NCBI RefSeq assembly: GCF_032362555.1
Contig: NC_083510.1
Location: forward strand, 1,577,501-1,641,500
DNA from: Amyelois transitella
Lineage: Eukaryota; Arthropoda; Insecta; Lepidoptera; Pyralidae
DNA length: 64,000 nucleotides
Reading direction: 5' to 3'
The notes under the pieces were generated by a model that saw nothing but the letters and a program-made list of their open reading frames with translations, was not told the origin of the DNA and searched no databases. Numbering within the stretch: position 1 is the stretch's first letter; each line of letters starts with the position of its first letter. Positions 1-64,000 of this stretch are shown here, piece after piece. The position numbers were made by a program, and so were the translations under genes.

Positions 1-530
1 TGACTGTCAATTTTTATCTTATTGTTCGTAGATCTGACTGGGTAAATTATTTCAATAGAAACGAACCTTCTCGAGTTTTACGCTTAGCAATACATTTTGC
101 GCATTCTTTTTATGTATAAAGTTAAGTTCTTAACTCTTTTCTAAGGAGATGAGTGTAGACACATCCCGCCTTAAGTATGCACATGCTTTTCCCTAAGATT
201 CCGACGCTAGAATTATGTTAACGCAGATTACGTATCTATAAATTTTTAATATTAACAATTTCCGTATTTACCAGAAAGTAGCTCCATTCACATCAAACCA
301 AAACAGTGCAAAAGTCCCACTTAATCCTATTTCTGTCCGGCAAAACAATGAGTCAGCTCAATAAATCAAACTAGTCGTTGCACGCGACTTTGGCCCGCGG
401 GCGTCAACACAGCTCTCAGTATATCGTCCGTAAATATAATCTGTGGCACGGCTGTCAACAAGTAGCTAACTAGGAGCCCGGCACGCAAGCTTGAGGCAAC
501 ATCATGGTTAAGATTGCTTGTTAAATTATG

Positions 531-794
531 GTGCCGTGTGGTTCCCGGCACCAATACAAAAAAGAATAGGACCACTCCATCTCTCTCCCACGTATGTCGC
601 AAAAGGCGACTAAGGGATAGGCTTACAAACTTGGGATTCTTTTTTAGGCGATGGGCTAGCAACCTGTCACTATTTGAATCTCAATTCTATCATTAAGCCA
701 AATAGCCGAACTTGGCCATTCAGTCCTTTCAAAGCTGTTGGCTCTGTCTACCCCGCAAGGGATATAGACGTGAACATATGTATGTATGTATGTT
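531..794 (+). mobile_element. Family-A retroposon (about 255 bp)
   Basis: Starts gtgccgtgtggttcccggca and ends in (TATG)n, flanked by the short repeat 'tgttaaattat' on both sides, a target-site duplication. Family A recurs more than twenty times in the window. Confidence 0.85.
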
Positions 795-912
795 AAATTA
801 TAATAGCGACAGCCCAGACTAGCTTGCATAGCTTTACTGAGTGGGGTAAAAATTGTTTTATTTACACGGATAAGCATCAGTTCTTTAGCCACCGACTCCA
901 AGATTCTATTCA

Positions 913-1177
913 TCTATACTAATATTATAAAGCTGAAGAGTTGTTTGTTTGAACGTGCTAATCTTAGGAACTACTGGTTCAAATTGAAAAATTCGTTTTG
1001 CGTTGCGCGATCATTTATCGAGGAAGGCTTTAGGCTATATTAAATCACGCTGCAACTATAAAGAGCAAAGAAATACTGGAAAATGTGAAAAAATATGGGG
1101 AAAATTTTTTATCCTAGAGGGCTTCAATAATGCCCAAAATAACTATTCCACGCGGACGAAGTTGCGGGCACAGCTAG
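913..1177 (+). mobile_element. Non-autonomous Helitron, family Heli-1
   Basis: Begins A|TCTATACTAATATTATAAAG and ends ...cgcggacgaagttgcgggcacaGCTAG|T, with a hairpin before CTAG. No coding capacity. Confidence 0.8.
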
Positions 1178-1215
1178 TCTAATGTAAGAGAATTAACATA
1201 ATCAATTATTATTAC

Positions 1216-1500
1216 CTTTTACCCGCAGCTTTGCCAGCGCAAATTTAGCGCCATCTATAGACGTGAATTTAACGCCACCTATACGCACGAATTTAGCCCC
1301 ACCTACAAAAGAATACAGCTTTTCGCAAGTCCCACGTTTTTACCGGGGTGAAAAGTACCCTATGTCCTTCTCCAGACTCTTATTTCTATGTACGCAATTT
1401 CAACCCATCTTGGTTCAGTATAATTAGTGAAGAGGTAACAAACAATTTGTTTGTATGTTACCTCTTCACTAATTATACTACTACTACTAATTTACTTTCG
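1216..1500 (-). mobile_element. Helitron fragment with internal hairpin
   Basis: Shares 'taccctatgtccttctccag' and 'actttcgcatttataa' with the right part of the 7022-9331 Helitron. A perfect inverted repeat (1417-1479) interrupts it. Confidence 0.55.
1417..1479. repeat. Perfect inverted repeat, 24-nt arms
   Basis: Arms 1417-1440 and 1456-1479, spacer 15. Confidence 0.95.
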
Positions 1501-2574
1501 CATTTATAACGTTTATAACGTTATTTGGAATAGGCTAACGGGACCAATTCCAGGAAAGATGAATGATGTATTATAATATTTACTTTCTACTTTAAAAAGG
1601 CATATTCTTTCTCGCAGTCGTCTCCAAAGTTTTAATATTGAATTAATTGTTTATTATCTCAATGAACAAGACTGCAGCAAAGTGACCGCAGTCCGAATCT
1701 ACTCGTACCACATCATTGCGCCGCCACTGTACCGGGGAGTTGCGCGATGCTAGTGAAAATAAATTCCGCGCGATACGAAGCTACGTGACCACATAACCGT
1801 GAAACTGTTAAGGTTTAGTTTTGAACGCGACCGCATTATTTTTTTATAAATAACAAAATGTAAATGAAATTCAGCGATTTACATAGATGAAGAAGAAGTA
1901 TACTTTAAATTAAATCCGTCAACAAGACCGTAGGAAAACGAAGATGTGTTCTTTAGATAGCTGATTCTCATTCGATTCTGCGCTCATGGGGGGCGTCAGC
2001 CGTATCTTTCCAAAACATGCGGAGGCTATAAACAAATAATATAAACAAATGAAATCATATTCATAGTCAATGAATATATTTTCGTGGCGTTAGCCTATTT
2101 ATATTTTTAATAATAAATATTTAAGAGAATATTTTTTTCCATCAAATAATATTCTATGAAAATTACACCCCTTTTTCATTTACTTTGTAGCCACGTTCGG
2201 AATCGCTCCTTAACCATGAAACGGTCACGCTACGTGTTTGGCTGTTGTTCCCGTCAATTCCGCAACATATTATAAACAAAAATGAACTTTATTCGCTGCA
2301 ACTCTACTAAGAAATAATATTGGACTTCACAGAAAATCTTTTTCAAGTTGAAATCTTCGCTGGCCGGAATCAAGAAATCTTTAAAGTTAGCTTTTTCAGT
2401 GGAATTGTGTCTATTGTTAGTCGTAGGAATTGGTTATGGTCAATTTATCGTTGCAATTTCAAAAACTTCTCTCTCAGCATTTGGTCCGTATTTTTGATTA
2501 AAAGTTATGTTTAACAAGATAAAGTATCTTTAATTTTTTCTTGTTTTTTATGTCATTTGGAATATAAATTGTTG
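1501..2574. other. AT-rich, nothing recognised
   Basis: No coding potential or named repeat seen. Confidence 0.5.
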
Positions 2575-2690
2575 ATGACAGGTTGCTAGCCCATTGCGTA
2601 AAAGAAGAATCCCAAACTTATAAGGCTATCCTTTAGTCGCCTTTTACGATATCCATGGGGAAAAGACGGAGTGTGATGGTGCCGGGAACC
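2575..2690 (-). mobile_element. Family-A fragment
   Basis: Reverse fragment holding the 5' half only ('gttgctagcccattgcgtaa' to 'ggtgccgggaacc'). Confidence 0.75.
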
Positions 2691-3269
2691 ATAAAGACAC
2701 TTTAGTTAGATTTAGGCTCATAAAAATGTGTTTTCTGTTTGTGTTTAACTGACTGACTAATGAATTAAATTATATCAGGTGTTTGGAACCAAATACACAT
2801 AATAAAATAAACTTTATCATAAGCAAACTAAAAGACACCGTAGAAATTGTGTTTAAAAACTGTTTAGTCCATAAAATATAGTTTTGATTTGTTTCCCAAG
2901 ACTTGTTTGAAAACATGAATATGAAATGAAATTCCGAACTGAGGAGAAACTTGCGAGTTTTATTTTTTTCCGAGAAACTTTTTCACTCGGCGAGAGCGGA
3001 ACGCTGGCTCGCCGTTATTGACTGACCATTTTTTTTTTTAATTTTTTTTTTGTAAAGTTAGGTGTCCACCTTTTATTTTGCACTAGATTGTGCCGGCAGA
3101 TTCTGGGGCTTGTCAGTTTGATCAGCAATTAACGTATTTTTTTTCTTCATATTGTTCATTTCGTTTCTTCATTTAAATGTGGCCTGCCAGTCTTTTCGAG
3201 CTTGCTGGATCAACTTACACCGTTAAGGAATAAAATCCAAGACAATACAATAAGTATTGGAGGGTTACC

Positions 3270-3550
3270 ACTGTTTCTCGAAACACTTCTTCTCTTAGTG
3301 CTGTATACTCCATATTTTTTCCGGAAAATCGTAAGTTCCGACTAAGGGAATAAGTGCATCACGTTTCTCTTTAAAAACTCTTCTTCTCTTAGTGCTGTAT
3401 ACTCTATCTTTTTTCTGGAAAATCGTAAGTGTCGACTAAGGGAATAAGTGCACCACGTTTCTCTTTAAAAAACTCTTCTTCTCTTAGTGCTGTATACTCC
3501 ATCTTTTTTCTGGAAAATCGTAACTGTCGACTAAGGGAATAAGTGCACCA
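3270..3550 (+). repeat. Three ~94-bp tandem repeats
   Basis: 'cttcttctcttagtgctgta' begins at 3286, 3380 and 3475, each followed by 'actaagggaataagtgca'. Confidence 0.9.
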
Positions 3551-3605
3551 TCAATAGCAACGAATATTCCAAAAGAGGAGAGATATCAGACAGTCGCCCG
3601 TTTAA

Positions 3606-4808
3606 CCCTTTCCATGCGGAAGCATTATTTCAATTTCGCCGTCTCTGTACGGGCGGTTTTGTATTAAGGCCCTTCTATAAAACGATGGGCGAGATATTAC
3701 GTCATAACAAAACTGGTTCTACTGTACGGAAGGCGTATTATTGCGTTCTGTAATTTCTTTCGCTAGACGCGGATGGCGTATTATTTCGTTTTCAAAATTA
3801 TATAGATAATTTTGGTGTTGCCATACCTTGAAACAATAACGTCTTTATAAGCAGAAATGAGCAAAATTGAATTATGATTAAGAATAATGAACATTTGCTG
3901 CAAAAATACAAAAAGAATATCAAATATTTATATAAAATTACTTGCATATATATTTTTTTATAAAAAACTGAAATATGTAGTAAATTGAAATCAAATTTTT
4001 ATTAATCATAATAATTTTTTGGGCAACTGGGTATGAGCAAGCATATAAGCAAATTAACACTCAGTTTTTTACATACTCATTTTACATTTTTTTATATTAT
4101 TTTATCATGCTTTTAAAAAAAAATATCTATGGTTATAATAAAATGTAACGAGGGTAGCTTAAAATTTAATTTATGAGGGTACAATAAGTAACTGGCTAGT
4201 TGACATATCTTGTACATTGTATCGTGTTTGTATTGGACATGGTGTTATCGGATTTGGAGAGTCATCATAACATTTCACTTTATTTTGTAAAATTCGTTGC
4301 GGTATCTTAAATACTTGAGATTCTTTGACCTCGTCAAAAGTTTCGGGAGAAATTTCATTGTTTCTTCCTCGTTTTCTAGATAAAATACTTTGCGACATCT
4401 CATCATCGTCGATAAAATTTGGTTGCGAATATGGTTCATGCTCGTCAATTTGAGTCTCATCTGAAGATTTATCTTTAAAAATATTATCGTCGAGGTAAAA
4501 CACATTATTAAGAATTATAAGTAATAAACTTACCATTTATATTATTCTCCTTTTATTAGACTTTTTATATAAAAAGCTTACAACACTATCGGCGTAAACC
4601 ATGCACTCGTATCTACATAATAATAAGTAAGTATTTTTCCACCGTTTCACGTAAGGTTGTTGAGTTTATAACTACAGTACAGGGGAACCAACTTTCATAT
4701 TGGTCTAATCGTTTAACACAAGGAATTGTTTTGGACGCAATAATACGCCCACCGTGTGGCCAACGGTTTTTAGTTATACGTGATATTACGCCAGCCGCAT
4801 GGAAAGGG
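3606..4808. mobile_element. TIR element with TTAA on one side, possibly piggyBac-like
   Basis: CCCTTTCCATGCGG at 3606-3619 and its exact complement at 4795-4808. The left neighbour is TTAA, the right is TACA. Subterminal 'ggcgtattattgcgt' occurs near both ends. A minus-strand 121-codon acidic ORF (4171-4536) inside is unassigned. Confidence 0.5.
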
Positions 4809-4939
4809 TACAGCCACATATTTCAAATGGAATATACGATATTTTTTTCTTGCTAGGTAAAGTTTATTTTCTAGACGGTTTTCGTACATCAAAAGTGTAC
4901 ACACAAACTTTAGATCATGAAAAATTCTCAGAGTGCAAC

Positions 4940-5194
4940 ATACATATGGTCACGTCCATATCCCTTGCGGGGTAGACAGAGCCAACAGTCTTAAAAAGAC
5001 TGAATGGCCACGTTCAGCTATTTGGCTTAATGATAGAATTGAGATTCAAACAGTGACAGGTTGCTGGCCCATCGCCTAAAAATAAGAATCCCAAGTATGT
5101 AAGCCTATCCCTTAGTCGCCTTTTACGACATCCATGGGAAAGAGATGGAGTGGTCCTATTCTTTTTTGTATTGGTGCCGGGAACCACACGGCAC
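4940..5194 (-). mobile_element. Full-length family-A retroposon with 22-bp target-site duplication
   Basis: 4918-4939 and 5195-5216 are identical 22-bp direct repeats around a complete reverse copy. This defines the element as ~255 bp and shows target-primed insertion. Confidence 0.92.
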
Positions 5195-5423
5195 TGAAAA
5201 ATTCTCAGAGTGCAACCTTCAGGAGTATCGGCTTTAAAAAATATCCGCACGTCAGGTAGATGTCAGGTGCACATGGTACCACACACGGGCGAAACAGATA
5301 CGGGGTTAGACAATATTTTTTTTATTATAGGTATAGGTAGACTAATTTGTAGAGATTGTTTTTTATATACCTACTACAGATATGTTTTTTATATACTATA
5401 TAGATAAGGTTTTCTAGGTATAC

Positions 5424-5530
5424 ATACATATAATCACGTCTAAATCCCTTGCGGGGTAGACAGAGCCAACTGTCTTGAAAATACTAATAGGGCCACATTC
5501 AGCTGTTTGGCTTTCTGATGAAATTCAGAA
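5424..5530 (-). mobile_element. Family-A 3' fragment
   Basis: Reverse copy of the 3' half ('acatacatataatcacgtct' onward). Confidence 0.7.
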
Positions 5531-5851
5531 TTCTAGATCTTATTAGTGTAGAAAGAGTCGCGGCGATGGGTACCTGCTATTATTTGTAGAGATTTCCTCC
5601 AAAAGACTAATAACCATGTTACTATGAAAGAGCTAGTATACTTGCATGTATAACCCAAGGGTAACGTTAAAAACAAAATTGAAGGAAACCCAAATTGACA
5701 AAAAGATGGCACTGGAACGAAAAGTATGACAAGTAAAAAGACAATGAGAGTCGATGTCAAATTAAATGGGAGTAATTTATTTCCCATGAAGTCAATTTCT
5801 TATTATTTATCCAATATAATTTCTCATTATGAAGTATGCAGAGATCGTGGC

Positions 5852-5932
5852 AAGTGGAAAGAGGTAGTCTCTGCCTACCCCTCCGGGAAAGAGGAATGAT
5901 TTTATGTATTTATGTATGTAATTTCTCATTAG
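5852..5932 (+). mobile_element. Family-B (LINE 3' tail) fragment
   Basis: 'gatcgtggcaagtggaaaga' through (TATG)n. The coding remnant reads [18 protein letters not shown]. Confidence 0.65.
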
Positions 5933-5961
5933 GTTGGTTAAAAAACATAAGATAACATAAT

Positions 5962-6380
5962 ATATACTCACGTCTATATCTCTTACGGGGTAGACAAAGC
6001 AGTTATCTAAAGACTGAAAGGCCGCGTTCAGCTGTTTGGCTTAATGATGGAATTTAGATTCAAAAAGTGACAAGTTGCTAGCCCATCGCCTAAAAGAGGA
6101 ATCCAAAGTAAATGAGCCTATCCCTTAGTCGCCTATTACGACTTTAATTAACCTTTTTGTGCCGTGTGGTTCCCGGCGCCAATAGAAAAAGAATAGGACC
6201 AGTCCAGGCGTAATCGAAACCGCCGAGCTTGCATAGAAGAGAGTTATGAATGTGGATGAAGCGAAGGAAGTATACAGAGATCGTGGCAAGTGGAAAGATG
6301 TAGTCTCTGTCTACCCCTCCGGGAAAAAGGCGTGATGTTAAGTATGTATGTAGGACCACTCCATCTCTATCCCATGGAGG
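5962..6380. mobile_element. Family-A fragments with nested family-B copy
   Basis: Reverse family-A 3' part (5962-6135), then a forward family-A head (6160-6205) that is interrupted by family B (6206-6351) and resumes at 'ggaccactccatctct'. Confidence 0.65.
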
Positions 6381-6420
6381 TTAGTTAAATAAATAAAATA
6401 ACCACTAAATAGGAATAGTG

Positions 6421-6682
6421 TTGTGTGGTTCCTGGCACTAATACAAAAAAGAATAGGACCACTCCAACTCTTTCCCTGGATGTCGTAAAAGGCGACTGAG
6501 GGATAGGCTTACAAACTTGGGATTCTCTTTTTAGGCGATGGGCTAGCAACCTGTCACTATTTGAATCTCAATTCTATCATTAAGCCAAATAGCTGAACGT
6601 GGCCATTGAGTCTTTTCAAGACTGTTGGCTCTGTCTACCTCACAAGGGATATAGACGTGACCATATGTATGTATGTATGTAA
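6421..6682 (+). mobile_element. Family-A retroposon
   Basis: Near full length, flanked by 'taaatagga' direct repeats. Confidence 0.82.
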
Positions 6683-7127
6683 ATAGGAAAAAAATGATAA
6701 ACTCGCTAGCAATGTGTTACCTAAAGAACCCAACAGACGTGTTTCCGTCCGTTCCGTCCGTTCCGCCGGCCGGAGACCGGAGGCCGGGCCGGCAGACAGT
6801 TTGACAGCCGGTTTTACACTACGGCACCGTACAGAGATGCAATTCATACGATAAACTGCAATTCTATTTGTATAGTTAGTGTAGGCTATTTTATAAACGG
6901 TATGTTAGATTTGCTAAAAGCGATTAATGAAAGCACAAGTAAAGTAAGAGTAAAGTAAAAAGGATTTATTCATAAAACACCATAGCAAAAAGATAAAAAA
7001 ATAAACAATAATATATAAATACTAGCTTTTACCCGCGGCTTCGCCCGCGTGGCATCCCATGGAAACAGTTTTTTCTCCATATTAGAATGAGATTGTGATA
7101 ATTTGTTATGAGAGTATAAAATTGGTT

Positions 7128-7392
7128 GTTCCGTATGGTTCTCGGCACCAATACAAAAAAGAATAGGACCACTCCATCTCTTTTCTATGGATGTCGTAAA
7201 AGGCGACTAAGGGATAGGCTTATAAACTTGGGATTCTTTTTTAGGCGATGGGCTAGCAACATGTTACTATTTGAATCTCAATTCTATCATTAAGCTAAAT
7301 AGCTGATGGTGGCCATTCAATCTTTTCAAGACTGTTGGCTCTGTCTACCCCGCAAGGGATGTAGACGTGACCATATGTATGTATGTATGTAA
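7128..7392 (+). mobile_element. Family-A retroposon inside Helitron
   Basis: Full-length copy nested within the 7022-9331 Helitron. Confidence 0.82.
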
Positions 7393-7437
7393 ATTGAGAA
7401 TTATTTTAGTACGCTGCTATACACAACATAGTTTGTT

Positions 7438-8776
7438 CTTCAAAATAAACAAATTTTGTGGACTGGATACACGCGAACAGGCTACATATAGCTGCCCATG
7501 GGAAAAACATGGCTTTTCCAGATGCACTTCCGCAACTTGCAATGTTTGCCCTTGGGTTTTCTTTATGGTTATGGCGAAACTTAGCCTTATGGAAAACTGT
7601 ACCCTTTTAAATTGAAAAGGAAAATCAGTAGATCAAATTAAGGACGTCCTGGCAAAGGGTCAGGTCAAAAGTACCCGAAACCGCCGAGCTCGCATGAAGA
7701 GAGTTATGAATGTTGATGAAGCGAAGGAAGTATGCAGAGATCGTGGCAAGTGGAAAGAGGTAGTCTCTGCCTACCCCTCCGGGAAAGAGGCGTGATTTTA
7801 TGTATGTATGTATGTATGTATTACACTTTCCCCTTTACCTACACCTGTTAAATAGTGGCGCCAATTATATTTTGCCCTAATTGAAATACCCTAAGTAGCT
7901 CTTTCACATAGCCAGGCATCGTCAAGTAAATTCTATTGCAGATCCGGATAAACTATGGCAATGAGCTCCTCCACATTTTCTACCAAACTGCAGAAATCCT
8001 GAGTGAGCGAAATGTAACCTTCACTGTCTGTATGCCTGAATCCATCGCCAATTTTTATTAGATTATCTGCATAATGTCTCGCATCTGCGTCATTGTAGAG
8101 ATTATGCTGGCCATAATCTGGACGATTTTAGACAGGCTTTGATTTCGTCTGCCGGCGTAAGCCTTCGGATCACTGGCAAAGTCTGCCTGAAGTCACCTGC
8201 AAGCAAAACTACCATTCCTCCCATAATATCTGTACTGTCTCTCAAATCCTGAAGAGTACTGTTTAAGGCCTTTTCCAAGTTTCGTTTTTGTTAGCCATCC
8301 TGCTTTCATCCCACACTAAAAGCTTACATTGTTTCAGCATTATACCACGTGAGCTGTTTTTACTGAAATTGCAGATAGTGGATTCTTCTCGTGCAAGATT
8401 TAAAGGCAATTTTAATACAGAATGTACAGTGCGGCCGCCATTCAGTAATGTGGCGGCGATGCCAGAAGAAGCAACAGCAACAGCAATTTTTTGGTCTTTT
8501 CTAATGGACGCTAATAAAAGATTTAATAAAAAGGTTTTTCCAGTACCTCCTGGAGCATCGAGAAAAAAGAGTGCACCATTTCCTGATTCGATTTAATTTA
8601 ACACTTGTTGATAATTGACTCTGTTCTGGAAGTAGTTGAGGGACTAACTCGTTGACTTGCTGTTGTAATACTGTAATATCATAGTTTAATTCCCGAACTA
8701 TATCGTCGTCTAAGTCATTTTCATATACTCTTTGTAGGCTTACCATTCCAAAATCTTGTAGTTTCTTTCCCGACAT
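7438..8776 (-). pseudogene. Helitron PIF1-like helicase, broken
   Basis: Fragments in family order. 8776-8580 gives FGMVSLQRVYENDLDDD...ELNYD. 8585-8290 holds Walker A, ALFFLDAPGGTGKTF, in another frame, then SSGIAATLLNGGRTVHS. 8290-7930 gives GGMVVLLAGDFRQTLPVIRR. 7616-7438 gives LSFAITIKKTQGQTLQVAEV and SHGQLYVACSRVSSPQN. Frameshifts, stops and an inserted retroposon make it non-functional. Confidence 0.8.
7622..7822 (+). mobile_element. Family-B (LINE 3' tail)
   Basis: Begins 'gatcaaattaaggacgtcct' (DQIKDVLAK) and continues [20 protein letters not shown] and [19 protein letters not shown], stop, (TATG)n. It looks like the C-terminus and 3' end of a non-LTR retrotransposon. Confidence 0.7.
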
Positions 8777-8873
8777 TGCTATAACCTTGTTTGTAATTTT
8801 AATCAGTGCTTCATTATAAATGTGGTCAAACTAATATCTGTATGTGTCTGCTGTAATCGTCGTAAAGCAGACC

Positions 8874-9108
8874 CCATCTAGTGATTATGTTGCAAAGTTA
8901 TAAATTCTTAGCAGACGTCTCCAAATCATAATCTGACATTCTGCCATATTGTATCTCCATTGATTCAAAATTCACTCCGCGCATTTAGCGCCATCTAGTG
9001 ATTATGTTGCAAAGTTATAAATTCTTAGCAGACGTCTCCAAGTCATAATCTGACATTCTGCCAAATTGTATCTCCATTGATTCAAAATTCACTCCGCGCA
9101 TTTAGCGC
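8874..9108 (-). repeat. 117-bp tandem duplication inside the Helitron
   Basis: 'ccatctagtgattatgttgc' begins at 8874 and again at 8991. The copies are nearly identical (one base change at 'aaatc/aagtc', one at 'catat/caaat'). Confidence 0.9.
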
Positions 9109-9491
9109 CACCTATGTAAGAGAGTACAGGTTTTTCACTAATCCCACGGGAACGATAGTTTTTTTCAGGATGAAAGGTACCCTATGTCCTTCTCCATACT
9201 CTGAACTATATATATCCGAAATTTCAAGAAGATTGGTTGTGTAGATAACGCGTGAAAAGAAAACAAACAAACAAACATACTTACTTTCGCATTTATAATA
9301 TTATATATTATATTATTAGTATTAGTATAGATAAAGGGTACCCCCTCAGCATAATGCTGGCTGTAAACAATAAACAATATGCTACACAGCCAACGCTGAT
9401 CTTCCGGGGGTGCCCGGGTAGGCGTCACGGACATACGTACAATGAAAACAAAAAAGAAAATGTATATATATATATGTATATATATGGATGT

Positions 9492-9555
9492 GGCGTGCAT
9501 ACTTTTTCTATGCTAGTAAACCACCATTTACTAGCATAGAAAAAGTATGCACGCC
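9492..9555. repeat. Perfect inverted repeat, 29-nt arms
   Basis: Arms 9492-9520 and 9527-9555, spacer 'ccacca'. Confidence 0.97.
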
Positions 9556-10730
9556 CTTACTACTTTTCCGAATATTGTAAAAGTCAATAAAGGGAAGGTT
9601 TTATAAATTCGTAATTCTTTTAGGCGATGAACTAGGTACTTGTCTATCAATCTTCCATAACCAGCTCCATCTAACCAGTAAAGGAAAAAGAAGTGATAAT
9701 GTGTATGCGTTTAACTTTATTAAATCACCTTTTATTCTTTTTTTTGTTTTTCCTTTTTTTTTAGATTTCGTAAGATGGCGATGCCAATTTCACTATGTCA
9801 AATACGTATATTACGAAAAAAAAACAAAACTATTCAAATTGGATACGTACAGCAACGTCACGTATCTGATATGGCGTCTTTCTTACAGTCCCATACATTA
9901 GATGTGCTCCAGCCTTATGAATCCCGTTTCCAGACACTTTAATTAACCGGGACGCGGAGTAATGTGTGTTCCCTGAGATCTAGACTCAGATTAGACTCAG
10001 TTTTCTGGCGTCTGAACTTTACACTGAAGATTCAAATCTATGTAATAACGGCCTTGTTTACTTTGCAACTATGTTTTTTATCTCAATATACTTTGCCGTC
10101 TGTGTAAAAACCCGTTATTTTCCCGAACGGGTTTCGGGCTTCTTTGCGCTTCTCAATGCCGTCTCGTTCTATCTGTTTATTTGTAAAGTACAACATAGTA
10201 AAGAGTACTTACTATATTATGTATATTTTACATACATATATACATATGGTCACGTCTATATCCCTTGTGGGGTAGACAGAGCCGTATGTATATTTTATCT
10301 CCCAAAAAATACAGTTTCCATAAAATTTACGATAACTACCTTCACACAGAGGCGGAATTTTGATTCCTCTGCGTTCATTTATGTAAGCTCTATTAAATCT
10401 ATTTTTTGTAAGGTCAGCCAAGAGTTCTTTTGACCTGACCTTTTACGAGAACATCCCCGATCGGATTAAGGTACGATCAAAGAGCGAAAGGCAGTTTCCA
10501 ATGAAGATAGTAGAAAATATACCCGTTAGCTGCATTTCAACCGGAAAACAGCAGCGATTCTAAAACTGGAGTAAATTTATATCCCTGCAGTGCACTTAAC
10601 CTATCCGCTCGAGTTATGAACGCGTCTTAAATTTTATTTGTATCGACCGCTCGGTGCAACGTAAAAATGTATGCCACTTTATTAAACCTTATGTGTATTT
10701 ACACAAAATAATTAATAAATTTAAATAATA
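9556..10730. other. AT-rich, nothing recognised except a family-A scrap
   Basis: A short reverse family-A 3' scrap lies at 10236-10283. The rest is unassigned. Confidence 0.5.
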
Positions 10731-10747
10731 ATGTATGTAATATGACG

Positions 10748-11119
10748 GTGCCCTGTGGTTCCCGGCACCAATAGAAAAAAGAATAGGACCACTCCATCTC
10801 TCTCCCATGGATGTCGTAAAAGGCGACTAAGGGGTAGGCTTATAAACTTGGGATTCTTCTTTTAGGCGATGGGCTAGCAACCTGTTACTATTTGAATCTC
10901 AATTCTATCTTAAAGCCAAATAGCTGAACGTGGCCTAACCTTTGTTGGCTCTGTCTACGCCGCAAGGGATATAGTTGGGATTCTTCTTTTAGGCGATGGG
11001 CTAGCAACCTGTTACTATTTGAATCTCAATTCTATCTTAAAGCCAAATAGCTGAACGTGGCCTAACCTTTGTCGGCTCTGTCTACGCCGCAAGGGATATA
11101 GACGTGATTATATGTATGT
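10748..11119 (+). mobile_element. Family-A retroposon with internal 3'-half duplication
   Basis: Flanked by 17-bp repeats 'atgtatgtaatatgacg' (10731-10747 and 11120-11136). The segment from 'gggattcttcttttaggcga' to 'aagggatata' occurs twice in tandem (~120 bp). Confidence 0.85.
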
Positions 11120-11788
11120 ATGTATGTAATATGACGCAGATGGAGCTACCCTTAAAGTACCTAAGCTGATTTGTGTTTTAGGAAACTAATTCAACGATAC
11201 TAATTAATAATTTTTGCATAAATTAACAGGGTATCTTTTTCTATTCCATATAATTTACCCTTCATGAGCTTCTCTTTAGAACATTTCAATTTATTTATTT
11301 GATTTCTTAATGTAAAATTCAGTTCTAACTACTATAATAGACACTTAATATAATAAAACATAATTATAATAGCGAATTTTTATTTTTAGCCCTGCACCGT
11401 AAATATTTAATATCCATACATACACGTCAGAACAGAACAGACACGTCTTTGTCCCCTTACGGGGTAGACAGAACCAAAGACTTGAAAAGTCTAAATATCC
11501 ACCTTCAGCTGGCTAAGTGGGTGTGACAGTGACAGGTTGCTAGTTGATACATCGCCTACCAGAAGCATCCAAAATTTATTAGACTTTATTTAATGTACTC
11601 TATTCCAATCCAGACAAAACAAATTCAAATTATTAAGAAAATTGCAAAATGCTGTACCACTAGTCATTACTAAAACAATATTATAAATAAAAATCATTCA
11701 GAATATCTATCTGACTTTAGTAAATTGTAATATGCGCCTTGGAATTATTTTTGTGTACTGTACTTTATGTACGAGTATTTTCTTGCAG

Positions 11789-11872
11789 ACTCACTGGAAG
11801 ATCCATGAATGTGCTTAATGAGTTAAAAGTTACCCCTACTCTAGAAAACTTCTTTGAAGAATCATCAAAACC
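11789..11872 (+). CDS. Isolated exon-like segment of unknown gene
   Basis: A strong acceptor 'gagtattttcttgcag' and donor 'acc|gtgagtaag' flank 84 nt. One frame is open: LTGRSMNVLNELKVTPTLEN then FFEESSK, phase 2 out. I do not recognise the protein. No partner exon was found on this strand within the first 27 kb, so it may belong to a gene with very long introns or be fortuitous. Confidence 0.35.
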
Positions 11873-12653
11873 GTGAGTAAGAAATTCTTTCTTTAAGTAT
11901 TTATCTAAATTCCTAAATTTTTCTACTAAGGCTAAATTCTCAAACAGCGTAATTTAGCTTTTATTTTTAGATTATAAATAAGGTGTTCAAGAAATTAATT
12001 AAGAGAAATCATAAATATCTAAGTTATTATTGGTTTCTACAATAGAATACTAAAAACACCAAACTTCTGCATCTAGTAATGTAAATATTACTTGCAGAGG
12101 TTTTCGATATAATTCAATTCTCTGACTCGTCAGATAAGCAAAATTAGGCCTTACTTAAAAAAAACTAGCACTTCAATGTTACTTTCGTAACTCCATTACG
12201 TGTCTCGCAATTTATGCCAAAGATTTTTCAACTTCGCCATTTTGGGTGTAACTTTATGAATATGAAAAAGTTTAAATGCCACTTATGAAGATACGACGGC
12301 TATGAATAATGAATGCAAAAACGTCTCAAACGAAGATGAGTTATTACCACTACTTAACATTTTCCCGGAGTCAAATTAAATGCAAATATAAACTCGGGCT
12401 GCTTCAGAAGACATCAGGGCAGACTAGACTTAAGAGACACTTTAACGTTATTAACAGTAACTTGAAACTGTACGTGTGAGTTTGTACTTTCGTGAAAACG
12501 CGAGTTAGTTATGGCTTGGGATAATGCAGATGCTTGGCTTCCCGATGCAGAAATAAGTACGATATGAGTTAAATAAAACTGTAATAATCAATTTGTTTTA
12601 AGTAAATATTTGCAAAAATAAGAGTAACAAAAATACATATCAATATATATAAA

Positions 12654-13090
12654 TCCTACGAGTACTAATATTATAAATGCGAAAGTTCGTATGTCAGTAT
12701 GGATGTTTGTTACTCTTTCACGCGAAAACTTCTTAACCGATTACGATGAAATTTGGTATGTAGGTAGCTGAATAACATATAGGCTACTTTTTATCCTGGA
12801 GTTTCCGCGGGATTGATAGGGTTTCCATGCGGACGAAGTCGCGGGCGGCCTAGAGGCCGCCCGCGACTTCGTCCGCATGGACTCCGTCCGTATTATAAAT
12901 GCGAAAGTTTGTGAGTATGTCAGTATGAATGTTTGCTACTCATTCACGCGAAAACTGCTTAACCGATTACGATGAAATTTGATATGTAGGTAGCTGAAGA
13001 CCCAGAATAACATATAGGCTACTTTTTATCCTGGAGTTTCCGCGGGATTGATAGGGTTTCCATGCGGACGAAGTCGCGGGCGGCCTCTAG
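12654..13090 (+). mobile_element. Composite of two Helitrons, family Heli-2
   Basis: The first copy runs from TCCTACGAGTACTAATATTA to CTAG at 12853. An inverted 27-nt copy of its 3' end follows, then a second, nearly complete copy ends CTAG|T at 13090. Shared text includes 'aaccgattacgatgaaattt' and 'cctggagtttccgcgggatt'. Confidence 0.75.
12825..12880. repeat. Perfect inverted repeat, 27-nt arms, in Helitron ends
   Basis: Arms 12825-12851 and 12854-12880, spacer 2. The arms are the Heli-2 3' end. Confidence 0.97.
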
Positions 13091-13807
13091 TATAATATAT
13101 AATTATGCTTGAGACAGGACGTAATCAGCCAATGTTTCAAACGTGTGAGTAGTCGCAGCAAATTTTAAATTAAAAGTTTACTAAACAAGATATTCTAAAA
13201 GTCGAATGTAAATATAGACGAGGTCATAATATCGTCACCGAATCAAACATGTCACATAATAGTTGCATAATAAATATTTTGTTCTTTTATATATATCCAT
13301 GCCCGATTTTAGAAATAATCTCTTAGTGCCAGACGCCCCAGGTGTAATTTCTCCAGAGCACGAAGTACAATGCAATGCTTAATTAAAGATCTCTTTAATG
13401 TACAGGGAGTTAATTAAGAAGCTGAACATTTTCTGAGACAAAAAGTTACAGGACAAAAAGGTTGCATTAGTAGAACTGAGAACAAAGTCATTATTATTTT
13501 AACACTGCAAATAGTCCTCCTTGTTAGGTCTGTAATTCCAAATAGATCTAGCACAATTAAGCAGTATAATTAACGAATGATAGAAAAAGCAAAACGGCTC
13601 TAATTAATTCCCGCCACAGCAAATAAATGGGCGCCATCTTGCTGATTGGCCACAATCAATTCAGCCGAAATGTTTGCAGGAGCCGCGCAAAAAATTAATG
13701 ATCGAAATCGGGGAGATAAGAAGCGATCAGTCCGCAGGAGCTAGAATCGAATGGAGTTTATACTACCACTTGAGTAAGTATTTTGTTGAAATGTCTAATG
13801 AGACTTA

Positions 13808-14068
13808 TACATACATATATATATGGTCACGTCTATATCCCTTGCGGGGTAGACAGAGCCACCAGTCTTGAAAAGACCGAATCGTTACGTTCAGCTATTT
13901 GGCTTAATGATAGAATTGAGATTCAAATAGTGACAGGTTGCTAGCCCATTGCCTAAAAAAGAATCCCAAGTTTGTAAGCCTATCCCTTAGTCGCCTTTTA
14001 CGACATCCATGGGAAAAGGAAGGAGTGGTTCTATTCTTTTTTGTATTGGTGCCGGGAACCACACGGCT
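13808..14068 (-). mobile_element. Family-A retroposon
   Basis: Full-length reverse copy flanked by 'tgagacttat' direct repeats. Confidence 0.85.
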
Positions 14069-14305
14069 GAGACTTATTAACTGATTGAATTTTTTTAAAA
14101 TAAGTAATAAGTAAAAAAACAAATTAATGAGGGTTAACGAAACACAAATACATGTGTACCTAAATAGCTGTATAAATTTGAATTTGGAATTCCTAACCAA
14201 AGGGGAGAAATTTGTAATTAAAGTGGCCAGTACAGGAAAACGCCAATTTCACATGTTTAGGACCTTAATTAACAACGATCACATTTGAGAAAACTGTCAC
14301 ATCAA

Positions 14306-14440
14306 CATCAAACTATGCTATATAATAAATACCAAATTTCATCGTGATCGGTTCAGTAGTTTTTGCGTGAAAGAGTAACAAACATCCATACTCAAATCCT
14401 GACATACTCACAAACTTTTGCATTTATAATATTAGTAGGA
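14306..14440 (-). mobile_element. Heli-2 5' fragment
   Basis: Reverse fragment with 'tttcatcgtgatcggttcag' ending at 'attagtaggat', the 5' TC end. Confidence 0.65.
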
Positions 14441-16964
14441 TAAAGAAAATATAAAGTCCACCTGGTTCTCAGCTCTCTGTTACAACTGATCAGTCCATTC
14501 CCTGGGGAAGTAATATAGATACTAAATTCAAAGGGACGAGCTATTAGACGGGATAATAGAGGGAAACTATTCTAAGAGATTCTGAATATAGTTTCGGTAT
14601 GAATTCTTTGAGTAATACTAAATATTAAAGAGAGACGATATTTATGTTAATAAAAGCTTTTTTATTATAAATTTAAGTTTAAGAATTTCTTTTCTGAAAT
14701 GCACAATAATAACTATTAAAGAAAATTTTCTTACAATACATAATTTCTTGGTTTCCATATAATTTTTTTTCTGCAGCAAATAATTTTCAGAGAAAATAAA
14801 ATGCTTTTTCCTTTACTCGCCGTTTACGATATTCACAGTAAACAGATTAAAAAATCCTATTCTAAACCGTCATACATACAACACATTGCACATTTCTCAC
14901 ATAAATAGTTATCCAAAATTAATCCAGTGCTTGTAAAACATAAAAATGTGCACACAACGGAAGATGGTACCAAGATTAATTGTGACGTCACTACCGGAAG
15001 CAGGCTCGCCGGAAGTGGAGGGGGGCAGACAGACCGGATGTCCGGGCGCGGCTGTTGAACACAGGGTAAACAAAAATCTCATCTTCGTATCCATAGAGTT
15101 GTGGGAATGTGTTTTAGGCAAATATGTGATGCTTAATGCACTTTTATTGTTTCTGAATAGTCTTTTGTTTTTAACAATTCAAGTACACGAATAGGAATAG
15201 TGTCTTATGCCTAAAGTTGCCCAAATGAGCAGGTTTCCCGCGATGTTTGTCTTAACCATAAGAGCATCGATTAGCTTTCTAAAAATGTCCATAAATCAGT
15301 AAAATGTAATTGTAATTAAAGAATTTGAACCAGTGCTAACTTGACAATAACGCTTTTTTTGCTTAAAAAAGGTAAGTATTTATTAAAATATACGTTACTA
15401 GAGCTGTTTTAATTCACCCGTAGAATATTAAGTTCTATTATTAGAAAGTATCGAGTATTTTATACACCCGGTATTTTGTAACAGCCAAGTACGAGTACAA
15501 ACGTGCAGTCGAGACGACAAGCTGGTACAAATGTGTCTAACGATCTCCATTCAGCGAGCAATGTTTCAGCAACAAAACTCATAAAAGCCAGTACATGTAA
15601 CACTCTACTTTAAAATTACAAACAGTCGGACAAGTTTTAGAAAACTCATCCCTACTGCGAGCCACGGAGAGCGGTAAACTAGATGTGACATCCCGTTAAC
15701 ACCGACATGTTTCATCAAATTGTTACAGAAATTGTCCACTTGAAGCGAAGTACATATGCTTTCGTCAAAAAGTTTAAAATTTCACAATTAAATATATTAT
15801 TATATAATGGGTTACGCGGCGGCACTGGCACGATAAGTTTATAGGGGTATGCTACGGTATGCTTCGTCAAACTATTAAATCAAGATGACGCATCGAATCA
15901 GGTCAATGGTTATTATAATTTTTCTACATTATATAAATAAAAGGTAAAATCATCAAAAAGACCTTTCCGAGATTCATCCGCTTCTAAAGGAACTTAGTAA
16001 CAATATACGAGAAATAATTATTAAATTATGCCTCTTCTAGAAATTCAATTTTTGCCTTCCAGTGCAGCATTTGTAGTACTTCGCTTACGCTGAAAGTTTG
16101 GTATATTAGAGGGAGAAAGAATAATTTAATGCAACCGACTTCAGAAGTTACCCCAGCCGGCATATAATGCATACAGCATCATCACTGCATTATCTTGCAG
16201 AATATTTTAACTCTCCGAGGTATCGCTCACATTGAATATTATGTTAATCAAGAAAAATATCCTCTGTGATTCTGGTAAGAATAAATTTAAAGGTTTGTTT
16301 TGAGATGAGACACCATATTTTATCATGCTTGAGTTAGTATGATGTGTGGGCAATTTCACTAGAATTTTTTTCATAACTGGCAAAGTTTGATAAAGAAATA
16401 ACATTATTTTTGCGGAACTGCATGCGTTTTACTTCAAATTGTCATTACTTGTTCATGATTTTTTTAGGGGGAATGTCATCAACATGCTCACCTAAGATAC
16501 AGATATAATGACGTAAGCGTATCCTATGTTAAAGTAGACTACTGAGAATAATCGGCAGAAATGAATCCTACCTTCACACGGAAATGATATGCTATCCTAA
16601 TCTTCGGGTTAAAGAAATCTTTATTCTCATAAGAAAAATATTCACTTACATGAGAACTTAGAATCTAGGCTTAGAATATACAAATGTAGGTACATATGTC
16701 GTTGCGTGCAAGATGCAGTATAAGTACATTTAAAGGTAAATTGACAAACAGTTTAGTTTATAATTAATAAAAAAAAAAACATGTAGGGTAGTAAGGTAAT
16801 CATTACAACCGGACTGCTCACCAAACACTGGTACTAAGCAGCGATGTTTTATGATCGCAATAATACAAAGATAAGCACGACTAGATGTGACTAGCGTGCT
16901 GTGTTATAAAGTTGTTACGATATGAGTAAAATTTTTTAAATTTGGTGTATAATAATAAATATAT
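14441..16964. other. AT-rich intergenic, one GC-rich patch
   Basis: Only the 14950-15066 patch stands out. Confidence 0.5.
14950..15066. other. GC-rich island of unknown nature
   Basis: A ~115-bp GC-rich patch in AT-rich surroundings, containing 'tgacgtca'. Both strands are open. On the minus strand, 'gttcaacag|CC...CTTG|gtacca' could be an exon (APGHPVCLPPSTSGEPASGS). It could equally be a regulatory element. Confidence 0.25.
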
Positions 16965-18120
16965 GTGTATTTAAATTTAAATATATATATATATATACAC
17001 GTTTTTTTTATAGTATATAAAATATTATAGTAATAAGGTATCTGAAAAATGAAGTAACCAATTATTGTGGCGAATTTAGTTAGTATTAAGTATGTAAGTT
17101 TTAAGAAGTCTTTTAAATGTTTTTGTACTTTTGAAATTTTTTATACTATTCTGTAATTTGATATATAGCTGGACACTGTCATATGTTACATTATTTTTAC
17201 CATATTTTGTTCGTGGAAGACGCAAAATTAACTTATTGGAATTTCTTAGTCGTCTTAGATAGGGATGTTCGTAATTAGTTTTATAAGTAATACTACTCAA
17301 TATCTCTTTCCATAAGATTTTCTTCATTAGGATGCATGAGTAATATTTATTATATGTTTTGTTTATGTCCATTATTTTGGTTTCTTTGTATATTTTTATT
17401 GTCCGCGTTAGGTAATCGCAATGAAATAGTGTTTTAACCATTTTAAGATCTTTGAATGCCTTGGAGGTTAGTTTTGGCCGCGGATCCCCAGAGTTCAATC
17501 AAATAATCAATGTGTGGCTTCACCATAGAATTGTAATGTTGTATCGTACATTAAGTGGCAAACATTTAACTATCCTGCGAAGGGCACCTGTTAAGGATGA
17601 TAATTTTGATTTAATATTTTTAATATGATATTTCCATGAGAGTCGATTATCCAAAGCTAATCCTAAAAAATTTTTCGCTATCTGATTTATTAATTGGTAT
17701 ATTATTAATTTTTCAATGATGTAAAACTTTGTATCTTATACCATTAAAAATTTGGTTTATTATTGTAATTGAGTTTGTCGTAGGTAGTAAGAGTATGGTA
17801 TGTTATCTCTGATTGGGAGTTCTGTCCTTGTCAAAGTTTTTTGAAGAGATTTGAGTAATTTGAGGCATGCCCTTTATATATTTGATGGTTAGATTATTTT
17901 CTCCATTTGTGGTTCGAAGAGCAAGTTCATGTTTCAAATCTTTAAATCTGGATTGCTGGTAAGGTGTATGGTCAGGGAAAATTTTGTATTCGGTGTTATT
18001 AATTTTGCTTCTATAACGGAGTATCCGTCTGGCCGTTTCTTCATTTTCAAAGCAAACCTTAATTGGACGGGTTTTGTCTGTCTTAACTTAATCTTAACCA
18101 TCATTTCTACAGTCCCCACA
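16965..18120 (-). pseudogene. LINE reverse transcriptase 3' fragment
   Basis: Broken minus-strand frames read LTGALRRIVKCLPLNVRYN, DYLIELWGSAAKTNL, KTNYEHPYLRRLRNSNKL and YDSVQLYIKLQNSIKNFK, as in the C-terminal part of jockey/CR1-like ORF2 proteins. Several stops and shifts. Confidence 0.6.
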
Positions 18121-18981
18121 ATATTTCAAGAACAAAAAACACTATCTTATCCCTTTCAAACTAAATCATACCACCACAGAACACTATTCATACATTGCAT
18201 TAAGCAAACCAGAGCGGGCAATCCACAACAAACTTGAGCAATTTCAACAAGAAAACTTCACGCTATAAAAGTATGGGATAAATTGAAAAACACGAGATAC
18301 AAGATACCTCGCCACTCATTTACATTTATATGGGGTAACTTGCAGCTCAAATAACTTAGAACTTGCTAATGCCAGGATTATAGGCTTACAAATTCACTTG
18401 GCAAAGTAAAAAGTAGTTTGCCTGGATATTTCAATATATTTATACCTGACTACATTCTTGGTCTTCATTTAGATGTTCCCTATATTATGAATAGAGGGAA
18501 AATGATTATTTTTAATCTCTCGTTCACATTTTCGTCGACTCAAAGGAAATAAGTTAAACATTCGCATTCTTTAACGTTTCTTTCTTATTTTCAGAAATCT
18601 TTTTGCATGTCTAAGCATGTCCAGCCATGTCATTCCTGCTCAAATACTTGCAGAAAGTGGGTTATGTTTACATACAGTCACATTCATACACAAAGTCCTT
18701 ATCCTTAAGAGGATACTACCAACAGTTCCTGGTGAAATTGAGTTTCAATTATTAATAGCTTGCTGTACCACCGAAATATGAAAACCATTACAATGTTTAT
18801 GGGCTAGCCACCACCCTGTATGTAAGTATGTTTGCTTAGATCTTTAAAACTACAGACAAAGTGATTAAATTGGAGGGTTTATACGTATGAATGCTACCCA
18901 TACGAAGCTGGACGGGTCGCTTTACCTCAGAAATCGAAAAACCAGCCAATATTATTCTGGTTTATAACAGTTAAACCTTTT

Positions 18982-19221
18982 CTGCCCGAATCAACTGGTT
19001 TGAAGAAGTTCTAAAGCAGTTTAGTTAACTCTCCACTACGCCTAGTTCCGTTGATAATAAAACCGACTCTTCCCTACCCTATTCCCAAGAAAGATGACTA
19101 CCTGCCCGAATCAACTGTTTTGAAGAATTTCTAAAGCAGTTTAGTTAACTCTCCACTACGCCTAGTTCCGTTGGTAATAAAACCAACTCTTCCCTACTCT
19201 ATTCTCAAGAAAGATGACTAC
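18982..19221 (+). repeat. 120-bp tandem duplication
   Basis: Copies start 'ctgcccgaatcaactg' at 18982 and 19102 with a handful of substitutions. No coding potential. Confidence 0.9.
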
Positions 19222-19604
19222 AAAACCCAACGCATCACAGAAAGGAATCGCAAATCGGCCTAGCACGCAACTTTGCGTGCGTCACGCCATTTCGAATAGA
19301 GACAAGACCTGCGTTCACAGGTGATAATAGTTAAACGGAACGCCTTTCAGAATGCGTTCCGTTACAACTTATGGATTCATTACGGAAGTTTCAGACTTTA
19401 TGCGGTAGTGGCAGTCATATTTATGATCTGGAGTTTATATATGAAGTGAACTATTTTACTGGCGATGAATGGTCTTGTTATAGGTCGTAGCTTTTTGTTA
19501 GTTAGGAGCTAAATAATTTAAAATGTCGTGTTTAACATTTAAAGGGAGAGGAATATACATAAATCAGAAGCCGTGAGATCACAGAATGGATTAATAAGGT
19601 CGAT

Positions 19605-19865
19605 GCAGGAAACTGCAGCTGTCGACGGTAAGTTACGACTGTTTATAGCTGCAGTTGATCAATATGTTGGCTTTATATAGTACTCTTATATACAAGACGT
19701 AACATCGCACGCGCATCACGCCAGTTAGCTGTGGCCAGTTCGTCGCACGTGTCGATGCGAAATTGATGCTGCCGCTGTAACGTAATACCTATATCGACAG
19801 CTACAGTTTATTGCATCGACAGCAAACAGTTCCGTCGACAGCAAAGTGCTGTTCGTGTGAATTCC
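19605..19865. repeat. Dispersed 'gtcgacagc' repeat
   Basis: Contains 'atgctgccgctgtaacg' and 'gacagcaaagtgctgt', recurring in reverse at 33118-33230. Class not recognised. Confidence 0.6.
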
Positions 19866-21364
19866 TTTTAATCACGGAAGTATCAGACTATATACGTCGT
19901 AATGCCAAAGTGACAGTCTTATTTATGATCTGAAACATAAACCATTTTACTGGTAATGGGTAAAGCGATGAAAGGTATCGTCTTGTTAATAGGATATCGT
20001 AAAATTTATGTAAGTTGTAAGCTAAGCGATCTTATTGTATTCTTATATTTATGGTATACAATGAGGAGTGTAAATATGTGATCTCCGTGAGACAGCAGAT
20101 CCTTCTGATATCTATATGCTTCTTTCTTTTGCCCGAATACTATTGTTCCTATTCCGTAGAATATCCAGACAACAAGTTAGTACTTCGCCTATGCTTGAAA
20201 ATTACTTAACTCATACAAAATTTCAAAATCGATTCCGAGGCTGTCCCATGAAAGGGTGGTTAAAAGTGTAAAGTTGTAAACCTCTATGTTCCTCTATATA
20301 AAATAAAAGAATCACATATTTGAAACTAGACTAGAAAAATTAAGATACCAAATTAACACAAAATTTGCATGACACATATTTTTCCATGCTGGCATGACAA
20401 CCCCTTTCTTAACCCATAACATAACACAATTTCAGGTCTAAAGACCCATAAGCCGCGGGAATTCGCCCAGTTCACCCGTATAAATCACGGTCGTATCTGA
20501 TAATCCCTGGGTTATTAAACAGGTGCCTCCCCCGAAGACAGCAAAGCGTGACTTAAGGTTTTATTAGACGTTCTGGTTCCATTGATGCAAATAAGAGCAT
20601 TGCCCTTTATCTCTAGTCTATATCTAGAGTCTTTTCCTTTATGGCGTAGACAGAGCCAATAGTCTTGAAAAGACTGGAAGACTACTTTACCTGTAGGGCT
20701 TAATAATAGAATTGAGATATATTTTTTTCTAATTATAGCATATTCCTGATTGCATTTTTAGTTATTGCGTATCTTAGGTCTGCTAAAACAAAAGGTGTTT
20801 GTAAACTTTCGTAAGCTAAGTTGATTGGCACAAAAAACATAAGAAATTTAATCTTTTAGTGGCAGGTTGCTAACTCATCACCTAAAAGGTCTGTCGTGAT
20901 TATTCTTGGTCAAAAAAATAGACTGCTTTCTGTTACTATGAAAGAATATTCCAAAATTCCCGCAAGAACGGTAAGCATTCGGAGCTGTGATCATTATCTA
21001 CCACACACAAAAAATACTCGATTTCAAACCAAGCCAATATAGTTTGTAATCGAACTTTAGAACTCCTACAACTACATAAATGAGAATACTATCATGAACC
21101 GAGATTCTACAAGCGTCTACGATTGCAACATTTAGGTATTTCGCAACAATCCCTATTCCCTGGCGATTCCCGGCTTATCCGAGTTCAGTAGTAGTTGTCG
21201 ACATTTCATAAGCCGGCACAATGCAAAACTTCTGATACTAAATACTCTCAAAGGCATATTCATTCAGGAACCACGCGATTTCATATTGCATTGGATTCTA
21301 GGGGGAATTTAACTAGATGGTTTGAAATGTAACTACAGTATTATTTACTTTGTAGTACAGTCTA

Positions 21365-21608
21365 TTTTTCTTACTCATGGATGTCGTAAAAGGCGACTAA
21401 AAGATAGGCTTAGAAAATTCCTCTTGTAGGCGGAATTGAGAATTGAGAATCAAAATTGAGAATTGGAATCGGAATTGAGAATCAATCAATCTCAATTCCG
21501 TACAGCTAAACGACGGCCTTTCAGTCTTGTCGTGACTATTCTCTTTTTGTTTTTGACTGTTCTCTGTCTACCCCGGGAGGTATAAAGATGTGATTAAATG
21601 TATGTAAA
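21365..21608 (+). mobile_element. Diverged family-A copy
   Basis: 'catggatgtcgtaaaaggcg' through 'ctctgtctaccccgggaggt'; the middle is rearranged with repeated 'gaattgagaat'. Confidence 0.6.
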
Positions 21609-22062
21609 GTACATGAGTGAATTGGAATCGTTAAAAAGGTAAAATTTAAAATACAAATCTGCAAATACAAACCTACTCTATTCTTCTCTCTATTCATATT
21701 CATACTCTACTCTTTGTAAGTTGTGGCGATAATAACAAGAAGACACGTAAACACTTATAATAAACGAACAAACAACAACACACTGATGCTGGAATAATAA
21801 GAGAAGTTCCCAAGTTTTCGAGAGTCAGGAGACGGGAGCCGCTAGGGATGGCAAAGGCTGCTTACCAATTTAAATAGAAACCGATTTGAATTTATATTTT
21901 TAAACGTTTACGGCATAATTTGATGTTGCCATAAAAACTTCCTTGGTGATCTGGTAGTAAATAAAAAACATAGTGTAGCAACACAGCCAGCATACAATAA
22001 AGTTTATCAGGAGTTGGAATCTGTTGTAAATAGGTAGATTGACACTTAATTAATTAATGTGG

Positions 22063-22242
22063 CGTGTGGTTCCCGGCACCAAAATAAAGGATAGGAACCC
22101 TCCATCCTCTTATGGGCGATGAGCTAACAACACAGTGACAGGTTTAAATAGTGGCAGGCCAAGTTCAGTTGTATGGCTATAAAGCCATAATCTTTCAATA
22201 CTGCTGGCTCTGTCTACCCCGCAAGGGATAAAGACGGGATAT
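22063..22242 (+). mobile_element. Diverged family-A copy
   Basis: 'gtgtggttcccggcaccaaa' through 'ctaccccgcaagggataaag', with internal deletions. Confidence 0.6.
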
Positions 22243-22257
22243 TAGGGTATTCAGTTA

Positions 22258-22374
22258 CCTACATACCAAATTTCATCGTAATCGGTTCAGTAGTTTTTGC
22301 GTGAAAGAGTAACAAACATCCATACTGACATCCAGAAATACTCACAAACGTTCACAATTATAATATTAGTAGGA
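22258..22374 (-). mobile_element. Heli-2 5' fragment
   Basis: As at 14306-14440, with 'cataccaaatttcatcgtaa' through 'attagtaggat'. It abuts a diverged family-A copy. Confidence 0.65.
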
Positions 22375-22631
22375 TTATCACTCGTTCCCTCAAAATAGTA
22401 AATTAAGCTTGTGGTAGCCCTGAAACAAAAGGCAGGCACAGTTCCCGGCATAAATCGGCACAAATTGACAGACCGCGGGCGAGCGAGGTGACGCCAGACT
22501 ACTCCGGCCAGACTGCACTGTTTGTTTGCCAAGTCCATAATGGAGTATGATATGAATGTAATGTGGTATGTCTCTTGTAATCAGATTAGTAGGCACTTAC
22601 ATTAAATATGAAAGTAGAATTGTTCCATTTC

Positions 22632-22775
22632 ATACATACATACATACTTATAATCACGTCTATATCCCTTGCGGGGTAGACAGAGCCAACAGTCTTGAAA
22701 AGACTGATAGGCCACGATCAGCTGTTTGGCTTTATGATGGAATTGAGATACAAAGAATGACAGGTTGCTAGCCCA
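22632..22775 (-). mobile_element. Family-A 3' fragment
   Basis: 'catacatacatacttataat' and 'cccttgcggggtagacagag', truncated at 'gacaggttgctagcccatt'. Confidence 0.75.
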
Positions 22776-24094
22776 TTCCATTTTATCACAATTTTATAAG
22801 TACCTACTCATACAGAGATTTCTATCGATTTTTGTGGTAGGATAATTATGTTAAATGCAAGATTTGCCCGCATAGGTTGGTACTTACCTACTTGTCATTA
22901 ATCGCAACTCCTACAAGAACAGTTAAATTACCTTTTCGAGGTTGAAAGCTGAGTATTGTTTTATTAGAACTAATCAAGTTGAAAATAAAAGGCTATAATA
23001 AACGTTTCTTGTTCAAATTGAGGACGTTCTGGTCAGGGCTACTCTAAATTAATCAGCTTGCAACAAAAGATTTATGAATATTGAGCAAACAAATCTTTTT
23101 ACAACATTCAAAATTATCTTTCTAAAGTCATTTGTGTTATCTAAGTTGCGAATAGATCTTAGGTACAAAATGCAAAGTTATTAACTATTCAAGTAGTTTC
23201 TAAACATCAAGTCATTTATAAAATAAATTTACTCCTTGCCAAAGCACATTTGCTGCAGAAGCCTAGGTACAAGATTGGCTAAAAGAAGCTCACTTTCATC
23301 GTTGTAAACGTAATTGTTCAAAGCGCCCTCTATCCATTGTCACTAGAACTACTTAATACAGCGATGTAATCCTCCACTCCCTACCATTAATAAAGGATGG
23401 TAAGACATTTTAAATTGTGCAGTAAATATCCAAAAGATGACTTTTTTCCATGTAGATTTGTAGACTTAGAGTAAACAATAACAAATGCCAGCTGTTTCTC
23501 TTCCCTCGCAAATATTTTTTTTTTCAACTATGTATACTTTGAATTTAGAGATATTCAGCTAAACGTGGGCAATGATGATGATATAGCCTTGTGACTTTTA
23601 GTTCTATCTACCCCCGTGAGGATTACACTCCCGTAGAAAATTATACTTTTTCATAGCAAATGTTGCTAAAGTTGTACCCACATGGAGATGTGCAAGTGTA
23701 GTTATCTCGGTATTAGTACTTATATAGATCCACTCAGCTAACTAGCATCATAAGTAACAGTTCTATTCCGTAATGAAATTAAATACAGGCACATATGAAT
23801 AAGACAACTCCATCTCTTTCCCATGGATTTCGTATTTTTGTCGGCTCTATCTACTCTGCGATAGATATAGACGATTATATGTATGTATGCATGTAAGTAA
23901 GCAGTAAAAGGTGAAAAACAAACAAATAATTACATTATTCCATAATATCAAGTTGTTATTGAGTATATCTCTAGCGAGAGCACTCTTAAGACTCGTAAAA
24001 AAAACCATTATCTCTGGTTCCCGTGAGAAATTTCAAAAATCCTATAGAAGATTTATTATTTTTGGTATCGTAGTAAGAATCATATTATTTCTTA

Positions 24095-24342
24095 CTAGCT
24101 GTGCCCGCGACTTCGTCCGCGTGGAATAGTTATTTTGGGCATCATTGAAGCCCTCATAAGAATAAATTGCCCGTTTTTTTTTCACATTTTCCAATAGCTG
24201 CAGCGTGATGTTATATAGCCTAAAGCCTTCCTCGATAAATGGTCTATTCAACGCAAAAATATTTTTTCAATTCGAACCAGTAGTTCCTGAGATAAGCGCG
24301 TTCAAACAAACAAACTCTTCAGCTTTATAATATTAGTATAGA
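24095..24342 (-). mobile_element. Non-autonomous Helitron, family Heli-1
   Basis: Reverse copy: 'actagctgtgcccgcgactt' at the left is the 3' end, and 'attagtataga' at the right is the 5' TC end. Same internal sequence as 913-1177. Confidence 0.8.
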
Positions 24343-27080
24343 TATATAAGTACCGGAAACCGCCCATAACGGAAGCACGCATTGAGAAAATTGATCTCGA
24401 AGACTCTTGTACCAATTAATAACAACGATACATTTTGATCACGATGATCTTGGTGCCTTGTGGAGTGGGTATGAAACCGTGATGATGGGTAAGTACGGTT
24501 CTGCAATGATTGCGGAGTTCAGACGACAGTCGATCAAGATCGCAAATCAAAAACTATCAGTGTCTCGTTTCACGTCATATTAAAAAGCGAAACAGCGATA
24601 GTTTTTCGCGCGATAAAAACGGCGTCGCGCATGCTACATTGGTCTCATCTCCAGTAAGGATGGAAACGGGACTAACGCCAGGAGGATCATGATTATCTTG
24701 TTGCCGTGTGGTTCCACGAGTTTTATTATTAGAACACTTCATCTCTTACCTTTGGATGCCGACAGACACGACTAAGGGTATTGCGTTAACCCAATTAATA
24801 TCATAAACAACAGTTAAAACTTGAAAATATTGGAATAGTTGAAAAATTTAAGTGGAATATGGTAATACCATCCCGATAAATGTATATACGAAAAAAGATG
24901 GTTACTTATTTATAAATATAGTAACATGGGTATCTTTATTTTATGTCGGAAGTTTCGAATCATGTCACAGGGGTTGGTGATAAAAGGGTAAAAATGTAGG
25001 GTTGTAAGTAGGTATTTTTTAATGCAACATAATAAAAAAATAAGAAAAATGTTAATTGTGGACAATCCTTATCACTAAGGGGTATGAAAAATAGATGTTG
25101 GCCGATTCTCAGACCTACCTACTCAATATGCTCACAAACATCGTGACACGAGAATTTTATATATAAGATAATAAGTAAGTATAATGCAACGCAAAAGTTT
25201 AAAATCGGATACTTACGAGGTTCCCTACCTATAGTTGCAAATAAAATACCAAAACATGCGGGAGATACCTACTTAGGGGAGTTAACACTAGGAGTTAATT
25301 TTTTTTATAAGATTCGTCACGCTTTCCGACACGCTTGCCCTATGATCATTATTTTACCAAATGGACGAGTTTTTAAGTTGATTATTTAATAATTTAATTG
25401 GCTCATTCATATTTTACTTTCTTTGGACAATTGAAATTTATTAGGGGTCGAATGATACAGAAGTCGATTTTTTCTGTAGAACCTCTAGCAACGGACGCGC
25501 GGAAGAAATATTTAGATACTTATAAGGATTAAGATCAACAATAGATTAATCCATGTTGATGATTACAGATTACATTTCTAAAATCCTCCCCCGGGGAAGA
25601 TTTTTGTTTCAGAAATCTTTTCAATAGATATTGGTAGCCAACTTTGCTTTTAAATTAAACAGATACAAAAAGTGCTCTAAAAGCCACATAAATTAAAAGT
25701 TTAAGTAATGTTCGCCTAGATTATGCCATAAATGTCAATCACAGAGCGGGGAGAACATCACAAGCAAATCCGGCGGTCGCTAGTATGCATTATTCAATTA
25801 GACTGATAACACTTAAGAAGATTACCACTAATAAAATTGCCTTGTTTCCGAGACGCGTGGGCACGGGTCACCCCAAGAACTTGTGATTTGTACTGAAAAA
25901 AATTGAGGTTTTTTGACCTATAATAGGAAGGCCAAACGATAATGCTCACTATGAGGACAATCTGTTTAAAACCGCTTCAGCCTCTTAATCGTGTCGAAAA
26001 CTTTGGTATCGCATTCGATTACATCGCTCATCAAATAAAAAGTAGCTTATTAATTTGGCGATACCTAAGTAATCTTAATTTAAGCCTAATATACCTTTGT
26101 AAAATTTACATTACTACGATCGTTAGGGAAAATAAATTAAAAGGCAGATGGACTATAGGCAGTCAAAGGTCAAAGTTAACATTCAAAGGTTTCACATCAC
26201 ACTGTGTGCAAAATTTGGCCAATTATATCTACTGACTCTGCTGGGTCCATTTCTAATTCGCCAAATTTCTAGGAAGGTAAATCTCGGATAGTTGGACGTG
26301 GCTGACTGTTATCATCTTGCCTTTTTATGAGCCAAATTGGATGACACATACATAACGTGCGTAATTCACAAAGCAAGCTGGCACCTACATACAACCCTTT
26401 TTCTGTCGCGTGTTGGTCTGTATGTCCAATGTTATTTCTTTAGTAATAATTAAGTACCTACCTAGTGGTCTTAGTACAAAATTTTTCTTTAGTCTAAGTT
26501 CTTCCTGTATTTTTTTATAAATAAATAATTATTGTATTACACAACGAGAGAAACAAGAATTAGCCATCATATTGAGCAAGAATAATGTAGCGGAATATTG
26601 TGGAAGAACGCAAAATTTCCAGGAAATTCAATGAATGAATTCACGTTACATGATGAATCACGGCGAGTAGGTATTGCCATTTGCATATATTTCTTCTAAG
26701 AATACTTATTTTTGCTGTAACAATAATGTATAAATAAATAAAAATAACAAGATTAGATAACTCTCAAAATGGTTTTTAAATCACCAAACTTTATTTTAGT
26801 TTTTTTTAAACAAAACCGTTTATTGAATTAGGATTCTTAGTCGTAAATTAATTTTGTTAATTGATAAAATGCATTAAAATTATAAAAGCACGGCCCCCTA
26901 ACATAATTACTAGTTTCCCTATTTACAACCCCTAGCAGCAATTTGTCTATTAATTAAAGGCGAAATTCGTGTCACTCGCGAGGGCACGGATGGGTCCACC
27001 GGACGGTTAAGTGTTGAAGTTTATTAAACTGTTAATTAAGATCGTGTTGGGCTGGCGGCATCGGGGTTCGGGTTAGTGTG
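24343..27080. other. Intergenic, upstream of Beat-like gene
   Basis: No repeat or gene recognised except 'cgcgcgataaaaacggcgtc' at 24607, which recurs at 38217. The promoter of the Beat-like gene should lie near 26900-27080, but no TATA box is evident. Confidence 0.45.
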
Positions 27081-27116
27081 ATGCGCGCGCGCGTCTTGGC
27101 ACCATGCTCCTGGTGA
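27081..27116 (+). promoter_or_regulatory. Short upstream ORF overlapping the Beat-like start codon
   Basis: An ATG 23 nt upstream opens an 11-codon frame (MRARVLAPCSW) that stops at 27116, inside the main coding sequence and out of frame with it. If transcription begins upstream of 27081, this uORF would reduce initiation at 27104. The transcription start is not known. Confidence 0.35.
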
Positions 27117-27868
27117 CACTGCTCTTTGTCGTGCTGGCAGAAACGCGCGCGCGGAACTTCAACATCACAGACCTCATCGTACCTGAAGTAGTGCCTCCCG
27201 GACAAGCCGAAGTGGAAATTGAATGCCGATACGACGCGAACTTCACTCTAGTCAACTGGTTCAAAGGTCTCAACGAGTTCTTCAGATACAAACCTGGCGC
27301 TGCCCCCAGTACCCGGTCTTTCCCTATTGTCGGAGTCGGAAGAGTAGAACTTATACATTGTGGACCTACAGCTTGTAGGTTACGGCTCGGAGCTCTAACA
27401 GAACACGCGACAGGGTTCTACAAATGTGATATTGAACGTGATATTCCACCGTATATGTACAACACGAGGTCGGCCTACATGCAAGTGCATGGTCATCAAC
27501 AGAGGCAGCCGATATTGGAGGGTTTAGCTGAAGAGTTTGCTGAAAATCAAGAGATGCATGCGTATTGCCGCGGTGCGCCTGATGCGGAGATTCGCTGGTA
27601 TATAAATGGTCGAGAAGACGAAACTATGCGAGGGTCGCCTTCTTTGAAGAGGAATGCTTCAAGACTAATCTTTTCCGGAGTACCTCCTGTTGTGACGGTA
27701 CAGTGTGCGGAACTGAGGTATGGGAAGTTGACCGGCTCTAAGGAGATGAAGGCCAAGTGGAAGGACCATGGCACAAAAGACGAACGGCCACAGGAACAAA
27801 GGAATGAAGCCGGAACTTTCGAAACTTGCGCTACATTTGTGTTTCTTAGTGTTATTTTAATAATATAG
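27104..27868 (+). CDS. Beaten-path-like Ig-domain secreted/GPI-type protein, intronless
   Basis: A single uninterrupted 254-aa reading frame. Residues 1-17 form a signal peptide (MLLVTLLFVVLAETRA). A first Ig-like domain follows, with C41 and C108 as the likely core disulfide, W52 after the B strand, and an extra pair C86/C91. A second Ig-like segment has C155, the W165 of 'IRWYING', and C201. A 12-residue hydrophobic tail (ATFVFLSVILII) ends the protein with no cytoplasmic residues, as expected of a GPI-attachment signal. The 'NWFKGLNEFFRY' and 'TGFYKCDIERDIPPY' stretches match the layout of the arthropod Beat family, extracellular partners of Side proteins in axon guidance; family membership is recognised, not searched. 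N-glycosylation sequons lie at N20, N46 and N184. The start context 'caccATG' is good. No splice sites interrupt the frame, which is unusual for Beat genes. Ifrd1 lies 1.5 kb downstream on the same strand and looks unrelated. Confidence 0.85.
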   Translation: MLLVTLLFVVLAETRARNFNITDLIVPEVVPPGQAEVEIECRYDANFTLVNWFKGLNEFFRYKPGAAPSTRSFPIVGVGRVELIHCGPTACRLRLGALTEHATGFYKCDIERDIPPYMYNTRSAYMQVHGHQQRQPILEGLAEEFAENQEMHAYCRGAPDAEIRWYINGREDETMRGSPSLKRNASRLIFSGVPPVVTVQCAELRYGKLTGSKEMKAKWKDHGTKDERPQEQRNEAGTFETCATFVFLSVILII

Positions 27869-29322
27869 AGAAAACTCCTGTGCAATTTAACAATGCCAAA
27901 TATGTTCCTTTTCATTTATTAAGATAAATAGTAATTTAAAAGTGTATTTAATTTAATTGCTCGAGATAATAGGTGCATAGTAACAGGTTATGATATAGAA
28001 AGATATCTACCGATAATACAGAATTTAATAATATTTTAGACTTTTTCTCCCCTGTAATCCTGAACGGTTTCGAACTAGGTACGTTTCAGAGGCAAACATT
28101 ATGTAGATCGATAGATAAAACACTTTATTGCAACATAAGAGTCAAACATACGAAACAGATAGAGATGGTACAAAGGCATAAAAAGAACATGAAAGAAATG
28201 CTACGTTCTTTAACTTCGACGACATTATTGAACATATAATACCTATATATTAGGTAGTACCTAAGCCCCGCTGTCGCAATGTGGGAAGGACGAGAGATAA
28301 ATGACACTTCTTGGTTCTTATCGAAGATATAGACCTTTCTACCAAAAAAACACTTAATTAGCCTGCTATTTGAATTCCTATGTACGTCCTACAGCTGCAT
28401 AGCCGCGAGACTCCGCAATGCATACTTTGAACATTTGTTGATATAAATTCGGATAATTAACAACTACAACCCAAAATTTTATCTAAATCGATATACGAAT
28501 ATGAATATATCTGTATGTAGGTACATACAGATACTCTTTGAGTATTCGTAAAACTACGAAAAATAAGAAGGTATGGTATGTCTTATTAAAAAATTAACTA
28601 ACTTGAAATATTTAAACAGAAAAAAAACCAGAAACAACTTCTCTTTTAACAGAAAGTGAATGGAAAAAGAAAATAGTGGTTCTAATACCTACTTACTAAG
28701 TTGGCTTGCTCATAAAAAGATATAACGAGAAAAGGTTGTTGTTGTTGTAACTTTATTCTTTATTGCATAAAAAATATAGAACACATTATGTAACCTACAA
28801 AAATAAAATTGTAACGGCGAACTTATCTCATGAAGAGATCTCTTCCAGTCAAACGGCATACAGATAGTCATTCGAGTTCGTTTCTCTTCCTGTTTTGCTC
28901 TTTTTACTAATAAGTTTGTCTTCCGGGTTATTAAAACCGAAATTCCGAAAATTTTCCAAAGCATAAAATCACCTAACCTATTCTTCTTTATGGTATGGTA
29001 GTTTTTATTATATATGATGGCAACGTCGTAATTCAATATGGCGTTTAAATTTCCCCTCTCCACCCGCTGAGCTATCAAAAAAAAGTGACAGCGCATAGCG
29101 CAAAGCGGAGTTGAGTGTGCATGTTACACGGTTAAACATGTTAAAAAGTTTTTCTGAAATTTTAGTTTTATGTTACATTCAGTGCCCAAATCATTCTATA
29201 AGAACTGATATATTGAACTTATCCCCGTCTTGATCAAGTGACACACGTAGTAAAATATTTAGTGAATATATAATACATCTTTTTTGAGTTTCCTTCTGCA
29301 AATCTCATTCAGAAGAATCACC
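27869..29322. other. Intergenic between Beat-like gene and Ifrd1
   Basis: AT-rich, with no recognised gene or repeat. It should hold the Beat-like 3' UTR and the Ifrd1 promoter. Confidence 0.45.
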
Positions 29323-29353
29323 ATGCCGAAAGGAAAGAAAAAGGGAAAATACG
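29323..29353 (+). CDS. Ifrd1: Ifrd1 exon 1 (start codon)
   Basis: Encodes MPKGKKKGKY plus the first base of a Gly/Glu codon, with donor ACG|GTGAGT. The ATG has the context 'caccATG'. The short lysine-rich start is typical of IFRD1. It joins in phase to 32010. Confidence 0.85.
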
Positions 29354-32300
29354 GTGAGTACATAATGTTGTATGAAATAATGATAAAAAGGAAAATTTAT
29401 AGGTTGCGCGAGTCGCGTTCACCTGAGCTCATGTCAGAAATGAGATCACGCGGCGACCTTGTGGCCTCGCTGACTTTCCGCGGTAATAATGACATGTCCA
29501 CGTATCTAAGTTCATTATTCTCTCTGTTTAGACAAGATTTCTGGCAGATTCCTTGGCATTGATAAAACAAAACTAGATGAAAAAAATTGCGCTCTACATC
29601 CGCGTCATTTCTGGAAAAGACTGCGCACTTTCGCTATTTCATAACATAGTAAAAGCGCGCAAGAACATTCCCACAAGTTATTTAGCTTTGTTTCAATAAC
29701 ACTGCATTTGTAATACTGCAATTAAACGCATCTTGGAAAACTGATGCTGCATTGTATGAATGAGAAGATAGTGAACATATGTTAGGTAAAAACAAACATT
29801 GTTTGGCCTTCACGTTTCGTTTCTATTATGTAATGTTTTAGATTCTTTGCTTTAGAACATTTTTGGCCTGATAAAAAAGATAAGGAAGTAATATTTGGCA
29901 AAGTAGCTAATTAATGATCTAATATACAACTGTTAGTTTTACCACTGGATGTTCACATTGTAACCATAATGTTCATGATTTATGAAAATGTAGGTGCTAT
30001 CACAAATACCAAAATCTTAACACATTTGTTGTATAATCTTTAAATTCAAGAATATGACTTGCAATACTGAGCCTCTTTACAAACTGATATTGCAGTTGAA
30101 ATATATTGTTTTCTAATATTATATTGAGTAGAAGGATTAAATCAGGTTTATTCTGGCTAAAAGTCACGTCATGAGTATCTGAAACGATGACCTTGCATGA
30201 GAAGAATTATGAATGTGGATGAAAAAAGGTATGCAGGGATCATGGCAAGTAGAAAGCTGTAGTCTTTGCCTCCAGGAAAGGTGTGATTTTATGTATGTGT
30301 TAAGATGGATTAATATTTAATGTTCATTTGTGTTACTAATAAGGTAGGTATAATGATATTCTTCTTCTGCATCTTACACTTATGACTAAAGTTTGTGGCC
30401 ACTTTAAACTGCTCTTATAGCAAAAGTGGAGCATCTTGTTCATGTTTTACACCATTTTCCATATTTATGAATGAATGAATTTTATTTATATAAGTAATAA
30501 GTAACAAGGACTCATTTGTATTAGTAATGCTTACAAACTATGTTAGTACCTAGGGACAGCATGATTTCTAAAGTGGCCATTCTTGCACCACTCCCCCCGA
30601 AATGGCGCAAGAATGATTGACATATAGGCAGTCTAGCCTGCCTGCAATCATATTCAGGATGCCGTTATTGCTGGCCCGCACCCTGCGCACCAGGGATGCG
30701 CACCGCTTGCGCATTGTTGCGAAGAAACAGTCTACACCTGCTACGGCGAACATCTCCGATGCACTACAGAATTCATTTTCATTAAAAAAAAAAAAAAAAA
30801 AATATTTTCATTTTCATTTTCATTTTCATTAAAACTACAGAAGCGGGGCAGTCGAAGTAGCATCCTGAATGCGTTATTATACTGTATACGGAGAGCGCTG
30901 TAAGCTTTTTGAGTATATCGAGCCCACAGGCTGCACGTGTAGAAAGATGTGCAGAAGGCTCTAAACAGACAGATTTATGTGTACTTTGTGTGTACTTTGG
31001 AATTAAAGTTATCAGGCCTGCAAAACTATGTGCTTACAATGGCTTTTGTCCATTTTTTACATTTTTGAATGCCATTGCTTAACTTGACTGTATCACAATA
31101 TTTACACATTTCATAACTTGTGTAATAATTATGATAGTTATAGCTATATATAAATTTAATGCTGCTTATGCTATGATATGCATTATATTGCTTACAAGTA
31201 TGTATGCAATAAAATAGTATGTTGTAACTTAAAAGTAAAATAAATTTTTATTCAACCTTAATGTTGATAAGAGATTATCAGCTTTAGTGTGTGAAAGTTT
31301 ACAAACACCTTATATATTAAGCAGACCTTAAGCTATGCAACAAACAAAAGCATGCTTTAATGGGGAGAAAAATTGAAGTTCAAGTTCATGAATTGAAGAA
31401 TTTGAATCATTAAGCTATACAAAATGTGGCCTTCAGTCTTTTTGAGACTGTTGGCTATGTCTACCTTATAAGGGATAGAGAGGTGATATATTTTATGTGT
31501 TTCAAGATATTTGAGAATTATAAAAAGTTAAATTCATCTTTCTATATGGTATCAGTATAAATCTCAATAGTACATAATGTCAAAAACTATTCTATTAAGA
31601 CTACCAACTGTTACCAAAAAACTAGTCAAAAAGTATTATTAATATAAATTTTTGAGCAGTTTGTTTCCCAAACTAAACTAAAATTTTCTCATCTATACTA
31701 ATGTTATAAAGCTGAAGAGTTTGTTTGTTTGAACGCGCTAATCTCAGGAACTTCTTGATCAAATTGAAAAATTATTTTGGCATTGAATAAACCATTTATC
31801 AAGGAAGGCTTTAGGCTATATAACATCACACTGCAACTATAAGGAGTAAAGAAATAATTGAAACTATTAAAAAAAGACGGGAAAAATTATCCATCCTTGA
31901 GGACTTCAATCATGCCCAAAATAACTATTCCACGCAAACGAAGTCGCGGGCACAGCTAGTACACATATATAACAAAAATATAAATTTAGATGATATGCTA
32001 TTTCCACAGAACACAGAAGAACGGAGCAGCCATACTCTTCAGACGAAGATGCGGGCATAGACATGACCATAGACAACTGTTCAGAAATATCTGGACAGTC
32101 TGACCTGAAGAGCAATCATGACGATGCAGGTGAGCTAATATTTTTTTATGAACATGTAGAAGTTTATTATATGTGCAATATGCCCATTTTCCATTCTGAT
32201 TAATAGCGTTTCTGTTCCCTGAAACAAACTTGGAGATTTTCAAGGCAAGAGTGTTGCAACAAGGCACCAGTTTTGACCTCTTCTTGCTAACCAGATAAAC

Positions 32301-35300
32301 TGAGGTCTTAATACAACCTTTAAAATTAAAAAATGATAATACAATATCTTACATTTCATAATTTTAATGACCTTTACATCGAAATCTTGCTAAATGACGT
32401 CCACATAGGTAACTTAGACCATATTGCGATAAACTGCTCTGTGACGTCGTAATAACGAATGTTACGTGTATCGCAATCTTAATAATAGATAAGGAACACG
32501 TGCGTATTTACATACACCTGTGAAGTGTGAAAAAAAGTTAATTGAAAAGATTCCAATGTTTCATTCCTATAAGAAATTCGGGAAAGACCCTCTCTTGAGT
32601 TCATTCCGAGGCAAATGCCTAGTTTTTCCCACAGAGGACCCAAAGAGATGGCTCAAACAATTTACTTATATTTTTATTTTAACAAATTTCTATGAAATGG
32701 AGGAATCCAATTTGTATATATAACCTTTGTATGTATATTAGAATATATTCTTTATGGAAAGATGATACAGCAAAAATGAAATCACTTCATCGTTATCTTG
32801 ATCCAACGTATGTTTGTAATCGTCACACCTATAGGTAATTTATGCAATTTTTTTCCTCCGACATTAATTGTTGATTTTGATTAAAATGTCGTTATACCGA
32901 AGGTCGCCGATTTAATCAGTTACATTCGGATAAATACAACAATAATTCGCAAACTGGCATACTTCAGTATTCAACCTTGGACGTTTTATAGCCGATCATA
33001 TAATATACAAGCAACTAAACTAGTTACTGTTGCCTTGCCAAATGACATTCGATACTTGCAGTTCTAACAAGTTAATGTAAGCTTTGTATGTTCTCACTCA
33101 CTCTCAATTAACTCACTGTTCACAAGGACAGCACTTTGCTGTCAATCACACAACATCAAGCTGTCGACGCAGCAAGCTGTAGCTGTCGACACAGGTTTTT
33201 TTTTCGTTGCAGCGGCAGCATTAACCTCTTAATACCATTGATGTCCCAAATGATTTTAATCTTATTTATTCATTGACTTGCTACAATTAGTTTCTTTATC
33301 ATAATGGCTAGAATGTGGTCCAAGTCCTTCATCACAGTCTTATCAATGTTTCGAGGAATTTAGTGCAATAAATTTATTCCATACTGTTAAACTGCCCAAT
33401 TCTTTTGTATGCAAATTAAATGAATGGAAAAACTAATCAAATATTCTTTATGAAGCACAAACGTGACTTCATACAGCCAGTTAAGGCTGCTGAGATATTT
33501 TTGTTTTTTGCTGTCTCTGCTTGTTTCTTTGTTATTCAATTATGTAGACGGCATCTAAATATTACAAGTTCAAGGTCATATCACTGTACACGTGAATAAA
33601 ACATTGTTTTGTCTATTCATTCTTTGCACTACAAAATAGTTTTTAACCGCTTTCAAGGAAAAAGGCTGGTTCGCAGTTTGACCTGTTTGTTTGTATGTAA
33701 GTTTGTCGTTTGTTGTTTCGCTGAAGCAATTTCGATGCGGTTTTCAGGCAAATGTTTGTTACATTTAGGAGAAGGTGTTAAAAATAATCAACCGACTCAA
33801 AAAAACAGGATATCGATTTGAGGCGGTTTCTATTATTTTTATATCGCTCTTTATTGGCTCTTATGGTGGTCAGATTTGTATGCTTTTATCTTTTATCGCT
33901 GTGTTTTAAGACTGGTTTCCCCCTTCTCATCCTTGCATGCATCACTATCACAATAATAACTTAACAAATATTTTTACTCCCCAGAAAACGAAATCCAAGA
34001 GAAGCTTGAAGAGAAAGTATTGGAGATTATAGACGCTCTGAACGCCCGTGCTAACGCCGCCCGCGCCGCTGCGTTCGTAGCGCTGCGAAGCGCTTTACAG
34101 CGGCGCTATCTAGCGGGACTGCTGAGCAACCATAGGGCTACGCTGGCAGACCATCTCAGCAGGGCTTTGAGGCGAGGAAAGGACGGTGAGAAGCGAGCCG
34201 CTGCGGGGATTGCACCTTTACTCGCTTTACAGGTAATTTTTTTTAAATGATTCCACCTAATGTGCTCTAGTGTCTTTAAGGGCTACTGAGTAACAACAAA
34301 GCCTTTAGCAGAGCTCTGAGTAGAGGAAAGGATGGTGAAAAGAGGGCCGCTGCAAGAGTTGCAGCTTCGCTCGCTTTATAGGTTAACCATAGAGCATCTC
34401 TTGCAGACCCTTTGAGTAGCACCTAAATTGGCTTTACAGGTTAATCTAACTCCAGGTGCCGTTTTCCGACATTATCTGTCCACTCAAGCCGTTCTTTACA
34501 GTTTTGGTTTCATTGGTTTGCATATCCTGGGCAACATCAATCTAAGATTATTTTTTAATAAAAATTTACTCAATCACTCTACCTTGCCGTACCAAACTAG
34601 TAACGCCGGAAGCCATGCACAGTGCAGTTTAAAACCTCAATAGATCTCAATTTTATGAAATCAAACTATATTTCCTGAATTATTTTCTCTGAAAGTATAC
34701 TTTGTTTGTTTGCCATGTATCCTTGATAGAATTGTATTATCATAACTTACAGATTGGCGAGGAAGGGGCAGAGGATTACATGCATGAGGTGCGTCCCGCT
34801 TTAGCCGCGGCCGCCGTAGACAAGACCGCCTCGCTGGAGACACGCACAGAGGTAACCATGTCTCTTTTACTCTCACATTACAGTGCATTCGTGAAGAGGA
34901 AGATAGATATATATCTTGTTTTCATACTCTTTTACACTAAAGAAATACAAAATTATAGAAAAAATTAAGGATTGCATAAGTTTAAGAGTTATCGCTTAAG
35001 CATTTCATAAATATATTAAGCCAACTCGCCAAATCTAAAAAACTTCAATCTCATTCATAGTTGCATTTGCCCGTCCCATTATGAAAGTGATTATTCACTT
35101 TGAGAACACAGAAAAACATAACACTTACGTCTTTTTCTGTCGACTCGTACACATTTTTCAATCCGTGAAAACTCATAGGATATTACATACTATTCCAGTG
35201 CTGCTGTGCCGTGTGGTTCCCGGCACCAATACAAAAAAGAATAGGACCACTCCATCTCTTTCCCATGGATGTCGTAAATGGCGACTAAGGGATTGGCTAA

Positions 35301-38300
35301 CAAACTTGGGATTCTTTTTTTAGGCGATGGGTTAGCAACCTGTCACTATTTGAATCTCAATTCTATCATTAAGCCAAAATGCTGAATGTGGTCGTTCAGT
35401 CTTTTCAAGACTGTTGGCTCTGTCTACCCCACAAGGGATATAGACGTGACCATATGTTTATGTATGTTTTATGTTTTCCAGTGCTGCTCGTCCCTGGCTG
35501 TGCTATGCTACCTGCTGGAGGAAGACCTGACGGAAATCATCGAGATCATGCGCATGTACGAGACCATCTTCAGTGGCAGCTATTTGAAGGTGACATTTTA
35601 TCTTCAATATTCATGTATTGACGTAAGGACAGGAAGTCTGTCTGACATTAATTTCACACCAATTTGTCTTGGTGATTTTTATGCACTATAGATATGGCCG
35701 TTTTATACTTTACACGGTTAAAACACACGACAATAATATTGGTCTTTGAGTAGAATAGGTACTGGGAATTGTGGATATGATCCTTGCTCAAGTGAAGTGA
35801 TAAAGTAATCTCTTTATTACAACTGACTAAAATGTTTATTTATATTATTGTTTATAATAAAGTACAGTATCATTGAGATGGATTTTAATTCAAAATTTTT
35901 GTAGCTTACTTTGCGGATTATGAACACATATAATGAATCCAAAATCATTTGACGGTTTGACGGCCTCTGTGGCGCAGCGGTAGTACGCTTGTCTGTGACA
36001 CCAGAGGTGCTGGGTTCGAATCCCGGCCAGGGCATGATGAGAAAAGAACTTTTTCTGATTGGCCTGGGTCTTGGATGTGTATTTATATAAGAAGTATTTA
36101 TTATAAAAATATATTATATATATAATTAAGTACCCGAAACCGCCGAGCTTGTATGAAGAGAGTTATGAATGTGGATGAAGCGAAGGAAGTATGCAGAGAT
36201 CGTGGCAAGTGGAAAGAGGTATTCTCTGTCTATCCCTCCGGGAAAGAGGCGTGATTTTTATGTATGTATGTATAAAAATATAGTATCTCGTAACAAACAC
36301 AAGTCTCGAACTTACTTCGAGCCTTCGAGGCTAACTCAATCTGTGTAATTTGTCCCGTATATATATTAAATAAATATATACGGGACAAATTACACAGATT
36401 GTTTTTTTTTTAATTTATTCACATTTTTTTTTACTTTTCAGGGCGACGGCAGCGTCAAAGTATCGGGCGCTGTGATAGAGGAAGGCAATTGGCACGCGGC
36501 CGCCGTGGACGGCTGGGCGCTGCTGCTGACGCTGCTGCCCGCGCCGCACGCCCGCTCCGTGCTGCTCTCGCAGCCGCCCAGCTTCGCCCGCCTCGGGGAG
36601 CTGCTGGAGGCGGCCAGTCTCGAGGTATGTACTCATTGCTGTATCCCTTACGGAGTAGACAGAGCCAGTATCGAAAAGACTGAAGGGCCATGGTCAGCTC
36701 TATGTTGGTACTGTTGTGAATTTTATGCAAATGAAAAATTACAATGAGACAAAAATATTACCCCATAAAATTACCAATTTCATTAGCCGCAATGTCCGAT
36801 TGAAATTAACCACTGAATTATCCTTCATGATTATTTCTATTTTCCTTTTTTGTGCGGAGTATGTATTTAGAACTGCACATCTTGTTTGCACTTTTCCATT
36901 TTTTTTTGGAAATACCCGTAGACTGAATCCCTGAAAAGGAACTAGTTTAATTAACCTATGTATGAAGTGTATGTTACTAATAACGCCTAATATTTGCAGG
37001 TCCGTATGGCGGCCGGCGGAGCCCTGGCCATGGCTCACGAGTGGACCTCCGCAGACGACGAGGAGCCTCCGTATTTAGAGGCGGTGCTGCCTCGCCTCGA
37101 ACAACTGGCGAGGGATTCACAGAAATTCCGCGCCAAGAGGGATAGAAAGCTGCAGAGGGCTACTTTCAGGGATATACTGAAGTATTTTGAGGTAAGTTTT
37201 GGTTGGGAATAGGTAATTTATTTAATTTGTAACGAAGTGAAAATAATGAATAAACAATATATTTTTTATCTTGCCGAAGCAACGCGTATTTTGTTACGTG
37301 CTGTCCAAGTATAAAAAAAATATTAATGTTATTATTAAAATGAAGTAAGGAAAATGACAATGGATTAACGATATATTTTTTTATCTTGTCAAAGCACGTT
37401 AAAGTCTTCCTTTTTTAAAAAAATAATGCCAGTAAACTAACGTGGGAATCCAGTAAAGTTTTTAATTTTTTCAAAAGTGGAACACATTACTAGTACATAC
37501 TTAATTATTATTATATGCCAGTCTTTTCGAATTTCCAACAGGGCCAACAACATTAGTTTTTTTTTAAATCATTTAAAAATGGAACCATATGTTTAACAGG
37601 AGGACGAGGTGCCATCGGTTCGCATCCGCGTCGGCGCCGAGAGCGTGATCTGCGACACGTGGCGCGCGCACGCCGCGTACGGCGCGCTGGCGGCCGCGCT
37701 CGGCGGCGGCGGGCTGGCGGCCGCGGCGGGGCACTGCGGCGCGCTGCGGGCCGCGCTCGGGCTGCGCGAGCCGCCCGCGCGGCTGCAGCTGCCCGCCGCG
37801 CGCCTCAACAAGCTGCAGCGGGTGAGTGTGTCACTGTAGCGGCCGGCCACTGCGGCGCGCTGCGGGCCGCGCTCGGGCTGCGCGAGCCGCCCGCGCGGCT
37901 GCAGCTGCCCGCCGCGCGCCTCAACAAGCTGCAGCGGGTGAGTGTGTCACTGTAGCGGCCGGCCACTGCGGCGCGCTCATACCTACATCCTTTATATTAG
38001 CTTAGGTGAGGCGGTGGTTTGACAGACGCCGCGTTCGGGACTTAGTGCCGAGCTTACCACAGCTTACAACATTGAAACTTGATAAACTGCAGAGGGTGAA
38101 TACAATTATAAATATGCTATAGCCCGCGCACTACGCAAGGTATGAAATCACCTTACATACCAACTATTTGTCCAGCCCCTAGCATCATAATAGAAAGCGA
38201 AATAGCAATGGCTTTTCGCGCGATAAAAACGGCGTCGCGCGTGTCTTGCTACGGGGTTTGGCATCGGAATTTGTCATCTTAAACCCATAAATTGATAAAA

Positions 38301-38419
38301 CTAATGTAATTTTTGTATGTGTTCCTTTCCAGCACCTCCAGAACAACGCGGCGTGCAAGGCCCGCACGGTGGCGCGCGCCAAGAACCGCGACAAACGCTC
38401 CGCCGCGCTCGCAGTGTGA
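29323..38419 (+). CDS. Ifrd1: Interferon-related developmental regulator 1 (IFRD1/Tis7/PC4) homologue, nine exons
   Basis: The spliced frame of nine exons (29323-29353, 32010-32129, 33985-34232, 34753-34851, 35482-35589, 36442-36624, 37000-37191, 37600-37821, 38333-38419) is 1290 nt, 429 aa, with GT-AG junctions and matching phases throughout. It opens with the lysine-rich MPKGKKKGKYG. An acidic segment follows (about 11-60), then an alpha-helical repeat region carrying 'HRATLADHLSRALRRGKDGE' (IFRD N-terminal domain). The C-terminal IFRD_C block has 'RLNKLQRHLQNNAACKARTV' and a basic end, RAKNRDKRSAALAV. IFRD1 proteins are transcriptional co-regulators that act with SIN3/HDAC complexes and are induced during differentiation. 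Length is close to the usual ~450 aa. Exons 3 and 8 carry duplicated 3' ends, and exon 5's acceptor was duplicated by a retroposon (see findings). The symbol follows the family name; orthology was not tested by search. Confidence 0.95.
30178..30300 (+). mobile_element. Diverged family-B copy
   Basis: 'agaattatgaatgtggatga' and 'gtatgcagggatcatggcaa' match family B with many changes. Confidence 0.55.
30568..30965 (-). pseudogene. LINE ORF2 C-terminal fragment, split by microsatellite
   Basis: Minus strand: SLWARYTQKAYSALRIQYNN, AFRMLLRLPRFC, then after the microsatellite MFAVAGVDCFFATMRKRCAS, LVRRVRASNNGILNMIAGRL. Resembles non-LTR ORF2 C-termini. It lies in Ifrd1 intron 1. Confidence 0.6.
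30785..30833. repeat. Poly(A) and (TTTTCA)n microsatellite
   Basis: About 18 A followed by five ATTTTC units, inserted into the LINE fragment. Confidence 0.9.
31692..31959 (+). mobile_element. Non-autonomous Helitron, family Heli-1 (Ifrd1 intron 1)
   Basis: A|TCTATACTAATGTTATAAAG ... cacaGCTAG|T. The 3' end lies 50 bp before Ifrd1 exon 2. Confidence 0.82.
32010..32129 (+). CDS. Ifrd1: Ifrd1 exon 2
   Basis: 120 nt with acceptor 'tttccacag' and donor 'gcag|gtgagc'. Encodes an acidic, serine-rich linker (EQPYSSDEDAGIDM...), phase 1 in and out. The linker is poorly conserved, so support rests on the splice sites and frame. Confidence 0.8.
33118..33230. repeat. Dispersed 'gtcgacagc' repeat, reverse copy (Ifrd1 intron 2)
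   Basis: Reverse-complement match to 19740-19860. Confidence 0.6.
33985..34232 (+). CDS. Ifrd1: Ifrd1 exon 3, start of IFRD N-terminal domain
   Basis: 248 nt with acceptor 'actccccag' and donor 'ttacag|gtaatt'. Contains LNARANAARAAAFVALRSAL and the family block 'NHRATLADHLSRALRRGKDG'. Decayed copies of its 3' half lie 50-210 bp downstream in the intron. Confidence 0.95.
34280..34444 (+). pseudogene. Decayed duplicate(s) of Ifrd1 exon 3 end in intron 3
   Basis: 34312-34381 reads SRALSRGKDGEKRAAARVA.. then a stop, against exon 3 SRALRRGKDGEKRAAAGIA. A second piece, 34382-34444, repeats 'aaccatag.gc......gcagacc' and ends 'ggctttacaggtta', matching the exon 3 donor region. Both keep a degraded splice-donor context. 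Confidence 0.75.
34753..34851 (+). CDS. Ifrd1: Ifrd1 exon 4
   Basis: 99 nt, phase 0 on both sides, with acceptor 'aacttacag' and donor 'cagag|gtaacc'. Encodes 'GEEGAEDYMHEVRPALAA', matching the 'GEEAEEVFRSLRPVL' region of IFRD1 proteins. Confidence 0.92.
35206..35475 (+). mobile_element. Family-A retroposon astride Ifrd1 exon 5 acceptor
   Basis: Flanked by 13-bp direct repeats 'ttccagtgctgct' (35193-35205 and 35476-35488). The repeat contains the splice acceptor ttccag|TGCTGCT, so the acceptor exists on both sides of the element. Confidence 0.92.
35482..35589 (+). CDS. Ifrd1: Ifrd1 exon 5
   Basis: 108 nt, phase 0, with acceptor 'gttttccag' and donor 'ttgaag|gtgaca'. Encodes CCSSLAVLCYLLEEDLTE... 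The acceptor lies inside the target-site duplication of a family-A retroposon (body 35206-35475), so an older acceptor copy remains at 35197-35198. Confidence 0.93.
35961..36370 (+). mobile_element. tRNA-headed SINE, family T (interrupted)
   Basis: The head has A-box-like 'tggcgcagcggtagtacgc' and B box GGTTCGAATCC. The body contains 'gaactttttctgattggcct', and the tail 'agtatctcgtaac...tcgaac'. Interrupted by family B. Confidence 0.8.
36131..36273 (+). mobile_element. Family-B copy nested in tRNA-headed SINE
   Basis: Splits the family-T SINE at 35961-36370, with short 'aaaatata' repeats on the two sides. Confidence 0.7.
36337..36401. repeat. Perfect inverted repeat, 28-nt arms
   Basis: Arms 36337-36364 and 36374-36401, spacer 9. 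Formed on the family-T tail, 40 nt before Ifrd1 exon 6. Confidence 0.95.
36442..36624 (+). CDS. Ifrd1: Ifrd1 exon 6
   Basis: 183 nt, phase 0, with acceptor 'tacttttcag' and donor 'tcgag|gtatgt'. Encodes GDGSVKVSGAVIEEGNWHAA followed by a GC-rich leucine-rich helical part. A retroposon fragment starts about 14 nt after the donor, and a perfect inverted repeat ends 40 nt before the acceptor. Confidence 0.93.
36634..36705 (-). mobile_element. Family-A 3' fragment after Ifrd1 exon 6 donor
   Basis: 'gtatcccttacggagtagac' and 'gaaaagactgaagggcca' in reverse orientation. Confidence 0.65.
37000..37191 (+). CDS. Ifrd1: Ifrd1 exon 7
   Basis: 192 nt, phase 0, with acceptor 'tatttgcag' and donor 'ttgag|gtaagt'. 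Encodes VRMAAGGALAMAHEW and the basic run 'FRAKRDRKLQRATFRDILKY', a hallmark of IFRD proteins ('KK..RRKQRSVFRDVLR'). Confidence 0.95.
37600..37821 (+). CDS. Ifrd1: Ifrd1 exon 8, start of IFRD_C domain
   Basis: 222 nt, phase 0, with acceptor 'gtttaacag' and donor 'cagcgg|gtgagt'. Encodes a very GC-rich alanine-rich stretch ending RLNKLQR. Its last 90 nt and the donor are repeated in a 116-bp tandem copy. Use of the second donor (37937) would read a TAG at 37837-37839, so only the first donor gives the full protein. Confidence 0.93.
37732..37979 (+). repeat. 116-bp tandem duplication of Ifrd1 exon 8 end plus donor
   Basis: Copies begin at 37732 and 37848, with a ~16-bp third start at 37964. 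The two full copies look identical, including donor GTGAGT and the in-intron 'tcactgtag'. It carries 90 nt of coding sequence and 26 nt of intron. Confidence 0.95.
38027..38100 (+). pseudogene. Diverged relic of Ifrd1 exon 8 3' end
   Basis: 'gccgcgttcggg' followed by 'cttgataaactgcagagggtgaat' in pieces parallels the exon end 'gccgcgctcggg...ctcaacaagctgcagcgg|gtgagt' (LDKLQRVN versus LNKLQR|VS). Divergence and a stop mark it as older than the 116-bp copy. Confidence 0.55.
38333..38419 (+). CDS. Ifrd1: Ifrd1 exon 9 (C-terminus and stop)
   Basis: 87 nt with acceptor 'gttcctttccag'. Encodes HLQNNAACKARTVARAKNRD..., the most conserved C-terminal IFRD block, and ends in TGA at 38417-38419. Confidence 0.95.
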   Translation, partial: HLQNNAACKARTVARAKNRDKRSAALAV

Positions 38420-38620
38420 ACGCGCCCGTACCGCCCCGTAGGATACAACACTCACATCGCGTAGGTTATAATGTAGGGCATAGCCCGCCTTGGGTGAGCG
38501 ACTATCGAGTTTTGTTTGGCATATCAAAGTGTATTCTAAAAAAAAGAGTAATATTTACTATTTACCTAATATTTGCTTTGAAATTTTTTTATGAACTTAT
38601 TTCGTATTTATTGTTGGTAA

Positions 38621-38626
38621 AATAAA
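38621..38626 (+). terminator. Proximal poly(A) signal of Ifrd1
   Basis: AATAAA about 200 nt after the Ifrd1 stop; a candidate short-3'UTR site. Confidence 0.4.
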
Positions 38627-40225
38627 TCAAATAAGAGTTTTGAAAAAAACTACTCCTACTACCTTTGCAAATTTTTTTGGTGATAGGATTTTATTTATAT
38701 TTTTCCCCATAACGATGACTTAACAAATGTATTTTAGTGTTTCTCGCTCGCCCAAGAAAACTAATATAAGCTTTGAGCCAACGCACATTAAACCGTTCAA
38801 GCAAAAATTTAAGTCTTTTCAGATACAATATTCCTTGTTTCTTTGAAAAGAAATTTACTCCATAAAAGTTTTTTAGATCTGATTTTCTAACTTCATTAAT
38901 GTGACAGCGGAGCAAATGTCTAAACTTTGTAAAGAAACTTAACTACATACTTAGAACCCTTATTACCTTACATTTTTGCATCAAGTTACAGTAAGCATCA
39001 GTTTAGAATTGTTATTTTTAAATTATCAAGTGTAATGTGCGCTGGCTCGGTCCAGAAACTGCCGGTTCCAACGCTCAAAAAATGATCACTCGGCATCGCA
39101 GCCCGAAAGTAGTTGACGCTAGCTAGTAGTGTAGCTGTAGGCTAGAGAACCAAAGAGATTCGTCATTGTTTTGATAAAAAATAAAAAGTTGGAACCGCCC
39201 GCTATTATCATATCACCCCTTTCACGCACCGACAGATTTCGTTCAATTAGTGTTAGACATTTTAATTTGAAATTTTGTGATTTGCAATATAAAAATCATA
39301 ATTACGTATGTTTTCCGATATTTTTGTATAAGTCCGTACTTACTCCTTAACTTGATTTGGGCCCGACGTATGTCGACGGTTCATTTGTTATGCGATTACT
39401 GCCATTTTAAATGATCTATTGTTTTAGTAGTGAAATATTTTAAGATAATTATTATACCTATGTTATATTATTATTGATATTTTTTATATCAAGTCGAGGG
39501 TTGTCGGTGTTTTTATGTATAATGGTTAATTGTACCCTAATTTCTTTGTACACTTCGCCACCGATCCAGCATGAGACGGAAGGAGCCAGATTCTTACAAA
39601 ATTAAGAGTTCGAAAACGATTACGATTGCGTGAGAATAGGACCCCAGACTTAGTCCAATAGAAAATTATTTTGGTTTCGCTTGATGTGTGGCCGACTGTA
39701 CCGTAAGATTGATTATTTGCTTGCATTCAAATTATCAAGTTGCGGAGTAAGGAGCTATTTTAATGGTTGATATATTATAATATAGTGACTTGTGCTGTGA
39801 AGATATTGATGTACATAATAACATCGCCACGGCAGTGCAATTCATATTTTAATATAATTGTATAAAACTTCTCTGTAAATATTATTTTAATTGGTATCCG
39901 TCGTTGCGGCCGCCTACACTTGTACATTATTTAGGCTACGGAATGTTGAAATAATATTTATGATGGGAATATTTAGTTTTATTTCTCGTTACCCTCTTCC
40001 CTTCATGATCCCTTTTTCTTTAATTCCCCCGGGAGTTCAACGTGTAATAATAAATCTTCTTCATTCCTTTTTCACAAGACAGTGGTGACAGTATTGACAG
40101 AAAAATATATGGGATCTGATAGGGTTTCTGTCAAACTCAAATACTGAGCAAAAGGTAAATGGGGAAACCACCGCACAATGTTCCCTCAATGGAGTTAAAA
40201 TAGAGAAAAGCCAAAATCATAGTGT

Positions 40226-40235
40226 AATAAATAAA
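40226..40235 (+). terminator. Overlapping poly(A) signals, plus strand (Ifrd1)
   Basis: Two overlapping AATAAA hexamers at the end of the repeat-free tail of Ifrd1. They face the minus-strand signal 25 bp away. Confidence 0.5.
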
Positions 40236-40259
40236 ACACTGATATAAACACATGACTAG

Positions 40260-40265
40260 TTTATT
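40260..40265 (-). terminator. Poly(A) signal, minus strand (Rfx)
   Basis: TTTATT on the plus strand is AATAAA for the convergent Rfx transcript, at the far end of a 4.3-kb repeat-free stretch after the Rfx stop. Confidence 0.45.
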
Positions 40266-43200
40266 TTCAGACATAGTCTTACACTCAGTCGCATCGCATT
40301 ACGAGTGTTATACTCGTCTCATATACAACATTATGATCCTTACATCTAACACGTCCTTACTAGACCGGACTACATTCCTGTTGTGACTAGAAAAACAAAT
40401 TTATAAAATGATGAGTTTATGGGTACATTTTTTTAACGGCTACAATGTTATAAGTTACCTTAATATTCATGACAAAGGTCAATTAGGAAACAATTTAAAA
40501 CAAAAAATTTATCAAAAAATTCAAATTGACAATCTTGACAGGGGGTTTTAAAATTAATTTTACACGTTTAAACTTCTAAATGCGCAAATGGGAAAAAAAT
40601 TATAATAATAGAAGCAAATCTTTTTTACAAAAAAAAGCTTAAATAAACTACCACAATTTCAAATTTACTATCGACAGGAATGCAGTCCAAGAAATTCGTT
40701 GCTCAATTTTAAACATTTAATAGAATGGAACAAATCTTACCTAATTGGTATAAAAGTTAAGCTCATGACTCAGACCAACTATTAGTTTTTGAAAACAAGC
40801 ATACGGCCCACGTTTCTATAGTTCATGGACGCTAGATTCGTCGGAAACTTTGAAATGTCAGATTTTTTTAAACCTTGAGAATCATGACTTCTCATTTCAC
40901 AGCATTGGTTCAAAACGTATCTGATAACATTCGTATGTCAAAGTGAAGAATAAATCTTTATAACACTACGTGATTTTTGGTCTGAAAATATTAATTAATC
41001 TTAGGTACAGCCCATCTGTACGTACAAGACACTCATTACATGTACTTATCAACTACGGTTACATAAATATGGTTGTTATATTATCAACATTTAGGATGAA
41101 AGTTGCTCGAGTTTTAAAAATATATCGAGAGTTGTGAAGAAAGTATTACCTGCAGCGGATTATTCAATGAAATGTTCCGATTTGTAACCATGATAAGGCC
41201 TCCTTTTGTTTTTTCTAATACCTTTACATATCATACCTTCAATTAAAATCAATTTGACACTCGAGCAACATCCATGACTACACAACATTTATCTTGTAAT
41301 ACTTACTAGTGCAATTCCTATATATGTAGGTATGCAAAAATATAAATAAAAATTTCAGTAGTGAACGACAAAAATAATTTTTAGCTGTAATTTTTCTAAA
41401 AAGGCAATGCTTGCGATACCTACATATCTTAGATTATGTTCAAAAATAAATTTGTTCCATAGGCACTGACCAACCTAAGAACCAACATCCACCAAGCAAA
41501 AATATAAATATTTATTCAAATTTCGAAAATCAAATAATACGTGTAGGCAACCTTCTTTATGTACGCCATAGCAACTGTTGCCATGGTTTTGTTAGTTAAG
41601 AAAAAATTACAGAATTATTTTTATTGTCAAATATTTTTAATTTTATTTCCATAATAAAGTGCTTTTATTTCGATTCTTTCTCTCCTCTTTTCTCCTTCTG
41701 TCTTCTGTAGTGAATAACTAACTTTTCGACTATACCTACTTCTTACAAGGTTTGTCACATCAATTTAAAGCGTGACGCACAAGCAAATATGAAACGTACC
41801 AGTTGGAAATTCAAATTAAACAAAAATATTCATTCTTATTTCGAAAATCAAAATATACGTTTCTCACATCACTATAAAGAGTGACGTGAAAACACACGCA
41901 ATCCTAATTTTTTTTTTTACTTGGGTGGATGATGGTCTTGCTACTTTATAATTTCTTGTGAATAAGATTTCGTTACATTTAACAAGTCCGGAGCACTGAT
42001 CTATTGTCAACGGTATACACTACAAACGTACAAGTGGACAGTATACATTAATCAAATTAGTCACAACTTTGGGTTCACATTATTTGCTATAATACACAAC
42101 CCTTCGCCGAGTCACTTAGCGATCGAGGTAACTGTTCGTAAGGCAACTTTAAGGCAGTCAAACTGCGTATCTGAATTACAAAAATATACTGTATCGAGTA
42201 CACATGACGACAATAAGCTTCCCACTTCAGTGCTATATAGAATTACCACTTGATACAAATAAAGTACAGTTAACGCAGAGAAAAAACAAAAACTTGTTAT
42301 TACAAAGCATAAGCAAGAGAAATCTTACCTTACCCTAGTAAGGTAAGATTTCTCTGTCGTTGACTGTATATGCAGGATAGCTTTATGTTGCCGACAATTA
42401 AAACTGAAATTGTGTTATTAGGCCGTCTGTGGTATATTTAAGGCGAGATAAAAAGATAAACATTTCTGTAGACTGCAGATATATAATATATATATTCAAC
42501 GATACTTATTAAAGAGTAAATATATTCTTAGGTCTATGGGACAGAATAATGAAATATTTAGTTTATGACAATTCCTTTTGATTATTATAAACATAATAAT
42601 CAAAAACTTGTTAAAAATAGGTTCAAACTTTGATAAATAAATGGAGAGTCCATCAGTAATACTTAACATAATTTTTAATTGTATGTGAAATGTACAGTAA
42701 ATGAAAAAGATAATGCTGTACATAATGTAAAAATGTATTTTCTACATAAAATAAACAATGTGTAATTATAATTTATTTGTAAAACTATATGACAGTAATC
42801 TGAAGTGGCGGGAATTAAAAAAGTGAATCCTTTGGTACTAACGACTCATAATGCTACACTTAACATTTATCACGACTTAACCGACAGTACACTAGATTAA
42901 GTTTAATTCAAAATGTACATAGATATCAAAGAAATTATAAGAGTAACATTATCTACTTTGCAAAACATAGTTACATGAAGCAATTGTTTTATACTAGCTC
43001 TTTCTTTGGTTATACTTACATGGGGTTGTTTCAAGTGTAAAATCTACTTCTACAGTGCCTAATATACAGATTTTTTTACTAACTAGCTTTTACACTACCG
43101 CTTTGGTTGCAATGTCAATGACCCCGAGCCGAAACAACATGAACAATATTTTAATACCATGTTTTTTGTCCGAATACATTTATCTACTTCAAATAGGTCC

Positions 43201-44600
43201 ATAATAGACCTATATAACAAAAATTTTACTGTAAATAATACTGGCTGTATTTTAAATATTCTTTTTCATATTTACAAATTTGAATTAAGGATAGAATTAT
43301 TTTTTAATTTGTATAATGTTCCGATAAACTTATTTTAGCCCTCGATTTCATCAAACACTTTTATATTGAGAATTTTGTTTTTATATTTTTATTTGTTGCC
43401 AGTATTTTTAGTAAATTTAAATATGATTAATTTTGTCTAACCTTGGTCATGATACCATATACAAATATTCTTTTATGTCGTTTAATATTAACACGCATTT
43501 TAATTTGTGCAATATTAGTGCATTTCTACACATCACACTTATTTTAATTAATACCTTTTGTGGGTATGGCATTGAATCAACTACAGGGTTATTTACAACA
43601 TTTAACGACTAGTCATTAATTACATTCATATATTCATCTTTTTTTATGAACCTTACATTAAATGTTAAAAGTGGAACTTAACAACAAAAGTACCTGCATT
43701 TTTTCCATAATTGAATCTAGAATACTCTGTCATGTGCTAATAGAGACAGAAAGCGTTTCAACCAAACAATGCAGCATGCATATGCAGTACATACATAAAA
43801 AGTTCTTTGAAAATGCATCTACATTTTAGGCGAGTTTCATAACATCTCATGATGTAATATTGAAATTATTCATAATATTCATATCACTCTTGAGGCATGC
43901 AAAGTATAACAAGTGAGTAGGATTAAATAAAACCAACCCCCACTTTTAATATAACATCAGCCAGCAGTTTGTGGTGTATGTTAACAGGTACGAAATAGCG
44001 GCAATTTGTAATCGCGGAATATTTACCTTAGTTTCGTTGTTCGCTAGCTTTTGTTTCTTTTTACACTTTTTCTATCTATAATTTTTAAGTTTGCAAATTG
44101 CATGAATAGCAACCATTTTAAATTATATTTGTTGACCGCTCTTTTAATCAAATCCCTCTTATATTTCACAAGTTACTATAGTAGGTATCACTCTAGAAAA
44201 TTTTCATACAACATTTTCCTAGCATAATCCCACCATTCATCATACTTTCTTTGCAATGAGCGCCATTTTAAAATATATCTTCATCATTAACCGCCCTTTG
44301 GTCCTTGTGACTAGAACAAGGCTTTAGTCAGATCCATAGAAATCGTAATAATTTGAGACTATACAATTGTCAAGTAATGCAACGAATAATAGACGAATGC
44401 GACGTCGCAACTGTTGTGAGCCACATCACAATATCTTCATATTCCCACTCTATTCAGAGGTTTGTTAGACAGAGAAGAAAGAAAGGGTGCGATGCAAGAC
44501 GATGACACTTAATTCCAAAAAAAAAAATATCCATTGTGTTGCATTATTCCGATTTCAATGGTAAGAACGTACATTTTTAAGGGTCCCTTCTTTATAGGAG
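40266..44600 (-). other. Probable long Rfx 3' UTR
   Basis: 4.3 kb of AT-rich sequence with none of the retroposon or Helitron families that fill neighbouring introns, and no coding potential. Several internal TTTATT hexamers could serve as earlier poly(A) signals. It contains one perfect hairpin (42316-42355). Confidence 0.45.
42316..42355. repeat. Perfect inverted repeat, 18-nt arms
   Basis: Arms 42316-42333 and 42338-42355, spacer 'ccta'. In the probable Rfx 3' UTR, so it could fold as an RNA hairpin. Confidence 0.95.
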
Positions 44601-44723
44601 TCACTCCATCTTGTGTTTCTTGTCGGGGACGGGGTCGTCAGAGTCATCGTCGTCGTCCTCCCACTCCCACTCGTTGTCGTCGTCCTCGGCCGTGCGACCG
44701 TTCTCGTCCGTCAAATCTTCCTC
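44601..44723 (-). CDS. Rfx: Rfx last exon, acidic C-terminus and stop
   Basis: 123 nt with acceptor 'tttaataatag'. Encodes [20 protein letters not shown] and [20 protein letters not shown], then TGA at 44603-44601. Acidic tails are usual in RFX1-3, though this one is shorter. Confidence 0.9.
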   Translation of the reverse strand, partial: EEDLTDENGRTAEDDDNEWEWEDDDDDSDDPVPDKKHKME

Positions 44724-47700
44724 CTATTATTAAACCACAAATTTGAAGAATTTTCATACATACACATATCCGTGTGGTTCCCGGCACCAGTACAAAAAAG
44801 AATAGGACCACTCCATCTCTTCCCCATGGATGTCGTAAAAGGCGACTAAGGGATAGGCTTACAAACTTGGGATTCTTCTCTTAGGCGATGGGCTAGCAAC
44901 CTGTCACTATTTGAATCTCAATTCTACCATAATCCAAACAGCTGACTGAAACGTGGTCTATCTCTCTAGTCTCTAGTTTTTACAAGACTGTTGGCTCTGT
45001 CTACCCCACAAAGGATATAGACGTGTGTATGCAAGTATCCTCACCAGAGTGGGAAGACCTAGACGAACGTATCTTGAACAAATTAAGGACGTCCTGGTAA
45101 AGGTCAGGCAGGTCAAAAGTACCCGAAACCGCCGAGCTTGCATGTAGAGAGTTATGAATGTGGATGTGGCGAGGGAAGTGTGCAGAGATCGAGGCAAGTG
45201 GAAAGAGGTAATCTCTGCCTACCCCTCCGGGAACGAGGCGTGAATAGAATAGAATAGATTTATTTTCAAAATTGGATACAAGATATCACTTATTGACGTC
45301 AAATCACTTAAATCTAATTATAACTACTACCGCTTCCAAAGCGCATGTGTAGAAAAAGCGGCGGAACAAACTACACTGCAGCATTTTCATCGGACGTCAA
45401 TGTACAAATATAGATCTCTTAAATCTAAATCATGGACGAATGCACATTGGCTACATTAAAAAACATGAATGAATGTAGAACTAGTTATTCCAATACGAAT
45501 TTTATCTATACTTATATTATAAAGCTGAAGAGTTTGTTTGTTTGAACGCGCTAATCTCAGGAAGTGCTGCTTCGAATTGAAATAATCTTTTTGTGTTGAA
45601 TAGACCAATTATCGAGGAAGGCTTTAGGCTATATAACATCACGCTGCAACTGTAAGGAGCGAAGAAATAATGGAAAATGTGAAAAAAAAACACGGCGAAA
45701 ATTATTCACCCTTGAGGGCTGCAATGATGCCCAAAATAACTATTCCACGCGGACGGAGTCGCGGGCACAGCTAGTGTATGTGTGTATGTATGTGTGTGTG
45801 TATGTGTCCTCACCAGCTGCCGCTGCATGACGGCGATGGGCGGCGTGCCGTGGTGGCGCGCCACGCGCCGCTCGATGAGGTACGACACGTACTCGTCGTA
45901 CAGCAGCCGCAGCAGGTGGAACGAGCCGAACGACGCCGCCGACCTGGCGTGGCGTGGCGCTAGTTATACTTGTTGATAAGCTGAGTACGGCCTCTGCGTA
46001 GTGGCCTGAGCGTGTCGTGGCGCTAGTTATACTTGTTGATAAGCTGAGTACGGCCTCTGCGTAGTGGCCTGAGCGTGTCGTGGCGCTAGTTACAGCTATG
46101 ATAAGCTAAATACGGCCTCTGCGTAGTGGTAGTACGCTTGTCTGTGACATTTGAGGTCCCGGGTTCGAATCCCGGCGAGGGCATGATGAGGAAAGAACTT
46201 TTTCTGATTGGCCTGGGTCTTGGATGTTTATCTATATAAGTGTTTATTGTAAAATATAGTATCGTTGAGTTAGTATCTCGTAACACAAGTCTCGAACTAA
46301 TTTCGAGGATTTGTCTCATATAGGTTTATATATTTTTAATAGTTGACACATAAGTGAGTCTTTTAAAGTTATTGTTTGGAACGGTAATGTCGGATTATAA
46401 ACAAGAAAGGTCGTCGCTTTTAACTTTTGAAGTTTGAGTTTGGAATGACCCGTCACTATTATTCCCACTTATTCAAATATAACAATACAGTGATTCGAAT
46501 TATAAATTTTATATATTCAATTTTAACCGCGCTTCAGAGCCATTCAAACTTCGCAAAGTAGTCTGCAAACAAACATGACATCTTGTAACAAACCAAAAAG
46601 ACAAATAGTTTAAAAAACTATAACTGGCAAACGCAAAACAAGCCACTGCGATCAATTTAAAATTGAAAAAAAAAAGAAAAATAAACGTAAACATATTTGA
46701 ATGTGGAACTGGCAAACACAAAAAAGCCACTATCAAAAAAATTCGAAAAAAGAACGTTAATAAATTTGAATGCGGAACCTGAGCGTGAGCTCGCGGATGA
46801 CGAGCGAGGAGTAGAAGGACCAGTCGAGCAGCAGGCGGCGCGCGCGCGCCGTGAAGTCGGACCGCGCGGCGTGCGGCGCCAGCGCGCCCGCCACGCAGCG
46901 CTCCAGCCACGCCGCCCACTGCTCCAGCGACGCGCCGCGCCCCAGCGTCGCCTGCCGGGACCATTATAATTATTATACTCAAATTGATACATATATGGAG
47001 CGCAATACATACAATATGTGTGTGTCATTATCATAATATAACCACGAAGAAATATACGTGTCATACTCCCGACAGGACTCGCGCACGCTCGCCACAAGGA
47101 GCGTGCAAGATGGTCTCAGTCAGATATCACGCGTGTCAAACGTCACGTGTTTCAGACGTCATGAGTTTTAGTCGTTATGTCTGACATGACGTATCTCATA
47201 CGTACATGTATCAGACGTCCTATATAGCATTACCTATTATGAGCTAGATAGCAGGAGACATTTTGTATTTGGATTTTAAGTTTAGTGTTCTTTATATTAA
47301 GGCATCTATTTCATTCAGTTTTTATTCAGTTTGATTACGCTGCATGTTGCGCTATTATACGTCATCGAATATTGCCGCGACCACTTTTAACGTGGTAATT
47401 TAGTAAAAAGGGGAAAGGTCGGAGTGGGAAGACCTAGACGAACGTATCTTGATCAAATTAAGGACGTCCTGGTAAAGGGTCAAAAGTACCCGAAACCGCC
47501 GAGCTTGCATGAAGAGTTATGAATGTGGATGAAGCGAAGGAAATATGCAGAGATCGTGGCAAGTGGAAAGAGGTAGTCTCTGCCTTCCCCTCCGGGAAAG
47601 AGGCGTGATTTTATGTATGTATGTATGTATTAAGTACATACAATTACCTAATAATGTAACAATAAACAATACCTTGAAATCGACTTCCAGCCGGTGCGCA

Positions 47701-50700
47701 GTGGAGGAGCTGCCGCAGGAGCACGCCCACGCGGCTTGTTCGCGGACCACGCGGAAGTCGACGCGGTTCAAGTCCGCCAGCATCTGTCGGCATCAACCGA
47801 TATTATATATACTTCACGTTGTCGAGTCAATGTCTACTATGAGGTTTATTTAACATTGGTATTGGTAAAATGGTATTATTGTAACAAACTTACGTTAAGG
47901 TGATTCACAAAATTCTATATATGTAAACTTACATCAATACAATGGATACTTACAGAGACAGGTTAGACATACACTTATTATGAGTTACAAGTTTATAAAT
48001 TTTCATAGGATTCCAAACGAGAGATGAATTGTTGATTAATTTACGATCTTTCGTGTTAAATTTACGAATATCCATTCGTAAGACTCTAAACGACTCTACC
48101 AATTAGAGACGAGCATTTGATTTCACTCTTCTTTAATATACGGCAAACAACACGCAACTCTTATTGGTCGATGTCGTCAGTGGCAGTGTCTGCGTCGGTC
48201 ATTTATTCAACCAATCAGAGCGCACATGTCGTTTTGTTATTGCTTATTTACAATTTTACGCGTGAGTTCGCAAGTTTATCAAAACGCAAAAGTGCACATA
48301 AAACAATACATTTTATAAATTTTCTAGGAAACTGTGCCGTGTGGTTCCCGGCACGAATAGAAAAAATAATAGGACCACTCCATCTCTTTCCCATGGATGT
48401 CGTAAAAGGCGACTAAGGGGTAGGCTTATAAACTTGGGATTCTTCTTTTAGGCGATGGGCTTGCAACCTGCCACTATTTGAATCTCAATTCTATCTTAAA
48501 GCCAAACAGCTGAACGTGGCCTATCAGTCTTTACAAGACTGTTGGCTCTGTCTACCCCGCAAGGGATATAGACGTGATTATATGTATGTATGTATGTTTC
48601 TAGGAAACTGATAAAGTTGCGGCTTCTTATCGTTCCCCTATGACGCACACACCTGCTGTATCTGCAGCTGGTTGTTGAGCACGGCGCGCGCGGCCTGCGC
48701 CAGGTGGTTGAGCGACGTGTAGCGGCGCAGCGCGGCCGCCAGCGCTCCGGCCGCGCCCGCCGCCGCGCGGGCGGCTGCGCTGGGGGCTCCGCTGCCGCCC
48801 GCCGACAGCGCGCCTTCCAGGCTCTTCGCGAAGTTGCGGATCGCCTGCGACCACAATAAATAAATATACAGGGTGACTTTTAATTCAACTGCATAAATTT
48901 AACTGTTAAGTGTACTCATCTAAAGGATATTTAAAAACGTTAAAAGAAAAATATCGGTTCATATTTCAGAAAGTACGAAAAAAAAAATAAAAGTATCAAA
49001 ATCCACGATCCTAAATACGTCATATCACCCCGGCCGGCGGAAAAGCGACGCGTAAGATTCAGAGGTCAAGGACACAATTCATTCAGCGGGGCGATCTCGA
49101 CAACTCTGTACTTTATTTGATCTTGATACTACAAAAATAATGTATTTTTCAGACATTTATTTACATGTTTAGTTTTAATTTCTTTTTGTAGTTATTGGTC
49201 TTTAATGAAGCGTGTGACGTAGTTTTTGAGGGTTTTTTTAATGTGAAAATGATGACGTTAAATTTAAATAAAAATAGGCTCAAACAGCTCAGAAGCATGG
49301 GTATAGTCTATGTTTAAAAAGATGCAGTTGTTTTAAATGTCACACTGTATACGGGACAAGTTACACTGATTGAGTTAGCCTCGAAGTAAGTTCGAGACTT
49401 GTGTTACGAGATACTAACTCAACGGTATTATATCACTACATAGTATAAAACAAAGTCGCTATTTTAGTCTGTTTGTCTGTATGCTTAAATCTTTAAAATT
49501 ACGCAACGGATTTTGATGCGTTTTTCTGTAACAGGTAGAGTGATTCAAGAGGAAGGTTTTTATGTATAATTTTTCCGAATTTTGCACCCGTGCGAAGCCG
49601 GGGCGGGTCGCTAGTTTTTTAATAAATACTTATATAGATAAACATCCAAGACCCAGGCCAATCAGAAAAAGTTCTTTTCTCATCATGCCCTGGCCGGGAT
49701 TCGAACCCGGGACCTCCGGTGTCACAGACAAGCGTACTACCGCTGAGCCACAGAGGCCGTCATGACCATAATGACGCTTTAGCTCTGATTCCGCGCATTG
49801 GATTCGTAAACCAGTTGGCAAAGGAATTTAAATGTTCTAATTCCAAAGATAAAATTATAAACGTCGAACGAAACACGTTAATTAAAGTTACACGAAAACA
49901 AAATATAAACAAATTCAGATCAAAATACAATTTTACTGCGATCAAAAAAAAACAAATGCGTGCTGTGACAAAATAAATGAACTTTTTTTATAATACACAA
50001 TTTTGTATTGGTGTCGGGAACCACACGGCACCAATACAAAATACAAAAAAGAATAGGACCACTCCATCTCTTTCCCATGGATGTCGTAAAAGCCGACTAA
50101 GGGGTAGGCTTATAAACTTGGGATTCTTCTTTTAGGCGATGGGCTAGCAACCTGTCACTATTTGAATCTCAATCCTATCTTAAAGCCAAATAGCTGAACG
50201 TGGCCTATCAGTCTTTACAAGACTGTAGGCTCTGTCTACCCCCCAAGGGATATAGACGTGATTGTATGTATGTATGTTGAGTGCGCTTCACCTCAATATG
50301 GCTAGTGGTAAGCAAGGTGAGACAAAAGTTGGCGCACTCATATAGTGCCTTTTCACTCTTGCTTTAAAAATCCCCAAGTAAACTAGGATGGTAAAATGAG
50401 GACATCCGATAGTAACTTTAGCTATATAATTATATACTTATATCTTCATCGACAAGAAGATTTCGTAAACCGATCTCTCTCAGTAAATCAATCCAGTAGA
50501 AGTGCTTTTTAAGAAGACTTACTTTTGAATACATCCACTCCATTTCTTATGAATGTCATACATAGACGATTAAGGCAATTAGCACATTCGTCTAATTCTT
50601 CAAGGCTGATTTGAAAGTGAAGAAAAAGATGGTGTCTGCCAGCTATTTATATACTTTATATTCCCGTGCAAATTATAATAATCAAGATAAACAAACTTGA

Positions 50701-53700
50701 AATTCTTCTTTTAGACACGTCACGTCACTATATGATTGTCAATTCAAAAATTAATCCATCCAGCTGAACTGGCCATTGAGACTTAAAGATTTCACTCGGA
50801 TAGTATTCAAACTAATGTACGTAATATCGCCCATTGTATCAACATTGTTTGTTTGTTTAAATAAATAGAAAAGGTTCGACTGGCTAAGAATGCCTTGTGG
50901 CATTAAGTCCACCTGTTGTACATTTTATATGCATAAATTTTAAATAAATAAATAAATAAAAATTTAAAAAGATGTGACACATGTATTGTGTTGTATTGTA
51001 CCTGCGTGAGTTGCGGCGGTATGGGCCGCAGTACGTCGGGCAGCAGCAAATCCACAGCGGCCTGGTATAGAACCAAGTCGGCACGTCGCAACCAGTTCGC
51101 CACGTCCGCCCTGGTAATATCAAAACATTTATTTGTGGCAACACTATATTAAAACAACATAAAAAACAAAAGAACAAGTTCAATCGTCCAGGATTATCGA
51201 TTTGACAAATACCGAAGACAGCCGTCTTCATCCCGACTTTGGTCTGGGTTGTATCCTCACCACTCTGGAGAGGAGTTCGGGGTGCGCCTTTGACCATGGA
51301 CGGTTTTTACACGAAGCGACTCCCATCTGACCTCCGCAACCTTTGCAGGGGAATTTGGATCGATCATGGTTGCACATTCAGTTGCCTGAATGTGCAGATT
51401 TCCTAACAATGTTTTCCCTCACCGTTAGAGCATTTGTTGGTCTTCAAACCAAAGTACATTACTTCGACAATATTCTTTCGCACATGTCCGAGGTGGGATT
51501 TGAATTTGTGCCTTTTATGCGCATCATGCATTTTAACCGGGCACCTTACCGATTAGACCACCCACGCTATACTCACATGTTATTAGTAGGATTCAGATTT
51601 CTATATGACTTGTAATTCTGCACAATGTTACGGCCATGTCATAGGCGTAGAAAAAAAAGGCGAACAGAGTGTGGTTTAAAAAAAAGTGAAGCATCGTAAT
51701 GGCGGCGTTGTACGCATGTGTGAGTGACAGTACTTGCCCGTTCGTTGAATAATCTATGACGTAATCGCGACCGACTGCCTACTATTGGTGAGTGTGTGCG
51801 TGAGGCGTGTACATTATACAGTGGGGCGGCATATTACTACTGCCTTTTATAGCAGTAAATAAATAATAAATATATATAGGACAAATTACACAGATTGAAT
51901 TAGCCTCGAAGTAAGTTCGAGACTTGTGTTACGAGATACTAATTCAACGATATTATATTTTATAATAAATACTTATATAGATAAACATCCAAGACCCAGG
52001 CCAATCAGAAAAAGTTCTTTTCTCATCACGCCCTGGCCGGGATTCGAACCCGGGACCTCCGGTGTCACAGGCAAGCGTACTACCGCTGCGCCACAGAAGC
52101 CATCATTGGTGAGAGTGTGTGCGTGAGGCGTGTACATTATACAGTGGGGCGGCATATTACTACTGCCTTTTATACTGCCCTGGTATAACTAAAATGCCGT
52201 TATCTGCCAAATCCTTGTTTTAAGTAAAACGTCAAAAATGCGGTAAAAATTTAAACTGATGCCATTCATCAATGAGAACGCCTATTTATGACTTAAAGGT
52301 ACCAAAAAGTCGTATATACTGCCGAAAGATATTTTTTTTCTTATTCTACTGGTAAAAAAGGTGTAAATCCTGATGTCAGATAACGGCATTTTAGTTATAC
52401 CACGGCAGTATAGCAGTAGTCAAACTTCGTATGCCTTATTTTCTACGTGCATGATTGTGGCCAGCTGTAAAATAAGGCTCTATACACAATCTGACCTGGT
52501 GGCGAGCCGGGCCAGCGCGCGGCGACACAGGCCGCCCCGCCAGAAGGCGCGGCGCGCGCGCTCCACGGCGCCCGTGTCCAGCGCGCTCACGGCCTCCAGG
52601 AACTCCACGCCGTGCGCCCTGACAATGTGTTGCTCAACTAAGGCTTAGGCTTCTTGGTGGACAAAGAATAGTGAGAAACGGCTCGATATTGTTTATGATT
52701 GTTCCATTTGTTGCTGAACTAAGGCTTAGGCTTCATGGTGGACAAAAAATAGTGAGAAACGACTCGATAATGTTTATGATTTCTGGATTGTTCCTGAAGT
52801 ACTCTCAAGATCCAATAAAGAAAGATGGTTCTCGATTGTTTTTACTCCTATACTTCATAGTGGACAATGCGAAAAGACTCAATAATGTTTATTATTTACC
52901 GAATTGGGATTGAAATAATCTCTTTCTAGATCCTATAGGGAAAGAAGGTTCTAGAAGCGCGCGCTTTATAACGTTCATGTCCAGCTTCTTCCATCTTCTC
53001 AAACTTAGGCTTCTCTCATGGTGGACAAAAACTGATTGGAAAATGCTCAATAATGCTTATGATTCATTAGGTTGTCACTGCAATACTCTGCGTCAAGAAA
53101 ATTAGTTGCTAATAATTTTTAATTACTACGAGTAGAATGAAAATGAGACTTTGTACGTTCAATAGAGCAAGATGGTTCAAGAAAGGCGACGTAAAAAACT
53201 TTCTACCCACTTTTCTCCGATGGGACCGGATATTTCTAGAAGACAGCTACATTTTGGTAAGTTATTTTAGCCAATGATAGACTTAAAACTGTTTAAGTCT
53301 ATCATTGGCTAAAATAACTTTTAATTTTCCCTTCCGACCGATGATATAATTACCTATGATGATCTCTCAGAGCTTCGATGGCCGAAGCGGGAACATCTTC
53401 GGGCAGATCTTCCACCACCAGCTCGGGCGGCTCGGGCGCTGTGATGGGGCCCAGGAACTGCCTGTGTGCGAGCCCCGCCAGGCCCGCCGGGGTTGACTCC
53501 GCTTCGCGTTCACGGGGCTCCTAGCAATATCAATCAATTTGTAACTATAAGAAGATACAAATGTAGGAAACATAATATTTAAAAGTCATTAATCACATAC
53601 GATGTTAAGCTGCGTACACTCGGTGTGCCACGAATGCCAAAGAGAGCAGAGGTATTGGCGATCGCCATACCCACCAGAAAATAATCTTTATTTGTATCAC

Positions 53701-56700
53701 TACAACACAAACTTAGGTTTGCGAAACCCTATTGGTCGACGCCCGTTGTGTACGAATTTTTTTTCATATTAGTTATAAATCATGAAATGAAAATTTACAC
53801 CAACAGTTCTAAAACTAGTAGGTACATAAGTAGCGGTGGATGTAACTTTCAAGACCTCAATATTATAATTTATTCACCACATCCTTGGGTAAGTTTAATG
53901 TTACTAATGGCACATCAAACTTTATTATTTCAACTTTTAACCCAGCTTTTAACAACTTACTGCAAATTCTTCTTCGGTTTCTAATGATATATATATATTT
54001 TTAATATTAACACTTGCCTGTTGATCCGATATCTCCCCTTTATCGTCGCCCATATCCTGCCTGGGCGGGGAATCATTGACATTCGCCTTCGCCCTGATGC
54101 CGTAGTAATGGTACTTGGAGTTCCCCCTGGTGCCCAGCCTCCTGGTCCGCAGCCCGATGAAGACGGACCGGATGAGTTTCCCGAAGGAGGCCGCGTTCAC
54201 CGGGTCCAGCCGGTGGGAGGTGCAGTGGCGCAGGTAGTGGGCGTACAGTGTGGAGCGGGGGAGGGAAACGCCTGTGTGCATAACGTTTTGTTAGTGACAA
54301 TTGACGTGTATGAGCTTAGGAGGTTAAGTCGTGAAAGCGTCATACAAAATTAATTAGTCGAATAGGGATGATGACAATAATATATTTTAGTTAATAACAT
54401 AGTAGAATACACGTAATTAAATACACAACGTTTATTGCTGATTTTAATTTTGACGCCATAAATGTTTTATATTCATTCAAAAAACGATAGGAAAGTAATT
54501 TTAAAAATTCAAAATTAGCAAACAAAATTTTATGAAATTAGTGATAAATAATATATAGAACATCTATTATTTAGGCATCATATACACAAATGCAATGGCG
54601 AAAAAATTGGGTTCATGACGCAAGCAAGAAACGCAGATGTGACGTCATTTAGTAGTGTTTTATATGAGGCATTTTGGACTCGCCCAAATATCTCAGGCAG
54701 TTTTTTGTTTATTGATGGCAGTCTCGTAGTGGTCGAGCAGCCACTGCGCGGCGGCGGGCGCTGTGTCTGCTACAGGAGACATGATGCCACACTCACCCTC
54801 GGCAGTCTCGTAGTGGTCGAGCAGCCACTGCGCGGCGGCGGGCGCTGTGTCTGCTACAGGAGACATGATGCCACACTCACCCTCGGCAGTCTCGTAGTGG
54901 TCGAGCAGCCACTGCGCGGCGGCGGGCGCTGTGTCTGCTACAGGAGACATGATGCCACACTCACCCTCGGCAGTCTCGTAGTGGTCGAGCAGCCACTGCG
55001 CGGCGGCGGGCGCTGTGTCTGCTACAGGAGACATGATGCCACACTCACCCTCGGCAGTCTCGTAGTGGTCGAGCAGCCACTGCGCGGCGGCGGGCGCTGT
55101 GTCTGCTACAGGAGACATGATGCCACACTCACCCTCGGCAGTCTCGTAGTGGTCGAGCAGCCACTGCGCGGCGGCGGGCGCTGTGTCTGCTACAGGAGAC
55201 ATGATGCCACACTCACCCTCGGCAGTCTCGTAGTGGTCGAGCAGCCACTGCACGGTGGCGGGCGGCATGCGCGGCGGCTGTGGAGCCTCACGAGCAGGAG
55301 TCGCCGGCGACGAAGCCGTTTCAGCCTCCTCGCCTGCCACCTATACAGGGCATGATATAACATAGGTATATCAAAAATAATGGAATCAAAAAGTATACAG
55401 GGCGAGCGAAAACGTCACAATGGGAAAGCATAAAAAAGAGCAAAGTGTTTGAATTCTATGCAATTCCATGATGCCCTCAAAATTGCAAGAAAGGGGTAAC
55501 CAGAGGGTAATTAATATATAGAGAACTAGCAGTGAAAGGTGCGACAGGAACACGCAAGATGGAGAAAGTATTGTGTATTCTGATTAATGTAAGCTTACTC
55601 AAAAAAGTCGTAAAAGGCGACTAAGGGATAGGCTTATAAACTTGGGATTCTTCTTTAAGACGATGGGCAAGCAACCTGTCACTATTTAAATCTCAATTCT
55701 ATCATTAAGACAAACAGCTGAACGTGGCCTATCAGTATTTTCAAGACCGTTGGCTCTGTCTACCCTGCAAGGGATATCGACGACATTATTTATTTATTTA
55801 TTTATTCAGTTCACCAACAGTCGATGCAACAGTAAATACAGAGATTATACATACAATAAGATTCGTTCTATTTGCTCGACCAATTACAGGTAAACCCAGC
55901 ACGCTATGGGGAACAATGCGTGTTTAATTTTAATTCTTACTGATAATGTTAAGTACCTATCTACCTTTTTGTTAGTATTAAGTTTATTGTGGTGCAAATA
56001 GAAACATTATATGTATGTATGTAAGCTCACTCAAAAAAGTCGTAAAAGGCGACTAAGGGATAGGCTTATAAACTTGGGATTCTTCTTTAAGACAATGGGC
56101 AAGCAACCTGTCACTATTTAAATCTCAATTCTATCTTAAAGCCAAACAGCTGAACGTGGCCCATCAGTCTTATCAAGACCATTGGCTCTGCCTACCCTGC
56201 AAGGGATATCAACGTCATTATAAGTATGTATGTAAGCTTTTACTCACCACATGGGGGTAGGCAGAGAACTCGGCAGCGGGCCACGCCTCGGCGGCGGGAT
56301 CGTCAGCCACCGCCGTCACGCTGTACACCGGGTATGACCGTAGCGGCTCGCTGGATGATTTCATTAAATTTATACACACACACATAACGGCCAATAAACT
56401 TGGGATTCTTCTTCTGTGCCGTGTGGTTCCCGGCACCATTACAAAAAAGAATAGGACCACTCCATCTCTTTCCCACGGATGTCGTAAAAGGCGACTAAGG
56501 GATAGGCTTATAAACTTGAGATTCCACTTTTAGGCGATGGGCTAGCAACCTGTTTGAATTTGAACGTGGCCTATCAGTCTTTACAAGACTGTTGGCTTGT
56601 TGGGACTTGTTTATTGTGTTGCTATTATTTTTGAGCAACATAAAGGATACAGTTTATGTTGCAACGAGAAAAGGAAAAATTGAAAAATCGCTGTTCATCC

Positions 56701-59700
56701 GGGCTACAGTAACCCGAATCGGTATCAATACAAGTCTAATGCGTAATATTAGGTACAAGATGGCGGCAGGCGGCCGAAGATAAATATTTCAAATATTTTA
56801 ACTGACGTCGGTTGAACAACTTAAAGTTAAAGCTTTTGTCGCACTTCTTAGTTATTTTTTCAACTATGCTACAAGATTAGTCCTAATATTACACCGATAG
56901 GTATGAGTGAATAAATTTGATTTCGTATTTTGGAAGAAGTAATGTAGTATCGAAACCCAATGTGTCAGCAGGATATGAAAACGAAAGTACAACATTATAA
57001 TTTGGCGCTCAGTTATATTAAAGTTCTGTTCGATGTACCTTATAACTTTCTAAGGAAGTCAATCCAAACTAATATCATAAATGCGAAAGTTAGTTTATTT
57101 GTTTGTTACCTCATCACGCGTTATCTACTGAAACAATCTTCGCGTATATGTAAGTCTGTAGAATACATAAGGATACCATTCAACCCGGTAAAAATTGAAG
57201 TTCCCGTGGGAATTGCAAAAAACACCTGTATTATTATTAAAGGTAGCGCTAAATCCCCGCAAAGCTGCGGATTAAGTTAATAAATGGAAAAATAGATGAA
57301 TACTCACAGATGCCGTGTGGTTCCCGGCACCAATAGAAAAAAGAATAGGACCACTCTTTCTCTTTCCCATGGATGTCGTAAAAGGCGCCTAAGGGGTGGG
57401 CTTATAAACTTGGGATTCTTCTTTTAGGCGATGGCCTAGCAAGCTGTCGCTATTTGAATCTCAATTCTATCTTAAAGTCAAATAGCTGAGCGAGGCCTAT
57501 CAGCCTTTTCAAGACTGTTGGCTCTGTCTACCCCGCAAGGGATATAGACGTAATTATATGTATGTATGTACTCACAGATGTTGCTGATGATTCTGCGTGT
57601 AGATCTCCTGCGGTTCCACATACTGCACGTGGTAGTTGACTCCATTGCCGCCCTCGCCTGTAATCAATCAGTCAGTCAATAAATCAATCAACCAAATTAG
57701 TTTTTAGATGTTAGAAATTAGTTATTGAATTAGTACAATAAAACTTTGTCAGAGAACCGGCCTAGAAAAGAGTGCTAGAAATACATAATTGTTATTATTT
57801 AATATGTTATATGTTAATCTAATGATGAGATCCTAACTGATCTTATATTTATGCCATAAAAATTATCAAAAAAATAAGGTTAATAAATATTTTAAACACT
57901 GGTTAAAATCATAAGAAAAGAATATTTTAGCTTTTGTACACACTTGCGTAGAACTACATTAATCTTGAAAGATAGTATTTGGAAAATTTATTCTTACTTT
58001 TGGTCAAAAAATTTTTAATGAACAACCGTATTTGATTAATAGTAGTATATAAGGCCAAAATATCAAAAATAAACTTCAAAAATAAGTTAGCCGTTGTAAA
58101 ATAAAATGTTAGTTTGTTTAGTTAGAAAGCGTTCTGAATCATGCGTTGTTAGGCACTTGAGATCCGACGGCAAATCGCGCCTACCACCCGAATAAGCTTC
58201 ACAGACGAAAATCTTTAATTGGAAATTCTTATAAGAAAATTATTAATAACAAATTAATTAACCCAGCTTTGTTACAACGCGGAACGCTGTACGACTTCAA
58301 AAGCGCGGTACAATGGCGCCAACTCGACGTCGGCACAAAGGGGCGTCTACTTGGATTTTAAAGGTAGTCAAGGCTTTGGGTAGGCAACTTACAGGGGTAA
58401 TATGAGCGGTAGCGAGGCACTTCCATGTCGGAGGAGGTCTCCCAGGCAACTCGCCTCCGGACCAACTTCCCAGAAATAAAATCTGTCTACCATCTCGCTT
58501 TAAAGCAGGCTGTCCCGCTCTAGCCTAGTTAGCGACGTTCCCACCTCACCCCACCTGTTTTGACCATTGTGAGGATGTTAGGGATATAATTGCAAACTTT
58601 CCCCTTTGTATGGCATATCGCCATGTAATACAGATTTCTTACACAGGTGGATGTTTTTCTGTATGTGGATTTAATAGCATATTCTTTGCATTTCGAACAT
58701 GTTATCAAAATTTTTAAATTTTTTGTACTTACTCTTGAAGGTTATAAATAGATGGCATTCAATTAATTTCTAAACAAACCCTACTTTGACGCTTAACAAT
58801 AAAACGATGACAAGATACTTTATCAATTAAGCACACAATTCAGTTTTAAACAAGTCCATAATAAATATATTCCCAGTATTTTTATGTTACTGATATTTAT
58901 TCCCATATCTACAATTACCTTTCACATCTCTTTAAAACACAAATATCATGACTACCACCTTTAATTCCTTACCTATCAAAAATAAATAAAAATAAATTTC
59001 AAAAAACAAGTCGCAAACACCCAATAAATGCGCAGACGGGGAGCGGCACGCGTCATATCAAACGTAACCAAGCACGAGCACAGGTGCCGAATCAGATGTC
59101 ACAATACAACCATAGACTTACTAATATAATTAGTCAGACACGGCACTGCATATATTTTATCCCCTGGTATTATATCTCAATAGGTCACAAAGTTGTGAAG
59201 TAAATAAGTATTTTTTTTATATTTTTGCTCGTCTTACACCAGGATATGGAAGACTAAACGTTTTATCGAGCAAATAAGGTGATGATTTTAGATATTAACT
59301 AAATTACTCATATATAAAAATATATGAGCTATAGCTATATATATATACTATATATATAGATATATTTATAAAAGTAGAGAAATCTCTGTTATTTTTCTCA
59401 TTATAACGTAGTCCCTTAATAAATCGAAAGAAATTATGCATATCTAAAATCTTTTCGCGCAAGTAAAAAAAATATTTATAAAAAGAATCAACACACGATT
59501 TTTCATGTAAAAAATACAATTCAAATTAACTAGCAAAAAATTTACAGTGTTTCTACTTAGCGCCGTGTCTTGCCGTTTCTAGTATTAAGGTCTATGAACA
59601 TACCGGACCCTATCTCAATACACGTCAAGACCCATTCACAATCAGCCAGGTAGATAATCCAGAGGGGCATCACTATTATTACATTTTTTATACACCAATC

Positions 59701-62700
59701 CCCTCCAATTAATGCATAATCGCACTTGAGTTGTTGCCATAGAGTTTACTAGCAATAATATGAGGGAAATCTATCTGATCAGTATATCAAAGGTTTCCGT
59801 CGAGTTAAGAGTGTTATTGTCCACAACTATAAAGAAGAAAGTGGCCGGTAAGAAGGATTTTCTTGTATTATCTGTTTGTTTGTCCAGTGCCCACATTGTT
59901 GAAACGCCGGCGCGTCTATTGAACTACGCATGCGTGGGAAACGAAAGGTTTCTTTTCAATCTTTATCTGGGGCTCCAAACAATAAATAAACAATTTTATA
60001 GGGTAAAATAATAATGTTTAATTTTTTTTTGATAACACGTAAATATTCCTTAATGGTATAAATTCGCCATTGATTACTAAGTTATTTGTGTTCATAAGCC
60101 TGTCTTGTACAATAAATATATAGGTAACAAAGAAATTAACAAGTAATATTCAAAATCCTCTAAAAATATTCAAAATTCAAGTGTTAGCCTCAGCAGATAG
60201 AGAAACAGTTGATCTAGAATCTCCTTGAGTGTAGATCAAATGTTACTCTACCTGCTTCAGATGGAAATATGAGTCTTAACTTCGGTTAGTTTATCGAGTT
60301 TTGCATCAAGAGCATAGACAATAATTATCCACCACCAAATTTAATACCCACTCCAAAAGCACCCGATTTTAATATTCTTTAGGTTATTGTCAATAATTCC
60401 GTATATATGGGCTTATTACACAACTGAGCCAAACTAAGCTTTCACAAAACATAAAATACCGACATGCAACAGAAAATTTTCAGTTATGGAGGTTAATTAA
60501 AAAAAAAATGGCTTAAAATGAAAAAATAAATAAAAAAAAACTTGCTTTCTTCCTCACTGCTGATCTCCGCTTTGACGTTCGGCTGCTGCCATGCCCCCTG
60601 CACTGTACCACACACATACAAAAACATGTGCTGAAAACATTTGTGCTATACGAACGTATATACTACCGTAAACATCAATGGAAGAGGCACGAAGAACACA
60701 ATTGTACAAACGCGTAAGTAACGTACCTTAATTTCAACTCGGACGATTCGAATCATGTTACAAAGATAGGTACGTTACGTGCGCGTTTAATACCTGTATA
60801 TTATTTATAATTACTATAATGATACGCAAAAGTAAATGTACAAATTTTATCCGCTTTTATGATTCGAGTTGAGTGTTAAAACTTATATTTTCAAGAATAA
60901 ACTGCTGAACACATAAAACATAACGTTTATAAGTGCAGTAGGTAACTAAAAATATTAATGTTAAAATAAAAGTATCTTTTAATGCAATTTGTTACTGTTT
61001 TTTTTTTTTTATTTCAACCAAAACATTTCCGTTTTTTCTTTCAAATTATGTGAGGTTAATAAATAATTAATTTCGGTCGGTACAAAAACAGATAATTTTC
61101 TTCGTGTCTTTCTAATGATTAACAATTACATGCTAAAAATAAAACAAAAAAATCGCCACATATAAATACATTGTGTATGTTCAAAATAAAAACCCTATCT
61201 ACTGTGCAGTAAAACCTTATACAAAATTATGACGTCATAGTTTGGCATGCATACAGGCGGACGACATAAGAATGGAAAAGTGACAAAAAACGCAACAGAA
61301 AATATCGTTGGTCTAAAACAATTTTTTTTTTTTGCTTCAATGTTCGCTAATATATACTACATCTTACTTTGATATAAGGAATACCATGAATACCTACTAC
61401 ATCTTAATAGAACCTTACCAAAGATTACGATGATATAAGGAATACCATGAAATCTACTGATACACATAGGATCCAATTTAGATGTCATGTAAAAAAGATA
61501 AATTTAATACATGATAAATTCAAATTTATACTGCAACAATAATAATCGCATCTAATATAATAAATGCGAGAGTTAGTTTGATTGCAATGAAACTCAGTAC
61601 AATATAGTTTGAACCTTGAAAAAGGACAGGCATAAAAACATAGGAATGGAAACAACGGTACTTTTATTTTGGCGAAAGCTAGTAAATTTATAAACACTCA
61701 CTTGATACCGTAATGTACGTATGCTGCGCCTCCGCAGTGGGGCTGGAGTGGCCCGAACTGTCACCGTTCACTTCCACCACATTGTTTGTCACCTGAGAAA
61801 ATAACGTTCAAAATATATTTATTTGATAAGGAATTTCAAGTTTTAGTGCTGTGAAAACATCGTGAGGAATCCTGCAAATTCAGGTGCTTGTGTTACAATG
61901 ATACGGGTTAGGTAAAATGGGAGCCGCTTCGTGCTAAAACCTGACTTAATCATCCATGATCGAAAGACTTACCTTGGGACCATATCCAGAGGTGAGGATG
62001 TAAACGGGACTAACGCCAGGAGGAAAAAGACTCAGACAACTTTTAACATGGTCGGATGTTCTACATAACTGAGTGGTTAGTGCGAGTTTTACTCGATCAA
62101 ACGCGTCAAGCAAGTATAGGAAGCCGGAAACCAAAACCCATCGTTCTAAAGTCATCAATTTTATTCTACTAATCGTAGAATTCCTGGGTAGTAGTAACAA
62201 CTATGTTACTACTACCCAGGAATTCTACGATTAATATACCCGAATCATTTAAATAAATGAACACTATATTTGACTAAAAACAAAATTTAAAAATATTTCT
62301 CAGACTTTCAAAAGCTATTAGAAAGAGAATTGCTTCAAAACACGGTAAATTTAATGACTGTTTTACCAAATTGTATTGTTTACGCTAGTGGTCACAAATA
62401 AAGGAAATGCTTATATAATAATCTGAGTGATAGCATTTCAATGAATTGATATGATTTTCTTGGTATTAATACCTACTGTTAGCGATATGTGCCTGAGTTA
62501 TCATTAAATTACCCTTTGAAGACAAATAGGTGTTTCTACAACGATTTTATAAAAATATTTGGGGTCCTTCCTAAATACAACGGTGAACTATGTAATTACG
62601 TACACTTTTTTTATTATTTTAATACCCATTTATGTAAAAAGCCTTTTTTTGCAAGTCGAGGAGGTCTTACGACTCCCCCAAAAACTCGAAAAACTTTCGA

Positions 62701-63387
62701 AACTTCAGTTCACTTAAATTCTTTTAAAACAAGTGTATTCATTTACTCGTCATTGAAGTTGGCAACCTTGAGAAACTTAGAAAGAGACGGAAACAAAACA
62801 ATGCAGCAAATGTATGCGAATATGAACACTAGAATGACGAACGACACGATTCGTATAGTGTGAAAACATTTAAAAAGGGAGCGAAAATAGAAACAATACC
62901 TGATGTATAGCGTGCTGCAGATGTATGGAGTTGGGTATCTCCGGTATGACGATCAGCTCTCGCACTGCACTCGGGGATGTCCCGCCCGCGCCTGTACCCG
63001 CTCCCTGACAGAGGAATCAATCAATCAATATAGCTGACAGACAACAGGGAGGTCGCATCTCAATCCTATGGACGACGTAAAAGGAAACTAATATTATAGG
63101 CACATTCATTTAATGCAGGTTCTACCATAATTCCATATGGGTTAGGTTCCCCAACAATCAGGTAGGCGGCCAGACGGGAGTCGCTTCGTGTAAAACCTGC
63201 CTTACCCAATTTATGATTATGGTCATAAAAAACACTGCGATATTTGTTTAATTTGTTTATGATGATAAGAGTGTTTTGATATTAATTCTTTGTTTTACCT
63301 GAGCGGGTCCCGCAAGCCGCGCCGCCATGCCGGGGGAGGGGGGCGGCGACGACTCCACTAGCACCTCGTCGCCGGCGCAGTCAAAAT
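44601..63387 (-). CDS. Rfx: RFX-family transcription factor, 3' fifteen exons (5' end outside window)
   Basis: Fifteen minus-strand exons join in phase to a 657-aa partial protein. The winged-helix RFX DNA-binding domain spans about residues 187-259: [12 protein letters not shown] from one exon, then [32 protein letters not shown] and [19 protein letters not shown] from the next. The B/C/dimerisation regions follow: [78 protein letters not shown] and [18 protein letters not shown]. The C-terminus is short and strongly acidic. This is the RFX1/2/3 (Drosophila Rfx) class, which binds X-box promoters and drives cilium genes in sensory neurons. The exons are 63299-63387, 62900-63004, 61702-61792, 57576-57657, 56248-56350, 55217-55340, 54018-54271, 53354-53520, 52496-52618, 51002-51110, 48653-48844, 47673-47783, 46779-46951, 45814-45943 and 44601-44723. 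Odd points are a GC-AG intron, a donor-bearing 84-bp array in the DNA-binding domain, and a retroposon across one donor. Confidence 0.97.
44770..45030 (+). mobile_element. Family-A retroposon (Rfx last intron)
   Basis: Nearly complete, from 'ccgtgtggttcccggcacca' to 'aaggatatagacgtgtgtat'. Confidence 0.8.
45040..45243 (+). mobile_element. Family-B copy
   Basis: A longer copy beginning 'gagtgggaagacctagacga' ([18 protein letters not shown]). Confidence 0.7.
45243..45480. repeat. (GAATA)n followed by probable dispersed repeat
   Basis: 'gaatagaatagaatagattt' then a stretch with 'ttattgacgtcaaat'. Resembles a retroposon end but not assigned. Confidence 0.4.
45505..45774 (+). mobile_element. Non-autonomous Helitron, family Heli-1 (Rfx last intron)
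   Basis: A|TCTATACTTATATTATAAAG ... GCTAG|T. A (TG)n/(TATG)n stretch (45775-45808) follows, then the Rfx donor at 45813. Confidence 0.82.
45814..45943 (-). CDS. Rfx: Rfx exon, dimerisation domain part 2
   Basis: 130 nt with donor 'cagctg|gtgagg'. Encodes [20 protein letters not shown] and [11 protein letters not shown], near-invariant in RFX1-3. The acceptor 'cacgccacgccag' has no polypyrimidine tract, and a 63-bp tandem repeat starts 12 nt upstream of it. Confidence 0.95.
45956..46115 (+). repeat. 63-bp tandem repeat next to Rfx acceptor
   Basis: 'ggcgctagttatacttgttg' at 45956 and 46019, with a diverged third copy at 46082 that runs into the family-T SINE head. The unit contains 'cggcctctgcgtagtgg', derived from that head. 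Confidence 0.9.
46114..46330 (+). mobile_element. tRNA-headed SINE, family T
   Basis: B box GGTTCGAATCC. The head merges with a 63-bp tandem repeat on its left. Confidence 0.8.
46779..46951 (-). CDS. Rfx: Rfx exon, dimerisation domain part 1
   Basis: 173 nt with acceptor 'tcccggcag' and donor 'ctcag|gttccg'. Encodes [19 protein letters not shown]... and [19 protein letters not shown]. Phase 0 in, 2 out. Confidence 0.95.
47426..47632 (+). mobile_element. Family-B copy (Rfx intron)
   Basis: 'gagtgggaagacctagacga' to (TATG)4. The tail ends about 40 nt from the Rfx donor at 47672. Confidence 0.72.
47673..47783 (-). CDS. Rfx: Rfx exon, LNRVDF...REQAAW block
   Basis: 111 nt, phase 0, with acceptor 'gatgccgacag' and donor 'ttcaag|gtattg'. 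Encodes [20 protein letters not shown], a cysteine/serine stretch, and HRLEVDFK. Confidence 0.95.
48335..48596 (+). mobile_element. Family-A retroposon (Rfx intron)
   Basis: Flanked by 14-bp repeats 'tttctaggaaactg' (48321-48334, 48597-48610). Confidence 0.9.
48653..48844 (-). CDS. Rfx: Rfx exon, [11 protein letters not shown]...[14 protein letters not shown]
   Basis: 192 nt, phase 0, with acceptor 'ggtcgcag' and donor 'cagcag|gtgtgt'. Contains [13 protein letters not shown], an alanine-rich insertion, and [22 protein letters not shown]-rich codons contrast with the AT-rich introns. Confidence 0.96.
48869..49347. mobile_element. TA-flanked MITE (Tc1/mariner type), ~480 bp
   Basis: Left end TA|CAGGGTGACTTTTAATTCAA and inverted right end TA|CAGTGTGACATTTAAAACAA, both continuing to 'ctgcat'. 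Flanked by TA. Abuts a family-T SINE tail. No ORF. Confidence 0.7.
49348..49760 (-). mobile_element. tRNA-headed SINE, family T (split by Helitron)
   Basis: Reverse copy: tail 49348-49432, Helitron 49433-49614, body and head 49615-49760. Confidence 0.8.
49433..49614 (+). mobile_element. Small Helitron nested in a tRNA-headed SINE
   Basis: A|TCACTACATAGTATAAAACA ... gggcgggtcgCTAG|T. It splits a family-T SINE whose uninterrupted equivalent is at 51868-52103. Confidence 0.75.
50015..50278 (+). mobile_element. Family-A retroposon with inverted head
   Basis: The 5' end carries an inverted scrap of its own head ('gtattggtgtcgggaaccac'), then a complete forward copy. Confidence 0.8.
51002..51110 (-). 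CDS. Rfx: Rfx exon, LYQ...[10 protein letters not shown] block
   Basis: 109 nt with acceptor 'atattaccag' and donor 'acgcag|gtacaa'. Encodes [20 protein letters not shown] then [16 protein letters not shown], the RFX '[21 protein letters not shown]' signature. Confidence 0.95.
51223..51585 (-). mobile_element. Second tRNA-derived SINE family
   Basis: On the minus strand, 'ggtctaatcggtaaggtgcc' (A-box-like) and 'aattcaaatcccacc' (B-box-like) head a ~350-bp element ending 'gaggatacaacccagacc'. Scraps recur at 61865-61985 and 63128-63225. Confidence 0.55.
51868..52103 (-). mobile_element. tRNA-headed SINE, family T, full length
   Basis: Uninterrupted reverse copy. It is flanked on both sides by a ~70-bp direct repeat, far longer than a normal target-site duplication. 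Confidence 0.82.
52173..52410. mobile_element. TA-flanked MITE, ~238 bp
   Basis: A ~34-bp terminal inverted repeat ('tactgcc(c/g)tggtataact' continuing to 'gccgttatctg') with one mismatch, TA on both sides. Confidence 0.82.
52496..52618 (-). CDS. Rfx: Rfx exon, region B
   Basis: 123 nt with acceptor 'cattgtcag' and donor 'accag|gtcaga'. Encodes [20 protein letters not shown] and an arginine/alanine-rich helix, [17 protein letters not shown]. Shorter than the vertebrate equivalent. Confidence 0.9.
52630..53080 (+). repeat. Degenerate repeats upstream of an Rfx exon
   Basis: 'aggcttcttggtggacaaa' motifs followed by 'aataatgtttatgatt' recur at about 52650, 52730, 52855 and 53015 with growing divergence. 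Confidence 0.75.
53259..53320. repeat. Perfect inverted repeat, 29-nt arms
   Basis: Arms 53259-53287 and 53292-53320, spacer 'actg'. In the Rfx intron, 34 nt after the donor of exon 53354-53520. Confidence 0.97.
53354..53520 (-). CDS. Rfx: Rfx exon after the DNA-binding domain
   Basis: 167 nt with acceptor 'gatattgctag' and donor 'catag|gtaatt'. Encodes ...[20 protein letters not shown] and [18 protein letters not shown], matching the RFX 'QFLD...LPEG...F..LYREHC' region. Confidence 0.92.
54018..54271 (-). CDS. Rfx: Rfx exon, core of winged-helix DNA-binding domain
   Basis: 254 nt with acceptor 'gcacacag'. Encodes [17 protein letters not shown]..., [20 protein letters not shown] and [19 protein letters not shown]; the wing residues that contact DNA are all present. 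The donor is CAG|GCAAGT, a GC-type 5' splice site, and phase 0 matches the next exon. No GT donor in that phase was found nearby. Confidence 0.97.
54717..55256 (-). repeat. 84-bp tandem array, about 6.4 units, inside an Rfx coding exon
   Basis: Units start at 54717, 54801, 54885, 54969, 55053, 55137 and 55221 (exactly 84 bp apart) and appear identical apart from the array edges. Each full unit joins the exon end (..[12 protein letters not shown]) to the first ~37 nt of the intron including GTGAGT. Because 84 is 28 codons, the frame stays open through the array. The edge unit at 55221 differs at two sites just before 'ggcgggcg' and continues into unique exon sequence. The unit at 54717 lacks the donor. 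Confidence 0.97.
55217..55340 (-). CDS. Rfx: Rfx exon, start of DNA-binding domain
   Basis: 124 nt with acceptor 'ccctgtatag' and first of six candidate donors 'gccgagg|gtgagt'. Encodes [19 protein letters not shown]... ending [18 protein letters not shown], the invariant first helix of the RFX domain. The next exon supplies VSLPRSTLY. Five further identical donors lie in frame at 84-bp steps (55133, 55049, 54965, 54881, 54797). Confidence 0.95.
55603..55785 (+). mobile_element. 5'-truncated family-A copy
   Basis: Starts at 'aaaaaagtcgtaaaaggcga', the same truncation point as 56033. Both are preceded by 'gtaagct(t/c)actca', suggesting duplication of one insertion. Confidence 0.7.
56033..56232 (+). 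mobile_element. 5'-truncated family-A copy next to an Rfx donor
   Basis: Ends 'gtatgtatgtaagc' 10-15 nt from the donor of exon 56248-56350. Flanks 'taagctcactca' and 'taagcttttactca' resemble an imperfect target-site duplication that includes the donor. Confidence 0.7.
56248..56350 (-). CDS. Rfx: Rfx exon before the DNA-binding domain
   Basis: 103 nt with acceptor 'gaaatcatccag' and donor 'catgtg|gtgagt'. Encodes [20 protein letters not shown]..., phase 2 in (C completes Leu), 0 out. Family-A tail sequence ends about 10 nt beyond the donor. Confidence 0.85.
56415..56596 (+). mobile_element. 3'-truncated family-A copy
   Basis: From 'ctgtgccgtgtggttcccgg' to 'tctttacaagactgttggct'; the tail is missing. 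Confidence 0.75.
57066..57270 (+). mobile_element. Helitron-like fragment (Rfx intron)
   Basis: Contains 'aatatcataaatgcgaaagt', 'gttacctcatcacgcgttat' and 'cccgtgggaattgc', the text of the 7022-9331 family, in plus orientation. Confidence 0.55.
57313..57568 (+). mobile_element. Family-A retroposon astride an Rfx 5' splice site
   Basis: Flanked by 12-bp repeats 'tactcacagatg' (57301-57312 and 57569-57580). Read on the minus strand, the repeat is CATCT|GTGAGTA, exon end plus donor. The donor is duplicated on the far side of the element at about 57308. Confidence 0.92.
57576..57657 (-). CDS. Rfx: Rfx exon, HVQYVE region
   Basis: 82 nt with acceptor 'ctgattacag' and donor 'catct|gtgagt'. Encodes [20 protein letters not shown]..., with VQYVE shared with RFX1-3. 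The donor lies within the target-site duplication of the family-A element at 57313-57568. Confidence 0.92.
58393..58426 (-). CDS. Rfx: Candidate alternative first coding exon of Rfx
   Basis: On the minus strand, 'gacATGG' opens [11 protein letters not shown] and ends CCC T|GTAAGT. Phase 1 fits the 57657 acceptor exactly (T+GC gives Cys, then [14 protein letters not shown]). It lies in a locally GC-richer patch (58270-58560), and an RFX-type X-box is centred 17 nt upstream of the ATG. No transcript evidence is available from sequence alone. Confidence 0.42.
58437..58450 (-). promoter_or_regulatory. X-box (RFX binding site) next to candidate Rfx alternative promoter
   Basis: Minus strand GTTGCCTGGGAGAC fits the RFX consensus RYYNYYN(1-3)RRNRAC at every position with a 2-nt spacer. 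It lies 11 nt upstream of the ATG at 58426, so it would be in the 5' UTR or core promoter and could mediate autoregulation. Confidence 0.45.
58640..60550. other. Rfx intron, AT-rich, nothing recognised
   Basis: Includes a (TA)-rich stretch at 59310-59365. Confidence 0.5.
60558..60597 (-). CDS. Rfx: Candidate alternative Rfx exon ([13 protein letters not shown])
   Basis: 40 nt with acceptor 'tggtacagtgcag' and donor 'agca|gtgagg', phase 0 in and 1 out. Inclusion between 61702 and 57657 would break the frame, but replacing the 61702-61792 exon would keep it. It could be a mutually exclusive exon or a chance match. Confidence 0.3.
61702..61792 (-). CDS. Rfx: Rfx exon, N-terminal region
   Basis: 91 nt, phase 0 in, 1 out, with acceptor 'gttattttctcag' and donor 'tatcaa|gtgagt'. 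Encodes [20 protein letters not shown]...YITVS. Splices in frame directly to 57657 (A+GC gives Ser). Confidence 0.85.
61865..61985 (+). mobile_element. Fragment of second SINE family
   Basis: 'gggagccgcttcgtgctaaa' matches the complement of 51300-51320. Confidence 0.45.
62170..62233. repeat. Perfect inverted repeat, 30-nt arms
   Basis: Arms 62170-62199 and 62204-62233, spacer 'acta'. In an Rfx intron. Confidence 0.97.
62900..63004 (-). CDS. Rfx: Rfx exon, N-terminal region
   Basis: 105 nt, phase 0 both sides, with acceptor 'cctctgtcag' and donor 'catcag|gtattg'. Encodes ...[19 protein letters not shown]..., of the hydrophobic/glutamine N-terminal type of RFX1-3. Confidence 0.82.
63128..63225 (+). 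mobile_element. Fragment of second SINE family
   Basis: 'cgggagtcgcttcgtgtaaa' as above. Confidence 0.45.
63299..63387 (-). CDS. Rfx: Rfx exon (first in window), N-terminal low-complexity region
   Basis: Acceptor 'gtttccag' and donor 'gctcag|gtaaaa'. Encodes [19 protein letters not shown]..., phase 2 nt in, 0 out. The coding start must lie upstream, beyond 63387, because the exon begins mid-codon. Confidence 0.8.
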
Positions 63388-64000
63388 CTGGAAACACAGT
63401 GGCGCCAACTTCAGTTTTAGTTTACACAAGCTTATTGCCCGCGAACTGCATCACGGCGCAAGCGACTGTTAATTTCTGAAGCTCTAGGCGACTTATCAAA
63501 ATGTAACCTCGCGAACTGCGTCATGGCGTAACATTGTATTGTCAATATCTAATTCTAGACGGCTATCAAGATGTAACCTATGTCAATGCATCAAAATCCG
63601 TTCAGAAGTTTTCCTGTGAATCGCGAACAAACATATAGACAGTATTTTTTTTTTAAATAATCATTTCGCTTCAACTATCAAGATCCATCATGTTATTTTT
63701 TTATACAAACGTATTAGCCAATTAGGTATACTGTTATTATAATGTATAAATTTGGATTCTGGAAAATTAATCCAGATCTTGGTTTAGTTGTTTACTAGGA
63801 ACAGTAACTCAGACACAGGCTATGCTCAGTGCAGACTCGTCTCTCAGATCCTTATAAATGCTATAATACTAACCAACAAATTTTATTCACTTATAATGAA
63901 ATAGATTGGAGAAAAAAAAATTTGAATTGTATTTATGGTGACCTCAACCTTAGAGAATTCTAGATCGTGCTATTAATATTTTTATATATTCATTTTCAAC
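63388..64000. other. Rfx intron to window edge
   Basis: No exon seen. The next upstream Rfx exon must lie beyond 64000 or be too short to recognise. Confidence 0.5.

Follow-up and report, generated by a model that had tools for sequence, protein, structure and literature searches.

The 3′ end of exon A of the Rfx gene of Amyelois transitella is repeated head to tail together with its 5′ splice site, as five letter-identical 84-bp units and one 80-bp partial copy on the minus strand. We consider it probable that this array arose by a recent, minisatellite-like tandem amplification straddling the border of exon A and its intron, and that it is silent because the first donor is the one used. The array lies in a 64-kb window, the whole stretch of DNA analysed here, on the contig designated C6. 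Similar arrays of an exon end plus donor were found at five other gene-like places of the genome, and the presence of several donor arrays in one genome is more interesting than the Rfx array alone.

Structure of the Rfx donor array

The border between exon A and the intron reads AGG/GTGAGTGTGG (the slash marks the border), and this donor recurs five more times at 84-bp steps. The last exonic bases of the six identical donors are 55217, 55133, 55049, 54965, 54881 and 54797. Exon A ends with the sequence for helix 1 and the first base of a Gly codon, and each 84-bp unit is composed of 48 nt of this exon end and 36 nt of intron (Table 1). The sixth copy ends in GAGACTGCC without a further donor. 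TRF reported the array at 54717-55264 with 6.5 copies, 99% matches and a score of 1082, which is the top score among the 26 rows for the window. Chance origin of the repeat match is out of question. The first-pass annotation had described six donors at these positions in an exact 84-bp array, and this was borne out by letter comparison and by TRF.

Table 1. Positions of the Rfx exons, the Rfx array units and the similar arrays. Coordinates without a contig prefix are those of the window.
Feature	Position	Strand	Description
Rfx exon A	55217..55340	-	124 nt; phase 0 start, phase 1 end; identical to deposited protein
Array unit 1	55133..55216	-	donor 0 (GT 55216-55215), 36 nt intron piece, 48 nt exon-end copy
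Array unit 2	55049..55132	-	donor 1 (GT 55132-55131); identical
Array unit 3	54965..55048	-	donor 2 (GT 55048-55047); identical
Array unit 4	54881..54964	-	donor 3 (GT 54964-54963); identical
Array unit 5	54797..54880	-	donor 4 (GT 54880-54879); identical
Sixth copy, truncated	54717..54796	-	donor 5 (GT 54796-54795) at start; 80/80 bases match
Rfx exon B	54018..54271	-	before GC donor (CAG/GCAAGT)
Rfx exons C to I	53520-53354, 52618-52496, 51110-51002, 48844-48653, 47783-47673, 46951-46779, 45943-45814	-	splice model
IFRD array	37723..37977	+	116-bp unit, 2.2 copies; last exonic bases 37821 and 37937
GT92-like array	C11:4999655-5001735		16 donors at 136 bp; 15 identical units and a truncated one
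C6 11.42-Mb array	C6:11424810-11425532		8 donors; 7 identical 116-bp units and a last copy with different donor continuation
C17 array	C17:10120675-10123170		18 donors at 146 bp; both ends of array read
Tankyrase-like array	C30:508800-509700		3 donors about 290 bp apart, diverged; ankyrin exon end

Two bases set the copies apart from the true exon end: counted back from the donor, T is replaced by C at −36 and A by G at −40, so that the copies encode AAAQWLL where the true exon A encodes ATVQWLL. These differences indicate that only the last 48 nt of exon A were copied, with two changes. By the same two bases, donor 0 can be distinguished from donors 1-5 in ordinary short reads. Head-to-tail, high-identity copies of a short unit (84 bp × 6.5) make the array minisatellite-like, and the duplication crosses the exon-intron border, as in intron gain by tandem duplication.

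The assembly (327,366,114 bp in 33 contigs) was searched with the Rfx 84-mer and no second location was found. A dispersed repeat carrying the unit was therefore rejected. Rfam over 54200-55500 gave a single match, below the gathering score.

Donor use and the Rfx protein

All six donors are in frame with the exon B acceptor at 54271. The first in-frame stop lies 645 nt from the start of exon A and the last donor at 544 nt, which upholds the earlier description of a unit without stop whose donors all join exon B in frame. When exons A to I are spliced at the first donor, the product equals the deposited 'transcription factor RFX3 isoform X2 [Amyelois transitella]' in 461/461 residues; going by the naming convention, we take this entry to be a predicted model. 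Choice of the intron-proximal donor would mean 54797 and a 544-nt exon, whereas the database protein has the 124-nt exon. The protein database was clustered at 90% identity and shows the Rfx cluster by its representative, one of 5 members, so a rare isoform could be hidden.

Residues 38-110 of the three-module isoform were used as query for a protein bearing the 28-aa module, and none of the 1415 candidates scored (E up to 0.001). A second match to the helix-1 motif YE[TVI]A[ED]G was present in 0 of the 120 homologs listed (the best 120 of 2243), and a conserved array is thus unsupported. The exact form YETAEG occurs in 31 of the 42 best homolog rows, which were taken as lepidopteran, and 30 of those 31, including A. 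transitella's own, read ATVQWLL; copy 0 is therefore the ancestral one. As far as these proteins reach, the array appears to be private to A. transitella. The protein comparisons favour the first donor as the one probably used.

In the first-donor model the RFX DNA-binding domain (PF02257) scores 120.3 bits against a cut-off of 27, and the model matches the whole 76-residue chain of PDB 1dp7 (HRFX1) at 2.9e-39. BCD_RFX (PF25340) is above the Pfam cut-off in three of the exons C to I, three exons having been scanned. An RFX DNA-binding domain with a BCD domain identifies an RFX transcription factor of the RFX1-3 type. For isoforms with 0, 1 and 5 modules, Pfam found one RFX domain each, covering 3-78 of the 79 profile positions at 120.3, 124.7 and 138.8 bits, respectively. 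The domain is formed with the last helix-1 copy, and the extra copies are N-terminal to it. Modules added by distal donors would therefore precede the complete domain rather than interrupt the winged helix, and the first-pass annotation was wrong in this detail when it spoke of a variant in a winged-helix domain.

Similar arrays elsewhere in the genome

As listed in Table 1, the five other places are an IFRD gene, a GT92-like gene, a locus at 11.42 Mb of C6, a locus on C17 and a tankyrase-like gene. In IFRD the second donor is out of frame and is reached only after an in-frame TAG; the deposited protein corresponds to splicing at the first. Comparison with deposited proteins covered Rfx and IFRD of the six arrays. 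The GT92-like exon was recognized by Pfam at 26.9 bits (cut-off 23). For the C6 11.42-Mb and C17 arrays the exons were recognized by an open frame with flanking splice signals, the Pfam matches (a weak DIL domain; a weak TMF family) being below the cut-off. The C6 11.42-Mb unit consists of an exon copy and a 25-nt GT...AG linker. Between the copies of the tankyrase-like array there are TGACCTCACTAACTT-type repeats.

A stop in the coding frame precedes donor 2 in four of the five arrays scanned, Rfx being the exception, and also in the tankyrase-like array. Stops before the second donor in five other arrays indicate that protein length is not what such arrays are retained for. If use of the first donor were not the rule, the genes with a stop before donor 2 would be broken.

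TRF on 20 arbitrarily placed 10-kb stretches found four tandem arrays (period 50-150, at least 85% identity), one of which was an exon-donor array; no arrays were found in 5 further 10-kb stretches. The 25 stretches together thus gave one exon-donor array, the GT92-like one. By the same thresholds the 64-kb window holds 8 tandem arrays, against 4 in the 250 kb arbitrarily placed.

Genome-wide patterns gave mostly single matches. The pattern SSSRGGTGAGTGYS matched 63 places at 45 loci, comprising 2 arrays, those of C17 and the tankyrase-like gene, and 43 single loci (reversed control, 31). The pattern SSSAGGTRAGTNYS matched 241 places with no array among the 100 listed (reversed control, 179); the C17 array fits this pattern and is outside those 100 of the 241. 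The reversed controls of 31 and 179 indicate that many donor-like matches are due to chance. With up to 1 mismatch, TGTCTNCTGTAGCNGNNNNGCG gave 17 matches, 16 of them in the GT92-like array (reversed control, 4), a weak result as the pattern does not fit the Rfx array.

The heptamer CTGTAGC is found in the linkers of the Rfx, IFRD and GT92-like arrays. Such recurrence was seen in 5 of 20000 shuffles, and was noticed after the fact. It is present in the C6 11.42-Mb array by selection, since the search asked for it, and it is absent from the parts read of the C17 and tankyrase-like arrays, both of which were found without asking for it. Among 12 single genome matches to the donor plus CTGTAGC (reversed control, 17), the 6 read had no repeated exon. 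A shared CTGTAGC seed was not built on, given its absence in independently found arrays and the lack of a repeated exon at single matches. The recurrence in the first three arrays is not explained by plain slippage.

Origin of the array and alternative readings

The Rfx, IFRD and GT92-like arrays each end in a truncated exon copy, which suggests that a seed copy of the exon was placed in the intron and was then expanded and homogenised. For Rfx, the truncation of the last copy, taken with the two differences fixed between exon and copies, would mean that a partial copy of the exon end landed 36 nt past the donor. Judging by the identity of the letters, the 84-bp unit may then have been multiplied and homogenised by unequal exchange or slippage. 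Splicing would still take the first, exon-side donor, giving the normal protein and removing the array as intron, as the deposited protein suggests. That the Rfx unit keeps the frame is a coincidence, because similar arrays at other exon ends in the genome do not keep it. Simple arithmetic puts the chance that a unit is in frame and stop-free at about 0.2 per array (1/3 times about 0.56). About 1 in 6 is then expected, and the single open array among the six, that of Rfx, roughly matches this expectation. The data are most simply explained by a mutational amplification of exon ends combined with splicing at the first donor.

Several observations count against this account, the recurrence of CTGTAGC among them. 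In the minigenes of Eperon, duplicated equal donors reportedly tend toward use of the intron-side one, which would favour 54797. Most of the donor-like places searched in the genome are not in arrays.

The first-pass annotation had read the array as a splice-tunable length variant. In this reading several donors are used, and Rfx is made with 0 to 5 extra 28-aa modules before its DNA-binding domain. Six identical donors, all in frame and with no stop before the last, are in accord with it; the single RFX domain of isoforms 0, 1 and 5 indicates that such proteins could be tolerated, and RNA folding of a single unit predicts GTGAGT to be unpaired. Folding of the units gave z of 0.51 for Rfx, 0.19 for IFRD and −2.09 for GT92. 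However, the deposited protein is the first-donor form, the search with module residues scored nothing among its 1415 candidates, and the 120 listed homologs have no second motif. The stops before the second donor in the five similar arrays weaken the reading further. From these comparisons of sequence, splice-tunable isoforms appear unlikely. An artefact of assembly or amplification, with a single unit in the genome, is less likely still. Exactly identical copies would be expected from it, and several contigs have rounded sizes, presumably a trace of Hi-C scaffolding; but the array is inside a 12.7-Mb contig, the true exon and the copies have fixed differences, and the arrays elsewhere differ in unit length and copy number, one of them being diverged.

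We also considered the unit as a small exon. Each copy has an acceptor-like CTCCTGTAG and, except the last, a donor, which together delimit a 57-nt cassette of phase 1 to 1 that joins in frame; its junction would be exon A or an upstream exon joined to CAGACACAG. The 27-nt GT...TAG gap between neighbouring copies is probably too short to be spliced, so inclusion of the cassette needs at least one unit to be skipped. Linkers were compared with the upstream intron for the Rfx, C6 11.42-Mb, IFRD and GT92-like arrays. The linker of Rfx is similar to the end of the upstream intron (ATCATG..CCTGTA; 7 of 2000 shuffles as good), and in that of the C6 11.42-Mb array the upstream acceptor and the start of the exon are plainly present (alignment score 33; 0 of 2000 shuffles). 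The IFRD and GT92 linkers, in contrast, lack this similarity, as 1869 and 1595 of 2000 shuffles scored equally well, and the module search, which covered the same residues, scored nothing. A small exon is thus very improbable.

Beyond Rfx, we tentatively propose, as a view that we hold to be somewhat doubtful, that A. transitella has a recurrent class of donor arrays, with up to 18 donors, in which the 3′ end of an exon and its 5′ splice site are amplified head to tail; the genes concerned are unrelated and probably important. They would survive by reliable splicing at the first donor, through exon definition and contrary to the intron-proximal preference reported from minigene experiments. 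Some linkers would fuse a downstream donor to an upstream acceptor, as a copied and re-inserted small circle of exon DNA would, and the mutational process would be a distinct one. The arrays suggest that this genome tends to a particular kind of amplification at its exon-intron borders.

Among the papers listed by the literature searches, none dealt with exon-donor arrays in Lepidoptera. In minisatellites or VNTRs a short GC-rich unit is likewise repeated head to tail in identical copies, but the Rfx unit differs from them by carrying an exon end and a donor. The closest published event found is in the potato RdRp gene, where a tandem duplication spanning an intron-exon boundary was accompanied by intron gain; this gene also has another, purely intronic 83-bp duplication (PMC4974935). 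As in Rfx, a short tandem duplication crosses the exon-intron border and splice signals are copied. In potato the 3′ splice site side was copied and the new intron is spliced (PMC4974935), whereas in Rfx the donor side was copied, so that there are six donors (a similar array has 18) and nothing indicates a new intron. In intron 4 of DOK7 more than one donor faces one acceptor as in Rfx, and the choice can tilt to the intron-proximal or the intron-distal donor (PMC5585400). SRSF1 is described there as favouring intron-proximal donors. The two DOK7 donors are unequal and 11 nt apart, whereas the six of Rfx are identical, 84 nt apart and nearly equal in their flanks. 'Proximal' in the first-pass annotation meant the exon side, and intron-proximal as used in PMC5585400 is the opposite end.

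The array had also been put forward as a test of donor choice. This proposal stands and is strengthened by the several such arrays in the genome. To our knowledge, choice among equal 5′ splice sites has been studied mainly with artificial minigenes. In A. transitella several natural loci offer 2 to 18 like donors, regularly spaced.

Further repeats were seen near Rfx and IFRD exons in the window. An 81-bp × 1.9 tandem array at 52628-52781 lies about 10 bp upstream of the start of Rfx exon D. A 63-bp × 3 array at 45943-46129 is directly before the acceptor of Rfx exon I and adjoins a SINE-like stretch; by eye, an upstream AG copy in it, if used, would run into TAG. The intronic AAACTGCAGAGGGTGAATAC at 38080-38110 resembles, by eye, the IFRD exon end plus donor, and may be an older decayed copy.
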